DNA from: a virus
DNA: 46,688 nucleotides
Virus record (IMG/VR): IMGVR_UViG_3300037459_000169
Coordinates: 1 to 46,688 of that record
Reading direction: 5' to 3' (one strand)
Below are positions 1 to 46,688 of the stretch, one piece after another. Within the stretch, counting starts at the first letter, position 1; the number at the start of each line of letters is the position of its first letter. A program made the translations under genes and the position numbers. The notes beneath the pieces are model-generated. The model saw only the letters and a list, made by a program, of their open reading frames with translations, made no database searches and had not been told where the DNA came from.

Positions 1-74
1 GCGGTTACGCCATTGACAAAGGACAACTCCCCGTCGGTGATGTCCATGTCGTGGTCTGTGAGAAGGAGGTCCAT
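1..74 (-). CDS. gp25-like baseplate wedge protein, 5' fragment (duplicate of 46279-46635)
   Basis: Only the first 24 codons lie here because the circular genome was cut inside the gene. The full copy is at 46279-46635. The ATG (complement of 72-74) directly follows the TAG stop of the spike gene (75-77), so the two genes abut without spacing. Confidence 0.9.
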   Translation of the reverse strand, partial: MDLLLTDHDMDITDGELSFVNGVT

Positions 75-127
75 CTATTCCACCATGGCTTTCGTGGCAA
101 GGTTCGGGGAAATCAAATTCATGAAGG
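1..127. repeat. Terminal overlap, left copy (circular contig)
   Basis: Bases 1-127 are identical to 46562-46688. The repeat cuts through the start of the gp25-like gene and the end of the spike gene, both of which become intact when the ends are joined. This is what a circular assembly graph leaves behind; 127 is also a common maximum k-mer length. A true short direct terminal repeat cannot be excluded from sequence alone. Confidence 0.95.
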
Positions 128-788
128 CGAGCAACGCGGCTTTGTTCGCGTTGGCCAGCGTGACGACGGTGGCCGGGTCAGTGGCTGCAGGCACCGCGGT
201 CAGCGTGACAATCAGGGGTGCCAACGCTGCGGCCAGGGCCGTGCCCTTGATGGGGAAGTCCACGGCCAGCCTCCCCACCTTCACCAACGGACCTTCCAAC
301 ACCGCGGCTGTCAAGTCCGTGGGCGGGGTGATGGGAGTCACCAGCGGCGAAGGGTGGAAGACAGCGTCGGCCAGGGTGTGGGTGAATGCGGACACGGGGT
401 CCGTGGCGATACCCAGCTCTAGCCACCCTTGGATGCTCCGGTCCTGCACATGCAGCTCCCCCTTCGCCCCCGGCAGCAGGGGGAAGGTCTGGTACGCGCT
501 GTTGGTGCCCGGCCAGTGCACCGGGATGTCTTTGAGCTGCACCGGTGCCTGTGTTGTCGTGGGATTGGAGTCCGCGTTGGTGGGAGCCTTGCTGTTGTCC
601 TTGATAATCTGCAGGATGTCCACGGACACGTTGGCCCGTTGCGTGTTGGCGTTGTAGGTCACCAAGGTGCCCACGCTGTGCGTCCGCATCTGCAGCTGAA
701 GACTGCGCAGCGCAATGCGGAACAGGTCCGCAAGCTCTGGGTCTTGCGGCATCTCGAAGACGCCCACACGGTTTTCACGTTGCGCCAT
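75..788 (-). CDS. Baseplate spike protein, Gp138 N-terminal-domain type
   Basis: 237 aa. Residues 20-130 have the layout of the Gp138 N-terminal domain, the OB-like base of small contractile-tail spikes: a DLFRIALRSLQLQMRTH opening helix, a strand containing VGTLVTYNANTQRANVSV, then P-V-H-W-P and a GAKGELHVQDRSIQGWLELG segment. The C-terminal 80 residues are Ala/Thr/Val-rich and end in a helical stretch. Family members cap the baseplate hub and help pierce the envelope. It sits between the hub (788-1693) and gp25-like genes, the usual place for a spike. Assignment is by family resemblance and position. Confidence 0.65.
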   Translation of the reverse strand: MAQRENRVGVFEMPQDPELADLFRIALRSLQLQMRTHSVGTLVTYNANTQRANVSVDILQIIKDNSKAPTNADSNPTTTQAPVQLKDIPVHWPGTNSAYQTFPLLPGAKGELHVQDRSIQGWLELGIATDPVSAFTHTLADAVFHPSPLVTPITPPTDLTAAVLEGPLVKVGRLAVDFPIKGTALAAALAPLIVTLTAVPAATDPATVVTLANANKAALLAFMNLISPNLATKAMVE

Positions 789-1693
789 CAGACTATCCGG
801 GCTTTGGCCCCTTCAACCGTCATGATAGATTCGTTGTCTGTGCTGCCGGTGAAGCTCACACGCTCACACCGGTACGCCAGTTCGGCGAATGGCTTTCCCA
901 AATCGTTCTGTACTTGGAACTGAATACCCGGCTCCATGTCCGCATCAGCCAGGGCGGTCACCACCACGCCACCGTCGTTGCGGGATTCGTAGTGGATGAG
1001 ACCGGTACCCGGACGCAGGATGGGCCCAGGGCGGTTGATGATGCCACCACGCATCACGATGAACTCCCCGTTGTGCACCCGCCACTCCAAGCTCAGCGTC
1101 TCAAGGATGAGCGTGATTGCGTCCTTGGTGTTGAGCCCCTTTGGGATATTCGCGAAGAACTGATAGGGCAGTGCACCCGCGGCTGCGGCGATAATCGCCT
1201 TGGACTCGGGCGGGTAGATGAGTCCAAGACCACCACCGCCCGCGTCGTCAGGGGCCGGAGGCAGCCGCACCAAGTAGTCAAGGACGATGTCAAGCTTGAC
1301 CCCGTGGAAGTCTCGCCCCACCGTCTGGTCCCGGATGGCGTTGTTCCCGTCCCCGATTCGGAAGATGGTCAACACGTCCGTGGGGGTCTTCAAATCGGGC
1401 TGCAGGTCCCACACCTCTCCAATCATCACCAACTTGGCTATCCGAGCCCACCCAATGTAGAAGGCCACATTGTACTCCACGCCAAGTCCCAGGTTATTGA
1501 CGGCCTGCCACGCTTCGAAGATGGCACCAGACACAACGGGGGCCAGGTTGAAAAGCGTGATGTTCCCTTCGTCAGGATTCACCGTGTTGTCCCGAGTGAT
1601 AGACCATTCCATACGCAGCCCGCTGGCGTCTAAGTTGAATAGACTCCCACCGGGATGGTCCAGTCGGACCGCAGGTATGAAGACTGGGGTCAC
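788..1693 (-). CDS. Baseplate hub protein (gp27/gpD-like)
   Basis: 301 aa. It lies between the plug-like protein and the spike. The N-terminal half is beta-rich (residues 1-110, including GVEYNVAFYIGWARIAKLVMIGEVWDL cut into strands), the middle holds a helical TKDAITLILETLSLEWRVHNGEFIVM module, and the end is beta-rich again. This matches hub proteins of small contractile phages such as cyanophage Pam3, which form the ring below the tube that holds the spike. Its start overlaps the stop of the plug gene by 4 bp. The hub role is inferred from order and fold pattern; no catalytic motif is expected. Confidence 0.55.
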   Translation of the reverse strand: MTPVFIPAVRLDHPGGSLFNLDASGLRMEWSITRDNTVNPDEGNITLFNLAPVVSGAIFEAWQAVNNLGLGVEYNVAFYIGWARIAKLVMIGEVWDLQPDLKTPTDVLTIFRIGDGNNAIRDQTVGRDFHGVKLDIVLDYLVRLPPAPDDAGGGGLGLIYPPESKAIIAAAAGALPYQFFANIPKGLNTKDAITLILETLSLEWRVHNGEFIVMRGGIINRPGPILRPGTGLIHYESRNDGGVVVTALADADMEPGIQFQVQNDLGKPFAELAYRCERVSFTGSTDNESIMTVEGAKARIV

Positions 1694-2016
1694 GCGTCCG
1701 CGGCTTCCTGGTAGTACAGCACGGAGGTCTCATCCGTGAAGCTGTCAAGGGTGGGGTCTTCAAAGTTTCCGGAGACGAAAAGGATGCCGGGGGGTACATC
1801 CAGATGACGATAGGAGAACAGCAGGTCAAGCCCGAACGTCAGCGCGATGCCCTGCACCAGCGCGTTCCCTTCTGAATCGAACAGGTCCATGTACCAGGAC
1901 GAGTCAACTACGTTGGTGTAGGTCTCGAGCCGGAAGCGCACGCCGTCCAACACCATCGTCTGGCTGGTGTGCTTGTCGTCCTCTCGGAACTGCGGAATGA
2001 TTTCTAGGATGCTCAC
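1690..2016 (-). CDS. Baseplate plug protein (DUF6983 / Pam3 gp18-like)
   Basis: 108 aa. It starts with an IIPQFREDD segment, then VLDGVRFRLETYTN, SWYMDLFDSEG and a VPPGILFVSG tail, the conserved order of the DUF6983 family (structurally seen as a plug in the Pam3 baseplate). I place the start at GTG 2016 rather than the upstream GTG 2025: it forms a GTGA overlap with the stop of the 44-aa gene before it and has an AGGA about 10 nt upstream. It is followed with 4-bp overlap by the hub gene. Confidence 0.6.
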   Translation of the reverse strand: MSILEIIPQFREDDKHTSQTMVLDGVRFRLETYTNVVDSSWYMDLFDSEGNALVQGIALTFGLDLLFSYRHLDVPPGILFVSGNFEDPTLDSFTDETSVLYYQEAADA

Positions 2017-2147
2017 CAGCCACACTTCCTTTTGTCTCTCGGGACATGGACAACGGCTACGGGGTTCCCATCTTTGTCAACGATGACAACTGGATGTGGA
2101 CTGGCGAACGCCTTGCGAGGGTCCCGGATGAAGTCTTTTTCGGTCAT
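2013..2147 (-). CDS. Small 44-aa protein between Dit-like and plug genes
   Basis: A 44-codon frame that fills an otherwise empty 118-bp gap. Its ATG overlaps the stop of the Dit-like gene (ATGA) and its TGA overlaps the GTG of the plug gene (GTGA), the same coupling as its neighbours. The protein MTEKDFIRDPRKAF... has one beta-hairpin-like segment (HPVVIVDKDGNPVAVVHVP) and a basic tail ending KRKCGW. Function unknown; perhaps a baseplate accessory. The double coupling is the main reason to believe it. Confidence 0.6.
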   Translation of the reverse strand: MTEKDFIRDPRKAFASPHPVVIVDKDGNPVAVVHVPRDKRKCGW

Positions 2148-2833
2148 CGTGGAATCACCGTTGGGCTTACACCCACTGTTGAGCCCTGGGAGATGTTCTG
2201 GCTCTCCACGGGGTTGGGGGACTGGGTGCCGGCCTGCGTGGTGGCGTTGTTCCCCGTGGCGCTGTTGGCCACGTCAGGAATGGCCGAGCTCGATAGGAGT
2301 GGGTTGACGATGCGGGCCTCAACAAGGTCCACCGTGATGATGGTGTTGTCTCCGGTGGCGGGGTTCCACGATTTGCTAATGCGTCCGATGAACGCCTTGG
2401 GCATGGACTCCCGAGGGGTCACCACCATGATGGGCCTACGGCGCCGGGCAAGCTCCTTCAAGTTCTCGTACTTGGTGAGGTCCAGGCGTTGCCCTCCGCC
2501 GAATCCGGGGATGCCTGCGGTCCCCACAGAGCCTAAAAGTGGCAGGTTGATGGAAGAGATAAGCGTGCCGGACACCGTCATCCGGTCCAGGTTCTGGTGA
2601 ATGTTGCTTTGCGCACTGCTGAAATCCTGCAACGCGTTCTCCGTCACAAGGAACGAAAGGTCAAAATCCTCCTGGTCAATCATGTCCAGGGTCACGCGGT
2701 TGGGCGTGAACGCAGGGACTAGGTCTAGCAGAGGCTCGATGGGCACGTTGCCCAATGGGTCCAGACGGTAAAAGGAAGCCGTGCGAACGCTGAGGTTTCC
2801 GCTGAGGGGGTTCTTTGGGAATGGGGATACCAT
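2144..2833 (-). CDS. Dit-like baseplate/tail protein
   Basis: 229 aa directly downstream of the tape measure gene, overlapping it by one base. Residues 40-110 (LDMIDQEDFDLSFLVTENALQDFSSA, then DRMTVSGTLISS) fit the Dit-like N-terminal domain of phages with DUF3383-type sheaths; the middle contains KYENLKELARRRRPIMVVTPR and FIGRISKSWNP, a typical second strand set. The last 40 residues are Ser/Thr/Asn/Gln-rich and probably disordered. Such proteins join tail tube to hub. The call rests on position and pattern. Confidence 0.5.
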   Translation of the reverse strand: MVSPFPKNPLSGNLSVRTASFYRLDPLGNVPIEPLLDLVPAFTPNRVTLDMIDQEDFDLSFLVTENALQDFSSAQSNIHQNLDRMTVSGTLISSINLPLLGSVGTAGIPGFGGGQRLDLTKYENLKELARRRRPIMVVTPRESMPKAFIGRISKSWNPATGDNTIITVDLVEARIVNPLLSSSAIPDVANSATGNNATTQAGTQSPNPVESQNISQGSTVGVSPTVIPR

Positions 2834-4737
2834 CAGCGCACCAGATTCGTTTGTAGCTGCTGCCCAGCAACGGAGGTTCTTCGGTCAAACTCAGCTTTGA
2901 TTTGGGAAACGAGCTCAGAGGCTACACCCTTCGGGTCACCCACCCCCCGTATGTTGAAGGTGTCCGTGAAGCTGAAGTTGTTGTTGGTGATATCAATCGC
3001 AACTGTTGGTTCAATTTCTGAAGTGCTTGGAGTACGGTCGGCAATGGGGCCGAGCTCTCCACGAGCTGCCGCACTAAAGAACTCAGAGACTGTGGTCGGA
3101 CTTGTGACACGCTTCTTTTCCTTTTTGCCCTTCTTCTTCTTTTTGTCGCCCTTCACGAACCTGGCCTGAGCATCTCCGATAGCCGCTATGGCATCTTCGA
3201 CAGACCCCCCGGCTTCCAGGGCCTCTAGCCCGTTGAAGAAATCCACAGCTTCCTGGCCCTGCGGCACCTCTCCAGGTCCGATACCTAGGAACGCGGCAAG
3301 CTCATCTGAGTTGGTCGCAATCTTCTCCTTACGCGTTTGCTTTTTCCGTTCCCCAGAACCTGCGTTGAACTTGGCCACGGCCTCTGCGTTGCGCTTCTCT
3401 TTTTCGATGAGACGCTTCAGTTCCTTTTCGTCCGAAAGGATGGCGGGGGCCGTGATGCCGGCGGCGCCCGTGCCGGCTTCGACCTTGGCCCTGTTGATTT
3501 CCAAGCGCTGCCTCACCTGGGCTATCTGCTTGGTGTCTGTCAACCCCTTCTTCTCCCCGAAGGATTTGGGGACACCTGCAAACGCAACAGACAACTTCTG
3601 ATTCACCCGTGTAGCTACGGGGATGAGAGCGATGAGAGCAGCAGCTATCAGGCCGATGGGGCCGAGCGCGCCGGATGCCGCGATGCCCATGCTAGCGAAG
3701 CCCTGCGCCATGGCTGAGAAAGCCTGCACGGTCTTGGCCGCACCAAACAGGAAGATAAGCTTGTCAAAGTTGACGATGACAAACTCAATGGTCTTGGCTA
3801 TCCGTTCGAGGGTGGGGACCAAATCCCCGGACAACATCCGGCGAAGCGTGCGGATGGCGTTGGTGAGCGTGCGGGCCATGATTTGAGCCAGGCCGCCGCT
3901 GTCTCCCATGCTGGATTTCAAGTCATCAACGAGTCCCTTGATTTCCTCAAGGGGGCCCATGTTGGCCACTTCATCAAGGAACAGGACGAATGTGTCCTTC
4001 AGGTTGGAGATGGTGCCGCCAAGCGTCCCCATCTGCTCTTCCATCGCGCCACCGAAGTTCTGTTCGGATATGCTGGCCAAGAACTCTTGGATTTCGTCCG
4101 CGTTCTTGCCCACCTCTGTGGTGATTCCCCGGAACGTGAACTTGACCCGGTCCCCTTCGACCGCAGTCTTGATGCCGAACTCCTTCAGCCGTTCGAACTC
4201 GCCGGTGGTGGCGTCCGTGACAGCTTCAATGAACTGGTCAAGGCTCTTCCCCATCGCCGCGGCGAAGTCACCGAACGCCGTCATGTTGCGTTCGGTGGGG
4301 ATGATGCCGAAGTTGTTCAGTTTGATGAACGCATCCGTCACAGCCTCGAGCTGGAAGGGTGTGCCGGATGTGAAGTCTTTGATGAACTTGAAAGCCGTCT
4401 TGGCTTCAGCAGCAGAACCCGTGGTGGTCTTCAGCTGGATGCGGAGACTTTCGAAGTTGCCACCCACATCCAGCACGGCCTTGCCGATGCCGATGGCAGC
4501 CGTGGCGACGCCCACCATAATGATGGACAGTCCGTTGGCAAACTTCCCCGCGACATTCGCCGCAGTCCCCAAACGCTTCAGGGACTTTTCCGCCTTGGCT
4601 GCAGACTTGTCTACGCCTTCTCCGGCCTCGGCGACGTCTTGTAGTTCCTTCTCCAGCTTGGCGGCTTCGCGCCGGGCTGTGTCCGAATCCATCCCGATTT
4701 CAATGAGAAGCCGGGCGATAGTTGTCTCTTCAGCCAT
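2833..4737 (-). CDS. Tail tape measure protein
   Basis: 634 aa, the longest tail protein, right after the frameshifted chaperone pair as in most tailed phages. It has a charged helical N-terminus (residues 20-55), a Gly/Ala hydrophobic stretch near 62-90, the family segment TPFQLEAVTDAFIKLNNFGI near 130-150, a second hydrophobic helix region near 345-385 and a Lys-rich patch near 545-560. It sets tail length and passes through the tube lumen. It is short for the family, suggesting a short tail by the usual length relation of about 1.5 angstrom per residue. Its start overlaps the preceding frame by 8 bp. Confidence 0.85.
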   Translation of the reverse strand: MAEETTIARLLIEIGMDSDTARREAAKLEKELQDVAEAGEGVDKSAAKAEKSLKRLGTAANVAGKFANGLSIIMVGVATAAIGIGKAVLDVGGNFESLRIQLKTTTGSAAEAKTAFKFIKDFTSGTPFQLEAVTDAFIKLNNFGIIPTERNMTAFGDFAAAMGKSLDQFIEAVTDATTGEFERLKEFGIKTAVEGDRVKFTFRGITTEVGKNADEIQEFLASISEQNFGGAMEEQMGTLGGTISNLKDTFVLFLDEVANMGPLEEIKGLVDDLKSSMGDSGGLAQIMARTLTNAIRTLRRMLSGDLVPTLERIAKTIEFVIVNFDKLIFLFGAAKTVQAFSAMAQGFASMGIAASGALGPIGLIAAALIALIPVATRVNQKLSVAFAGVPKSFGEKKGLTDTKQIAQVRQRLEINRAKVEAGTGAAGITAPAILSDEKELKRLIEKEKRNAEAVAKFNAGSGERKKQTRKEKIATNSDELAAFLGIGPGEVPQGQEAVDFFNGLEALEAGGSVEDAIAAIGDAQARFVKGDKKKKKGKKEKKRVTSPTTVSEFFSAAARGELGPIADRTPSTSEIEPTVAIDITNNNFSFTDTFNIRGVGDPKGVASELVSQIKAEFDRRTSVAGQQLQTNLVR

Positions 4738-5032
4738 TGTTCGCAGCCCCTATCTGGTTCATCTGGGTAGCAGCCTCCCACGACTTTCGGACATGTTGGA
4801 TGTCCAGCAAGTCGTAAGCCCCGGCTGTGCTGATGCGTGTGGATAGGTCGTACAAGGAAGCTTCTCCGGAAGAGACAAGAACCACCACAAGCCACGGAAG
4901 ATGCTTCCATCCAACCTTGGACAGCAGTTCGGCGCCAATGCCTTTGTGGGTTCCACTTGCACCCGGGGCTTTCATGTAGGGCGGAAGCCCTCCACGACCT
5001 AGGGCGCGGCGAAATTTACGGTCATCACCCAC
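4730..5032 (-). CDS. Tail assembly chaperone, -1 frameshift extension (GT-type)
   Basis: An open frame of up to 100 codons in the -1 frame relative to the chaperone gene at 4999-5406, overlapping its 3' end. A slippery heptamer at 5017-5011 would join the frames. The fusion keeps residues 1-132 of the upstream protein and adds 93 residues, about 225 aa in all. The extension carries a hydrophobic helix (HLPWLVVVLV) and a C-terminal helical stretch. A GTG at 5032 could also start it independently, but no good ribosome site precedes it. In lambda-like and Mu-like tails the fused form recruits the tape measure protein, the next gene here. Confidence 0.75.
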   Translation of the reverse strand: MGDDRKFRRALGRGGLPPYMKAPGASGTHKGIGAELLSKVGWKHLPWLVVVLVSSGEASLYDLSTRISTAGAYDLLDIQHVRKSWEAATQMNQIGAANNG

Positions 5033-5406
5033 ATTGCTACCTCAGCCAGGTGCTTGTACCTGCCGGCAAAATGTGTATCAAAATGCTCGGCCACGGACCC
5101 GTCGACCTCAGCGTCGCCAATGCGGACCTTGTCCGCTTGGACGCCTTCCATCAGTTCAACGACAACGAGCAGGCCGTCGTCCTTCGCGGCCTGCTTGGCC
5201 ATGGACGCCAGGATGGCTGCGAGGATAGCGGGGTTTTCTACCATCTTGGCCCGCATATCTTCGTCTTCCGTCATCAGCTTGATGATAGGCTCTCCCATGA
5301 GTGCGACTACCTTGGGCAGGATGACGAGTCCTGACGTGGCGGGGAGGATGCGGGTGCGGTACTTGGTACCGCCGATTGTTTTTTCTGCTGTGGTTACGAT
5401 GGACAT
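4999..5406 (-). CDS. Tail assembly chaperone (G-type)
   Basis: 135 aa between the tail tube and tape measure genes. It begins with a short beta segment (EKTIGGTKYRTRILPATSG) followed by several helices (VVALMGEPIIKLM, PAILAAILASMAKQ). The pattern and place match the small tail assembly chaperones of contractile phages. The last codons hold the slippery site that feeds into the 4730-5032 frame. Most ribosomes should end at TAG 5001-4999, giving this short form in excess. Confidence 0.7.
   Translation of the reverse strand: MSIVTTAEKTIGGTKYRTRILPATSGLVILPKVVALMGEPIIKLMTEDEDMRAKMVENPAILAAILASMAKQAAKDDGLLVVVELMEGVQADKVRIGDAEVDGSVAEHFDTHFAGRYKHLAEVAMWVMTVNFAAP
5011..5017 (-). other. Programmed -1 frameshift slippery site (A AAT TTC)
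   Basis: Read on the minus strand, zero-frame codons are GTA AAT TTC; slipping back one base pairs AAA and TTT, a perfect X XXY YYZ heptamer. Five bases downstream is a stem GCCCT (5005-5001) with AGGGC (4991-4987), loop 9 nt. The same AGGGC can instead pair with GCCCT (4982-4978) around a TTCC loop, so two stems compete. The zero-frame stop TAG is at 5001-4999, inside the first stem-loop. Confidence 0.75.
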
Positions 5407-5409
5407 TTT

Positions 5410-5850
5410 CTAGGCTCCAACAACGTTGCCGTCGAAATCGAACGACTGTTTGATGGTGGTTTCGAACAGGAACACCCACGGGATTGTGGTGGGCCCAACT
5501 GCTTTGGGCGTGTCCGGTTCTGTCTGAATGCGTGCGCGGTTGTAAAACTCTAAAGCGTTTGTACTCAAGTCGCGCACTACGATTGGCCCTGCGATGGCCC
5601 GGGTTACCAGGTCCACGTTGGCCAATGTCGTCAGCTGCTGATGCACTTTGCTTTCAGCGTCAATCAAGAAAGTGATGAAACCGGAACGGTCGGGGTTGTA
5701 CAGCTGCACAACCCCGCCGTGCCCGTCAGGCTTCTGAGTCCAAGTGGGTGCATTGCGCGTAGGCTGAAAAAACGCGCCCTGCGCAAAGCCTGGCGTCAGG
5801 TCCAATCCGAACCATGACACCTCCACCTGGTCTACAGAATACTGACGCAT
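5410..5850 (-). CDS. Tail tube protein paralogue 2 (DUF3277-like)
   Basis: 146 aa, clearly homologous along its full length to the gene just before it (5850-6296): shared MRQYS(I/V)D, VEV.W, LD, RNAPT, QK, NPDR(S/T)G, L(I/V)D.ES, H.QL and WVF.FE. By eye about one third of positions are identical. The family is the tail tube type paired with DUF3383 sheaths. It follows its paralogue in a TAATG overlap. It could be a second tube or tube-terminus protein rather than the bulk subunit. Confidence 0.65.
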   Translation of the reverse strand: MRQYSVDQVEVSWFGLDLTPGFAQGAFFQPTRNAPTWTQKPDGHGGVVQLYNPDRSGFITFLIDAESKVHQQLTTLANVDLVTRAIAGPIVVRDLSTNALEFYNRARIQTEPDTPKAVGPTTIPWVFLFETTIKQSFDFDGNVVGA

Positions 5851-6296
5851 TATCCGCCTACAACGTTCTCAAGGGTTTCGGCCGCAGTCGGCACGGCCTT
5901 TTCGAAGTTGAACACCCAAGTGATGACGCTGGACTCCGTGGCGCGCACGGTGTCTGGGTCCGTCATGATGTAGGTGTTCTCCCAGGTGAACTTCTCCCCG
6001 CTGGTGATGTCCGTCAGGACCATGTCACCCACCTGCGTGCGCGTGGCCGGGTTTCTGTCCGCCCGGGCAATCGCGTGCAGCTGGTTATGCAACTGGCTCT
6101 CTTGGTCCACCAAGATGGACATGGTCCCTGTACGGTCCGGGTTGAGAGTCCGGGTAGCCTTCCCTACTGCCCCTACCTTCTGCGAAAAAGTAGGTGCGTT
6201 GCGTGCTTCGGTGATGGAGGAGCCCTCTGCAAGGCCCTCCTTGAAGTCGAGTGCCAGCCAGGCCACTTCGACGTTGTCAATGCTGTATTGTCTCAT
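5850..6296 (-). CDS. Tail tube protein paralogue 1 (DUF3277-like)
   Basis: 148 aa directly downstream of the sheath gene, the normal place for the tube subunit. It has the DUF3277 layout: MRQYSIDNVEVAWLALDF at the start, NAPTFSQK at 33-40, NPDRTGTMSILVDQESQLHNQL in the middle (cut by turns), and a C-terminal VITWVFNFEKA strand. Being adjacent to the sheath, it is the more likely bulk tube subunit of the two paralogues. Tube subunits stack as hexamers and guide DNA out of the head. Confidence 0.7.
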   Translation of the reverse strand: MRQYSIDNVEVAWLALDFKEGLAEGSSITEARNAPTFSQKVGAVGKATRTLNPDRTGTMSILVDQESQLHNQLHAIARADRNPATRTQVGDMVLTDITSGEKFTWENTYIMTDPDTVRATESSVITWVFNFEKAVPTAAETLENVVGG

Positions 6297-6301
6297 GTTC
6301 C

Positions 6302-7375
6302 TTAGAACTCCACGTTGACGTTGATGATGACCTTCTGGATGGCTCCAGCCAAAGTGACTTCCACCTGGATGGTGAGAACCCGAAGCGTCTTGTCGGCCTG
6401 AGAGACCTGGAAGACGTTGGGGGCGATGATGCGGGGCGGGATGTCCGGCGAGAAGTGGCCGAACGAAACGCCCTGCGTCATGACTTCTTGGATGGCAGCA
6501 ACGATGATGTTGATACCTGCGTTGGTGTACGGAATTTTCGTGGGCGCACCCACGAACGTTTCTATGATTTTCTCTTGGAGCCGGACCTTGGTCCAGTCAA
6601 TCGAAGTGGTGATGTCAATGAAACGCCCGGACGCCATCGTCCCCTTGGAGATGAAGTCCAGTCCTTTGGCGGGTCCGTACAAGTTGACCGCGTCAGCATA
6701 CGCCGCCAACGCCTGGGCCGAGGTGAACACATCGATGGGGACTCCGGAGAATCCACCACCGACAGGCTTGTACGTCCAAACTCCAACACCCCCGGGGGTG
6801 TCCAGGTTCAGGCCGCCACCGACGGAAGACCATGCACCATCAAGGTACTCTGTATCAACCGAGTGATAGGCCAGTGCGGTGCGGTTGTAGTTGAACGCGG
6901 CCAGGTCAAAACCGATGCCGGTGCCGCCTACCAAGATGTCCGCGTCCAAGGACTGCGCGATGTAGATCTTGGGGGCGGTGGTGTTCCCGTTCCGGGCTTC
7001 AGCCCAGGCAGCTGCGGCCAAGATGTCCGCTTCCACTCGAGACTCCAGGTTGGTCACGTACCAGGACTCGGAATCCTCAGCCTCAATGGCGTCCAGCGTG
7101 ACCGTCATGGTGGCATCCCCCGCGTCTTCACGGCCGATGATGACGCTGTCTACCCCGTTGTCCTGGCTGAACACGATGCCGGACCAGTCTTCCGCGGTGG
7201 AAGAACCCAGGGATGCGGCCACAACTTCAGCCTGTGAGAAGAACGGGCCGAACTGTCGGGACGTGACATCGGTGGTGAGGAAGACGCCCGCTAGGGCGCC
7301 GAACTGAAACTTGGTGGCCGATGCTCCCGCAAGGGCCACATTTACATCTACAAACTCTGTGATGGGTGCGGGCAT
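6302..7375 (-). CDS. Tail sheath protein (DUF3383 type)
   Basis: 357 aa. It matches the short sheaths of the DUF3383 family: a beta-rich N-terminus, a central alpha/beta region with SQDNGVDSVIIGRED and WYVTNLESR, a segment RTALAYHS followed by DGAW, and a C-terminal domain with FIDITTSIDWTKVRLQE, PYTNAGI and PPRI, ending in a strand that in sheath families inserts into neighbours. Sheath subunits contract to drive the tube through the envelope. This gene is the main evidence that the phage has a contractile tail. Confidence 0.85.
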   Translation of the reverse strand: MPAPITEFVDVNVALAGASATKFQFGALAGVFLTTDVTSRQFGPFFSQAEVVAASLGSSTAEDWSGIVFSQDNGVDSVIIGREDAGDATMTVTLDAIEAEDSESWYVTNLESRVEADILAAAAWAEARNGNTTAPKIYIAQSLDADILVGGTGIGFDLAAFNYNRTALAYHSVDTEYLDGAWSSVGGGLNLDTPGGVGVWTYKPVGGGFSGVPIDVFTSAQALAAYADAVNLYGPAKGLDFISKGTMASGRFIDITTSIDWTKVRLQEKIIETFVGAPTKIPYTNAGINIIVAAIQEVMTQGVSFGHFSPDIPPRIIAPNVFQVSQADKTLRVLTIQVEVTLAGAIQKVIINVNVEF

Positions 7376-7383
7376 GTTGTTCC

Positions 7384-8241
7384 TTACGGTGAGACCACCG
7401 TGATTGTTGAAGTGGCCAAGGTTGTGCCGTCCACGTCCTTGGCCGTCAGGTCTACGTCTACTGTTTCGATGGTGTCAACGGGTCGCACGGAATAGGACCG
7501 TGCGGACAGCGTGAAGTCCATGGAGGCCCGGGTCTCCCAGTGCGCGCCGGCGATAGCGGACAAATCGATGGGGGCGGTCTTTCCCCACACCAAAACTCCC
7601 AGGGCTGTCAAGTCCTGAATCAAATCTTCTGTCATCAGGGCCTCTTCCACCTGGCTGATGACAGACCACGCACCTCCGAATGGCTCCTGTGTCTTGGAGA
7701 AGGCCTGTGCGTTGATGAGCATCGTCCTGGTGCCTTCCAGCAGCAGGACTGAAGCCGAGGACACCGTGGGCGCCGCGGCCGTCAGGGAGCCTACCAGGGC
7801 CAGGGAGCGGATGGAGCCCAGCGACGTTTGCGCGAGCGTTATCGCGCCGGCGCCCGCGTCCACGGCGGTGGCGTCCAGACCGTCCGCAGTGATGAGGTCC
7901 CGCAGTCGGTCGCGGATGGTGTCCACGGTGTCCCCGCCCACGGCGTCCGTGAAAAAGTCGTGGTCGTTGAGCACGATGATGTACCGCTTGCCCACCAACA
8001 CAGACGCTACGGTCAAGACCACGGACGTGATGGGGGTGAGGACGGTCCCACGCTTGCCCTTCCGAATCCACGCGCCGGGCCCACCAATCATGCGGAGCCC
8101 CACCATGGCCGCGGGCAGCTGTTCGAACGCAGGTTCGGTGTAGTCCCAGTGAACTTCGGTAGGGTCCACGGCCGTCCGCACAAGGTCAAAGATGCCTTGT
8201 TGAACACGGTCGAGCCGGACGGGTGGGAGGATGGCGGCCAT
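7384..8241 (-). CDS. Neck/tail terminator-like protein (gp12-type)
   Basis: 285 aa just upstream of the sheath. The first 100 residues (LDRVQQGIFDLVRTAV, YTEPAFEQLPAAMVGLRMIGGPG) resemble the LIC_12616/neck terminator gp12 family found before DUF3383 sheaths. Residues 100-145 hold an insertion with DTIRDRLRDLITADGL and TAVDAGAGAITL, a small domain seen in many virion proteins. The C-terminus (TASVRPVDTIETVDVDL-like strands) is beta-rich. Family members cap the tail and join it to the head connector. Position is the stronger support. Confidence 0.5.
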   Translation of the reverse strand: MAAILPPVRLDRVQQGIFDLVRTAVDPTEVHWDYTEPAFEQLPAAMVGLRMIGGPGAWIRKGKRGTVLTPITSVVLTVASVLVGKRYIIVLNDHDFFTDAVGGDTVDTIRDRLRDLITADGLDATAVDAGAGAITLAQTSLGSIRSLALVGSLTAAAPTVSSASVLLLEGTRTMLINAQAFSKTQEPFGGAWSVISQVEEALMTEDLIQDLTALGVLVWGKTAPIDLSAIAGAHWETRASMDFTLSARSYSVRPVDTIETVDVDLTAKDVDGTTLATSTITVVSP

Positions 8242-8636
8242 TAGAATTGCACGTCCACCAATGCAGCGAAGCCAATGAGGACTCCGCCCTGCGGGGTGTA
8301 GTTGTGATTCCCTACGAAACGATACGAGCGGTCCAGGTACAGGAAGACATCTGAACTTGCATCCGCCACGAGAAACCGGGCTTCCTGTCCGGCAGGGAAG
8401 CTGGACGTGCGTGCGTAGAACTCCACGATTTCACTGTTGCGGTCAGCCTCCGGAACCTGCAGCAGCTGACGCCCGTCAACGGTGTGCGCGGCCACGGGGT
8501 TCACTTCGAACACGAACGGCGTGACCGGCTCGTAAGCACCGCGTTCGTTCTTCACGCGTCCTGGGTGACGTGTCATCTGCAACGGTCCAACGTTGAACCG
8601 GTTGATGATGCGGCCAACTGCAAGGGGCAGGGCCAT
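8241..8636 (-). CDS. Probable head closure / head-tail joining protein
   Basis: 131 aa, beta-rich, with 1-4 bp overlaps to both neighbours. The segments TRHPGRVKNERGAY, YEPVTPFVFEVNPV, TVDGRQLLQVPEADR and DRSYRFVGNHNYTPQGGVLIG give a compact barrel-like pattern as in stopper/closure proteins, which are of this length. It lies just before the terminator-like gene. No definite family was recognised, so the role is inferred from place and size. Confidence 0.4.
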   Translation of the reverse strand: MALPLAVGRIINRFNVGPLQMTRHPGRVKNERGAYEPVTPFVFEVNPVAAHTVDGRQLLQVPEADRNSEIVEFYARTSSFPAGQEARFLVADASSDVFLYLDRSYRFVGNHNYTPQGGVLIGFAALVDVQF

Positions 8637-9169
8637 CAGTCCTTCACGTCTTCCAGTTCTTGTGGGGTGAGCTTCAAAAGTTCCTTCACTTCGGACTTTC
8701 GTTCCTGCTCCACAAGTGCCTTCTGTGCGGCCTCGAGCTCAGGGTCCAGCTCCACAGCGGTTGGGTCTTTGCCTGCAGCTTCCGCGTCAATCTTGTTGCC
8801 CAGGTGTTTCATTTCCTGGGACATGTGCTTTCGCGAGTCAAATATTTCGTCCGCAAGCTTCTCGTGCACCACCTCGTTTTGCTTCTGCGTATCGATGGTG
8901 TCCGGGGCCAGCTTTGCGTAGGCCGTGCCGCCCACACCCCCTGCACCGGCAAGCGCGAAGACCACACGAAACACCATGGCCTTCAGGTCATCGCGCCTTT
9001 CCTGTTTCTTGTCGTCTGCCTTCTTCTTCTTTTTGTCTTCCCCTTCAAGGCGTGCTTCTTCTGCAGCGTACAGGAGATGCTTCACGCCGCCGGAATCGTC
9101 CTGCCCCTTGGTCGCCCCATCAACGTGAGCTTTGTAGGCTGCCAGCTGCTGCTGTGTTTCGAAACTCAT
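8636..9169 (-). CDS. Single-pass membrane, coiled-coil protein in late operon
   Basis: 177 aa. Residues 35-65 are extremely basic/charged (DKKKKKADDKKQERRDD), followed by one hydrophobic stretch, AMVFRVVFALAGAGGVGGTAY (about 64-84), then a long charged helical region to the end. This is the only clear membrane protein among the structural genes. A spanin-like or holin-associated role is possible, as is a protein anchoring assembly to the membrane; nothing in the sequence decides. Flanking genes are also of unknown function. Confidence 0.45.
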   Translation of the reverse strand: MSFETQQQLAAYKAHVDGATKGQDDSGGVKHLLYAAEEARLEGEDKKKKKADDKKQERRDDLKAMVFRVVFALAGAGGVGGTAYAKLAPDTIDTQKQNEVVHEKLADEIFDSRKHMSQEMKHLGNKIDAEAAGKDPTAVELDPELEAAQKALVEQERKSEVKELLKLTPQELEDVKD

Positions 9170-9171
9170 GG

Positions 9172-9609
9172 CTACTCCGCTGCTTCCGCCTGCGGTTCTT
9201 TGGCTTCAGTCTTGAGCAGCGCTTCGCATGCCATGAGAATGATTGCCGGTTGCGCTTCCAGTTCTTCAATGATGGATGCCACGTCTTCTTCTCCGAGTTC
9301 CACAATCCCACCATTGGCGATTTTCGCCGCGATGTTGCCACACGCGCGCTTCTGCGGCCCCGTCCCCTCTTGCGCCTTCTTCCCATTCAGCACCAACACA
9401 TAGCAAATGTCCGCCAGCGTCTCTTCAGGACGAGACGCAGCGAGCGCGGCCAGGGCCGAGTTGAGGGCACTTGCCACGTCACGGACAGGCACAGATGGGC
9501 CCTGATTCACAAAAGATTCCAGAAGGCTCACAACCTCTGGACCGGTCACGTGCTTGCGAATGGGTTCACCCTTCAGGGTTTTCGGGATGGCGTCAAAATC
9601 GATGTTCAT
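9172..9609 (-). CDS. Hypothetical helical protein in late operon
   Basis: 145 aa, mostly helical, with an Ala/Glu-rich C-terminus (KTEAKEPQAEAAE). Segments include PEVVSLLESFVNQGPSVPVRDVASALNSAL and VASIIEELEAQPAIILMACEALL. A strong AAGGA lies 5 nt before the ATG. No family was recognised. The genes from 8636 to 9969 form a block of three small helical proteins lying between the fibre-like and neck genes, so a virion assembly role is plausible. Confidence 0.45.
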   Translation of the reverse strand: MNIDFDAIPKTLKGEPIRKHVTGPEVVSLLESFVNQGPSVPVRDVASALNSALAALAASRPEETLADICYVLVLNGKKAQEGTGPQKRACGNIAAKIANGGIVELGEEDVASIIEELEAQPAIILMACEALLKTEAKEPQAEAAE

Positions 9610-9645
9610 GGTTTTCCTTGGGTCAGTGGGCCGGGGCCCGGTTTG

Positions 9646-9969
9646 TCACACTGCTGCCTTTGCAAGCTTCTCGTACTCGGCTTCAATCTCCAATGCGTGC
9701 TCTTCCGTCTGGGCTTCAACAAGGGCGGGGATGGCCTCGAACCGCTCAAGCCGGGCGCGGGCGCGAATGTCTCCCACCTCCGTTTGGCCAGCCTTCTTCT
9801 GCTCCTCTTTGGCTGCCTTGTCCGCTGCGTCAGCAATCTTCTTTTGCTTGGGAATCTCGTCCCTGCACCGCTTGAGTTTGCCGACCCCATAGGCGCGGCG
9901 CTTGTCAGCCAGGGCCTTACCTTCAACTCGAATCTCGTCGGCTCGTTCTTTTTTCGTTTCTGTGGGCAT
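9646..9969 (-). CDS. Small charged helical protein in late operon
   Basis: 107 aa with very high Lys, Glu and Ala content and almost no aromatic residues, likely one long helix or coiled coil (for example KIADAADKAAKEEQKKA and ALEIEAEYEKLAKAA). The C-terminus lies 36 bp before the next gene; that gap contains a GGGCC-GG-GGCCC inverted repeat. No family recognised. Could be a chaperone or small scaffold-like protein for the fibres encoded just upstream. Confidence 0.45.
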   Translation of the reverse strand: MPTETKKERADEIRVEGKALADKRRAYGVGKLKRCRDEIPKQKKIADAADKAAKEEQKKAGQTEVGDIRARARLERFEAIPALVEAQTEEHALEIEAEYEKLAKAAV

Positions 9970-9973
9970 ATTG

Positions 9974-11626
9974 CTAGCTCGCTGTGGTGCTGTCCGTGAT
10001 GATGCCAGTGAGTGTAAGCTTCGTCAGCAGGTCTGTGATTGCCGCCGGGGTGTCTCGGGCCCCGACGATATCTTGCCTGGTGACCGGCGCCACGTTGTAG
10101 AGACCTACGGTTGTACCGTCGTGATTGAGAGCACCGCCAATCGTGATGTCGTTGGCGAGTGTGATGTTGGTTTGCGCAATCGTAAGCTCAAGGCCTCCGC
10201 TGATGTAGTGTCGCCATATCTGGAACTGCTCGCTAAACTCGACCCGGTTTCCGCTGTCGATAGCTTGAACTGCCGGCACCCCAGTCGTCCCGCCCTTGAG
10301 CAGAACAACCGCCGCATCCCCGGCGTTGACCGTGCCGCCAATCTGCAAGGTGGACGACCCCTGCGCGCCTGACATCAAACGTAGGTCCGTGTCGTCGACC
10401 CCGAATATGACACCTCGAAACGCCGTGCCGTCGTGCCGGTCAAACAAAAAGTTCTCGTTGGCGTCGTGGAGTAGTCTCCAGTCCCCGACGCTAGCCACCG
10501 TATCTCCGGAAAAGTATTCAACCCCTGCGACACTTGCCGCACCCTTGATGATTCGAAGCAACGGCGCGCCCGTAGCATCGCCCACCGCCAGAATGGGACT
10601 CGCGCCGTCCCATGTGGAGTTGCCGCCAATCGTCATGGCGTCGGCGAAGAAGTTTAGCCAGCGCTCGGTCGTGGTCCCGTTTGTGAGTTGGCTATCGGTG
10701 ACTGACTTGAACTGGGTGGCGTTCACAGAGATGCGAGCGGCGTTTACGGCCCGAATCTGGAATGTGCCGGTGCTATTGTTGTAGAGGATTCCGCCTTCAA
10801 ACGCGTTGATCCCATTATCAACCGCCCACGTCGCCGTGCCGGACGCACCCACGAACGTCGTCGTCGTATGTGCTACGGGCGTGGACGGGTTCCCGATGTT
10901 GAACGCCGTCGCAGCGGTCGCTTCCTCCATCAAGAACGTGTTGTTGTTGTCGGGCCACCGTAGGATGGATAGGTCGCCGCCGATTGAGTCGTTGTACAGG
11001 AACCGCAGGTTCTCTGCGGCCGTCTGCTCAATCGTGAAGTCTCCCCCGCCGGAGCTGGTCCCGGTTGTTTTCCAGAGTCGAATCTGCGCGATGCTGCCAG
11101 CGCCTGATGCCAGTTGCAGAATCGTGGGGCCGGTGGCATCACCAATCCGGAAACCGGGGTCGGTCGTTGGGTCCTCCAGCACCAGCATAGTCACGGCGCT
11201 GGCCGTGTTCAGAGACAGCGTCGCGGATAGAGCCCCGGACGCTTTGAAAAACCGCTGGCGCCAGGTATCCCCCGTGAAGTCTTCGTGCGCCCGGGTGACC
11301 GGGGAGCCTTGATTATCTTGGAACTCGAACCCAAAGGTCTCTGGGATTGTCTGGCCCACGCTTAGAACGGTCGCCAGCGGCACTCCTGCCAACACCGTAC
11401 GCAGAATCGGGTATGCGGCTTGGATGAAGTCATCTTCTCCGTTGCCCCACAGCTGCCCGACTGCGTTTTCTATCTCCGTCGGGTCTGCTTCTTCACCGGC
11501 TTCATCCTGCTTCAGCGTGTTGAAGATGTCCGCGAAGGTCGTACCCGGAAACCCCGGCACAGCCTTCGCCAGAAAGGTTGCGAGGTCTTCACCTGCGATG
11601 TCAAAGATGTTGACTGGGTTTGCCAT
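9974..11626 (-). CDS. Fibre-like virion protein (head or tail fibre)
   Basis: 550 aa. The first 100 residues are a helical head (NIFDIAGEDLATFLAKAVPG), followed by about 400 residues of short beta repeats rich in Gly, Thr, Asn and Ala. It ends with GALNHDGTTVGLYNVAPV, TRQDIVGARDTPAAITDLLTKLTLTGII, a C-terminal module common in phage fibres that trimerise: short strand G.Y...PV.RQ, then a helix over which .LL..L...GII pack. It is encoded among connector genes rather than after the baseplate, so a capsid fibre is as likely as a tail fibre. Confidence 0.6.
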   Translation of the reverse strand: MANPVNIFDIAGEDLATFLAKAVPGFPGTTFADIFNTLKQDEAGEEADPTEIENAVGQLWGNGEDDFIQAAYPILRTVLAGVPLATVLSVGQTIPETFGFEFQDNQGSPVTRAHEDFTGDTWRQRFFKASGALSATLSLNTASAVTMLVLEDPTTDPGFRIGDATGPTILQLASGAGSIAQIRLWKTTGTSSGGGDFTIEQTAAENLRFLYNDSIGGDLSILRWPDNNNTFLMEEATAATAFNIGNPSTPVAHTTTTFVGASGTATWAVDNGINAFEGGILYNNSTGTFQIRAVNAARISVNATQFKSVTDSQLTNGTTTERWLNFFADAMTIGGNSTWDGASPILAVGDATGAPLLRIIKGAASVAGVEYFSGDTVASVGDWRLLHDANENFLFDRHDGTAFRGVIFGVDDTDLRLMSGAQGSSTLQIGGTVNAGDAAVVLLKGGTTGVPAVQAIDSGNRVEFSEQFQIWRHYISGGLELTIAQTNITLANDITIGGALNHDGTTVGLYNVAPVTRQDIVGARDTPAAITDLLTKLTLTGIITDSTTAS

Positions 11627-11628
11627 AG

Positions 11629-13326
11629 CTACTGAATCCTCATCGAGAACTGTTGAATATCCAGGTCTGAAGTCCCATCCCTGTTTCGAGCTTGGATACG
11701 CACCCGTCCGTTCGTGTTGAGCTTGACGGGGGTGAAAAGACAGATGCTTTCCGTATTTGCCTTCAGTTCGATGCCGAACACTTCGGCGTCCGCGGTCGGG
11801 GCATCGTCCACGAGAACTCGAAATTGGAACTGTTGAATAGCTGCAAAGCTCATGGCTGTGATGGCCGCTGTGGCATACCCATCAAACTCCTTGCGCCCCA
11901 GGTACCGCAACTCACCAATCGCGGCGTCAGCCATCTCCCAACGCTGGATGCTGCTCGAGACCACGGCCGTGTCCAGGTCGAGGTCAACCCAGACATCCCG
12001 CGTAGAGATTGTCGTCGTCAACGTGTTGTCGGTGGCGTGGAGGCTGCCAATCGATTTGGAGTCTGGCTGGAGTCCACACACCGTGGTGGTGACGCCGATA
12101 GACGTTTCGTTCTTGCTCTGGGACGACACCGTGCCCGTCGCGTCGTCCCCCACAAAAGCCGTTGGGATGTCGAAGTTGTCATCGTCGACTTCGAACATGT
12201 TCGTGGTGTCGTTGTAGTTGGTGGTCCCGGTGATGGTGTTGGTCTCTCCATCCGCGAGCCCATGTCCCACCGCGGTCACGCGTGTGAACTGGATGGCGCC
12301 TGTGTCCGTTGCGCCAAAGGCTACGTTGATGTCGAAGCCCATCTCGTCAAGAGAGACGCGCACGATGGCGTGAAGTCCGTCGTACGTTGTCCCAGTGTTA
12401 CCCTTGGCCCGGACAACCTGCCCGACCACGAACTTCTGGATACCGGAAAACCGAATCGTTGAATCGACGCTAGGGTTCACCGATGAGTCCGTCACGCTGG
12501 CAAAGGCAACATCTGCCGGGTCGAACTTCGTGATGGACTCGGAGATGTCCGGGCGGAAGAAGTTCCCGAAGGCAGGGCTGCCGCCAAAGGGGCAAAGCGC
12601 AATCTCGTAAATCCCTCCCGCAGCAGAATCAATGGCGAACGAAGAATCTCCGGGCCCGAGCGCAAGACTTCCGCCGCTGAACTGAGAAATCGTTTGCGGT
12701 CCTTGGTAGGACAGCATGGGTGTTTCCATCGGGACACCCACGGAGACATGGGAAAACGGGTCCGAAATCTGTCTGATGTTCCCGTTGACGCTCCGCACTA
12801 CCAGGCCTTTCCTCGCAACCCATCCGCTGCTTAGAACTGCGACGCTGATGTCAACAACCCTTCCGAATTTTGCGAATGCGACAAGCCCTGTGTCTTTGAT
12901 GAACAGAGCATTCTGCCGCTGGATTGGGTCAATGTCGGTGCTTTGTCCAACAAGGTCAAAGAGCGTAGCCCCGAAACCTAAACCTCCGTTGCTGACATCG
13001 AAAATCACCACGTTGTTCAGCCGAATGTTTCCGGTCCCCCGTCCCCAAATGTGCGCACCGGGGTTTCCGGCAACGAGCATTGCAACGTTTTGACTGTCTC
13101 CTAAAATCTCTGTGAACCTGAACCCAATGCCAGGCTCTGCAGGCCACAAGATGGGCGGCCAAACGAAGGTGGACTGCACCACATACTGGACGCCAATGTC
13201 AATCGGTGTCCGCATCACGCCGTCAGGCGCCAGCACAAGTGGAGGCAGGTCGGTGATTGAATCTACCTCCTGAACAACGCTTGGGTTCCGCGTTCGCGCT
13301 ATCCTGTCAATGGCGTTTGTGCTCAC
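11629..13326 (-). CDS. Large beta-rich fibre/spike-like virion protein
   Basis: 565 aa, Gly/Asp/Thr/Val-rich. Residues 90-150 (HIWGRGTGNIRLNNVVIFDV, then GFGATLFDLVG) look like rungs of a right-handed beta-helix, as in receptor-binding or glycan-degrading spikes. The middle includes a repeated RFSGIQKFVVGQVVRAKG / RVTAVGHGLADGETNTITG motif typical of small beta domains in virion proteins. The start overlaps the preceding gene by 4 bp. No catalytic residues can be assigned by eye. It probably acts with the genes on either side as a surface fibre set. Confidence 0.5.
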   Translation of the reverse strand: MSTNAIDRIARTRNPSVVQEVDSITDLPPLVLAPDGVMRTPIDIGVQYVVQSTFVWPPILWPAEPGIGFRFTEILGDSQNVAMLVAGNPGAHIWGRGTGNIRLNNVVIFDVSNGGLGFGATLFDLVGQSTDIDPIQRQNALFIKDTGLVAFAKFGRVVDISVAVLSSGWVARKGLVVRSVNGNIRQISDPFSHVSVGVPMETPMLSYQGPQTISQFSGGSLALGPGDSSFAIDSAAGGIYEIALCPFGGSPAFGNFFRPDISESITKFDPADVAFASVTDSSVNPSVDSTIRFSGIQKFVVGQVVRAKGNTGTTYDGLHAIVRVSLDEMGFDINVAFGATDTGAIQFTRVTAVGHGLADGETNTITGTTNYNDTTNMFEVDDDNFDIPTAFVGDDATGTVSSQSKNETSIGVTTTVCGLQPDSKSIGSLHATDNTLTTTISTRDVWVDLDLDTAVVSSSIQRWEMADAAIGELRYLGRKEFDGYATAAITAMSFAAIQQFQFRVLVDDAPTADAEVFGIELKANTESICLFTPVKLNTNGRVRIQARNRDGTSDLDIQQFSMRIQ

Positions 13327-13817
13327 GCGATGCTCTCCAAGTTTCCACCGGTTGCTTGAAGCGTGATGGATGCGTAGGGCAGCGTCAGGAACGCTTCGGT
13401 CCCGTTGTCGATGGTCTCACTCCCCCCCGTGGCTATCGTGATGCGGTTGCCTTCTCCTGCGCTCGCATCGACGGCGCGCACAATGAATATGCGACCCTCT
13501 GTGATATCTGCTGACGATATCGTGAGAGTTTTTCCGGGAGTTGTCATCCGGTACACGTTGAACGAACCCAGCGCCGCTGTGTTGGCATCAACCGCACTCG
13601 ATACCGTCGTGAGAGCAGCGGACGGCCCTGGCGGTCCCACTGGTCCACCCTTGGACTGCAGTAGCAGCGTGGGTTTGGTCTGTGCCGCCAACACCAAAGG
13701 CGGTGTCTCCTGAAGCAGCTTCGTTGCAGGCGTCGTCACCTTCAGCACCGCAGGCGTGGTGACTTGCAGCAGACGCGTCGCAGGCGTCTTCACAATCAGC
13801 AGCTGACAGCTGTTCAC
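13323..13817 (-). CDS. Repeat-containing virion protein with collagen-like patch
   Basis: 164 aa. Residues 8-55 hold degenerate 8-11-residue repeats built on TPAT.LLQ (KTPATRLLQV, TTPAVLKV, TTPATKLLQE, then QTKPTLLLQS). These are followed by GGPVGPPGPS, a short collagen-like stretch, then a beta-rich domain (NVYRMTTPGKTLTISSADIT...). Repeats plus Gly-X-Y are common where fibres attach to a virion. A GTG start overlaps the stop of the preceding gene (GTGA). It may link the fibre proteins 11629-13326 and 9974-11626 to the capsid or neck. Confidence 0.5.
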   Translation of the reverse strand: MNSCQLLIVKTPATRLLQVTTPAVLKVTTPATKLLQETPPLVLAAQTKPTLLLQSKGGPVGPPGPSAALTTVSSAVDANTAALGSFNVYRMTTPGKTLTISSADITEGRIFIVRAVDASAGEGNRITIATGGSETIDNGTEAFLTLPYASITLQATGGNLESIA

Positions 13818-14203
13818 GGGTTCGGGTCCCTGGCTGTGATGGTGACAGAGATTTGGAAGATGGTGCGCTTGGCGGACAAGGCCGCGTTGGTCACGAAGAT
13901 GTTGGCCACGCAGACCTGGGGCGTGCTGACATCCCTGACCATCTTGACGGTGATGGCCCCGTCATCCGCAAGCGGGTTGACCACGGTCAGAGGCAGGTTG
14001 CCATCCACGATGTCGATGCCCGCGACCCAGCCGCCGTTGTCCGACAGGAACAGCGCTGGGTTGATGGGCGTGCCGCTGGCGTCCTCACCTTCGGCCACGA
14101 TGAACGTGGCGAACAGCGAATCATTCTCCAGCAGTGGCTGTCCACGGTCGCATCCGATGGCAACCTGGGAGAGCGTTTCAAGCGCTTGGATGTCAATGGC
14201 CAT
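13814..14203 (-). CDS. Hypothetical beta-rich virion protein
   Basis: 129 aa starting at ATG 14203, which has GGAGG 7 nt upstream; the frame is open 18 codons further but without such a site. The protein has a helical start (IDIQALETLSQVAI), then strands with GDRGQPLLENDSLFATFIVAEGED split by turns, and AITVKMVRDVSTPQV. It follows the gp10-like connector and the small Trp-rich gene, overlapping the latter by 11 bp. No family recognised. Confidence 0.5.
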   Translation of the reverse strand: MAIDIQALETLSQVAIGCDRGQPLLENDSLFATFIVAEGEDASGTPINPALFLSDNGGWVAGIDIVDGNLPLTVVNPLADDGAITVKMVRDVSTPQVCVANIFVTNAALSAKRTIFQISVTITARDPNP

Positions 14204-14363
14204 GTCCGTGCCTCCATGCTTCCAACACGCGGGGCTTCCCTGCCACGCGGCACACAATACCTTCCGCCCACCATTTGAGCCGCAGCCATGCCCGTTGTCT
14301 GGGGGTATAGATGAGCCACCATGTCTTGACGGGGAGAAGAACTGTATTGGGCACTTCGGTCAT
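14193..14363 (-). CDS. Small Trp-rich protein (56 aa) in head-tail connector block
   Basis: A short frame that fills the otherwise unexplained 156-bp gap. Its ATG overlaps the stop of the gp10-like gene (ATGA) and its 3' end overlaps the start of the next gene by 11 bp. The product MTEVPNTVLLPVKTWW... has six Trp and ten Arg/Lys, with KTWWLIYTPRQRAWLRLKWW in its first half and a His-rich end (RHGHGH). Coupling at both ends argues for a real gene; its function is unknown. An amphipathic membrane or nucleic-acid-binding peptide is possible. Confidence 0.55.
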   Translation of the reverse strand: MTEVPNTVLLPVKTWWLIYTPRQRAWLRLKWWAEGIVCRVAGKPRVLEAWRHGHGH

Positions 14364-14842
14364 GACTTACCCCTTGCGGCAATGCGTCCGCCACGGCCGC
14401 GGACAAGCCATTGAATAGAGCGTGAAAGTTTCAGCGTGTCCTGCAGCGGGATGCCGTGGCCCTTCGCTGCAACGGTGGACGCTTCCAGCTGCCGCGCCCA
14501 CGCCGTGCTGTTCAGGATGGTGTCCACCGTCATGCGTCCGATGGAGCGCCCCATGAAGGACATCGCCTGCAGCGGCGTCTGTCTGTTGGCCACCACCTGC
14601 GCCACCTGCTCCGCCCACTGCCTCCGTATCGTTGCAGAATTCGCAAACAACGTTGTCCGCATGAAAGGTAACGCACGCATCTTGGACGTCCCGAACTCCA
14701 GGAACAGGCCGACTAACGCTACTGGTGTACCGTCCGGATAGCGTGCTCGTGGGTCCACGCCCACTTCGAGCGTGAACCCGTCCAACATCCCGATGTTGGC
14801 CTTCAGCTTTTTCAGCCCAGTATCCTGGAATGTGACGGGCAT
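14360..14842 (-). CDS. HK97 gp10-like head-tail connector/neck protein
   Basis: 160 aa. The conserved core is VGVDPRARYPDGTPVALVGLFLEFGTSK followed by MRALPFMRTTLFAN (positions about 27-68): a beta-hairpin, the E-F/Y-G-T motif and the R-PF-R motif of the HK97 gp10 / phage morphogenesis family. The rest is helical with basic C-terminus (VRGRGGRIAARGKS). Members join the connector to the tail. It lies after the DUF4054 connector gene, a standard order. Confidence 0.75.
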   Translation of the reverse strand: MPVTFQDTGLKKLKANIGMLDGFTLEVGVDPRARYPDGTPVALVGLFLEFGTSKMRALPFMRTTLFANSATIRRQWAEQVAQVVANRQTPLQAMSFMGRSIGRMTVDTILNSTAWARQLEASTVAAKGHGIPLQDTLKLSRSIQWLVRGRGGRIAARGKS

Positions 14843-14845
14843 CGT

Positions 14846-15235
14846 TCATCGCGGTGTCAGCAATACACGTCGGCCTACCATGCCGACAACGAAAAGGGTC
14901 TTCTTTTTGGCCAGGTACAGGCGCCCCCAGTTGGTGGTGGCATAGTTCGCATCAAGACCGTCCGCGCTCCCCGTTGCACCATAGGCGACTTTGATTTTGT
15001 CAATCTCTTCCGCCGTGACGGGGCCACGTTCGCCAGGGTCCTTGCCTTCCCCGGCAACGGTCATGTTGTGAGCCGTCAGCAGGATGTGCAGTTGGCTGGA
15101 CTTGTCCCCGGACGCTTGCAGGTTGATTTCCTGTCCCGCCAACTCCAGCCACAACCGCGTCACCTCCGGGGGTACGTCACAGAACCCGGTGGCAATCGCG
15201 GTGAACTCTTCAACCGTTGCGAGACGTCTAGCCAT
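14846..15235 (-). CDS. Head-tail connector, DUF4054-type
   Basis: 129 aa. It shows the DUF4054 layout: N-terminal helices (VEEFTAIATGFCDVPPEVTRLWLEL), a central LHILLTAHNMTVAGEG helix, the GERGPVTAEEIDKIKVAYGA turn-strand, and a late TTNWGRLYLAKKKT. These adaptors dock on the portal ring and extend the DNA channel. Position after the capsid genes and before the gp10-like gene supports it. Start overlaps the previous gene by 8 bp. Confidence 0.75.
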   Translation of the reverse strand: MARRLATVEEFTAIATGFCDVPPEVTRLWLELAGQEINLQASGDKSSQLHILLTAHNMTVAGEGKDPGERGPVTAEEIDKIKVAYGATGSADGLDANYATTNWGRLYLAKKKTLFVVGMVGRRVLLTPR

Positions 15236-15710
15236 TCAGTTCCTTCATGCGCTCTTCCAGGGCGGTCTTGACCCCTTCACGCTCTTCAACGGCGTGCAAG
15301 GCCTCGAGTTCGTCAAGGTCGGTCATCTTGCCCACCAACGATTTTGCGCTGCGCCAGTGCATGGCAGCAAACGCCGCTTCATCATTGGGCGAGGCTGGGG
15401 TGACATCGTCTGCCATCTTGACTGCGGGTGCCGGCTGTGTGTCCACGGTGGACGGTGCGGCCGCGGGCTTCCCTTTGCCCAGGCGCACGATGACGGCGCC
15501 GCTGCGAATCATATTGTCCGCGCGCTCCATCCATGAACGGGCGACGTCATCCGGGACATCGTCTGCCGTTTCTCCTGCGCCAATAAGTTTGGTGTACGCG
15601 GTGGCTGCTGCCTGTGACGCGTCGGTCACTGTGCCGTCACGGTCCACGCCGGGACCTGTGATGGAAAGAGCGTACTTGGTCTTGTTGATGATGATGGCCA
15701 CTTGATTCAC
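15228..15710 (-). CDS. Hypothetical head protein with HI1506/FluMu-like C-terminus
   Basis: About 160 aa if started at GTG 15710 (GTG 15701 is an alternative; neither has a good ribosome site, and the frame stays open back into the capsid gene, which I reject). After a beta start (VAIIINKTKYALSITGPGV) and a Pro/Ala-rich linker (GKPAAAPSTVDTQPAPAV), the last 45 residues form a small helical module, KSLVGKMTDLDELEALHAV then KTALEERMKELNG, like the short helix-turn-helix tails of Mu-type head proteins. Placed between capsid and connectors. Function unknown. Confidence 0.45.
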   Translation of the reverse strand: MNQVAIIINKTKYALSITGPGVDRDGTVTDASQAAATAYTKLIGAGETADDVPDDVARSWMERADNMIRSGAVIVRLGKGKPAAAPSTVDTQPAPAVKMADDVTPASPNDEAAFAAMHWRSAKSLVGKMTDLDELEALHAVEEREGVKTALEERMKELNG

Positions 15711-15742
15711 GTTCGATGTATCGATGGATTTACAGGTGGCTT

Positions 15743-15783
15743 CCCACCGCACCCCGGACCATCGAAAAACCGGGGGCGGTAGG
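15743..15783 (-). other. Stem-loop in the capsid-connector intergenic gap
   Basis: In the gap after the major capsid gene, the minus strand can form a 14-bp stem with one bulged base: arms 15783-15770 and 15757-15743, 12-nt loop containing five T. The 3' arm overlaps a second, exclusive hairpin GGTGG-GAAG-CCACC (15748-15735). No U-tract follows, so it is not a standard terminator; an mRNA-stabilising or processing element after the abundant capsid message is more likely. Confidence 0.45.
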
Positions 15784-15801
15784 TTGCCGGACTGGCAGGA
15801 C

Positions 15802-16785
15802 CTAGACCCCGTCCAGTCGAAGCATGGCGCGCGGACGCGGCATGATGACGCCGCCGAAGCGGGACTCGAATGCAATCTCGAAAGACAGCCCCTTACGCTC
15901 GGGCGGAAGCGCCTGCATCATCATCGGAAACACGGCCTTCTGCTTGCGCGCGTTGTTGTCGTAGACGAGTACGGCGGGTCCGGTACCGGCGGCGTCCGCA
16001 GTGCTGAGCCCCGGCTCCCAATCCCAACGAGTGATGTTGGGGAAGGCGCGCTGCAGGAACTGCAACACGGTGATGTCCGAAGCCACGCTGTTCTGCAGCG
16101 TGCTGATGCGTGTCCATGACGCAACATCGAACAGGGCGGTGTTGGGCACCTCCACTGCATCGGACTGGTCCATGGGGGTCTTCGCCGCGATGGTGAAGTC
16201 CGCCACGATTTGTGCGGCCGTGGCCGTCTGCCATCCGCCGGTGCCTGCAATCTGCACCAAGATACCGGGGTGATTGACCACACCGGACAGCCCATGCCGG
16301 GGCGAGCCCACGCGGATGAGACGCTCAAGACCGCGGTCCATTGCCTCTCGTGCGTTGGCGGCCTTCTCCGTGGCGATGTCGAAGACACCATTCAGCCGCG
16401 CGGCCCGAAGGTCTTGCGTGCTGTAGGTGATGGCTTCGGCCACGGTGTGGATGTTGCGCAGGTTGTTGCGTCCTTCGACATCGACCACAGGAAGGTCGGT
16501 TGCGTTGGGTGCAACAATCTGGGCTTCACCACCACCGATGCTCTCCAGGTAGGCGAACTCGGAAGCGCCTTCATCCACAGACGTGCTGTGATTGATGAGA
16601 CCGCCATTCATCCACTTGGTCTCCGGGAACTCATGACGGAACAATTCCATCATGGTCACGGTGACCAGCTGCTTGGCCAACACACCTGTCTGGACGTCAG
16701 CCCGGAACAGTTCCATGTGGGGGACCATGTCGCAGATGCGCTGCATGTGGTCAGCGCGTGCTTTGAGTTGTGCTTTGCTAAACAT
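15802..16785 (-). CDS. Major capsid protein (DUF2184 type)
   Basis: 327 aa. It has the order of the DUF2184 capsid family: a helical N-terminus with PHMELFRADVQTG, an E-loop-like segment with GGLINHSTSVDEGASEFAYLESIGG, then AEAITYSTQDLRAARLNG, NHPGILVQI, a spine helix QSDAVEVPNTALFDVASWTR region, and a conserved C-terminal ERKGLSFEIAFESRFGGVIM then PRAMLRLDGV. These capsids have the HK97 fold. It lies after the cement-like gene and DUF2213 gene, the usual triplet for this lineage. Confidence 0.85.
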   Translation of the reverse strand: MFSKAQLKARADHMQRICDMVPHMELFRADVQTGVLAKQLVTVTMMELFRHEFPETKWMNGGLINHSTSVDEGASEFAYLESIGGGEAQIVAPNATDLPVVDVEGRNNLRNIHTVAEAITYSTQDLRAARLNGVFDIATEKAANAREAMDRGLERLIRVGSPRHGLSGVVNHPGILVQIAGTGGWQTATAAQIVADFTIAAKTPMDQSDAVEVPNTALFDVASWTRISTLQNSVASDITVLQFLQRAFPNITRWDWEPGLSTADAAGTGPAVLVYDNNARKQKAVFPMMMQALPPERKGLSFEIAFESRFGGVIMPRPRAMLRLDGV

Positions 16786-16793
16786 GATTCTCC

Positions 16794-17618
16794 TTACGGG
16801 CGGTTGAGCTTGACTTCGGCAAGGCCGGCGCCAGTGGTGGAGGTGCCGAACTTGGCACCCGTTAGTGCAGTGGCGTCGCCACCATCCACATCAGAGCGCA
16901 GTCGCCCGATGGCTTCGTCCTGTCCGGTCGCGTTGTCGTTTCGGAAAAAGACAGCGCCACCCTTGGTCACGGCGTCTTCAACGAGTAGCCAGAACACACC
17001 GCTCCGCGCCACGGACATTTCGTCCCCGGGCAAGAAGTTGTCCACGTCGGTCTGCACTCCCGTGTTGACCTCCGCTTCAGTGTTCAGGACGGTGATGCCC
17101 GCAACCTGCAGGTCGGTGGTGCCTGCCACTACGGCAGCGGCTGCCGTGTCATCTCCTGCAACGACGGCAACAGCAACACCCAGATTGATGGCGGTTCCGC
17201 CAGCGTCGGTGTCGTTGGTGACCGTGCCCGTACCATTGCCGCCAACGCCGATGATGGCGGTGACGGTGTAGACGATGCCGGGATGGATGAACGTGGTGTC
17301 GGTGGTGTCAGCAACGGCGTCGGCAACGGTGCCCACGTTCAACATGTCCGTCAGGACAGGGTCAACGAGTGCGGCTGCAGTGAGTCCCACTGCAACGGCG
17401 TCCGGGGTGGTCGCACCACCGGGCACGAAGTCGATGGTGATATCCACGCCGTCGGCTTGGATGCGCATCGAATACGTTGCGTCGTTGGTGGTACCAGCCC
17501 ACAGGATGCTGGTGATTTGGGCCAGCAACGGATTGACGTAACTGTCAATGTCCTTCGGACCCAGGCGGGCGAGTTGTCCATTGCGTGCAATGGGGCGAAC
17601 GTAGCTTGTTTGGGGCAT
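16794..17618 (-). CDS. Capsid cement/decoration protein (Gp24-like)
   Basis: 274 aa between the DUF2213 protease/scaffold and the major capsid protein, the usual slot of the structural cement protein. The C-terminal part fits the pattern: GDEMSVARSGVFWLLVED, AVFFRNDN, IGRLRSDVDGG, AKFGTSTTGAGLAEVKLN. The middle (residues 45-175) is a Thr/Ala/Gly/Val-rich insertion with few charges, perhaps a surface domain. It would stabilise the shell from outside. Assignment rests on position and the C-terminal motif. Confidence 0.6.
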   Translation of the reverse strand: MPQTSYVRPIARNGQLARLGPKDIDSYVNPLLAQITSILWAGTTNDATYSMRIQADGVDITIDFVPGGATTPDAVAVGLTAAALVDPVLTDMLNVGTVADAVADTTDTTFIHPGIVYTVTAIIGVGGNGTGTVTNDTDAGGTAINLGVAVAVVAGDDTAAAAVVAGTTDLQVAGITVLNTEAEVNTGVQTDVDNFLPGDEMSVARSGVFWLLVEDAVTKGGAVFFRNDNATGQDEAIGRLRSDVDGGDATALTGAKFGTSTTGAGLAEVKLNRP

Positions 17619-17621
17619 GAC

Positions 17622-18926
17622 TTATGCCTTTCCCGGGGTCGCCCGGTCGTTGTACGTGGAAAGGGCATCTTCGAAGCTGGCAGACAGGCCGTCCTGATTC
17701 ATCGCTTCGAAGATGACGGTGTTGCTGTCCAGGTCCGCAGCGTCACGCTTGGAGGCAAGCTCCATGGCGCTGTCGTACGCGCATCGCAGGTAGCCAGGCT
17801 CTGCCTTGTGGGCGTCCAGCTTGGCCTTCATGTCGGGCACCACCTTCAGCACGATGGCGCGCATCAACGCGGCGTCGCTACTGTCCGTGGCTTCGACACC
17901 AACGCGCACGGCGTCAGCGACAAGCTTTGACCGGGCGTCAACGCGAGCGTTGAACGTGTCGGCATCCGTCTTGGCCTGGGTCTCGAGCATGTCCACCTTG
18001 GCCTGCAGCGCGGTGCTGTCGGGCTTGGCTGCTGCCTTGGCTGCGGCTGCATCCGCTACGTCCTTGGCGGCCTTGGCGTCTGCATCGGCCTTGACCTTGG
18101 CGGCTGCATCGTCCTTGTCGTCATCATCGTCATCGTCGCCGAAGGGATTCTTCTTCCCCTTGTCCTTGGCATCGGCGATGGCGTCAGCACGAATGCCAAC
18201 GTCAAGCATCTTGGTCACGGGTCCGTCCTTGTCAGCTTTGACTGCTGCCAGGAACGCATCCGCCACCGCTGTGGTCACGGAGATTTCCGTGCCGTCCAGT
18301 AGTTTGATGGTCTTCATCTTGACCGTCTCCAGTGTAGGTGTGGTGATTGTGAATGCGTCGCCGCGATTCAACATCAGGGCACAGTCCTGGCCCGCACGTC
18401 CTTGATGGACGATGGCCAGGTGATTTCCCCGTATGTTCGTTTGGCGTCCCGCGAATGGCGTGCCGTCATCGGTCACACCCTGTTCCACGACTATCTGTGC
18501 AGTGTATCCGCACGACAGTTCGCGTTTCCCGTCCTTGATGGACTGGATGACGTCAGCGTCCGTGATGACCACGGTGGCGCGTAGGAAGTCCCCATCGCGC
18601 CGTACGTCTGACCCTACCGTCCCCACCTGCACGTCTTTGACGTTGCTGGCTGAAACGAAATCTGCGGGGTGGTCATCGGTGACCGTGGCTAGCTCGAATG
18701 AACGCATGGACGCCGGGTCAAAGACCTGGTCCTCCGTGCGGAGCTCGCCCCACCCATGTCCATCAATGTCCATGTAGTCGAAGACACCGATGCGGGTCAG
18801 GCGGGCGTCCAGCTTCAGGAACTTAGTGTTCGGGTCAATGGTGACAAGGATGCCGTCCGTGCGCTTCGGGTCGAAGTGCAGCGCGCCCATGTTCACGTTG
18901 AAGTCAATGCGTCGCTGAGTTTTCAT
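17622..18926 (-). CDS. DUF2213-type prohead protease/scaffold fusion
   Basis: 434 aa. Residues 40-185 carry the conserved points of DUF2213: TDDHP (83-87), ELSCGY (136-141) and GNHLAIVHQGRAG (167-179), whose His, Ser and His suggest a serine protease of the prohead type. Then come a run of seven Asp (near 255) and a long Ala/Lys/Asp-rich helical region (260-350) suited to scaffolding, and a compact C-terminal domain. It lies just before the cement and capsid genes. Processing by this protein would mature the capsid; actual activity is inferred. Confidence 0.7.
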   Translation of the reverse strand: MKTQRRIDFNVNMGALHFDPKRTDGILVTIDPNTKFLKLDARLTRIGVFDYMDIDGHGWGELRTEDQVFDPASMRSFELATVTDDHPADFVSASNVKDVQVGTVGSDVRRDGDFLRATVVITDADVIQSIKDGKRELSCGYTAQIVVEQGVTDDGTPFAGRQTNIRGNHLAIVHQGRAGQDCALMLNRGDAFTITTPTLETVKMKTIKLLDGTEISVTTAVADAFLAAVKADKDGPVTKMLDVGIRADAIADAKDKGKKNPFGDDDDDDDKDDAAAKVKADADAKAAKDVADAAAAKAAAKPDSTALQAKVDMLETQAKTDADTFNARVDARSKLVADAVRVGVEATDSSDAALMRAIVLKVVPDMKAKLDAHKAEPGYLRCAYDSAMELASKRDAADLDSNTVIFEAMNQDGLSASFEDALSTYNDRATPGKA

Positions 18927-18943
18927 GGTCCGCGCTCCGGTAG

Positions 18944-19150
18944 TTATTCATGGCTTCCGCCATCTCCTCGGAAGTGGGATTCTTCAGTCCGAGCATGTCC
19001 GCCCATCACCTCCATCATTGGTTCGGTGATGTGAACAAGAACTTGCCTGTCCTTCGACAAGTCTGCCTCACACAGGATGTGGTCGCCCTTGGCTATGAAT
19101 CGCTTCATGGCGTATTCCCCGGCGGCGGCATCCAGTTCCCGCTGCGTCAT
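18944..19150 (-). CDS. Hypothetical 68-aa protein
   Basis: Second or third gene of the late operon, joined to the previous one by a 4-bp overlap. Two parts are visible: a helix (TQRELDAAAGEYAMKRF) and a strand-rich segment AKGDHILCEADLSKDRQVLV. It ends with a charged Gly/His tail. No family recognised; too small for a virion shell protein, perhaps a head assembly accessory. Confidence 0.45.
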   Translation of the reverse strand: MTQRELDAAAGEYAMKRFIAKGDHILCEADLSKDRQVLVHITEPMMEVMGGHARTEESHFRGDGGSHE

Positions 19151-19332
19151 ATCTCAAAATCCACGGGGAAGCTGACCTTACGGATGGGTGCGATGAACGT
19201 GCCCTCGAAGCAAACGCGTCCGTCAGCGTACTCGCCGACGCCTACGGTGCTGGGCACGAACACGCCGCTGTCCATCACCTCAGCGAACAGCACATCGATG
19301 GAATCCCCTGCCTGGACCTCGTTGTTGGGCAT
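19147..19332 (-). CDS. Hypothetical 61-aa beta-rich protein
   Basis: I start it at ATG 19332, preceded by GGAG at 6 nt; an in-frame GTG at 19356 would overlap the previous stop (GTGA) and add 8 residues, so either is possible. The product alternates hydrophobic and polar residues (AGDSIDVLFAEVMDSGVFVP, GVGEYADGRVCFEGTFIAP), fitting a small beta-barrel. Coupled by ATGA to the next gene. Function unknown. Confidence 0.45.
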   Translation of the reverse strand: MPNNEVQAGDSIDVLFAEVMDSGVFVPSTVGVGEYADGRVCFEGTFIAPIRKVSFPVDFEI

Positions 19333-19352
19333 CGTGGTCTCCAGGCAGGGGG

Positions 19353-19571
19353 TCACCCCATGCGGTCCCGCTTGACGACGATGGGCGTGGTGGTGTCGTC
19401 ATCCTGCTTGGGCAGTGGTGCCGCCACCGGTGGTGGTGCATCGTCACGCTTGGGTGCGGGTGCGGGCAGGGGCGTGTCGTCGTTATGGCCTGTGCACAGC
19501 AGCCGTGCCGGTCGCAAGGTGGCCATGAACTGTTCAAGGTCGAAGTTGGCAGCGCAACTGGACAACTGCAT
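19353..19571 (-). CDS. First gene of the late operon: 72-aa Pro/Asp-rich protein
   Basis: Starts at ATG 19571 with GGGAG nine bases upstream; a longer reading up to 19847 is antisense to the transglycosylase-like gene and rejected. A short N-terminal helix with two Cys (QLSSCAANFDLEQFMATLR) is followed by a disordered tail repeating P-K-(R/Q)-D-D and P-rich pieces. It is the first gene of the minus-strand block, so the late promoter should lie in 19572-19700. Function unknown. Confidence 0.4.
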   Translation of the reverse strand: MQLSSCAANFDLEQFMATLRPARLLCTGHNDDTPLPAPAPKRDDAPPPVAAPLPKQDDDTTTPIVVKRDRMG

Positions 19572-19673
19572 GGACAAACTCTCCCTTGTCAATAGCCAAT
19601 CGGTCAAGTGCGTGTATAGCGCTTCATCTAGCGTCCCGCACGCATGCCGTCTAGGGGGTACCCTGCACCCCAC
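19572..19673. promoter_or_regulatory. Divergent intergenic region between late and lysis-like genes
   Basis: A 102-bp gap from which the late operon reads left and the transglycosylase-like gene reads right. On the minus strand TATACA (19618-19613) could be a -10 box, but no good -35 precedes it. On the plus strand TTGTCA (19586-19591) is -35-like, with TATAGC at 19615-19620 too far. A GGGTACCC palindrome lies near 19655. A promoter must be here or upstream, but I cannot fix its boxes. Confidence 0.3.
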
Positions 19674-20255
19674 ATGGCTAACATCTGCGCGTTTCTCACA
19701 TCCCTGGGCATGGCCTGCACCCAAGGGGGCAGCGTCGAAGACCTGACGATTCAAGCCGCGGCGGCGGTGGGCGTCCCTCACATGGGGCCTGTGGTCGCTC
19801 GTATCGCCGCCCGTGAATCCAGGGGGGACACACGGGTGAAGGTCCACGCAGGTGATTCATGGGCCTCTCATCGCGTCTGGGAGCGTGCCGTGGCCAAGGG
19901 GTGGCTGGACCCTGAGTGTCAGCCCTACGGCGATGGAGGCTGGAGCACCCGGGGAGCTCACGGCTTGATGGCCGCCTACTCCCTGCGCTTCCTCCCCGAG
20001 CTCCAGTGTGCCGGGCCGGAGGTCTTGGACCATCCAGCAGTGAGCGCCATCGCTGCAGTTCGAAGAGCGCGGAGCACGGGAGGTGACTGCGAGGCAGTGG
20101 CCGAGGAATGGGCAGGGCGCGGGAGGTGGGCGCAGAGGTCTTGGCTGAAGCGATGGACCAAAGCATGGGAGGTCTGTGATGGACCACCACCGAGCATGGT
20201 CTGGACGTTCCGAACAGGGCTGATTTTGGTCCGACTGACTACGGTGTTTTTTTAG
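19674..20255 (+). CDS. Transglycosylase (SLT-like) candidate, lysis or entry enzyme
   Basis: 193 aa from ATG 19674 (an ATG at 19644 in frame adds 10 residues). The core VVARIAARESRGD places a Glu (E48) where lytic transglycosylases have theirs, and STRGAHGLMAAYSLRFLP corresponds to the G..GLMQ...... motif, with Ala replacing the usual Gln. A later IAAVRRAR segment and a WAGRGRW piece fit the helical SLT fold. A short hydrophobic N-terminus (ANICAFLTSLGMAC) could be a weak signal or anchor. It stands alone between the two gene blocks. Likely cleaves peptidoglycan; the changed motif lowers confidence. Confidence 0.5.
   Translation: MANICAFLTSLGMACTQGGSVEDLTIQAAAAVGVPHMGPVVARIAARESRGDTRVKVHAGDSWASHRVWERAVAKGWLDPECQPYGDGGWSTRGAHGLMAAYSLRFLPELQCAGPEVLDHPAVSAIAAVRRARSTGGDCEAVAEEWAGRGRWAQRSWLKRWTKAWEVCDGPPPSMVWTFRTGLILVRLTTVFF
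20237..20251 (+). terminator. Possible weak terminator (T-tract) at the end of the transglycosylase gene
   Basis: A run of seven T (20245-20251 region) follows a very short CCG/CGG stem inside the 3' end of the gene. The stem is only 3 bp, so intrinsic termination would be poor; I note it because no better terminator separates this gene from the regulators. Confidence 0.2.
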
Positions 20256-20324
20256 TTTAGCATGCACGCCGCGTATAGAGCGGATTGGACCCAAATCGTC
20301 TCATGTTCTAGAAGCTCGTAATCA

Positions 20325-20352
20325 TTGACCTTTGTGCCTACGAAACTATCAC
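20325..20352 (+). promoter_or_regulatory. Promoter candidate before the HTH regulator pair
   Basis: TTGACC (20325-20330), 16-bp spacer, TATCAC (20347-20352). The -35 matches five of six consensus positions. The same TTGACC with a 16-bp spacer occurs in the candidate at 21283-21310. It lies in the 148-bp gap 20256-20403, which holds no gene. Confidence 0.35.
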
Positions 20353-20357
20353 GCAAA

Positions 20358-20399
20358 GTACCACTGGCTTTTTCTCAAGTGCACCGGCTACACTGGTAC
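20358..20399. promoter_or_regulatory. Operator-like inverted repeat over a possible leaderless start
   Basis: GTACCA (20358-20363) and TGGTAC (20394-20399) form an inverted repeat. A -10-like TACACT (20389-20394) ends 9 bases before the ATG of the first HTH gene, so transcription from it would begin at or next to the ATG; no ribosome-binding sequence precedes that ATG. This resembles the leaderless repressor mRNA of some temperate phages. GTACCA also recurs in the two repeats at 21077 and 21221. Confidence 0.3.
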
Positions 20400-20403
20400 A
20401 TAC

Positions 20404-20775
20404 ATGAATACAAAAATCATCTTCGGGCGCAATGTCCGCACCCTCAGAAAGAAGCAGAACTGGACCCTGCGGCAGGTCGAAGTGCTGACCAAAATCAGCA
20501 CATCCCGCCTGTCGCAAATCGAACTTGGGCGCGCTTCCCCTGGGTGGGTCACCATCAGCAAGCTGTGCGAAGCCTTGCATGTCATGCCGTCCCTTCTCTT
20601 CCGGGGGGTAAACTTCAGGGATGAGGTGGTGCCGCTCCCTGTCGTTGCACCGGCTGACGGCGCACGTGCCTTTGCCATCTTGGACCATGCAGCCCCAACG
20701 GCCCAGCAGGCCACTGCGCATGGCCGCGGCGAATGTAACCGCAACACCTGTCCCTACTGCGCGGGGCGGTCATGA
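20404..20775 (+). CDS. HTH (XRE-family) transcriptional regulator with Cys-rich tail
   Basis: 123 aa from ATG 20404. Residues 6-65 are a classic XRE/Cro-CI domain: FGRNVRTLRKKQNWTLRQVE, then LTKISTSRLSQIELGRASPG (turn and recognition helix), then ISKLCEALHVMPSLLF. The C-terminus ends with HGRGECNRNTCPYC, three Cys that could bind metal. No peptidase domain, so it is not a LexA-type repressor. It overlaps the second HTH gene by 4 bp. Probable role: control of early promoters, possibly including its own. Confidence 0.8.
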   Translation: MNTKIIFGRNVRTLRKKQNWTLRQVEVLTKISTSRLSQIELGRASPGWVTISKLCEALHVMPSLLFRGVNFRDEVVPLPVVAPADGARAFAILDHAAPTAQQATAHGRGECNRNTCPYCAGRS

Positions 20776-21032
20776 AACCGCTGAAGGCCTTTGGCGCCAA
20801 CGTGAAGCGGCTGCGGGAAGCCTTGGGCGCCACGATTGAACAGCTCGCGGAAGCGGTTGGGGTGCCGGTGGGCACCGCACGACGGTGGGAAAACGGTTCC
20901 TGGCGCGTAGGCAAGAGCCTGGAGTCCCTGTGCATCGCCTTGGACGTGACCCCCTCGGAGCTCTATGAAGGCGTGGACTATCGCCAGACCGTCTTCAGCG
21001 CCATGGATGAAAAAGGGACGCCCCAGCATTGA
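20772..21032 (+). CDS. Second HTH (XRE-family) regulator
   Basis: 86 aa. FGANVKRLREALGATIEQLAE, then AVGVPVGTARRWENGSWRVG and LESLCIALDVTPSELYEG make a full five-helix XRE domain filling most of the protein. It resembles the upstream regulator in layout (both end the domain with a LC.AL.V.PS.L segment), so the two may stem from a duplication and could heterodimerise or compete for operators. It is translationally coupled to it by ATGA. The control region 21033-21386 follows directly. Confidence 0.8.
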   Translation: MKPLKAFGANVKRLREALGATIEQLAEAVGVPVGTARRWENGSWRVGKSLESLCIALDVTPSELYEGVDYRQTVFSAMDEKGTPQH

Positions 21033-21047
21033 GGCGCCCCGAGGACC

Positions 21048-21065
21048 GCCGGGCTTTCCCCCGGC
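21048..21065 (+). terminator. Small hairpin after the HTH operon
   Basis: GCCGGG (21048-21053) and CCCGGC (21060-21065) with a 6-nt loop, 16 bp after the stop of the second regulator gene. No T-run follows, so it is at best a weak or factor-assisted terminator. Confidence 0.3.
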
Positions 21066-21076
21066 ACGATTCATGA

Positions 21077-21094
21077 TGCGGCACCGTACCAAAG
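21077..21094 (+). repeat. 18-bp direct repeat, copy 1
   Basis: TGCGGCACCGTACCAAAG, identical to 21221-21238, 144 bp apart. Similarity continues into the adjoining hairpin (GAAAACCC.GC). Contains the GTACCA motif discussed at 20358-20399. Confidence 0.8.
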
Positions 21095-21095
21095 A

Positions 21096-21130
21096 AAACC
21101 CTGCAAGGGTTATGAATCCTCGCAGGGTTT
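21096..21130 (+). terminator. Terminator-like hairpin 1
   Basis: Perfect 9-bp arms AAACCCTGC (21096-21104) and GCAGGGTTT (21122-21130), 17-nt loop. The A-run before and T-run after would let it act in both directions, but the T-run is only three bases long. Confidence 0.5.
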
Positions 21131-21220
21131 CCGAGCTCACCTCGCTGCAGCTCGAGGCGTTTTGGTCCTGCTCCCTGATTCCGACGGACCAGTCGCGCTC
21201 CCTCGTGTCTGAACACTGGG

Positions 21221-21238
21221 TGCGGCACCGTACCAAAG
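21221..21238 (+). repeat. 18-bp direct repeat, copy 2
   Basis: Second perfect copy of the 21077-21094 sequence, again followed after one or two bases by a terminator-like hairpin. The repeat-hairpin pair is therefore duplicated as a unit. Confidence 0.8.
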
Positions 21239-21239
21239 G

Positions 21240-21271
21240 AAAACCCCGCGAGGCAAGCCCGGCGGGGTTTT
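21240..21271 (+). terminator. Terminator-like hairpin 2
   Basis: Perfect 10-bp arms AAAACCCCGC (21240-21249) and GCGGGGTTTT (21262-21271), 12-nt loop. It is stronger than hairpin 1. It stands 12 bp before the -35 box of the next promoter candidate, so it would insulate the replication operon from the regulator operon. Confidence 0.6.
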
Positions 21272-21282
21272 CAGACGCGGGG

Positions 21283-21310
21283 TTGACCTGCAGCTGCGTG
21301 CTGGTCTAGT
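21283..21310 (+). promoter_or_regulatory. Early promoter candidate for the replication operon
   Basis: TTGACC (21283-21288), 16-bp spacer, TCTAGT (21305-21310). Matches five and four of six consensus bases. A transcript would start near 21317, leaving a 70-nt leader with the palindrome at 21358-21378 before the PrimPol ATG. Confidence 0.4.
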
Positions 21311-21357
21311 CTGCGCCCTGAACTGATTGGCTTTGTGAGGGCACCTTTGCACATTGC

Positions 21358-21378
21358 GGGGCGCTTGCGCAAGCCCCC
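21358..21378 (+). promoter_or_regulatory. Palindrome in the PrimPol leader
   Basis: A perfect 12-bp palindrome GCTTGCGCAAGC (21363-21374) flanked by GGGG and CCCC, giving a hairpin with one bulged C and a GCGC loop, 8 bp before the ATG. It could be an operator, an mRNA hairpin affecting initiation, or an origin element. An alternative TTG start at 21354 would lie just before it. Confidence 0.35.
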
Positions 21379-21386
21379 TGCTGCGC

Positions 21387-24314
21387 ATGTCCCGCGAACG
21401 CTTCCTCGCCCACCTGAAAACCCTGCAGAAGCTGGGTTTCAATGCCGTACCGGCCCATCCACTGGAAAAGCACCCGGCTGGCGCATGGAAGGGATTGGCC
21501 CATCCCAAGGGCCGGCGCGTCACTGACGCAGATATTCACGCTGGCCTGTGGGTTGAAGGCACCTTCCCAGACGAACCGCTGCAGCTGTTCCTGTTCCCCT
21601 CAAGCCATCCCACGCACCCGCTGGTGGTGGTGGACGTGGACGACATGGACTACTTGCCCACCGTCCTGGAAGACTTCGGGCCCACCCCGTACCAAGTGAA
21701 GACGCGCCGCGGGGTCCACCTGTATTACCGCGCGGACCCAGCGGCCAAGGTCACGAGCCGCAACTGGCTGTACGGAGAGCGGTCCGTGGACATCAAGGCG
21801 TGGAACGCTGGGGTGATGGCCCCCGGCGCCCGTGGTGGGCTCTATGCCCCATCCATCCCCTTGGACCAATGGGTGCTGTCCGAGGTCCCCCTGTTCAACC
21901 TGGAAGCGTACGAAGCCCTGTGGCTGGCGAACCGGCCCAAGGCCCGCGCCGTCGCGCGCACCGCTGCCGCGGCCAACCCCGAGGCCTACCTGCACGTGGA
22001 GATGGGAGAACCGCAGCTGACCCGCAGTGGCCTCGAGAAAATGGGGGAGATTGCCGGAGACACCCTGGTCACCCACGAGCGCACCGGTGGCGCCATGCGC
22101 ATCGACAAGGTGCCGGCCGGCGACAAGGTCTTTGCCTTCGACCGTGAGGATGGGCATGCCAGCGGGCAGGTATGGGAAGGCGCCGGCCAGCGTTGGTACA
22201 CCGACCACACCCTGGGCACGCTGTGGCGTGTCGTCATGGATTCAGAGCTGGACTGGCGCCGGGCGTACGCGCCCTCAGACCCCGTAGAGACACAGCAGGG
22301 GGGTGGTTTAGACCTGGCCGCCGAACTGCAGGCCATGGGGCTGGAAGTCATCATCCTCCCATCCGATGGGTACATCACCATCCCCCAGCAAGACGGATTG
22401 ACCATCATCAAGGCGCCCCACGGCACGGGCAAGACTGTCCTGGCCCGCACTTGGATGGACGCGGCGCGCTCCGGCATCTCTGTCTGCAACACGGCTGCCT
22501 TGGCGGAGCACAATGGAGCCAAGTTCGGCATCGACTGCTATCAGGAAGAAGAGTGCGGTCCAAAGGTGTCCACCACCATCAACAGCCTGGTCAAGTTGGA
22601 CCGGGACCAAGTCGACTTCATGCACATTGATGAAGCCGACGGCGTCCACGCATACCTCCACAGCGGCACCATGGATGACCCTGTGGCCAACATGCAAAAT
22701 ATGCTGGACCTGGCGGCGTCCGCAAAAAGAACACTGATTGCCAGCGCTGACCTTGGCGCTGAAGACATTTCGTGGTACGTAAAAGCCTATGCAAAAAGAA
22801 ACCCGGAAGGCACTGTCAGAGTTTTCATCAAACCCCCTAGTCCAGGCAGCCGATGCATTCGTCTTGTCCCTCTGGCCACGGCAAAGGCTGCTTTTGAGTC
22901 AGCTTTTGCAAATCGCGGGAGGAATGTCCAGCCGATTGCTTTGGGTTGCACTGCAAGAAGTGATGTCGGACATCTCGCGTGGGGATACGCTGGACGAAGT
23001 AGCGCCCGTGTTTTCTGGGTCTCCGGAGAAAACAGCCGATACCGGGAGACCATCGAACGATTCCGGGGACAGTGGACGGACAGACTAACCCAGACCGCAG
23101 ATTTCCTGGATGCCGCTGATGTTTTCATCTTCTCCCCCGCCCTTCAATCCGGTGTGTCTCTCGAGGCCCCAGTTGCGCGCGTCTTCATGCTGCACACCAA
23201 GGCAGATTTCCCAGTCGAGTCCATATGCCAGATGCTTATGCGCTTTCGCAACGTGCAAGACGTGGAGGTGGTGTGGGGCGTGTCTGATTTCAAGCGAAGA
23301 CTGGTCCACTTGGACGATTGCTACCTTGAGCAAGTCTGCGCGGAGCTTGCCAGCGAAACGGACCGGCAGCTACTTGAAGCGCTGCCCGAATATTCGGAGT
23401 TTGGGTTTCCCGTCAATGAAGAGTTTGCCTGGTCCTGGCGCATCGCTGAACGGAGACTCCGCCGCAGCTACGCCGACCCCATCGGTCGTGCAAAGGAGGT
23501 TATTGCAGGTCATGGGTGGACTATACTGGATGAAGTTGGAGCCGATGTGGAGCCGGATGAAGCATCACAACGCTTCAACGAGACACGCACTGCAGCCGCG
23601 GCGATTCGGAATGCTGAAACCGCTGCCGCTATTGTCGGGGCCACTGTACTGGACGAAGCCGAGGCTGATGCGATTGACCGGGCCCATGTACACGATGGCG
23701 ATGACAGCCAGAAGCTGACGCGCCATCGCATCAAGACGTTCTACGGGTTGGACACGGTGACGATGGAAGATGTCAGGCGCGATGCGAAGGGGAGGTACCG
23801 AGTGAAGTGTCGGAACTACGCATCGCTGTTGTTCACGGCACTGGGCCGCATGGGTCTGGACGAAGGTAGGGCACTGGCGTGGACGGACTTCCAGCGCTCC
23901 AAAGGCCGACAAGCCAGCGAGTATCCGCACATCGTGCAAAAGGCGCAGATGACCTTCGACCTGCACCAAGCCCTGACCGACGGGCAGCCCATAGGGCACC
24001 CCCTGGACATCCCGACGGCGGTCATCGAAGCCAGGGCCATCCAGTTCATCAAGGACAACGGCGCCCACTGGGGCGTCCTGTTCGGCTCCAGGCCTAGCAA
24101 ACCGCTGGCCTGGGCCGCGGCACAGATGCGCCGATGTGGCGCTAACGTGTTGAAATCAAAGGACCGAAAAAAGAAGTTGATTAGTTTTGATTTTAGTGAA
24201 ATACATTCGTACAGCGAAATGTATCGGAAGCGATTGTTGGAAGAGTTCAAGAACGAGAAGGACAGCGAAACATGGAACAAAGAAATGACGAAGTTGAGAC
24301 TGGTGACCGGCTGA
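21387..24314 (+). CDS. Primase-polymerase (AEP) fused to origin-binding-type helicase
   Basis: 975 aa from ATG 21387. Residues 5-180 are a bifunctional primase/polymerase domain: VVVDVDDMD with D83/D85, VHLYYR with H111, and SVDIKAWNAGVMAPGA with D135, the metal and nucleotide motifs of archaeo-eukaryotic primases. Residues 330-640 form a helicase like herpes-type origin-binding proteins: KAPHGTGKT (Walker A, 342-350), HIDEAD (413-418), FIFSPALQSGVSL and QMLMRFRN (motif VI, 615-622). A Lys-rich C-terminus follows. It should prime DNA and unwind it; it probably starts replication. Its last 43 bp overlap the next gene. A TTG at 21354 could add 11 residues. Confidence 0.8.
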   Translation: MSRERFLAHLKTLQKLGFNAVPAHPLEKHPAGAWKGLAHPKGRRVTDADIHAGLWVEGTFPDEPLQLFLFPSSHPTHPLVVVDVDDMDYLPTVLEDFGPTPYQVKTRRGVHLYYRADPAAKVTSRNWLYGERSVDIKAWNAGVMAPGARGGLYAPSIPLDQWVLSEVPLFNLEAYEALWLANRPKARAVARTAAAANPEAYLHVEMGEPQLTRSGLEKMGEIAGDTLVTHERTGGAMRIDKVPAGDKVFAFDREDGHASGQVWEGAGQRWYTDHTLGTLWRVVMDSELDWRRAYAPSDPVETQQGGGLDLAAELQAMGLEVIILPSDGYITIPQQDGLTIIKAPHGTGKTVLARTWMDAARSGISVCNTAALAEHNGAKFGIDCYQEEECGPKVSTTINSLVKLDRDQVDFMHIDEADGVHAYLHSGTMDDPVANMQNMLDLAASAKRTLIASADLGAEDISWYVKAYAKRNPEGTVRVFIKPPSPGSRCIRLVPLATAKAAFESAFANRGRNVQPIALGCTARSDVGHLAWGYAGRSSARVFWVSGENSRYRETIERFRGQWTDRLTQTADFLDAADVFIFSPALQSGVSLEAPVARVFMLHTKADFPVESICQMLMRFRNVQDVEVVWGVSDFKRRLVHLDDCYLEQVCAELASETDRQLLEALPEYSEFGFPVNEEFAWSWRIAERRLRRSYADPIGRAKEVIAGHGWTILDEVGADVEPDEASQRFNETRTAAAAIRNAETAAAIVGATVLDEAEADAIDRAHVHDGDDSQKLTRHRIKTFYGLDTVTMEDVRRDAKGRYRVKCRNYASLLFTALGRMGLDEGRALAWTDFQRSKGRQASEYPHIVQKAQMTFDLHQALTDGQPIGHPLDIPTAVIEARAIQFIKDNGAHWGVLFGSRPSKPLAWAAAQMRRCGANVLKSKDRKKKLISFDFSEIHSYSEMYRKRLLEEFKNEKDSETWNKEMTKLRLVTG
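24201..24224. repeat. Inverted repeat in AT-rich island of the PrimPol gene
   Basis: ATACATTCG (24201-24209) and CGAAATGTAT (24215-24224) pair with one extra A. It sits in about 24150-24260, which is much AT-richer than the surrounding GC-rich sequence and has the -35-like TTGATT at 24177. Could be a promoter/operator for the small genes downstream or a duplex-unwinding site. Confidence 0.3.
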
Positions 24315-24538
24315 ACCCCTGCCGCCTTGGCAGAATCACGCTGGAACTGGCCACGCACAGACTCAGAGACGGATATGCACGAGACCTGTGCCTGTCTGCC
24401 CTGTCAGAAGGACTGGATGAGGCCGACTGTGATGCACTGTTCCGCACGCTCATCATTGACGAGCATGCCGACCAATGCTGGGCAGAGGGTCTGTACAACG
24501 CAGCCCACGACCACACCCCGGAAGGGCGGGCAGCGTGA
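24272..24538 (+). CDS. Hypothetical 88-aa protein
   Basis: Starts inside the PrimPol gene (43-bp overlap) with an AAGGA nine bases before the ATG. Helical and acidic (LSALSEGLDEADCDALFRTL, HADQCWAEGLYNAAHDH). No family recognised. First of a string of small genes coupled by 4-bp overlaps up to the nuclease at 26008. Confidence 0.5.
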   Translation: MEQRNDEVETGDRLNPCRLGRITLELATHRLRDGYARDLCLSALSEGLDEADCDALFRTLIIDEHADQCWAEGLYNAAHDHTPEGRAA

Positions 24539-24723
24539 TGGCCGAGTGCCAAGGGTGCTGGCAGATAACTACTGTAGATGAGGCAGCTGACGGCCTGTCC
24601 TACTGCAAAGACTGCATGACGGTAGAGGACGATGGGATGTACGCGTTCGGTGTCGGGGTTGTCATGCTGATGGTCGTTCTCATCGTGTGGGCCATTTTGT
24701 TCGTCATCCAGAGGTCCTCATGA
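24538..24723 (+). CDS. Zinc-ribbon membrane protein, 61 aa
   Basis: ATG 24538 overlaps the previous stop (TGATG). Two Cys pairs, CQGC (4-7) and CKDC (24-27), make a small zinc ribbon; residues 35-57 (FGVGVVMLMVVLIVWAILFV) are one membrane helix. The ribbon would face the cytoplasm if the short N-terminus stays inside. Type of protein: unknown phage membrane protein, perhaps interfering with host envelope or defence. Ends with a 4-bp overlap to the next gene. Confidence 0.5.
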   Translation: MAECQGCWQITTVDEAADGLSYCKDCMTVEDDGMYAFGVGVVMLMVVLIVWAILFVIQRSS

Positions 24724-24863
24724 TTTGGTACATCGTATACGGTGGAAGCACTTGGGGCGAGGCAGATTCACTAGAGCAGGCAGAGGCTGACGCCGCAGAG
24801 ATTTGGGACCCAGCTGATGGCTGCGGCTACCCCGAGTGCGTGCCTGCATGGATGGTGGACTGA
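24720..24863 (+). CDS. Small 47-aa acidic protein
   Basis: Coupled at both ends (ATGA at 24720, TGATG at 24861). The product MIWYIVYGGSTWGEADSLEQ... reads as one strand, a helix rich in Glu/Ala (SLEQAEADAAEIWDP) and a short Cys-containing tail (GCGYPECVP). This is the pattern of small phage proteins of unknown role that begin with a W/Y-rich strand and an Ala/Glu helix. Too short for standard ORF callers. Confidence 0.5.
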   Translation: MIWYIVYGGSTWGEADSLEQAEADAAEIWDPADGCGYPECVPAWMVD

Positions 24864-25054
24864 TGGGCAAGCCTCTTGTCGCGATCATTGCCTCCCTTCT
24901 CGCAATGTTCGCTTTTCTCATCTTTTTGCTCTTCCGAATCGAAGAAGCGAAGCAGAACTGCGCTGCGGCATGCGCACCACAGGTGTGGCGTTTTGATTCC
25001 AGTTGTGAGTGCGCCACCGATGACGGCCAAGCATGGCGTGGGTACGAATCATGA
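24863..25054 (+). CDS. Small membrane-anchored protein with periplasmic Cys
   Basis: 63 aa. Residues 4-24 (PLVAIIASLLAMFAFLIFLLF) form an uncleaved signal-anchor, followed by a short, probably exported domain with four Cys (KQNCAAACAP, SSCEC). Cys pairs suggest disulfides outside the cytoplasm. It ends in a 4-bp overlap with the next gene. Function unknown; superinfection exclusion or spanin-like use are both possible. Confidence 0.5.
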   Translation: MGKPLVAIIASLLAMFAFLIFLLFRIEEAKQNCAAACAPQVWRFDSSCECATDDGQAWRGYES

Positions 25055-25245
25055 CCATGCCACGCAACAGGCGGTCCAATGCCAAGGCCGTCATCGAAGT
25101 CACCACCACGCTGGTGCCGGCCTTTGACGGCGCCCCCATCCACTGCGTGCTGCCCCTTGAACCTGACTTCGATACAGAGTTTGGCGCCGGTGTGGGGCAG
25201 TGGGATACCTGGACATTCCCGCGGGAATACTGGAGAGCATCATGA
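25051..25245 (+). CDS. Hypothetical 64-aa protein
   Basis: ATG 25051 overlaps the previous stop. Basic start (TMPRNRRSNAKAVIEV), then strands with APIHCVLPLEPDFDTEFGAG and a Trp-rich end (GQWDTWTFPREYWRAS). No family recognised. Coupled by ATGA to the Lar-like gene. Confidence 0.45.
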   Translation: MTMPRNRRSNAKAVIEVTTTLVPAFDGAPIHCVLPLEPDFDTEFGAGVGQWDTWTFPREYWRAS

Positions 25246-25496
25246 CGCTTGCACAGCCATGTAAGGGGTGCGGCGCGCCGCCCATCGTCAGCCGGAAGTC
25301 CAGTTCCATGTCCATCTGGTATGAAGTGCGATGCACCCAGATGTGCACCGAACACCATACCCAATCCTCTGACAGGGACTACGCGGTGAAGCAATGGAAC
25401 GGTCCGGTCATCGAAGTGGTCCTCTGCACCTGCCCCGGGTCTGAAAGTTTGCGTGGTGGAAAGCACAAGCCGGGCTGCCCGACAGGTGACGTATGA
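25242..25496 (+). CDS. Lar-like zinc-ribbon protein (possible restriction alleviation)
   Basis: 84 aa. PCKGCGAPPIV then a Tyr-containing strand YEVRCTQMC and AVKQWN matches the Lar family pattern (CP.CG, later C..C, ending A...WN). Lar proteins of lambdoid phages and Rac relieve type I restriction by modulating host methylation. Here a further Cys-containing tail (LCTCPGSES, GCPTGDV) is added, beyond the usual 60-70 aa. The family is broad and many members are untested, so the role is only suggested. Confidence 0.5.
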   Translation: MTLAQPCKGCGAPPIVSRKSSSMSIWYEVRCTQMCTEHHTQSSDRDYAVKQWNGPVIEVVLCTCPGSESLRGGKHKPGCPTGDV

Positions 25497-25810
25497 AACG
25501 CCGAGACTTCTTCAAGCTGCTGACGGCCACGCCCGCGGCGTTCCTGGTCAGCAAATACGGCATGCCCAACGGCAGCGCGGCGCCGGCCGAGAGGTTTGAA
25601 GCCCTCCAGTTGCTGGACAGGTTTACGTTGACCCTTCCCCCGGAGGGACCCCTCGCCTACACCGGCGGCGGGATATCCAAAATCAAGGCCACGGACAAAG
25701 ACGGGCGAGATATTTCGGACCAGTTCCACCTCACCGAGGGGGGCATTGTGCAGTACAGCGGGACCGGCCCCGTTCGCGTGGTGCTGGACGTGGAGGTGAA
25801 AAATGACTGA
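25493..25810 (+). CDS. Tat-signal protein of unknown function, 105 aa
   Basis: The N-terminus MKRRDFFKLLTATPAAFLVS has the twin-arginine motif RRDFFK followed by a mild hydrophobic stretch and A-rich region, a textbook Tat signal. The mature part is beta-rich (ALQLLDRFTLTLPPEG, GGISKIKATDKDGRDIS, GPVRVVLDVEV). A folded protein sent by Tat to the periplasm is rare in phages. The end (VKND stop) repeats exactly at the end of the next gene; see the repeat entries. Confidence 0.55.
   Translation: MKRRDFFKLLTATPAAFLVSKYGMPNGSAAPAERFEALQLLDRFTLTLPPEGPLAYTGGGISKIKATDKDGRDISDQFHLTEGGIVQYSGTGPVRVVLDVEVKND
25796..25810 (+). repeat. Gene-junction direct repeat, copy 1 (pair a)
   Basis: GTGAAAAATGACTGA spans the end of the Tat gene and start of the next. 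It matches 26001-26015 at 14 of 15 bases, 205 bp away. The 70-aa gene 25803-26015 thus lies between two near-identical junctions. Confidence 0.6.
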
Positions 25811-26015
25811 GTCAGCCATCGTTTTCAAGTTGCCGTTGAAGCTGTCCACGGTGGAACGTGTGTTACGCACGACCGCTGAAGACATTGTGCCGTTGACCAT
25901 CACCGTGACGTACGAGCGAAAGAAGCTGCAGCTTCTGGCGGACGCGCTCGGGCGCATTGAACCGGGGGTCCATGTTGATGTGGATTTGCTGGAAAGCATG
26001 GTGAAAAATGATTGA
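25803..26015 (+). CDS. Hypothetical 70-aa protein between duplicated junctions
   Basis: GGAGG lies 7 bases before the ATG. An N-terminal beta half (SAIVFKLPLKLSTVERVL, PLTITVTYERKK) and a C-terminal half ending VDLLESMVKND, whose last residues equal those of the preceding protein. Both ends sit in the GTGAAAAATGA-TGA repeat, suggesting that the gene was added as a cassette. No family recognised. Confidence 0.5.
   Translation: MTESAIVFKLPLKLSTVERVLRTTAEDIVPLTITVTYERKKLQLLADALGRIEPGVHVDVDLLESMVKND
26001..26015 (+). repeat. Gene-junction direct repeat, copy 2 (pair a)
   Basis: GTGAAAAATGATTGA, one mismatch to 25796-25810. It encodes VKND/stop of the 70-aa gene and the ATG of the nuclease gene. 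Confidence 0.6.
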
Positions 26016-27573
26016 AGCATTCGGACTGGGCAACGCCCCCAAGGACATCGTTGCAAAGTACGGCGGCTGGAAGGTGTCGCCGTCGCAGGTGAAGACGTGG
26101 GACGAGTGCAACCGGAAGTGGGGCTATCGATACATCGATGGCATTGATTCGCCACCGGGTGCCGGTGCCATCCTGGGTTCGAAGACCCATGACGTGCTGG
26201 AGAAGTACTTCAACGGAGAGCTCGAGTTCACCGGCGAGAAGTACATGCAAGACCGTCCCATGCGGATGGCGCAGGACATGGTGGAACTGTTGCCGGCACC
26301 GGATGACATCCTGTTCAACGAATCCAAGTTCTGGTTCGTATGGGATGGTGTGCTGTACCGCGGCATCATTGACCTGGCGTGGGAAGAAGACAAGGGGTTC
26401 GTGCATATGCTGCCCGTCATCTCCGACCACAAGACCAGCTCCAACCCTGTGAAGTACGGGCTGACAGAGCCGGAGCTGCTCACCGACGTGCAGGCTGTCA
26501 CCTACGCGGTGTTTGGACTGGCCCACTTTGACTGCCCCACCATCGGGCTGCAGTGGACGTACGTGAAGTCCAAGGGTAAGCCGGCCCCGTTCTCCATACG
26601 CAACACCACAGCCGACGTGGTGGCCCACACAGCCTTTGAAAAGCTAGTCCACCCCACCGGCCTGAAAATTATTCAGGCTATCCGAGAGGTGGACAAGGCA
26701 GAGAAGCTGGAAGCCAACCCCCTTTCGTGCGGCAACTTTGGGGGCTGCCCGCATGCAGACTATTGCCCCCGCACACTTGAAGAAACAATCACCATGGCCC
26801 TTGGGCCGAAAAAGGATACAAGAATGGGAAGTTTGAAAGCACTGATGGCCGGAGCACGTACAAGCAGCACAGGCGAGTCGGCACCCCGGCGCCGGGACCC
26901 GGACGCACGCAGGGCCGTACGCACCGCAGGGGACAACATCAACAGCCCGGAAGCCCCGGCGAACGATGATGTGGCGCAGGCCGTGTCGAAGGAAGTGGGT
27001 GCAGCTGAAGGGTCACGCAAAGAGCAGGCAGCCAAGGCAGCTGCGGCGGCTGCAGCTGCACAGGGTGCCACCACTGGAGACGAAGCACGGCAGCAGATGG
27101 ACGACGCCAAGCCACCCGCACCCGTGGCACCGACTGGCGCACCGGAAGGGTGGGAATGGAACGTCAGCCCATCCCAAGACCAAATCCTGGCCTGGGTGTA
27201 CAGCGGCACCTTCCATGACTTCGCCAGCACCAAGGCAGCCGCCACCCCTGCACGACCCTTCGCACACGGTCGCACGTTGGGTGCGCTCGAGAAATCCGGG
27301 TGGGTCTTCATCCAGAAGCTGGACGGGTACCGACGCGTCCGGATGACGGACACTGGGCGCGTCCGGGTAGATGCAGAAATGAGTAGCTGGGATGATGTGT
27401 GGGTGTCCAGTGCTCCGAAGCCCACGGACGTGTTGCCGGTGACGGCCGCAGAAGAAGGTGCAGCATATGCAGAGCGAGTGGAAGTGAATGCGATGGGGCT
27501 GGCCGTGATGGGGCATATCCGAGACGGCAAACTGGAGTTGACCATTGACCTGGCGCAGTTCGGGGGTGCGTGA
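26008..27573 (+). CDS. PD-(D/E)XK nuclease, Cas4/RecB-like, with extra C-terminal domain
   Basis: 521 aa. Residues 20-260 carry the full RecB-like nuclease set: H61 in GSKTHDVLE, D122 in GIIDLAW, D140-K142 in ISDHKTS and QAVTY (Q162, motif QxxxY). C34 together with C241, C247 and C253 (LSCGNFGGCPHADYC) fits a 4Fe-4S cluster as in Cas4/AddB. An Ala/Gln-rich linker (330-360) leads to a C-terminal domain (385-520) with EWNVSPSQDQILAWVYSG and FAHGRTLGALEKSGWV. It likely trims or degrades DNA ends during replication/recombination. Confidence 0.75.
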   Translation: MIEAFGLGNAPKDIVAKYGGWKVSPSQVKTWDECNRKWGYRYIDGIDSPPGAGAILGSKTHDVLEKYFNGELEFTGEKYMQDRPMRMAQDMVELLPAPDDILFNESKFWFVWDGVLYRGIIDLAWEEDKGFVHMLPVISDHKTSSNPVKYGLTEPELLTDVQAVTYAVFGLAHFDCPTIGLQWTYVKSKGKPAPFSIRNTTADVVAHTAFEKLVHPTGLKIIQAIREVDKAEKLEANPLSCGNFGGCPHADYCPRTLEETITMALGPKKDTRMGSLKALMAGARTSSTGESAPRRRDPDARRAVRTAGDNINSPEAPANDDVAQAVSKEVGAAEGSRKEQAAKAAAAAAAAQGATTGDEARQQMDDAKPPAPVAPTGAPEGWEWNVSPSQDQILAWVYSGTFHDFASTKAAATPARPFAHGRTLGALEKSGWVFIQKLDGYRRVRMTDTGRVRVDAEMSSWDDVWVSSAPKPTDVLPVTAAEEGAAYAERVEVNAMGLAVMGHIRDGKLELTIDLAQFGGA

Positions 27574-27833
27574 TGGCCCTGCTCATCCTGAACGACATGC
27601 GGTCCGGGAGGGTGGAACACAGCACCGTCATCGCACGCGGGACCAAAGAAGAATTGGAAAAGTTCGTGGAAGCAGAGGTAGTGGAGACCTACATGGACGG
27701 CCGGTGGTCCAAGGTCTTCCGCGCCGGCGGTCCACTGGAATGGTTCAATGGGTTCTTCGAACCGCACGGGCAAGGCATCATCGAAGACCCTCCGTCCTGC
27801 ATCCCACACGCATCGGAACTGGACGCATCATGA
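27573..27833 (+). CDS. Hypothetical 86-aa protein
   Basis: ATG 27573 overlaps the nuclease stop (TGATG). Reads as a small alpha/beta protein: ALLILNDMRSGRVEHSTVIA strand pair, KEELEKFVEAEVVETYMDG helix, then a Trp-containing segment PLEWFNGFFEPHG. Coupled by ATGA to the next gene. No family recognised. Confidence 0.5.
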   Translation: MALLILNDMRSGRVEHSTVIARGTKEELEKFVEAEVVETYMDGRWSKVFRAGGPLEWFNGFFEPHGQGIIEDPPSCIPHASELDAS

Positions 27834-28027
27834 GTCACATCACTGGCAAAGCCACTAACAAAGACGAGATGGCGAAGGAAGTGTACGCAGAGCTTCAGGA
27901 AGTCGAAGCGACGCCGGAAGTCATCGCGGTTGAAGGGGTGGAGACACCCAGACAGAGACGCATCGCGTCACTCAAAGCCACGCTGGCCGTGCTGGGGCAC
28001 GCCACCATGATGGAGCGGAGCAAATGA
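27830..28027 (+). CDS. Hypothetical 65-aa helical protein
   Basis: Glu/Ala/Val-rich, mostly helical (DEMAKEVYAELQEVEATPEV, RIASLKATLAVLGHATMMERS). Overlaps both neighbours by 4 bp. No family recognised. Confidence 0.5.
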   Translation: MSHITGKATNKDEMAKEVYAELQEVEATPEVIAVEGVETPRQRRIASLKATLAVLGHATMMERSK

Positions 28028-28293
28028 ATCGCGTTTTCAAATACCCGCTACCCGTGCAAGGCACAGTGGACATTCTGATGCCGTATGGTGCGCGCATCTT
28101 GACTATTGGAGCGCAAGGGGAAGACATGTTTGTTTGGGCCCTTGTGAATCCGGACCTGGAACTAGAACACCAGACGCACCGTTTCCACATCGTTGGGACA
28201 GGACATCCGTGCCCATTCAGCGCGCACAAACACCTGGAAACCGTAATCGTTGGTCAGTTCGTGTGGCACGTCTTTGAAGGGTCGGTGGATTGA
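28024..28293 (+). CDS. DUF7352-like small phage protein
   Basis: 89 aa. Begins with a V.KYPLPVQGTVDILMP strand pair and the DUF7352-like order: GARILTIGAQGEDMFVWALV, RFHIVGTGHPCP, then H...TVIVGQFVWHVFE. The G-T-G-H and W-H-.-F pieces are diagnostic of this common small phage family, whose function is unknown. Coupled to both neighbours. Confidence 0.65.
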   Translation: MNRVFKYPLPVQGTVDILMPYGARILTIGAQGEDMFVWALVNPDLELEHQTHRFHIVGTGHPCPFSAHKHLETVIVGQFVWHVFEGSVD

Positions 28294-28436
28294 TGAGAGC
28301 CATCCGCAGCTGGGTGTACTGGACATCCCGAAGGTTCTGGGTGTGGCTGCATCCGGCATGGTGCTGGAACTGCCAGTACGAAGGGCCACTGGATGACGGA
28401 TGCTGTGACGCATGCGGGGTAGCGCCGAAGCGATGA
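28293..28436 (+). CDS. Small zinc-ribbon protein, 47 aa
   Basis: Short gene coupled by TGATG and ATGA to its neighbours. Trp-rich basic start (RAIRSWVYWTSRRFWVWLHP) followed by two Cys pairs, CWNC and CDAC, a minimal zinc ribbon (a further Cys precedes the second pair). Nucleic-acid or protein binding is likely; function unknown. Below the usual length cutoff of gene finders. Confidence 0.55.
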   Translation: MRAIRSWVYWTSRRFWVWLHPAWCWNCQYEGPLDDGCCDACGVAPKR

Positions 28437-28576
28437 CGGCCATGGCTACATTGCACGTCTACAGAGACAACTACCGGGGTACATTCATCCGGGCTAATCT
28501 CTATTGTGACGGCCGCGGCTACATCATGCGGTTCCCTATCAACGTGGTCGCCCGGAATTTCTGGACGTGGGCATGA
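28433..28576 (+). CDS. Small 47-aa protein before the SNF2-type helicase
   Basis: ATG overlaps the stop of the zinc-ribbon gene and its TGA overlaps the helicase ATG (28573), both as ATGA. The product MTAMATLHVYRDNYRGTFIR... is Arg/Tyr-rich and beta-like. Coupling at both ends supports it; function unknown. Confidence 0.5.
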   Translation: MTAMATLHVYRDNYRGTFIRANLYCDGRGYIMRFPINVVARNFWTWA

Positions 28577-30327
28577 CCAGCATCGAACAGCTGCGCGAAC
28601 GTGCGAAGGCGCGGGCCCGGGGAGAGAAGGACCCCGGGGCCATCCGCCCTGCTGCGCCCACTGGTGGCCTTGCAGGGTACGAAGACTGCCGTGGGTTCGT
28701 GCAGCACACGGAAGAGTTCAACCGCGTGGCGGGGCTGCCCCGGGTGCGGTGGGACTTGCGTGATGACCTGGACCAGCTGCGGCAACAGCTGACCTGGCAT
28801 CTTCAGTCAGTGCAGGGGGGACAGTTCTTCCACCCTGTGCAGGCTGTGCTGTTGGAAGCGCTCTATGACTTCAAGGGATGCTTCGGTTCCATCGGCGTGG
28901 GTGAAGGCAAGACGCTGCCCAGCTTCGTAGCGGGCACCCTGATGGACGTGGACCGCACTGCCGTCCTTGTCCCTGCCAAGCTGCGAGAGAAGACGAAGCG
29001 GGACTTCGCGGACCTGGCGAAGCACTGGCAGGCACCGGCTGACATCCGCATTTTCGGATACGAAGAGCTGGGGGTGGTGTCTGGCGCGGAGAAGCTGCAG
29101 GCCTACGCCCCAGGGCTCGTTGTTGCGGACGAAGTCCACGCGCTGCGCAACATGGACGCATCACGGACGCGCCGCGTGGTGCGGTACCTCCGGGAGCATC
29201 CGGACGTGGCGTTCATGGCCATGTCCGGCACGCCCATCACACGCAGCCTGATGGACTTCTATCATCTACTGGCCCTGGCCCTGGGCCCGGACCGGATGCC
29301 GCTGCCGGCCGTGTTGGCCGAAGCCAAGACGTGGGCTCGAGCCGTGGACGTGGCGCCCACCTACCGCAGTCGCCCCGGTGCACTGAAGTTATTCACCAAA
29401 GACAAACCCACGCTGACCAACATCCGGCGCGCACTGGAGTCACGCATCCACGAGACGCCCGGCATCATCCGCACGTTCGAATCCACGGTGGACGCTGGCA
29501 TCACCATCGACTTCTTCGACCCACCCGTTTCACCGAAAATCAAAGAGATGATGAAGCGGTTGGTCAACGACAAGCTGGACCCCAATGGCGACGAATGTTT
29601 ACCTGCAGATGTGGCAAGACACCTCAAGACTCTTGCCTGCGGATTCTGGTACCGATGGGACCCAAAGGCACCTTTGGATTGGATGGATGCTCGACGAGAC
29701 TGGAAGCGCTGTGTCCGTGATTTGCTTGACCAGCAAATCCCTGGCCTTGATAGCGAACTACAAATCGCCCGTGCCGCCGACAATGGGGATGTTGATACCC
29801 TAGGCACGCTGGACATGTGGCGCGCGGTGCGGGGGGACTTCACCCCCAACGTGGTGGCGGAGTGGGAAGACACCATGCCGATGGTGCGCGTCATAGAACG
29901 GGCAATCCTCTTGAAGTCCCCTACACTCATCTGGGTTGACTCCGTGGCGTCTGGCAAGATGCTGGCACAGCTGTCCGCCCTTCCGTACTTCCAGCAGGGG
30001 GGAAAGGATGGCAGGGGCCGGGATATTATGGACGCGTCGGGCACCATCATCGTGTCCATCGCTTCCAACAGCGAAGGCAGGAACCTGCAGGCCTGGTCCC
30101 ACAACATCGTGGTGACCCCGCCCGCGTCGGGCCGCACCTGGGAACAGCTGCTTGGCCGCACCCATCGCCCCGGACAGATGGCGGACACCGTCACCTGCGA
30201 CGTGATGCTGGGGCACGGAAACATCCTCTGGTCATTCCGCACCGCGATGGAAGACGCGCGGTTCATCAAACAGACAACCGGTCAGGCGCAGAAGCTTCTG
30301 TTGGCTGACCTCACAAGGGACCTATGA
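28573..30327 (+). CDS. SNF2-type DEAD/H helicase or translocase
   Basis: 584 aa. Motif I GVGEGKT (108-114), motif II VVADEVHAL (DEVH 186-189), motif III MSGTP (217-221), then a long second lobe with IVSIASNSEGRNLQAWSHNI (motif V type) and QLLGRTHRPGQ (motif VI). These are the marks of superfamily 2 SNF2/RapA-like enzymes, ATP-driven movers on duplex DNA. The zinc/HIRAN modules of larger relatives are absent. In phages such proteins assist replication or recombination with the nuclease upstream. ATG 28573 is chosen because of the ATGA overlap. Confidence 0.8.
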   Translation: MTSIEQLRERAKARARGEKDPGAIRPAAPTGGLAGYEDCRGFVQHTEEFNRVAGLPRVRWDLRDDLDQLRQQLTWHLQSVQGGQFFHPVQAVLLEALYDFKGCFGSIGVGEGKTLPSFVAGTLMDVDRTAVLVPAKLREKTKRDFADLAKHWQAPADIRIFGYEELGVVSGAEKLQAYAPGLVVADEVHALRNMDASRTRRVVRYLREHPDVAFMAMSGTPITRSLMDFYHLLALALGPDRMPLPAVLAEAKTWARAVDVAPTYRSRPGALKLFTKDKPTLTNIRRALESRIHETPGIIRTFESTVDAGITIDFFDPPVSPKIKEMMKRLVNDKLDPNGDECLPADVARHLKTLACGFWYRWDPKAPLDWMDARRDWKRCVRDLLDQQIPGLDSELQIARAADNGDVDTLGTLDMWRAVRGDFTPNVVAEWEDTMPMVRVIERAILLKSPTLIWVDSVASGKMLAQLSALPYFQQGGKDGRGRDIMDASGTIIVSIASNSEGRNLQAWSHNIVVTPPASGRTWEQLLGRTHRPGQMADTVTCDVMLGHGNILWSFRTAMEDARFIKQTTGQAQKLLLADLTRDL

Positions 30328-30542
30328 CGAAAGACGAAGCCCTGGATTTGATTGACCAGTACTGCACCTGTGTGGAGTCCGATGATGAAACAGTCACGAG
30401 ACTGCGCAGCCGCTTTCCCCCTGATGGGAGTGAGAACAAGGCAATGCGGTGGCTTGGGTTTATGCAGGGCGTCCTGTACACCACCGGCAGATTCACGCTT
30501 GAAGAGCTCAAGGCCCACAGCCGCGACAAGGAGATACGTTGA
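30324..30542 (+). CDS. Hypothetical 72-aa helical protein
   Basis: Mostly helical and acidic: KDEALDLIDQYCTCVESDDE, KAMRWLGFMQGVLYTTGRF, TLEELKAHSRDKEIR. The pattern is that of a common phage helical protein family of unknown function. Coupled to the helicase gene by ATGA. Confidence 0.5.
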   Translation: MTKDEALDLIDQYCTCVESDDETVTRLRSRFPPDGSENKAMRWLGFMQGVLYTTGRFTLEELKAHSRDKEIR

Positions 30543-30811
30543 TGGGACTGAACTACTACTTGGGCGAGCTATTCGAATACCAGGGTGGGGGCACGGTCCA
30601 CCCGGACACGGTGAAGATTTGCCACGCGGTCCACGGCCGACCGCCCACGGACCACGAACGCGAGACCATCCGAGCCAGGGTCAAAGACAAGTTGCGATTC
30701 CTATACCAAACCGAAAAGAAGGTGCCAGCCGATGAAGAAAACATGAAGAAGATTGACACCCTGTTACGCGAACTGATTCAAGAACTGAAACAAGAAACGA
30801 AAAAGCAATGA
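30542..30811 (+). CDS. Hypothetical 89-aa protein
   Basis: ATG 30542 overlaps the previous stop (TGATG). N-terminus YYLGELFEYQGGGTVHPD, then HGRPPTDHERETIRARVKDK and a Lys/Glu-rich helical C-terminus (LLRELIQELKQETKKQ). Possibly a partner of the SSB-like protein next to it, with which it overlaps by 4 bp; no family recognised. Confidence 0.45.
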   Translation: MGLNYYLGELFEYQGGGTVHPDTVKICHAVHGRPPTDHERETIRARVKDKLRFLYQTEKKVPADEENMKKIDTLLRELIQELKQETKKQ

Positions 30812-31284
30812 GTAAAGTAAACCTGGACAACCTTTTCGCCGGCTACGATGAAGCGTCAGCAGCATCAGGCGGTGGGCAAGACCCCAAGATTAACGCCCAT
30901 CACACGGGCCCCGCCAACCTCGTCGTTGAGGTGGTCAACGTGGAGATGTTCCCTTCGGAACAGTACGCCGCCATCTACTACAAGGTGGCATACAAGGTGC
31001 TGGAGACGGACAATGACAAGGTCATCGTGGGACGCACGTACGCGTGGCTTCACGACATGACCAACAAGTTCTTCGGGCAGTCCGGCACCAAGAACTTCAT
31101 CGCCGCAGCCGCGGGGCTGGACGTGGACGACCCGGAGGTGGCGGAAAGCATTGACCGCGCCACCACTGAAGACAGTTGGAGTGAGGAACAACCGCTTGCT
31201 GGGTGCAAGGTCTGCGTCAAGATAGTGGCGAAGACATCCAAAGGCGGCTTCGCCATCTCGCCGCACGATTGGACGGCGGCCTGA
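30808..31284 (+). CDS. Putative ssDNA-binding protein (phage SSB-like)
   Basis: 158 aa between the helicase and DNA polymerase genes. It has the pattern of phage OB-fold binding proteins: an N-terminal GPANLVVEVVNVEMFPSEQY strand set, YYKVAYKVLETDNDKVIVGR, KFFGQSGTKNFIAAAAGLD, and CKVCVKIVAKTSKGGFAIS, ending with a short acidic-to-neutral tail. No canonical acidic C-terminal tip of bacterial SSB. Place and layout support a single-strand binding role in replication, but the family was not pinned down. Confidence 0.5.
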   Translation: MSKVNLDNLFAGYDEASAASGGGQDPKINAHHTGPANLVVEVVNVEMFPSEQYAAIYYKVAYKVLETDNDKVIVGRTYAWLHDMTNKFFGQSGTKNFIAAAAGLDVDDPEVAESIDRATTEDSWSEEQPLAGCKVCVKIVAKTSKGGFAISPHDWTAA

Positions 31285-31475
31285 TGCATCCATCCATCGA
31301 ACACATCCTGAAGTTTTTCTCCTACGACCATCTGCCGGAACATCTGCAGGGAATCGGCCACCACTTCTGCACTTTGGCTACGTTGATTGCGCAGAGTTCA
31401 GAGGGTCCGGAGGTCACGGTGTGCCTGCGAAAGCTGCTTGAAGCCAAGGACTGTGCAGTGAGGGCAGCACTGTGA
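31284..31475 (+). CDS. Acb2-type anti-CBASS candidate (helical hairpin)
   Basis: 63 aa. IEHILKFFSYDHLPEHLQGI, HFCTLATLIAQSS, then EVTVCLRKLLEAKDCAVRAAL. The second and third parts form a helical hairpin ending in L.KLLEAKDCAVRA, which resembles the L.KL.EA..WACRA helix of T4 Vs.4 (Acb2). Acb2 proteins form hexamers that soak up cyclic nucleotides made by CBASS defence. Many phages carry this LRKLLEAKD.AVRA type. Coupled by TGATG to the SSB-like gene. Binding has not been shown, and residues of the binding pocket cannot be checked by eye. Confidence 0.45.
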   Translation: MHPSIEHILKFFSYDHLPEHLQGIGHHFCTLATLIAQSSEGPEVTVCLRKLLEAKDCAVRAAL

Positions 31476-31912
31476 ACCCTGCGGTCCACAGCTGGCGAGT
31501 CACCCAACGCTTCGCCACGAAAATCCGGAAGGAAGGTGCATGTTGGCTGTGGACCGCATCTTTGGACAGCAGCGGGTACGGAATGCTGCGCGTGGCGGGC
31601 AAGCTACACAAAGCGCATCGCGTTTCGTACCTGATGTTTCGCGGGAACATTCCGGAAGGTCTCTGTCTTGACCACCTTTGCCGGAAGCGTGCGTGTGTCA
31701 ACCCGGACCACCTGGAACCGGTGCCACCACGGGTGAACACTGCGCGTGGGCATTCCGGAAAAGCCGAACGCGAGATGACGCACTGCAGGCGTGGTCACGC
31801 ATTCACGCCAGAGAATACGCAAATACAAAAGAGTCCGTACGGACGTAAGTGGCAAAGGCGCTGTGGTGCATGCCGTCGCCTCCGATACGCTGAAAGGGTT
31901 GCAGCACGATGA
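31472..31912 (+). CDS. HNH endonuclease (homing-type)
   Basis: 146 aa. AHRVSYLMFRGNIPEGLCLD contains the AHR..Y start, then LDHLCRKRACVNPDHLEPV gives the HNH core (D67-H68, N77-H80), as in group I-intron-type HNH_3 enzymes. The second half, HCRRGHAFTPENT and RRCGACRRLRY, is a Cys-containing zinc/DNA-binding module. GTG start overlaps the previous stop (GTGA), so the gene is fully built into the operon, with no intron around it. Located just before DNA polymerase, a favoured site for such enzymes. Confidence 0.8.
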   Translation: MNPAVHSWRVTQRFATKIRKEGACWLWTASLDSSGYGMLRVAGKLHKAHRVSYLMFRGNIPEGLCLDHLCRKRACVNPDHLEPVPPRVNTARGHSGKAEREMTHCRRGHAFTPENTQIQKSPYGRKWQRRCGACRRLRYAERVAAR

Positions 31913-33828
31913 ATCCCTGGAGTCTTGACACTGAAACGTTTCTCATCTTCCCCGGGCAGCTGGCCCCGCCGATGGTCTGCACGACATGGGCCCACGGTAC
32001 CCGGGGTTCGGGTCTCATCCACGGACGAGACCCGGGCCTCGGCCTTTTCATCAACGACCGGCTGTTGCACGAACACACGGTGTTCGCCAACGCGCCATAT
32101 GACCTGGGTGTGTACGGCACCAAATGGCCGAAGCTCATCCCTCACATTTTCGAAGCCCTTGATGACGGAAGGATTCACGATGTCCAGACCAGAGAAAAAC
32201 TCATTGACCTTGGCCGAGGTACGTTTCGCTTCGAAGAAGACGAAGAAGGAAAAGTCCGGGCCAAGGGGTACGCACTTTTCGACCTGGCAATGCGGCGGCT
32301 GGGCAAACAGCTGGACAAAGACACTTGGCGGATGCGTTATCACGATTTGTGGGAGACACCTGTGCGCGACTGGCCGGCCGGGGCCAAGGACTACGCCACA
32401 ACTGACGCCGAAGTCACGCTGGCTATTTTCGAAAAACAGGAGCCCATCATCACGGACCACCCGCAGTTCTTCGGCAACGAGGCTGCTCAGGTCAGGGCTC
32501 ATTGGGCCCTACACCTGATGTCCGCGTGGGGCTTCAAGACGAATCAGGAAGCCGTCACAAGACTGAAGCGCAGGGTGGAGGACGAGATTGGCGAGGTACA
32601 GGCCGAGCTTGTGGAGACCGGTCTGGTGCGTACCGATGGCAGCCGCGACACGAAGAAGGCAGTGACGCGCATGGTGGACATCATGGGCGAAGGTTCCACG
32701 CTGACGGATGCAGGCATCACGCTGATGAAGGAAGGCAAGACACTGGCCGAAGTGCTGGACATCGCGAAGCGCAAAGGCAAGTTCGTCAGCGTTGCCGAAG
32801 ACCCCTGCAACGAAGCGGGAGACGTGGTGATGCTGAAGTACAGCAAGTACTCCAAGCTGCAGAACCTACTGACCGGGTCGGTGCAGCACCTGGCGCGCGG
32901 CACCGTGACACCGGTGCAGTCACGCTACGAACCCATCATGTTCACGGGGCGCACGTCATCGTCCAACCCCAACATCCAGAATCAGCGGCGCGTCCCGGGC
33001 GTGCGCGAATGCTTCGTGCCGCGCGATGGCTGCGTGTTGATTGCCTGCGATTACAGCCAAGCCGAGCTCCACACCTGGGCCCAGGTCTGCTTTGACCTGT
33101 TCGGGCATTCGGAGATGATGAATTCGCTGAACGCTGGCATCGACGTACACACGCAGCTGGGTACGCGATTGGCTGGGGTGTCGTATGACGACATGGTGGA
33201 ACTGTTGGACGCTGATGACCCCGTGATGAAGATGCAACGACGCATTGCGAAACATGCCAACTTCGCTTTCATGGGTGGCGCTGCGGCCAAGCGCTACGCG
33301 GCGATGGTCTTCAGCCTGTCCGATGGCGAAATCGTTCTGGACCTCAAGGAAGCCGCCCACGTCCGTGCCCTGTGGAAGCAGACCTGGCGGGAGGAGAAGG
33401 AATACTTTGACTACATCAACGGCTGTTCGGATGGTCACGGCTTCTTCGACATCCTCCAAGCCAGGGTCCCACGGCTACGCCGGGGCTGTACGTACACGTC
33501 AGCCGCCAACACCCTGTTCCAAGGACTGGCATCCGACGGGGCCAAGGCTGCGCTGTACGAAGTGGCGCGCGAGCAGTTCACCCCCGGGTCACTGCTGTGG
33601 GAGTCCCGGACAGTCGCGTTCATCCATGACGAAATCATTATGGAGACCCCGGAACACCTGGCACACGAAGCTTCAATGAGACTGCAGGCTGTGATGGAAC
33701 GGGAGTTCAACAAGTTCGTGCCGGACTGCCCGACGCAGGCAGAGCCCACCATGATGCGCTTCTGGTCCAAGGCCGCGAAGCAGGTGTGGGACGAAGGCAC
33801 CCTGGTCCCCTGGGAAGGTGCAGCATGA
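31909..33828 (+). CDS. Family A DNA polymerase with 3'-5' exonuclease
   Basis: 639 aa. Exonuclease motifs: SLDTETF (D7, E9), FANAPYDLG (N61, D65) and YATTDAE (Y162, D166). Polymerase motifs: A, ACDYSQAELHTWA (D381); B, RRIAKHANFAFMGG (R445, K448, F452); C, FIHDEIIME (H573, D574, E575). Motif A has His where Arg usually ends ELR, and motif B has Gly where most have the Y of YG. The 5'-3' nuclease domain is absent. It is the main replicative enzyme, with the PrimPol and helicases upstream. Coupled by ATGA to the HNH gene. Confidence 0.9.
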   Translation: MNPWSLDTETFLIFPGQLAPPMVCTTWAHGTRGSGLIHGRDPGLGLFINDRLLHEHTVFANAPYDLGVYGTKWPKLIPHIFEALDDGRIHDVQTREKLIDLGRGTFRFEEDEEGKVRAKGYALFDLAMRRLGKQLDKDTWRMRYHDLWETPVRDWPAGAKDYATTDAEVTLAIFEKQEPIITDHPQFFGNEAAQVRAHWALHLMSAWGFKTNQEAVTRLKRRVEDEIGEVQAELVETGLVRTDGSRDTKKAVTRMVDIMGEGSTLTDAGITLMKEGKTLAEVLDIAKRKGKFVSVAEDPCNEAGDVVMLKYSKYSKLQNLLTGSVQHLARGTVTPVQSRYEPIMFTGRTSSSNPNIQNQRRVPGVRECFVPRDGCVLIACDYSQAELHTWAQVCFDLFGHSEMMNSLNAGIDVHTQLGTRLAGVSYDDMVELLDADDPVMKMQRRIAKHANFAFMGGAAAKRYAAMVFSLSDGEIVLDLKEAAHVRALWKQTWREEKEYFDYINGCSDGHGFFDILQARVPRLRRGCTYTSAANTLFQGLASDGAKAALYEVAREQFTPGSLLWESRTVAFIHDEIIMETPEHLAHEASMRLQAVMEREFNKFVPDCPTQAEPTMMRFWSKAAKQVWDEGTLVPWEGAA

Positions 33829-34010
33829 TTGCCTGGGCGATGTTCTACCGCGGCGTCTACAGTCAGCTGGTACGGCTGATGCCTGCAGAGCACGCCGCCC
33901 AATTCGCGCAGGCAATTGTTGCAAACGAATGGCATTTCCACCAGGAAGTCAAAGAGATTTGCAAACAAAACGGATGGGATTTCACAGAAGTGATGAAAGG
34001 CAAGTCATGA
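33825..34010 (+). CDS. Hypothetical 61-aa protein
   Basis: ATG 33825 overlaps the DNA polymerase stop. Helical: MIAWAMFYRGVYSQLVRLMP, then HAAQFAQAIVANEWHFHQEV and KEICKQNGWDFTEVMKG. No family recognised; a first hydrophobic stretch could be amphipathic rather than membrane-spanning. Confidence 0.45.
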   Translation: MIAWAMFYRGVYSQLVRLMPAEHAAQFAQAIVANEWHFHQEVKEICKQNGWDFTEVMKGKS

Positions 34011-34189
34011 TGAACGCGGAAGCAGAGAAAATCTGGCATCGGCTGCGTGCGTCCTACGTGCGACATTTGAAAGAACTGTACTCGGGGCAAGCCGGGGTGC
34101 GTCCGTCTGCGGAAGCAGTGGGGGCCGCACTGCTTGTGGGCATGGCTGAAGAACTGGCTGACATCCGAAAGTTGACAGGTACATCATGA
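34007..34189 (+). CDS. Hypothetical 60-aa helical protein
   Basis: ATG 34007 overlaps the previous stop; a second ATG at 34010 would shorten it by one. KIWHRLRASYVRHLKELYSG and AVGAALLVGMAEELADIRKL make two helices. No family recognised. Coupled by ATGA to the next gene. Confidence 0.45.
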   Translation: MMNAEAEKIWHRLRASYVRHLKELYSGQAGVRPSAEAVGAALLVGMAEELADIRKLTGTS

Positions 34190-34848
34190 AGTTCAAAATG
34201 GACTGCAACTTTCCCGACTGTGAAGGTGGCAGGATTGGCAACTCCGACGGCCCCCGCCAAGAATGTTCAAGGTGCCACGGCTACGGGTGGCTGATAGTGG
34301 AAGGTGAACTGATGGAGCCGGCGGAATCCATGTGCCTGACCTGCGGCTTCCACCATGCCGACGGAGAGCCCCACATCTACGCCGACCAAGACATCATCCG
34401 GGAAGCCCTGAACGACACGAAGGTGACGTACGATGCGACGCCCGGGAAGGAGCGTGCGGTCATCACAGGGTCTGACCCGGAAGACGTAGCACGCGTCACC
34501 AAGCAGTTGCAAAAAGAGAAGGGGCGGATGCGCGAGACATTCAAGCGCAAGCTAGCTGCGGTGCTGGAAGCTGAAGTCAAGCCGCAGATGGGGCTGTTGC
34601 CCTTTGATGCGCTGGAAGAAGTGGCCAAGGTGCTGACGCATGGGGCCAAGCTCCCGGGGTACAGCCCCAACGGATGGCGCACGCGCCCGGGGACAGAGCA
34701 TTTCGATGCGATGCTTCGGCACCTGGCGGACTACCAAGTGCGCGCAGACCTGGACAGTGAATCCAACCTGCCCGTGTTGGCGCACATGTGTTGCCGGGCC
34801 CTGTTCATGCTGTCGTTCTATCTGAAGGATGAAGAATGCAGGCACTAA
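34186..34848 (+). CDS. dATP/dGTP pyrophosphohydrolase-like protein with N-terminal zinc fingers
   Basis: 220 aa. Residues 132-215 match the N-terminal domain of phage dATP/dGTP diphosphohydrolases: LLPFDALEEVAKVLTHGAKL, SPNGWRTR, HFDAMLRHLADYQVRADLD, LPVLAHMCCRALFMLS. Members split dNTPs; relatives occur in Z-genome phages, but no PurZ gene is present here. Two Cys pairs at 7/12 and 27/30 with G-rich turns, and CLTCGFHH (50-53), give zinc-finger-like additions not usual in the family. Activity would alter nucleotide pools. Confidence 0.55.
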   Translation: MKFKMDCNFPDCEGGRIGNSDGPRQECSRCHGYGWLIVEGELMEPAESMCLTCGFHHADGEPHIYADQDIIREALNDTKVTYDATPGKERAVITGSDPEDVARVTKQLQKEKGRMRETFKRKLAAVLEAEVKPQMGLLPFDALEEVAKVLTHGAKLPGYSPNGWRTRPGTEHFDAMLRHLADYQVRADLDSESNLPVLAHMCCRALFMLSFYLKDEECRH

Positions 34849-35138
34849 TGGACACACGCTCCCACGTCACCGCCGCCGTCCGGATGGCGTCCATGCACTT
34901 TGACATCCCAGCCGTGGTGATTCGCGGGCGCAACCGGACACTGCGCGTGGCGCAGGCCCGGTCGTTCGCGTACTGGGTGTCACGCGTCAACAGTTCGGAC
35001 AGCTTCCCGGAGCTTGGGCGCATCTGGAAGCGTGACCACACCACCATCATGTCCGGGGTGTTCGCTTTTTCTAGGTTCATCAAACAACAACGACCCTGGG
35101 CATTGGAGGCCCACCGCGTATGGCTGAAGACAGTGTGA
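34836..35138 (+). CDS. DnaA domain IV-like DNA-binding protein (orphan)
   Basis: 100 aa from ATG 34836 (AAGGA at 6 nt upstream; ATG 34848 is also possible as TAATG). The central IRGRNRTLRVAQARSFAYWV, then FPELGRIWKRDHTTIMSGV is the DnaA C-terminal signature (R...R..AR, G..F.RDHTT), which reads DnaA boxes. No AAA+ domain is present. It could bind host DnaA boxes or phage origin sites, or compete with DnaA. The 3' end overlaps the next gene. Confidence 0.75.
   Translation: MQALMDTRSHVTAAVRMASMHFDIPAVVIRGRNRTLRVAQARSFAYWVSRVNSSDSFPELGRIWKRDHTTIMSGVFAFSRFIKQQRPWALEAHRVWLKTV
35120..35138 (+). repeat. Gene-start direct repeat, copy 1 (pair b)
   Basis: ATGGCTGAAGACAGTGTGA matches 35322-35340 (start of the amidase gene) at 17 of 19 bases, 202 bp apart. 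The 64-aa Cys gene lies between them. Confidence 0.6.
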
Positions 35139-35329
35139 CGAAAAGACGAGACAAGACGGTCAAACACCTGGCGCTTAGAGAAGCGCGTGATTCCATGTGC
35201 ATGGGCTGCATGATTGGGATGCCCGACAGCCCCGAAGACTGCATCTATGAACAACCCAACGCCCCGGACGGTTCCCACTGCTTTGCCGAACCTATCCGGG
35301 CCTTGATTTTGGAGGAGAAAAATGCCTGA
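35135..35329 (+). CDS. Small Cys-containing protein (64 aa) between repeat copies
   Basis: I place the start at GTG 35135 (GTGA overlap with the DnaA-like stop); ATG 35120 in frame would add five residues and is preceded by GGAGG at 10 nt. The protein has CMGC, then C and C further on (DSMCMGCMIGM, EDCIYEQ, HCFAEP), fitting one zinc site. Its end overlaps the amidase ATG by 8 bp. It looks like a cassette inserted before the amidase; no family recognised. Confidence 0.45.
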   Translation: MTKRRDKTVKHLALREARDSMCMGCMIGMPDSPEDCIYEQPNAPDGSHCFAEPIRALILEEKNA

Positions 35330-35340
35330 AGACAGCGTGA
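35322..35340 (+). repeat. Gene-start direct repeat, copy 2 (pair b)
   Basis: ATGCCTGAAGACAGCGTGA, the first bases of the amidase gene; two mismatches to 35120-35138. Confidence 0.6.
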
Positions 35341-36095
35341 GTAGTTACGCATGGCGCAACATCGGAGGTGCCATGCTCCGGATGCCGCTGGTGCGGCAAA
35401 TCATCGGACACGAAGAGCCCCAAAACCTGGGGCTGGGAGACCGCAAGAAACCTGAATCGTGTGCGGCGATAATCCGGGCCGAAGACTTCCTTGGGGACCT
35501 GTACCCTGGGACGAAGAAGCGCAGGCGAATCCTGCGGTCCCGTCCCACGGACGTGGACACGTTGGCCATCCACCAGATGGATGCCATCTTCGGCACATCC
35601 CGGCAGCAGCGGAAGAAGTTTGGCGGTGCCCTGCCTGCGTTGATTGGACGCATGGCGATGCAGCCCTATCATGTGTCCGGGCTTCTCTCCGGTCCGGTGG
35701 TCATCGCCCACCATCCCAAGGTCTACACCTACGCATCGTCCAAGGCGAACCGCTTCAGCGTGGGCGTGGGGCTCGAGGGCAGGTGGCCCGGCTTCGAGAA
35801 GCGCAGGAAGGCGAAGCACACCGAACCGTCGGACCAAATCCTTGCGACGTACAAGCAGGCGATTCGAACGGCGTACGATGAAGCCACCGCGTGGGGTTGC
35901 AAAATCAAGTACGTCACGGCCCACCGATGCTGGTCCAAGAACCGACGCCCCGACCCAGGCGAATGGATTTGGAAGAACGTGGTGCTGCCGATGATGGAAG
36001 AACTGGGGCTGACGTTGCACCCTGGGACCAAGGACGGTGGTGTGCTGCCTCCGGTGGAGTGGGGCTTCACAGGTTTCGGTGGGAGGACAGAATGA
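35322..36095 (+). CDS. N-acetylmuramoyl-L-alanine amidase-type endolysin
   Basis: 257 aa. The zinc amidase pattern is visible: LAIHQMDAIFG with H84, SVGVGLEGRWPG with E152 (Glu of the IE-G motif), and TAHRCWSKNRRPDPGEWIW with H201 and D211 (the HR...R.DPG..W signature). It ends with a PPVEWGF tail. Enzymes of this type cut the bond between muramic acid and peptide. No signal peptide, so it depends on a holin. Oddly for an endolysin it is encoded in the early plus-strand operon next to replication genes. The 58-aa membrane protein at 36501 is a candidate partner. Confidence 0.65.
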   Translation: MPEDSVSSYAWRNIGGAMLRMPLVRQIIGHEEPQNLGLGDRKKPESCAAIIRAEDFLGDLYPGTKKRRRILRSRPTDVDTLAIHQMDAIFGTSRQQRKKFGGALPALIGRMAMQPYHVSGLLSGPVVIAHHPKVYTYASSKANRFSVGVGLEGRWPGFEKRRKAKHTEPSDQILATYKQAIRTAYDEATAWGCKIKYVTAHRCWSKNRRPDPGEWIWKNVVLPMMEELGLTLHPGTKDGGVLPPVEWGFTGFGGRTE

Positions 36096-36292
36096 AAGTC
36101 CACGAAAACACAGTAGCCTTTCAGAACCTAGGAAGCGGCGACGTATTCTCATGGCAGGGAAGTTGCTACATCACCACGGACCATGAGGAAAAAGCAGTCA
36201 ACCTGGACACCGGCAGACTGATTCCGTTCAGGCTGACCGAGCAAGTGACGCCGTTGTCTAATGCCACCGTGCTACCCTTGGGGATACCATGA
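36092..36292 (+). CDS. Hypothetical 66-aa protein of a widespread small phage type
   Basis: ATG overlaps the amidase stop. The order FQNLGSGDVFSWQGSCYITT, then AVNLDTGRLIPF is a recurrent small-phage pattern (single domain, beta). Function unknown. Coupled by ATGA to the next gene. Confidence 0.55.
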   Translation: MKVHENTVAFQNLGSGDVFSWQGSCYITTDHEEKAVNLDTGRLIPFRLTEQVTPLSNATVLPLGIP

Positions 36293-36504
36293 CCGAACTA
36301 CTCTCAATCCTTGGCCAAGTCCTGAAGCTTGGCCGTTCCCCCGAAGCACTGCGCGGCCGTCTGTCCTACGCGCTGGCGCGTGTCGCCGACCTGCAACACC
36401 TGCTGGAGGAGGAGCCCAACAAACGCGTGAAGAGGCGCAAGCGACGGCTGGCCTACTGGCAGGGTCGCGTGGACACGCTGATGGATAGGTTGGGTGACGG
36501 ATGA
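36289..36504 (+). CDS. Hypothetical 71-aa basic helical protein
   Basis: Arg/Leu-rich, helical: LLSILGQVLKLGRSPEALRG, RLSYALARVADLQHLLEEEP, KRVKRRKRRLAYWQGRVDTL. The strongly basic middle (KRVKRRKRR) could bind nucleic acid. No family recognised. Overlaps neighbours by 4 bp on both sides. Confidence 0.45.
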   Translation: MTELLSILGQVLKLGRSPEALRGRLSYALARVADLQHLLEEEPNKRVKRRKRRLAYWQGRVDTLMDRLGDG

Positions 36505-36677
36505 ATGACCAAGACTCCATCTACTGGCTACACGGGTTGCGGGAAGGGGTGCGCCGATTCTTTTTGTTTGTTGCGCTTGCGACATGCATCACCACGTTCG
36601 TGTGGGCATTTCTAAACCCCGCAGAGTCAGTACGCGCGGTGCAGAGAGACCTCCCGGTGGGGCGCCATGGTCCATAG
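36501..36677 (+). CDS. Small single-pass membrane protein, holin candidate
   Basis: 58 aa, coupled at its start (ATGA) and overlapping the VRR-NUC gene at its end by 11 bp. One hydrophobic helix at about 20-41 (FFLFVALATCITTFVWAFLN) with basic residues (REGVRR) just before it and a charged tail. Size and place three genes after the amidase make a holin or antiholin plausible; pinholin-like proteins of 60-70 aa exist. One span is fewer than in classic class I/II holins. Confidence 0.45.
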   Translation: MNDQDSIYWLHGLREGVRRFFLFVALATCITTFVWAFLNPAESVRAVQRDLPVGRHGP

Positions 36678-37071
36678 GCCACGCCCTCCCCGGGAAGGCG
36701 TCGAAGGTCAAGACCTGGCCCGGTGGCTTCGGCGCCGTGGGGTCAGGTTCTGCCACGTCCCCAACGGGGGCACCCGGGGCAAGCGAGAGGCCGCAAAACT
36801 GGTGGCTGAAGGGGTGGAGGCGGGGGTTCCGGACTATCTGGTGTTTGACAGGCCCACCTTGCACCCCCACCCGTCTCCAGACTGGCCGGAGCGTGGGACC
36901 CCTGTGGGTGTGGCCATCGAGCTCAAACGCGTCTCGGGGGATTCTGGGGCGTCTGCCGAACAGACCGAATGGCTGGAAGCGCTACGTGCGCGGGGGTGGG
37001 TGGCGTTCGTTGCCCACGGCGCAAAGGACGCACAGCGAAGGCTGACAGAAATGGGCATTGGCATGGAATGA
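36667..37071 (+). CDS. VRR-NUC domain nuclease
   Basis: 134 aa. LARWLRRRGVRFCHVPNGG, then GVPDYLVFDRPT and VGVAIELKRVSGDSGASAEQ, ending TEWLEALRARGWVAFVAHGA, the order of stand-alone VRR-NUC proteins (PD...E.K..., then Q..W...L...G). E and K of IELKR and D of VPDYLVF are the catalytic trio. These are PD-(D/E)XK-type nucleases, including Holliday-junction or structure-specific enzymes in phages. Confidence 0.75.
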   Translation: MVHRPRPPREGVEGQDLARWLRRRGVRFCHVPNGGTRGKREAAKLVAEGVEAGVPDYLVFDRPTLHPHPSPDWPERGTPVGVAIELKRVSGDSGASAEQTEWLEALRARGWVAFVAHGAKDAQRRLTEMGIGME

Positions 37072-37077
37072 CTTTCG

Positions 37078-37096
37078 TGGTACGTATGTATTACCA
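37078..37096. promoter_or_regulatory. Palindrome in the 33-bp gap before the methylase genes
   Basis: TGGTA-CGTATGTAT-TACCA, 5-bp arms. This lies in the largest gap of the plus operon after the PrimPol gene and contains TGGTAC, as does 20394-20399, with similar bases following (TGGTAC-R-TA). Could be a regulator site for the methylase cluster. Confidence 0.3.
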
Positions 37097-37104
37097 ACGT
37101 GCCC

Positions 37105-37248
37105 ATGAAGATTCTCCAGCTGCAGAAACTCCACACGGCCGCGCAGAAGCGGGTGCTTGCCGAAAGGCTGCAGGCTCTGCTGGCCCGGACGGAAGACGAA
37201 GTTGACCAGTTCATCATCAAAGCAGCCATCCGGAGTGCATTACGATGA
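37105..37248 (+). CDS. Small 47-aa helical protein before the methylase
   Basis: A short frame coupled to the methylase ATG (ATGA). MKILQLQKLHTAAQKRVLAE, then LQALLARTEDEVDQFIIKAA: one amphipathic helix hairpin. A GTG at 37099 would add two residues. No ribosome site of strength. Possibly a partner or regulator for the methylase. Confidence 0.45.
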   Translation: MKILQLQKLHTAAQKRVLAERLQALLARTEDEVDQFIIKAAIRSALR

Positions 37249-37931
37249 AAATCGGCTCATTGTTCAGCGGCATTGGTGGGCTGGACCTTGGGGTTGAACG
37301 TGCCACGGGCGGCCGTGTGGTGTGGCAGTGCGAGAACAATCCGATGTGCAGGCAGGTGCTGAAGAAGCACTGGCCGGACGTCCCCTGCTACTCGGACATC
37401 GTGGGGCTTGAGCCGCCACCCGTTGACGTTTTGATTGGCGGGTTTCCTTGTCAAGATTTGAGCGACGCTAGCCGCGGCCGGGGCGGTGGCCTCGCCGGAG
37501 AGAAGTCAGGACTGTGGTATGAAATGCTCCGAATCATCAAACTCATCCAGCCCGGTCGGGTCTTTATCGAAAACGTCGCTGGCGCTGCTTGGAAGAAGTG
37601 GGTGCCCAGCGTGCGGGCTGACCTGTGGGATATCGGATACCCCACGATGCCACTTCTCATGTCGGCCGCCGCGGTGGGGGCCCCGTTCACCGGAGATAGA
37701 ATCTTCATTGCCGCGACCCACGGCGAAAGCAAATCAACTCGCACCTTCAATGCGAAAGTGGCCGGGATGTCGCAGGCTCCAAGACCTGTGCGGAAGGATT
37801 GGGGGGAGCCCACATCCACAGCTTTGGGAATGGCTGATGGGGTTCCCCGAAAAATGGACAGACTTAGAGCCGTAGGGAATGCGGTTTGTCCCCAACAGGC
37901 AGAAGCCGCCTACAGGTTGACACATACATGA
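37245..37931 (+). CDS. C5-cytosine DNA methyltransferase, short form
   Basis: 228 aa. Motif I LFSGIGGLDLG, motif IV GGFPCQDLS with catalytic C69, motif VI ENV (109-111), motif VIII GDRIFIAA with R152, and LRAVGNAVCPQQAEAAY (motifs IX/X). The stretch between motif VIII and the C-terminal motif is only about 50 residues, so the target-recognition domain is very small. It would methylate phage DNA against host restriction. No cognate endonuclease is nearby; specificity is unknown. Confidence 0.85.
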   Translation: MKIGSLFSGIGGLDLGVERATGGRVVWQCENNPMCRQVLKKHWPDVPCYSDIVGLEPPPVDVLIGGFPCQDLSDASRGRGGGLAGEKSGLWYEMLRIIKLIQPGRVFIENVAGAAWKKWVPSVRADLWDIGYPTMPLLMSAAAVGAPFTGDRIFIAATHGESKSTRTFNAKVAGMSQAPRPVRKDWGEPTSTALGMADGVPRKMDRLRAVGNAVCPQQAEAAYRLTHT

Positions 37932-37945
37932 AACTCGGAAGACCA
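37928..37945 (+). repeat. Gene-start direct repeat, copy 1 (pair c)
   Basis: ATGAAACTCGGAAGACCA, identical to 38109-38126, the first bases of the RHH-like gene. Here it runs out after six codons (MKLGRP) and is followed at once by the ATG of the 54-aa membrane protein. Confidence 0.75.
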
Positions 37946-38109
37946 TGAAACGAAACTTTGATTACGTGTCCGCAATCCTCGGCACCTGCTCTGGCTGGTG
38001 CTCGTTGGCGATGCTAGACACCACAGCATGGTGGCAATATATTTTTCCACCCGTATTCGCATTCAGTGCCATTGCAGTCCTTACCAAGCGAAAGAACCGA
38101 GAGTGGTGA
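37945..38109 (+). CDS. Small membrane protein (54 aa) between repeat copies
   Basis: Two hydrophobic segments, DYVSAILGTCSGWCSLAMLD and WWQYIFPPVFAFSAIAVL, then a basic end (TKRKNREW), giving a two-span hairpin with both ends inside. Its TGA overlaps the next ATG (TGATG). It lies between two copies of an 18-bp repeat and looks inserted. A second holin candidate or a membrane-level moron; function unknown. Confidence 0.5.
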   Translation: MKRNFDYVSAILGTCSGWCSLAMLDTTAWWQYIFPPVFAFSAIAVLTKRKNREW

Positions 38110-38126
38110 TGAAACTCGGAAGACCA
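38109..38126 (+). repeat. Gene-start direct repeat, copy 2 (pair c)
   Basis: Exact copy of 37928-37945, here at the true start of the 55-aa gene. Confidence 0.75.
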
Positions 38127-38276
38127 CGCAGAAACAAAGTCATTGCTGACAAGATGATGACGGTGCGGACAACCGCCGGAGAGAAGAGAAGCTTCAGGGC
38201 TTCCGCCAAATCTCTGGGGTTGTCCTTGTCCGATTTCATCCGTCACCTTTACGCCGAATGGAAGAAGAGACGATGA
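38109..38276 (+). CDS. Small basic DNA-binding-like (RHH-type) protein
   Basis: 55 aa from ATG 38109. MKLGRPRRNKVIADKMMTVR, then AGEKRSFRASAKSLGLSLSD, FIRHLYAEWKKRR. One strand followed by two helices with LGLSLSDFIRHL is a ribbon-helix-helix pattern, found in small phage and plasmid repressors. It may regulate the operon's 3' part. Coupled by ATGA to the lipoprotein gene. Confidence 0.5.
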   Translation: MKLGRPRRNKVIADKMMTVRTTAGEKRSFRASAKSLGLSLSDFIRHLYAEWKKRR

Positions 38277-39046
38277 ACAGACTCATCCTAGTCGTTCTGT
38301 TTTCCGCCTGCGGGGCAGAGCAGATTCCATATCGCGGAGCCACCAGCGTTGGGGGTGGGGGTGGAACAGGAGGGGTGGTGGACGAGTCGACGGGCGCGGG
38401 GTCAACCGGAGGTGTAGGTGGGTCCAGCGCAGGCGGGGACGAGTCCAGCGGTGGTGTTGAATCCACCAGCGCAACGTCCAGTCCGACATCTACCAGCTCA
38501 ACGTCCACGACCACGTCTACGTCCACGACTGCTGTGGCAGGTTCCACGGGCGGCTCCACTGGAGACAGACCTCCCCCGTGGGATGGCATCGTGTGTTCTG
38601 GAATCTGCAATGTCCCTGCGATGTGTGATGACCTCCCAGAAAAGCAGGAGGCTGCCGACTGCGCGGCAGCATGCGGACCTGCGTGGCAGGATGATTGCCT
38701 CGCGGACGCCTGCGTGATTGCGTGCGGCATCCCGTACGACATCGCGCTCGCCGAGTGCTACACAGCGGGGGATTGCGCCTCCGACTGCGACGTGCGGGTG
38801 TGCTACGCGATGTGTGGTGACGCGGCGGTAGATTGTCTTTTAGACGCTGAGATACTGGGGTGTGCCCCCGAGGCCAACGATTCGTGCATTCAACAGAGAA
38901 GTACATGCATTCAGGAGTGTCAGGATTCAATGCCCACACCGGCTATCCAAGCTCAAATGTACGCCCGTGCCAAAGGGTGGCACTGGCTATTCCTACTTAT
39001 CCCCCCGCTGTGGGTGCTGGCTTGGTGGAGGCTTCGTGGGAAGTAA
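38273..39046 (+). CDS. Cys-rich lipoprotein-like surface protein with Gly/Ser/Thr linker
   Basis: 257 aa. MNRLILVVLFSACGAEQ is a short lipoprotein-like signal with C13 as the candidate lipidated Cys. Residues about 28-97 are almost only Gly, Ser, Thr, Val and Glu (SSPTSTSSTSTTTSTSTTAV), a long flexible linker. Residues 107-220 contain 18 Cys in a C...C spacing of 3-11 residues (CSGICNVPAMC, CAAACGPAWQDDCLADACVI) and no known family. The end (HWLFLLIPPLWVLAWW) is a C-terminal membrane helix before a basic tail. This architecture is typical of myxobacterial secreted proteins. Possible host-envelope or superinfection role. Confidence 0.6.
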   Translation: MNRLILVVLFSACGAEQIPYRGATSVGGGGGTGGVVDESTGAGSTGGVGGSSAGGDESSGGVESTSATSSPTSTSSTSTTTSTSTTAVAGSTGGSTGDRPPPWDGIVCSGICNVPAMCDDLPEKQEAADCAAACGPAWQDDCLADACVIACGIPYDIALAECYTAGDCASDCDVRVCYAMCGDAAVDCLLDAEILGCAPEANDSCIQQRSTCIQECQDSMPTPAIQAQMYARAKGWHWLFLLIPPLWVLAWWRLRGK

Positions 39047-39053
39047 CGTTGTC

Positions 39054-39308
39054 ATGCTAGAATCTGTGCAGCTGCTGAAGGTGGACTCCCGATTTGGGAC
39101 CGGTGAAGATGGTGACCCCGTCCGCATCATCACGGAATACTTCAAGGCAGACGGGACGCTACTGCTGCGGGAAGACCCGCACATTGAGCACGCAGTGACC
39201 GCGGCCGCACAGGCCTGGAAGGAAGTGTGGACCACCGCACCCATGGACATGAAGAAGGCAGAGAAGCTGCAGAAGAACCTGTTCGAAGTTCTGGAGAATC
39301 ACAAATGA
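39054..39308 (+). CDS. Hypothetical 84-aa protein
   Basis: ATG 39054, 8 bp after the lipoprotein stop, with GGAAG 10 nt upstream. A beta part (ESVQLLKVDSRFGTGEDGDP, IITEYFKADGTLLLREDP) precedes a helical part (AVTAAAQAWKEVWTTAP, KAEKLQKNLFEVLENHK). No family recognised. Coupled by ATGA to the last plus-strand gene. Confidence 0.5.
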   Translation: MLESVQLLKVDSRFGTGEDGDPVRIITEYFKADGTLLLREDPHIEHAVTAAAQAWKEVWTTAPMDMKKAEKLQKNLFEVLENHK

Positions 39309-39541
39309 TTCTCAGACGTTTCAATCGCAAAGGACGTCCCAGGGGTGACAAGCACTGGCGTTGTAATGCCTGCGGAGAGGTCATCAAGATTGGAGATTGC
39401 TACGCGGCCATCGGGCAAGTCAGGATGGGAGTGCACATTATCGCTGTGCATGCGAAATGCCCTAAGCAGCTTCAATCTGCTGCATTGACTCGCGCATCAG
39501 CACCGGGTCAATCACGGCCTGGGCCCAACACCGACAGTTGA
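39305..39541 (+). CDS. Zinc-ribbon protein, last gene of the plus block
   Basis: 78 aa from ATG 39305. HWRCNACGEVIKIGDCYAAI and VHAKCPKQ give Cys pairs CNAC and later C/H-C, an HNH-like or LIM-like single zinc site; the start is basic (ILRRFNRKGRPRGDK). Its last 80 bp overlap the 3' end of the MuF-like gene on the opposite strand, so the two transcription blocks converge inside coding sequence without a terminator between them. Confidence 0.5.
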   Translation: MILRRFNRKGRPRGDKHWRCNACGEVIKIGDCYAAIGQVRMGVHIIAVHAKCPKQLQSAALTRASAPGQSRPGPNTDS

Positions 39542-40313
39542 TTGGCTCGCCTGGGAAGGTGCCCCCGCCGGCGCCTTGATTCCAGTTGAACACCTTGCGG
39601 TTCCAATCGGCATGTTGCTCCCGAACCTTGCCGTCCCCCTTCGTGCGCCACACGAACTCTGTGATGCCGACGGACTGCTGACGGCTGCGCGTCATCTCCC
39701 CAATCATCGTCCCCATCTGGTCATTGGCAATCAGCATGGCGTGAGCTTCCACGTTGGTCACTTGCTTGCCCACGCGCGACGGCATGCCGAAGTCTTCCCA
39801 TTCTTGCATGAGCTCCGCAGGGTCTTCAACTTCTGCAATGCGCTGACGCATGCCATCAACGATGCCGCCCTGCAGCTTGTCCATCAGTCGTTCGTTCTCA
39901 CGTTCGAAGATGTCCACGGACAGGGACGGTTCAATGTTGCCGGGCATCAGCAACGGGAGTGCACCAGGGCGCGCACCAACTTCAACGACAGGGTTGTCAG
40001 GACTGATGACCGGGGCGCGTACGGTCCGGGTCACAGCGTCAAGGAACAGGCGTCTATGCGCTCTGTCCGCCCGCTGCCCCGCCCGTCGCGCCGCCCCGGC
40101 CACGTCCGGCATTGTTCCAGCCAAGCCGTTTTCAAACTGGCGCAATGCATTCTCAATCTGGATTGGGTCGCGAGAATCCAGCGCACCGGCCATGGTCTCG
40201 CGAGCCAGAGCCATCGTGTTGGTGTTCAGCTGCTGGAAAGTTCGGCCGAGTGCCGCCGCCTTCTTCTGCGGAAAGGGCTGTGCGAAGCCCAGGCGTCTAC
40301 TCTTGGACGCCAT
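39462..40313 (-). CDS. MuF-like head morphogenesis protein
   Basis: 283 aa from ATG 40313; a longer reading upstream overlaps the portal gene too far. The C-terminus has the Mu gpF signature: VGITEFVWRTKGDGKVREQH, ADWNRKVFNWNQG, then FPGEPINCRCWAQAVID (G-PINCRC). Its N-terminal half is helical. MuF proteins ride in capsids in few copies and help portal/DNA entry. It is the last gene of the late operon and follows the portal gene as in other phages. Overlaps the convergent zinc-ribbon gene by 80 bp. Confidence 0.8.
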   Translation of the reverse strand: MASKSRRLGFAQPFPQKKAAALGRTFQQLNTNTMALARETMAGALDSRDPIQIENALRQFENGLAGTMPDVAGAARRAGQRADRAHRRLFLDAVTRTVRAPVISPDNPVVEVGARPGALPLLMPGNIEPSLSVDIFERENERLMDKLQGGIVDGMRQRIAEVEDPAELMQEWEDFGMPSRVGKQVTNVEAHAMLIANDQMGTMIGEMTRSRQQSVGITEFVWRTKGDGKVREQHADWNRKVFNWNQGAGGGTFPGEPINCRCWAQAVIDPVLMRESMQQIEAA

Positions 40314-41562
40314 CAGGCAAGAACCCCCGCGTGACCAACAGCTGTTCCACCTGGTCTTCACCCAGCACGCCGTTCAGCATGTAGCGTTCATCACCTTGGG
40401 ACCACGCGTTGTAGGTCTCGGCCTGCTCCTTGGCGGATGGCTGCCACAGAGAAGCGTAGTCAATCACCCATTCGCTGATGTTGTCATCGCGGATAGCGAA
40501 GATGACTTCAAGCAGACGGTTCAGCGCGGGAGTCAACACGCGCTTCTGTTGGCTGGCCACCGAATCGTACCAAGACCGAATCTCCGCATCGGCTGTGGAG
40601 CCCAGGCCGCTGGGCTGTTCACCCAGAATGATGGTGCGCGGCATCTCCGTGGCTCGCACCAGCGCGTCCACAAACTTGTCAATCAACTCCGTCAGCCCAG
40701 AGACGGTGCGCGCTACTTCTATGTATTTGTCCTTGGAGTCCAACGCCAACATGTGCAGGTTGTCGGCGTTGTACTTCAGGCTTTCGAGGATGGCCCGTGC
40801 TTCCTGCTGGTCCTTGTCGGTCCCAATCAGCATGTCCCGGAAGCCCTCAATCTGCAGGACCATCAACGAGATATCGTGGATGATGTTGCGGCTGTAGCCC
40901 ATCACCTCACCAATCTGTGACACCTCCGTGAACACACGGTCAAGAACGGATGGCCCCCAGCCGTTGCCCTGAATCATGCGGGTGGGCGGCACCCGGACGC
41001 CGTCGAACCGGATGACGCGGCTGCGGTGAATCTTCCGCATGTTGGTGCCGGTGCCGAGGGGCAACACCACATCGTAGAACTCAGGGTTGCGGAAGGCTCG
41101 AGCACCGAGCCCTGGGTTGAATTTCGTGGGAAGAACGAACTGCGATTCGATGACCTGCAGGGATGACAGTTTGCTGGCCTTCGCCAGGTCCAGCGGTTCA
41201 TCCATCTTGTTGCCGTCGTTGACGTTCATGAACAGCAGGGACCCGCCATAGAGCCTTGCCCATCGCCAGGCGTCACCCACCTTGTTCAGCGCTTCAAGGT
41301 CATCCAGATTTGACAGGACGGCTTCAAAGTCCACCTTGGCATCTACGCTGGTCAGCGTGATGTCTTCACGCGTAGCGTCATCCGGCAACCGGTCGATGAT
41401 GCGGGCCGCGATGGCGTCCTGTTCGTACACATCGGACAGGATAGTCGGGCCAAGCTGGCCACGTACTTGGAAGCCCCCGCCGGATGACTTGTCCCGGTCG
41501 GTGCCCAGGCCGGTGATGACGTTGGAGTATGCGTCTGCGCGTGATGTGGTCATGGTGTTCAC
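40297..41562 (-). CDS. Portal protein (DUF1073 type)
   Basis: 421 aa. The family pattern of DUF1073 portals is seen: RIIDRLPDDATREDITL, RWARLYGGSLLFMNV, IHRSRVIRFDG then WGPSVLDRVFTEVS, LMVLQIEGFRDML, MPRTIILGEQPSGLGSTADA and QQKRVLTPALNRLLEVIFA. Dodecameric portals form the DNA port. Overlaps the terminase gene (GTGA at 41562-41559; ATG 41553 also possible). Order large terminase, portal, MuF is standard. Confidence 0.85.
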   Translation of the reverse strand: MNTMTTSRADAYSNVITGLGTDRDKSSGGGFQVRGQLGPTILSDVYEQDAIAARIIDRLPDDATREDITLTSVDAKVDFEAVLSNLDDLEALNKVGDAWRWARLYGGSLLFMNVNDGNKMDEPLDLAKASKLSSLQVIESQFVLPTKFNPGLGARAFRNPEFYDVVLPLGTGTNMRKIHRSRVIRFDGVRVPPTRMIQGNGWGPSVLDRVFTEVSQIGEVMGYSRNIIHDISLMVLQIEGFRDMLIGTDKDQQEARAILESLKYNADNLHMLALDSKDKYIEVARTVSGLTELIDKFVDALVRATEMPRTIILGEQPSGLGSTADAEIRSWYDSVASQQKRVLTPALNRLLEVIFAIRDDNISEWVIDYASLWQPSAKEQAETYNAWSQGDERYMLNGVLGEDQVEQLLVTRGFLPDGVQE

Positions 41563-42893
41563 AAGTAGGCCCGGATATTTCCGGCCGGTCTATCTTCGCC
41601 AAGGTACAGTTCGTAAAGACCCCACACGAGGGCGTCCAATCTGTCCGGAGATTTGCTTTTGTTTTTCGATGTCCCGAAAGCACGGTGCGGTTCCCAGGTC
41701 ACCATCTGGTCTTCCAGTTCGGTCAGCACGTTCAGGTGATGCACCTTGCCGCGCTCGTACAGAGCCACCGCAGGTTCGGCCCTGATGACTTTGCCCCGAG
41801 ACGCCCGAACCTGCTTCACATGGATGCGGTGGTCAATGCCACGCATGTTGGACTCCACCAAGTCTCCGCCGTTGTTGGTCTCACAAACGATGACGTCAGC
41901 CTGCCAACGGTGGTAGGCCGCGATGGCGGTCTTACCCCACTCATGGGGAGAGCCCTTCAGGCTGCGGTCTTGCAGCACGTAGGCGTCACCGTCGAAGCCC
42001 AGGCCAATGACGATGATGCCGGTCTCATCGGACTTCTCGTGGGCCGTCACGGCTGGGTCAACAGCCACCACCACGCGGGCGAAGGGTCGCGGGATGTCGC
42101 GTACCCTGAAGTTGTCAATCAGTTCCTGATTCCACAGCGCATGTTCCGAACTGGGCAGATACTCCCCAAGCATCTCTTGGCGCCCGATGGTGGTGCCATC
42201 GTACTGCTCGTGAAAACTCGCAATGACGGACTTGCTCAAGTAAGGATTGTCATACGTGGACGCCGTGGTCAGCACGGTGTCGCCACGGGCTTCCAGCTTT
42301 TCAAGGAACGGGTCACGAATGGGGGTCGAAGTCAGCATGGCCCGGGCCCAGCCGATGCGCAGCGCGGGTTCAATCACCTTCCACCAGGTGTCTTCAGGGT
42401 CGGCCCAGTGGGCAGGTTCATCGCCCCAGATGAAGGCCCAGTTCGGACCACGCATCTGTTCCGGTTTGTCCGCGGAGAAGATGCGGCCGCGCACGCCGTT
42501 GGGCCAGGTCAACATCTTGTTGCCAGGCTCCCACAGCGGGACGAAATCCATGGGCGCGTTGGCCAAGATGCCTGACGAACCTTCGACCATGACGAAGCGA
42601 GCTTCGTCAAGTGTGCGGCCAATGATTCCGATTTCGCCGGTCTTGATTTTGCTTCGGTCGCGCGCCACTTCGTTGACTGTGCGAGCGCCGGTATGCGTCT
42701 TCCCAGCACCCCGTCCACAACGCAGCAGCCAACGTCGCCACTTGCCAGGCGGCAACCGTTGATACTTCAAGGACCACAGGTCCCAATCGGACAACAGCGC
42801 GATGGTCTCTTCTGGCGTCAAGGACTTGCACAGGCGGGCAAGCTTGGCTTTCGTCAAAGGCGCAAGGCGCTGGGCTATGACGGGAAGGTCCAT
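41559..42893 (-). CDS. Terminase large subunit
   Basis: 444 aa. ATPase: LLRCGRGAGKTHTGA (Walker A, about 57-70) and WAFIWGDEPAHW (Walker B, D158-E159). Nuclease: RVVVAVDPAVTAHEKSDETG (first Asp at 279), VIVCETNNGGDLV (Glu 338), and SPDRLDALVWGL (Asp 417/420), the three acidic groups of the RNase H-like fold. Motor of DNA packaging; docks on the portal encoded next. Packaging type (cos or headful) cannot be decided from the sequence. Confidence 0.9.
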   Translation of the reverse strand: MDLPVIAQRLAPLTKAKLARLCKSLTPEETIALLSDWDLWSLKYQRLPPGKWRRWLLRCGRGAGKTHTGARTVNEVARDRSKIKTGEIGIIGRTLDEARFVMVEGSSGILANAPMDFVPLWEPGNKMLTWPNGVRGRIFSADKPEQMRGPNWAFIWGDEPAHWADPEDTWWKVIEPALRIGWARAMLTSTPIRDPFLEKLEARGDTVLTTASTYDNPYLSKSVIASFHEQYDGTTIGRQEMLGEYLPSSEHALWNQELIDNFRVRDIPRPFARVVVAVDPAVTAHEKSDETGIIVIGLGFDGDAYVLQDRSLKGSPHEWGKTAIAAYHRWQADVIVCETNNGGDLVESNMRGIDHRIHVKQVRASRGKVIRAEPAVALYERGKVHHLNVLTELEDQMVTWEPHRAFGTSKNKSKSPDRLDALVWGLYELYLGEDRPAGNIRAYL

Positions 42894-43342
42894 CAGTCTT
42901 CATCGTCTTCCACGAAGGTGGCCAGCTTGCCAATCAAGATGTCCAGCGCGTTGCGCTTCACATCTTCCCCGGTCGCATCGTCTGTAGCGTTGGGGTTGTT
43001 GTTGTACAGCTTGTTCCACCGGTACCGCATGAACTTCATCACCAGTTCCGGGGAACCATTTTCCAGCACGTCAACAATCAGTTCATCATGCAGTTCGGCT
43101 TCTACCTTGTTCAGCGCGAGGCACAGCTTTGCACGGCGGTCCATGTCTTCGTCTTTGCGCTCTCCGGCCGCATGCTCTCTCAGCTGCTTGTGGCCTGCGT
43201 CAATCCACCCCGCCCACGTCCCGCGCGGTATGCCGTACCGGTCAAACGCGATGGTCCGAAAGTTGCCATTCCGAATGCTGCCGCAGACCTGAAGAATCAG
43301 TTCTTCGGTCAGGTCTGACATGCTCATTCGGTTTTTGGCCAC
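42893..43342 (-). CDS. Terminase small subunit
   Basis: 149 aa just before the large terminase. An N-terminal HTH (ILQVCGSIRNGNFRTIAFDRYGIPRGTW) fits DNA recognition, then a helical middle (LCLALNKVEAELHDELIVDVL) and an acidic tail (EDDED). GTG 43342 abuts the fibre gene stop; in-frame ATGs at 43327 and 43321 are alternatives. Recognises the packaging site and recruits the large subunit. Confidence 0.75.
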   Translation of the reverse strand: MAKNRMSMSDLTEELILQVCGSIRNGNFRTIAFDRYGIPRGTWAGWIDAGHKQLREHAAGERKDEDMDRRAKLCLALNKVEAELHDELIVDVLENGSPELVMKFMRYRWNKLYNNNPNATDDATGEDVKRNALDILIGKLATFVEDDED

Positions 43343-44353
43343 CTAGAACGCCCCCGTGACTTCGATGGATGCAAATCGGATGTAGGACGTATCTGCACCG
43401 TTGGAGGTGAAGCCCAGGAAGAAAATCCGAGTGCCACTCAAGGGCAAGACGTAGTCAACCTCGAGGACGACGTATCGTTCATCAGCACCAGAGCTGGCCT
43501 GGTAGGTCTGGATGGTGCGTTGCGTTCCTGCTCCGCCGTCCCCTTCCGAGATGATGGGTGTACCTCCGGCGGTGCCGTCCACGATGCCCAGCTTGATGAT
43601 GGTACCCGCGACGCTGGTGCCCACCTCGCATACAGCACGAATGTGGACGGTGGTGCCGGTGACGGCATTGTCACCTGACACCAAGGTTGCAGCCACCTTG
43701 TTTATCAGAGAACCTCCGGACGAAGTGTTGGTCTCCGCTGCCACCTCGTTGTACCTCCGGACGAAGCCTCCGGCGCTGCCGTGGACATACTGCCAGGTGT
43801 TGTCATCCCTGAAGTTCGGGCGGTGGAAATCCCCACCGCGAAAGGAGAGGTCTCCTTCAAGAACGGTGGTGGGCTCGGACGTGCGCACCGTCTGCCGGAT
43901 GGCGCCAGGTGTCCCCACCGCGTCGGTGTCCTGAATCAAGCGCAGCGCATACCCAGTGTTTCCCTGACAGGCCAGCGCTACCCCTCCGACGGTGTTGATG
44001 AACCGACCCGTCTCCCCGGTGGCTCCACTGTTTTCCTGCGCAATGAAGGCCCCGAATGCCGAAGCCGTGTTACCGAAGTTGGCCAGCGCGACATTTATTT
44101 GCCCAAGTGCGGTGGTCTCAACGAGATGCGCATCAAGGTCCGGGGTGGTAACACCGGCAGCGAGCCACACAGACCACAGCCCCAGCTCGTTGTAGACTTT
44201 GTTGACAACTTCGCTTGCGACCCCTGTCCCAGGCACCAGGCCTTCGGTGGCAGAATCCACAAGAGGCTCTTTGGTGTTGTTGCCTGCGGCCGGACCCCCG
44301 ACGTAAAGCGTGTTCGCTGCCCAAACTACAGTTGCTGATGGTTTAGTTGCCAT
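43343..44353 (-). CDS. Tail fibre-like protein following the baseplate genes
   Basis: 336 aa. Begins with VVWAANTLYVGGPAAGNNTK, PLVDSATEGLVPGTG, a common N-terminal attachment pattern of fibre proteins, then an Ala/Asn/Gly-rich shaft, and a beta-rich C-terminal domain with GTPIISEGDGGAGTQRTIQT and RYVVLEVDYVLPLSGTRIFF. Located right after the DUF2612-like baseplate gene, the usual slot of a receptor-binding fibre. No intramolecular chaperone seen. Placement is the main support. Confidence 0.5.
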   Translation of the reverse strand: MATKPSATVVWAANTLYVGGPAAGNNTKEPLVDSATEGLVPGTGVASEVVNKVYNELGLWSVWLAAGVTTPDLDAHLVETTALGQINVALANFGNTASAFGAFIAQENSGATGETGRFINTVGGVALACQGNTGYALRLIQDTDAVGTPGAIRQTVRTSEPTTVLEGDLSFRGGDFHRPNFRDDNTWQYVHGSAGGFVRRYNEVAAETNTSSGGSLINKVAATLVSGDNAVTGTTVHIRAVCEVGTSVAGTIIKLGIVDGTAGGTPIISEGDGGAGTQRTIQTYQASSGADERYVVLEVDYVLPLSGTRIFFLGFTSNGADTSYIRFASIEVTGAF

Positions 44354-44360
44354 GATTTTC

Positions 44361-45059
44361 CTAGCAGTCGTTGTTGTCGGTCCCCAAGATGGTGCTGTAC
44401 ACCGCGCAGTTTGCTATGACTACGTTGACTGAACAGTAGATGCCTGAGTTGGGAATCGCGACGTTGACAGAATCGTACAGGTTGTCCCCTGCAGGGACGA
44501 AGATAGTTTGGCCGAGCACGCCTGCGTAGATGGCTTTGCAAACGAACTGAAAAAGCAAACGAATTTCATTCACAGGAAGACCTCCCGGGATGGTGAGAAG
44601 AAAAGCGTAGGGGGGTGCACCCTGATAGATGATGGGCAAAGCCACACCGGTGCCGATGAACTTTCGGCAGATGGTCAGAACGTTGTTGATGGTGCCAGTC
44701 CAGTTCGCTTCTTCCCGCTGCGCAGACAACAGCAAATCAATCTGAATCTCCAGGAAGGTCCGGTAGCGGGCGTCATCAAAGCCTTGGCGGGTCAGCCCGA
44801 TGACAGCGCCGATGGCATCTTGTTGGACGCCCACTGCAGTGGCTACGTCAAAGCCATCCCGCACGTCGAATGCGACGGCTTGGAAGTCTCCGAAGGCTTC
44901 CGCAAAGATGCACATCATGTCTCGGAAGTTGCGCGTTCCGGGTCGCGTGTCCATCTGGACCAACGCGCGCTCGTCTGCCAGCTCGCAATAGAATTGCGCC
45001 GCCTCAGAGCCAGTGCCCCAGAGGTGTCCGAGTCCCCAAAGTGTGCCCCACGTTGCCAT
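44361..45059 (-). CDS. Baseplate protein (DUF2612 / tail protein I-like)
   Basis: 232 aa, directly after the J-like gene with a 1-bp overlap. Carries the DUF2612 order: AVGVQQDAIGAVIGLTRQGF, DDARYRTFLEIQIDLLLSAQ, NWTGTINNVLTICRKFIG, then LTIPGGLPVNEIRLLFQFV. These proteins complete the baseplate wedge after J and carry the fibre. The end is Cys/Asn-rich (VIANCAVYSTILGTDNNDC). Confidence 0.7.
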   Translation of the reverse strand: MATWGTLWGLGHLWGTGSEAAQFYCELADERALVQMDTRPGTRNFRDMMCIFAEAFGDFQAVAFDVRDGFDVATAVGVQQDAIGAVIGLTRQGFDDARYRTFLEIQIDLLLSAQREEANWTGTINNVLTICRKFIGTGVALPIIYQGAPPYAFLLTIPGGLPVNEIRLLFQFVCKAIYAGVLGQTIFVPAGDNLYDSVNVAIPNSGIYCSVNVVIANCAVYSTILGTDNNDC

Positions 45060-46282
45060 TACGCAGTCACCGTCACCAGGATGTTGACCGAATCGTAGTC
45101 CGGACGTTCACGGATTCCAACCGGCACGGGGTCAATGAACGGGCCCACCAACGCTGTTTCGGAGAGCTCTACCAGGACCGTCGTCACCCCGGAGATTTCG
45201 CCGGATGCGATAAGGTCCGAGATGACACCGCTGAACCGGAAGGCGATGGCGTTCTGTCCGATTTCGCTGAAGTCCGTTTGCGCCGTCTCCAACAGCGCAG
45301 CTTCGGACACTGCCTTGATGTTGTCACTGATGACGTCTTCAGTGCCCGCGGTACTCAGCGTGACATTCACGAAGATGTCCTTCAGCGTGATGACATCGAA
45401 AGCTACCGGCTGTGGCTGCCCCTCTGCATCGGTAGCAGTTCCGGAGAAGTCCGTTCCGAACGCTTCCCCACCTGCACCCGTGGCACTGAAGATGGCATCA
45501 AAAATCAGCTGTTGCAGCGCGGCCGGTGGCACGGTGGGCGTCGTCTCCACCACCACGTTGAACGCCTTGAAGGGGATGCCGTCTGCGTCCGTGGGGGCTG
45601 TGGCTGGGTTGTGATAGACGTTCACCGTCACCACACCATCAACCTTGGAGACCACGCCTTTGATGGCCAGCGTGCCTCCAATGTTCTGCGCGAACAGTTC
45701 ATTCTGTCGCGTGATGCGGAAGTCCGGGTCTGTCTGCGCGACGCGTCCGGGATTGGCATCGTCCGTGGGGTTGGTGAAGCCGTCAAGCCCTGGGACCACT
45801 GTGATGGCGGACCAGTTGGTGTTGGCGTTGGCCAGAGTAGGACCGGCCACGATGGCAGCGAACGTGGCAGGGAAGACCCCAGGGCCAGGGCCGTGGGGTC
45901 CGTCAATGAGCTGCCATTCGGTGCTGTTGTCATCGTTGTTGATTAGGTCCCCATTGACCATGGTCCCCACGCCGCTGAAGGTCAGGATGCCTGACACGGT
46001 GGAGAACGTCTCCCCGTTTCGAATGGAGCCGGTCAACGCAGCGAGCCTGTCCAGTGCCACGCCGAGAGCATTGTTGGGGTCGAAGGCTCGGTACACCGCA
46101 AGCAGCACCTGTTGATTCAGGCCGTTGATTTCGCTGATGATGTTCACCAACTGCCCCATGATGGACTCTGTCGATGTGTTCAGGTTATTCCCGAACGTCG
46201 CACGAAGCTTGGCGGTAAGCTCTGCAACAAGCTCTGCCTGCGTCTGGGTATCAAGACCGGATACTGTTAGCTGGAAACTCAT
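45059..46282 (-). CDS. Baseplate J-like wedge protein
   Basis: 407 aa. LNTSTESIMGQLVNIISEIN, then AFDPNNALGVALDRLAALTG followed by GIRN/ETFSTVSGILTFSG, the signature of gpJ/gp47 proteins (A.G..LD..A...G..R), a central PEFRITRQNELFAQ-like region (TDPDFRITRQNELFAQ) and a C-terminal SVNILVTVTA. Forms the wedge arm of the baseplate. Coupled to the gp25-like gene by ATGA. Confidence 0.8.
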   Translation of the reverse strand: MSFQLTVSGLDTQTQAELVAELTAKLRATFGNNLNTSTESIMGQLVNIISEINGLNQQVLLAVYRAFDPNNALGVALDRLAALTGSIRNGETFSTVSGILTFSGVGTMVNGDLINNDDNSTEWQLIDGPHGPGPGVFPATFAAIVAGPTLANANTNWSAITVVPGLDGFTNPTDDANPGRVAQTDPDFRITRQNELFAQNIGGTLAIKGVVSKVDGVVTVNVYHNPATAPTDADGIPFKAFNVVVETTPTVPPAALQQLIFDAIFSATGAGGEAFGTDFSGTATDAEGQPQPVAFDVITLKDIFVNVTLSTAGTEDVISDNIKAVSEAALLETAQTDFSEIGQNAIAFRFSGVISDLIASGEISGVTTVLVELSETALVGPFIDPVPVGIRERPDYDSVNILVTVTA

Positions 46283-46635
46283 GGCGTGGTTCCTATGATT
46301 TCTGAGAAGTCTATCTCTTCATCCAGAGCGTAGATGGTCCCGGTGACGGACAGTTCGCGTGTGACGCTGTCAAGCACCGGTGCGAACGTTGCCCCTGTCA
46401 CGCCCGGCCGACTGATGGCAATCTGCTCCAGGATGAGTTTGATGGCCCCGAGGGGAGTGCCTCGGATGAAGATGACCTGACGGTAGGGCACCCCGGCGGA
46501 CGTGTCGTACACCGTCTCACCAAGAAAGGTGCGGAACGCCATTTTCACGTCTTGCGCGACGGCGGTTACGCCATTGACAAAGGACAACTCCCCGTCGGTG
46601 ATGTCCATGTCGTGGTCTGTGAGAAGGAGGTCCAT
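46279..46635 (-). CDS. gp25-like (gpW) baseplate wedge protein
   Basis: 118 aa. MDLLLTDHDMDITDGELSFV, then GVTAVAQDVKMAFRTFLGET and YDTSAGVPYRQVIF, closing with the GIT/EL type RELSVTGTIYALDEEID: the T4 gp25/gpW fold with its conserved Q-L..L.T..GE..Y....G.PY. Acts as lysozyme-like wedge in the baseplate (catalytic Glu absent in most). The ATG abuts the spike gene stop across the window junction (75-77). The first 24 codons are repeated at 1-74. Confidence 0.8.
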   Translation of the reverse strand: MDLLLTDHDMDITDGELSFVNGVTAVAQDVKMAFRTFLGETVYDTSAGVPYRQVIFIRGTPLGAIKLILEQIAISRPGVTGATFAPVLDSVTRELSVTGTIYALDEEIDFSEIIGTTP

Positions 46636-46688
46636 CTATTCCACCATGGCTTTCGTGGCAAGGTTCGGGGAAATCAAATTCATGAAGG
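46562..46688. repeat. Terminal overlap, right copy (circular contig)
   Basis: Exact copy of bases 1-127. Removing one copy gives a circle of 46,561 bp in which every gene crossing the junction is continuous. Confidence 0.95.

Follow-up and report, generated by a model that had tools for sequence, protein, structure and literature searches.

An orphan cysteine-rich lipoprotein gene in a phage genome, a candidate unimolecular spanin

The lipoprotein gene and its genome setting

The window, that is, the whole stretch of DNA analyzed here, is IMG/VR virus record IMGVR_UViG_3300037459_000169 (46,688 bases), a phage sequence of environmental origin. Its gene set includes a portal, terminase, head protease, tape measure, baseplate, family A DNA polymerase, prim-pol and helicase. 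Most core genes are shared, at 30–60% identity and in the same order, with a sister phage, G001 (41.6 kb; the genome behind L084 and loci L085–L087), and L048 and L004 are further partial relatives. Synteny with G001 extends across the window ends, and the G001 contig itself breaks inside the baseplate gene (L084 end). This suggests circular permutation and a near-complete window genome, though IMG/VR lists the record as linear.

Other genes in the two phages also drew attention. The replication block of the window contains a stand-alone DnaA-type helix-turn-helix domain (34836–35138, + strand; PF08299, 42.5 bits). The 105-aa product of 25493–25810 (+) has a twin-arginine-like N-terminus, MKRRDFFKLLTATPAAFLVS, which is odd in a phage protein, and gave no match in Pfam. 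In the tail gene cluster, the product of 8636–9169 (–) has a single hydrophobic stretch flanked by long charged regions and is conceivably an i-spanin-like or tail-associated membrane protein. The product of 19674–20255 (+) resembles that of L085 18536–19063 (–) in G001 (..ESRG..WLDPECQPYGDGGWSTRGAHGLMAAY..), whose gene is on the opposite strand; by eye, both proteins look like lytic transglycosylases, and neither had a match in Pfam or PHROG. G001 also carries, at 19300–21700 (L085 from ~19300 to 20000 and L086 from its start to ~1700), a run of small genes beginning MKTNT or similar, spaced by a recurring sequence element that reads LHTPNLRPLGGLSTPRCR in several frames.

The gene of interest had been picked out in a sequence-only reading of the window, and its ORF was recovered intact, running from an ATG at 38273 to a stop at 39044–39046 (Table 1). 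This start was preferred over an in-frame ATG at 38258 because the Shine–Dalgarno-like GGAAGAAGAG precedes it. It overlaps the preceding ORF through ATGA. No intrinsic terminator was found downstream of the gene on the + strand, and terminator-like matches were no commoner than in shuffled sequence.

Table 1. Positions of the lipoprotein gene, its parts and neighboring genes in the window
Feature	Position	Strand	Remarks
Endolysin: N-acetylmuramoyl-L-alanine amidase, Amidase_2 superfamily (very likely)	35322..36095	+	via six viral homologues
58-aa single membrane-helix protein, holin candidate	36501..36677	+	octanol –14.2, Kyte–Doolittle 2.27
VRR-NUC nuclease, conserved left border of accessory block	36667..37071	+	
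Accessory block: cytosine methylase, 2-TM protein, ribbon-helix-helix protein, lipoprotein, two small genes	37072..39461	+	absent from G001 and L048
54-aa membrane protein, two-helix holin candidate	37945..38109	+	size and hydropathy
Small ribbon-helix-helix DNA-binding protein	38109..38276	+	PF21983, 27.3 bits (cut-off 27); PHROG Arc-like repressor, E 0.0055
Shine–Dalgarno-like GGAAGAAGAG	38260..38269	+	ends three bases before ATG 38273
Orphan lipoprotein gene, candidate cysteine-rich unimolecular spanin	38273..39046	+	257 aa
Short lipoprotein signal MNRLILVVLFSA and putative lipidated Cys13	38273..38311	+	lipobox LFSAC
Gly/Ser/Thr linker, residues 14–102 (89 residues)	38312..38578	+	66% G+S+T
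Cys-rich acidic domain, residues 108–216	38594..38920	+	18 Cys, six CX3C, no CXC/CXXC
Trp-rich C-terminal membrane segment GWHWLFLLIPPLWVLAWW, residues 235–252	38975..39028	+	octanol scale; comparison with T1 gp11
Basic C-terminal tail RLRGK	39029..39043	+	sequence

In G001 and L048, a convergent head gene comes almost directly after the VRR-NUC gene; in the window, the 2.4-kb accessory block is inserted at this point. The lipoprotein gene has a synonymous codon score of –0.05, versus 0.04 to 0.16 in the 14 core genes tested, and a GC3 of 0.64 versus 0.74. Compared with core genes, synonymous codon use is lower in most genes of the block, and GC3 is lower throughout. Absence of the block from syntenic relatives, together with low codon use and GC3, marks the lipoprotein gene as accessory and perhaps newly acquired.

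Searches of phage and plasmid collections, Pfam, PHROGs and NCBIfam with the lipoprotein returned no homologue, and PDB sequences gave only a chance match (E 0.7). No relative was confirmed in genome_contigs by a scan that needs exact 8-residue matches and would therefore miss distant relatives. The sole relative found, on a viral contig of 5.2 kb (viral_contigs), is identical, so that the sequence family has one member.

Signal, linker, cysteine-rich domain and membrane segment

The sequence-only reading had described a lipobox-like signal, and an atypical box (LFSAC) is present at Cys13. It misses the strict [LVI][ASTVI][GAS]C consensus, owing to Phe at –3, and fails the classical spacing rule because just nine uncharged residues precede the Cys. 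Non-canonical boxes are on record, with FVGC in catalogued o-spanins and AWAC functional in a u-spanin (PMC6139136). The G001 lipoprotein has an equally short signal, MKRRPFLLLPIAAC, with a canonical box (IAAC). No other window gene has a strongly hydrophobic lipobox signal; the one further candidate, at 19674, is a weak LGMAC without a basic n-region.

The Gly/Ser/Thr linker and the 18-Cys region of the sequence-only reading were both borne out (Table 1). Apart from Cys13, all of the 19 cysteines fall within 109 residues; the remaining phage proteome is 0.9% Cys. CX3C occurs six times in this domain versus 2.5 expected in shuffles (p ∼0.02), and no CXC or CXXC motif was found, a spacing that would be more easily reconciled with helical disulfides than with zinc sites or those of thioredoxin type. 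The domain has 22 D/E versus 3 K/R. Structure prediction, which had been proposed along with the original description, gave a helical model for the domain at low confidence (single-sequence AlphaFold). But the models were poor, with pLDDT 55 for the lipoprotein fragment and 43 for the endolysin, and a fold search with these two unreliable models gave no match.

A C-terminal membrane helix ending in a basic tail had also been claimed, and the octanol scale agrees. On the Wimley–White octanol scale, the segment (residues 236–254) scored –18.5 kcal/mol, the strongest value among all window proteins, compared with –19.3 kcal/mol for the C-terminal segment of T1 gp11, the positive control. On the Kyte–Doolittle scale it was weak, at 0.87 (one overlapping window) versus 2.97 for T1 gp11, due to five Trp and a Pro-Pro pair; the latter may kink the segment. 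Model blocks covering the segment had pLDDT values of 81–92. A hydrophobic helix followed by basic C-terminal residues is also seen in MYXO-CTERM and other C-terminal sorting signals. Yet the lipoprotein matched none of the NCBIfam C-terminal sorting families, and searching the window with MYXO-CTERM (TIGR03901) gave nothing at E ≤ 1.

To see how unusual the combination of anchors is, 1541 mechanical ORFs (minimum length 120 aa) from the window and the collected loci were put through a relaxed lipobox test and a C-terminal membrane test. Eleven passed the former, 16 the latter and four both, and all four were copies of the 38273–39046 protein sequence.

Lysis genes in the vicinity

Direct family searches with the 35322–36095 protein were uninformative: Pfam missed Amidase_2, and NCBIfam gave only AmpD at E 0.12. 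The protein carries amidase motifs, however, and a motif scan of viral contigs plus phmmer yielded six viral homologues (50–93 bits), which match PF01510 or align with it. Among the five homologues scanned, four lie well over the Amidase_2 Pfam cut-off and one just over; in one of the five, a peptidoglycan-binding domain scores over its cut-off as well. H84, H201 and D211 are invariant in an alignment with the six viral amidases. Based on the Amidase_2-matching homologues and these invariant residues, 35322–36095 very likely encodes the endolysin. No relative of it was found in genome_contigs, and for its closest homologue there was none in the phage collection.

This gene lies in a same-strand block with the lipoprotein gene, 2.2 kb upstream, with several unrelated genes between. 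Two small membrane proteins encoded nearby, by 36501–36677 and 37945–38109, qualify as holin candidates on size and hydropathy alone; the second has no homologue except an identical copy (L002). In three loci with related endolysins (L065, L072 and L073), the endolysin gene is followed by a gene for a TM protein and then by a lipoprotein gene overlapping it. The lipoproteins of L072 and L073 show weak similarity to PHROG 812, ‘Rz-like spanin’ (E 0.056 and 0.0039, respectively). Thus, this type of endolysin occurs elsewhere together with lysis lipoproteins, although no lipoprotein found near a related endolysin has a C-terminal helix. In G001, the interval from DNA polymerase to VRR-NUC contains a lipoprotein gene and, in place of the amidase gene, one for an M15 peptidase endolysin (PF08291 over cut-off).

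A candidate unimolecular spanin

Unimolecular spanins (u-spanins) such as T1 gp11 connect the outer with the inner membrane and break the outer one during lysis. They are defined by an N-terminal lipobox and a C-terminal TMD, and phage lipoprotein genes are rare and usually the starting point of spanin searches (PMC6139136). On these published criteria, and given this rarity, we take a u-spanin-like role as the most likely one for the 38273–39046 protein, a candidate function whose chances we rate as about even. Several observations favor it: the double anchor is unique in the scan, the octanol value is near that of T1 gp11, the gene encodes the sole convincing lipoprotein of the window, and endolysin and holin-like genes lie in the same gene block. 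We also count in its favor the lipoproteins encoded near related endolysins, two of which resemble PHROG ‘Rz-like spanin’, and the short-signal lipoprotein and M15 endolysin in the corresponding stretch of G001. The earlier suggestion of a phage-coded envelope lipoprotein, perhaps aiding release, fares best in this layout and gene company, while the signal is atypical. With Escherichia phage T1 gp11 and the 12 other u-spanin families, the protein shares an N-terminal lipoprotein-like signal, if an atypical one, a single part predicted to be periplasmic, a C-terminal helix with a basic tail (one chain that could join both membranes), and endolysin and holin-like genes in the genome.

Other features point the opposite way. 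Besides the atypical lipobox and the weak Kyte–Doolittle segment with its Pro-Pro, there are 18 presumably periplasmic Cys, versus none in the 58 catalogued u-spanins, and a helical, low-confidence model, versus a mainly beta T1 family (PMC6139136). At 257 aa, the protein is nearly twice as long as T1 gp11 (133 aa), and its long Gly/Ser/Thr linker and Trp-rich helix also set it apart from u-spanins. The gene is not directly beside the endolysin gene; it lies within an accessory insertion, where a moron gene would be expected, and has no homologue by which to gauge conservation. The protein resembles no described u-spanin family in sequence (phages, PHROGs, Pfam), though these families are themselves mutually unrelated. 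Because of this dissimilarity and the missing periplasmic Cys in 58 u-spanins, we do not file it in a described family. That trait is an observation on 58 members and lies outside the definition; the survey concluded that the chemistry of u-spanins differs from that of two-component spanins (PMC6139136). If the function holds, the protein would be a new, disulfide-rich u-spanin type.

In the main competing reading, the protein is a surface lipoprotein of host type, captured as a moron, that alters the infected-cell envelope, for example by phage exclusion or receptor masking, with the C-terminal helix as an inner-membrane anchor or sorting signal. Its location in an accessory block that relatives lack would fit this, as would codon and GC3 values below those of core genes, although the low codon score is common to several neighboring genes. 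The linker and Cys domain may also resemble those of myxobacterial lipoproteins. The sequence-only reading saw in this a hint of a myxobacterial host, a possible one for which the genome, phage and plasmid collections scanned yielded no relative of the protein; the findings speak neither for nor against the superinfection blocking that it also raised. But no known C-terminal sorting signal was matched, and lysis-type neighbors are present. The exclusion lipoproteins Llp of T5 and Cor of phi80/N15, likewise phage-coded lipoproteins from accessory genes, differ in being small and are not known to carry a C-terminal helix. Overall, we find a surface function rather unlikely.

Less plausible still, indeed improbable, is an o-spanin that works with a distant i-spanin, a type II membrane protein such as the product of 8636–9169. 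In that protein, a hydrophobic stretch does precede a charged C-terminal part that is probably helical, and lipoproteins near related endolysins look like o-spanins. However, its hydrophobic stretch falls below both membrane thresholds used, and o-spanins carry no C-terminal membrane helix, whereas the lipoprotein has its own. The two genes lie ∼29 kb apart in opposite operons, versus ∼1 kb for the largest separation in the survey (PMC6139136), and no i-spanin gene was found near the lipoprotein gene. In two-component spanins (lambda Rz/Rz1, T4 PseT.3/PseT.2), a lipoprotein and periplasmic disulfides are usual, yet systems in the survey have at most eight Cys, versus 18 in this one chain. The high Cys content could alternatively mark a metal- or redox-active periplasmic lipoprotein with no part in lysis or exclusion. 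We consider this very improbable, given that CXXC and CXC motifs are lacking and that Pfam, NCBIfam, PHROG and the fold search gave no match.

If the protein does act as a u-spanin, Sec would export it and, after lipidation on Cys13, it would reach the outer membrane; the Trp-rich helix would remain in the inner membrane, so that a single chain would bridge the periplasm. The flexible linker would thread the cell wall, and the Cys-rich helical domain, probably disulfide-bonded, would make up the body. Once holin and amidase endolysin had opened the wall, the protein would collapse or oligomerize and thereby fuse or disrupt the outer membrane, releasing virions. More tentatively, and with somewhat less than even confidence, we propose that this is the first disulfide-rich u-spanin. 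In such a bridging fusogen, a helical, multiply disulfide-bonded body would replace the beta-rich, Cys-free one and be joined to a long, flexible linker and a Trp-rich membrane segment; oxidation of the domain could then determine how it folds or when it acts.

A working u-spanin with 18 Cys would, if true, break the no-periplasmic-Cys rule drawn from 58 cases (PMC6139136). It would also be a small bacterial membrane fusogen of a new type, supplying the outer-membrane lysis step in a phage group for which the collections searched hold no close cultured relative.
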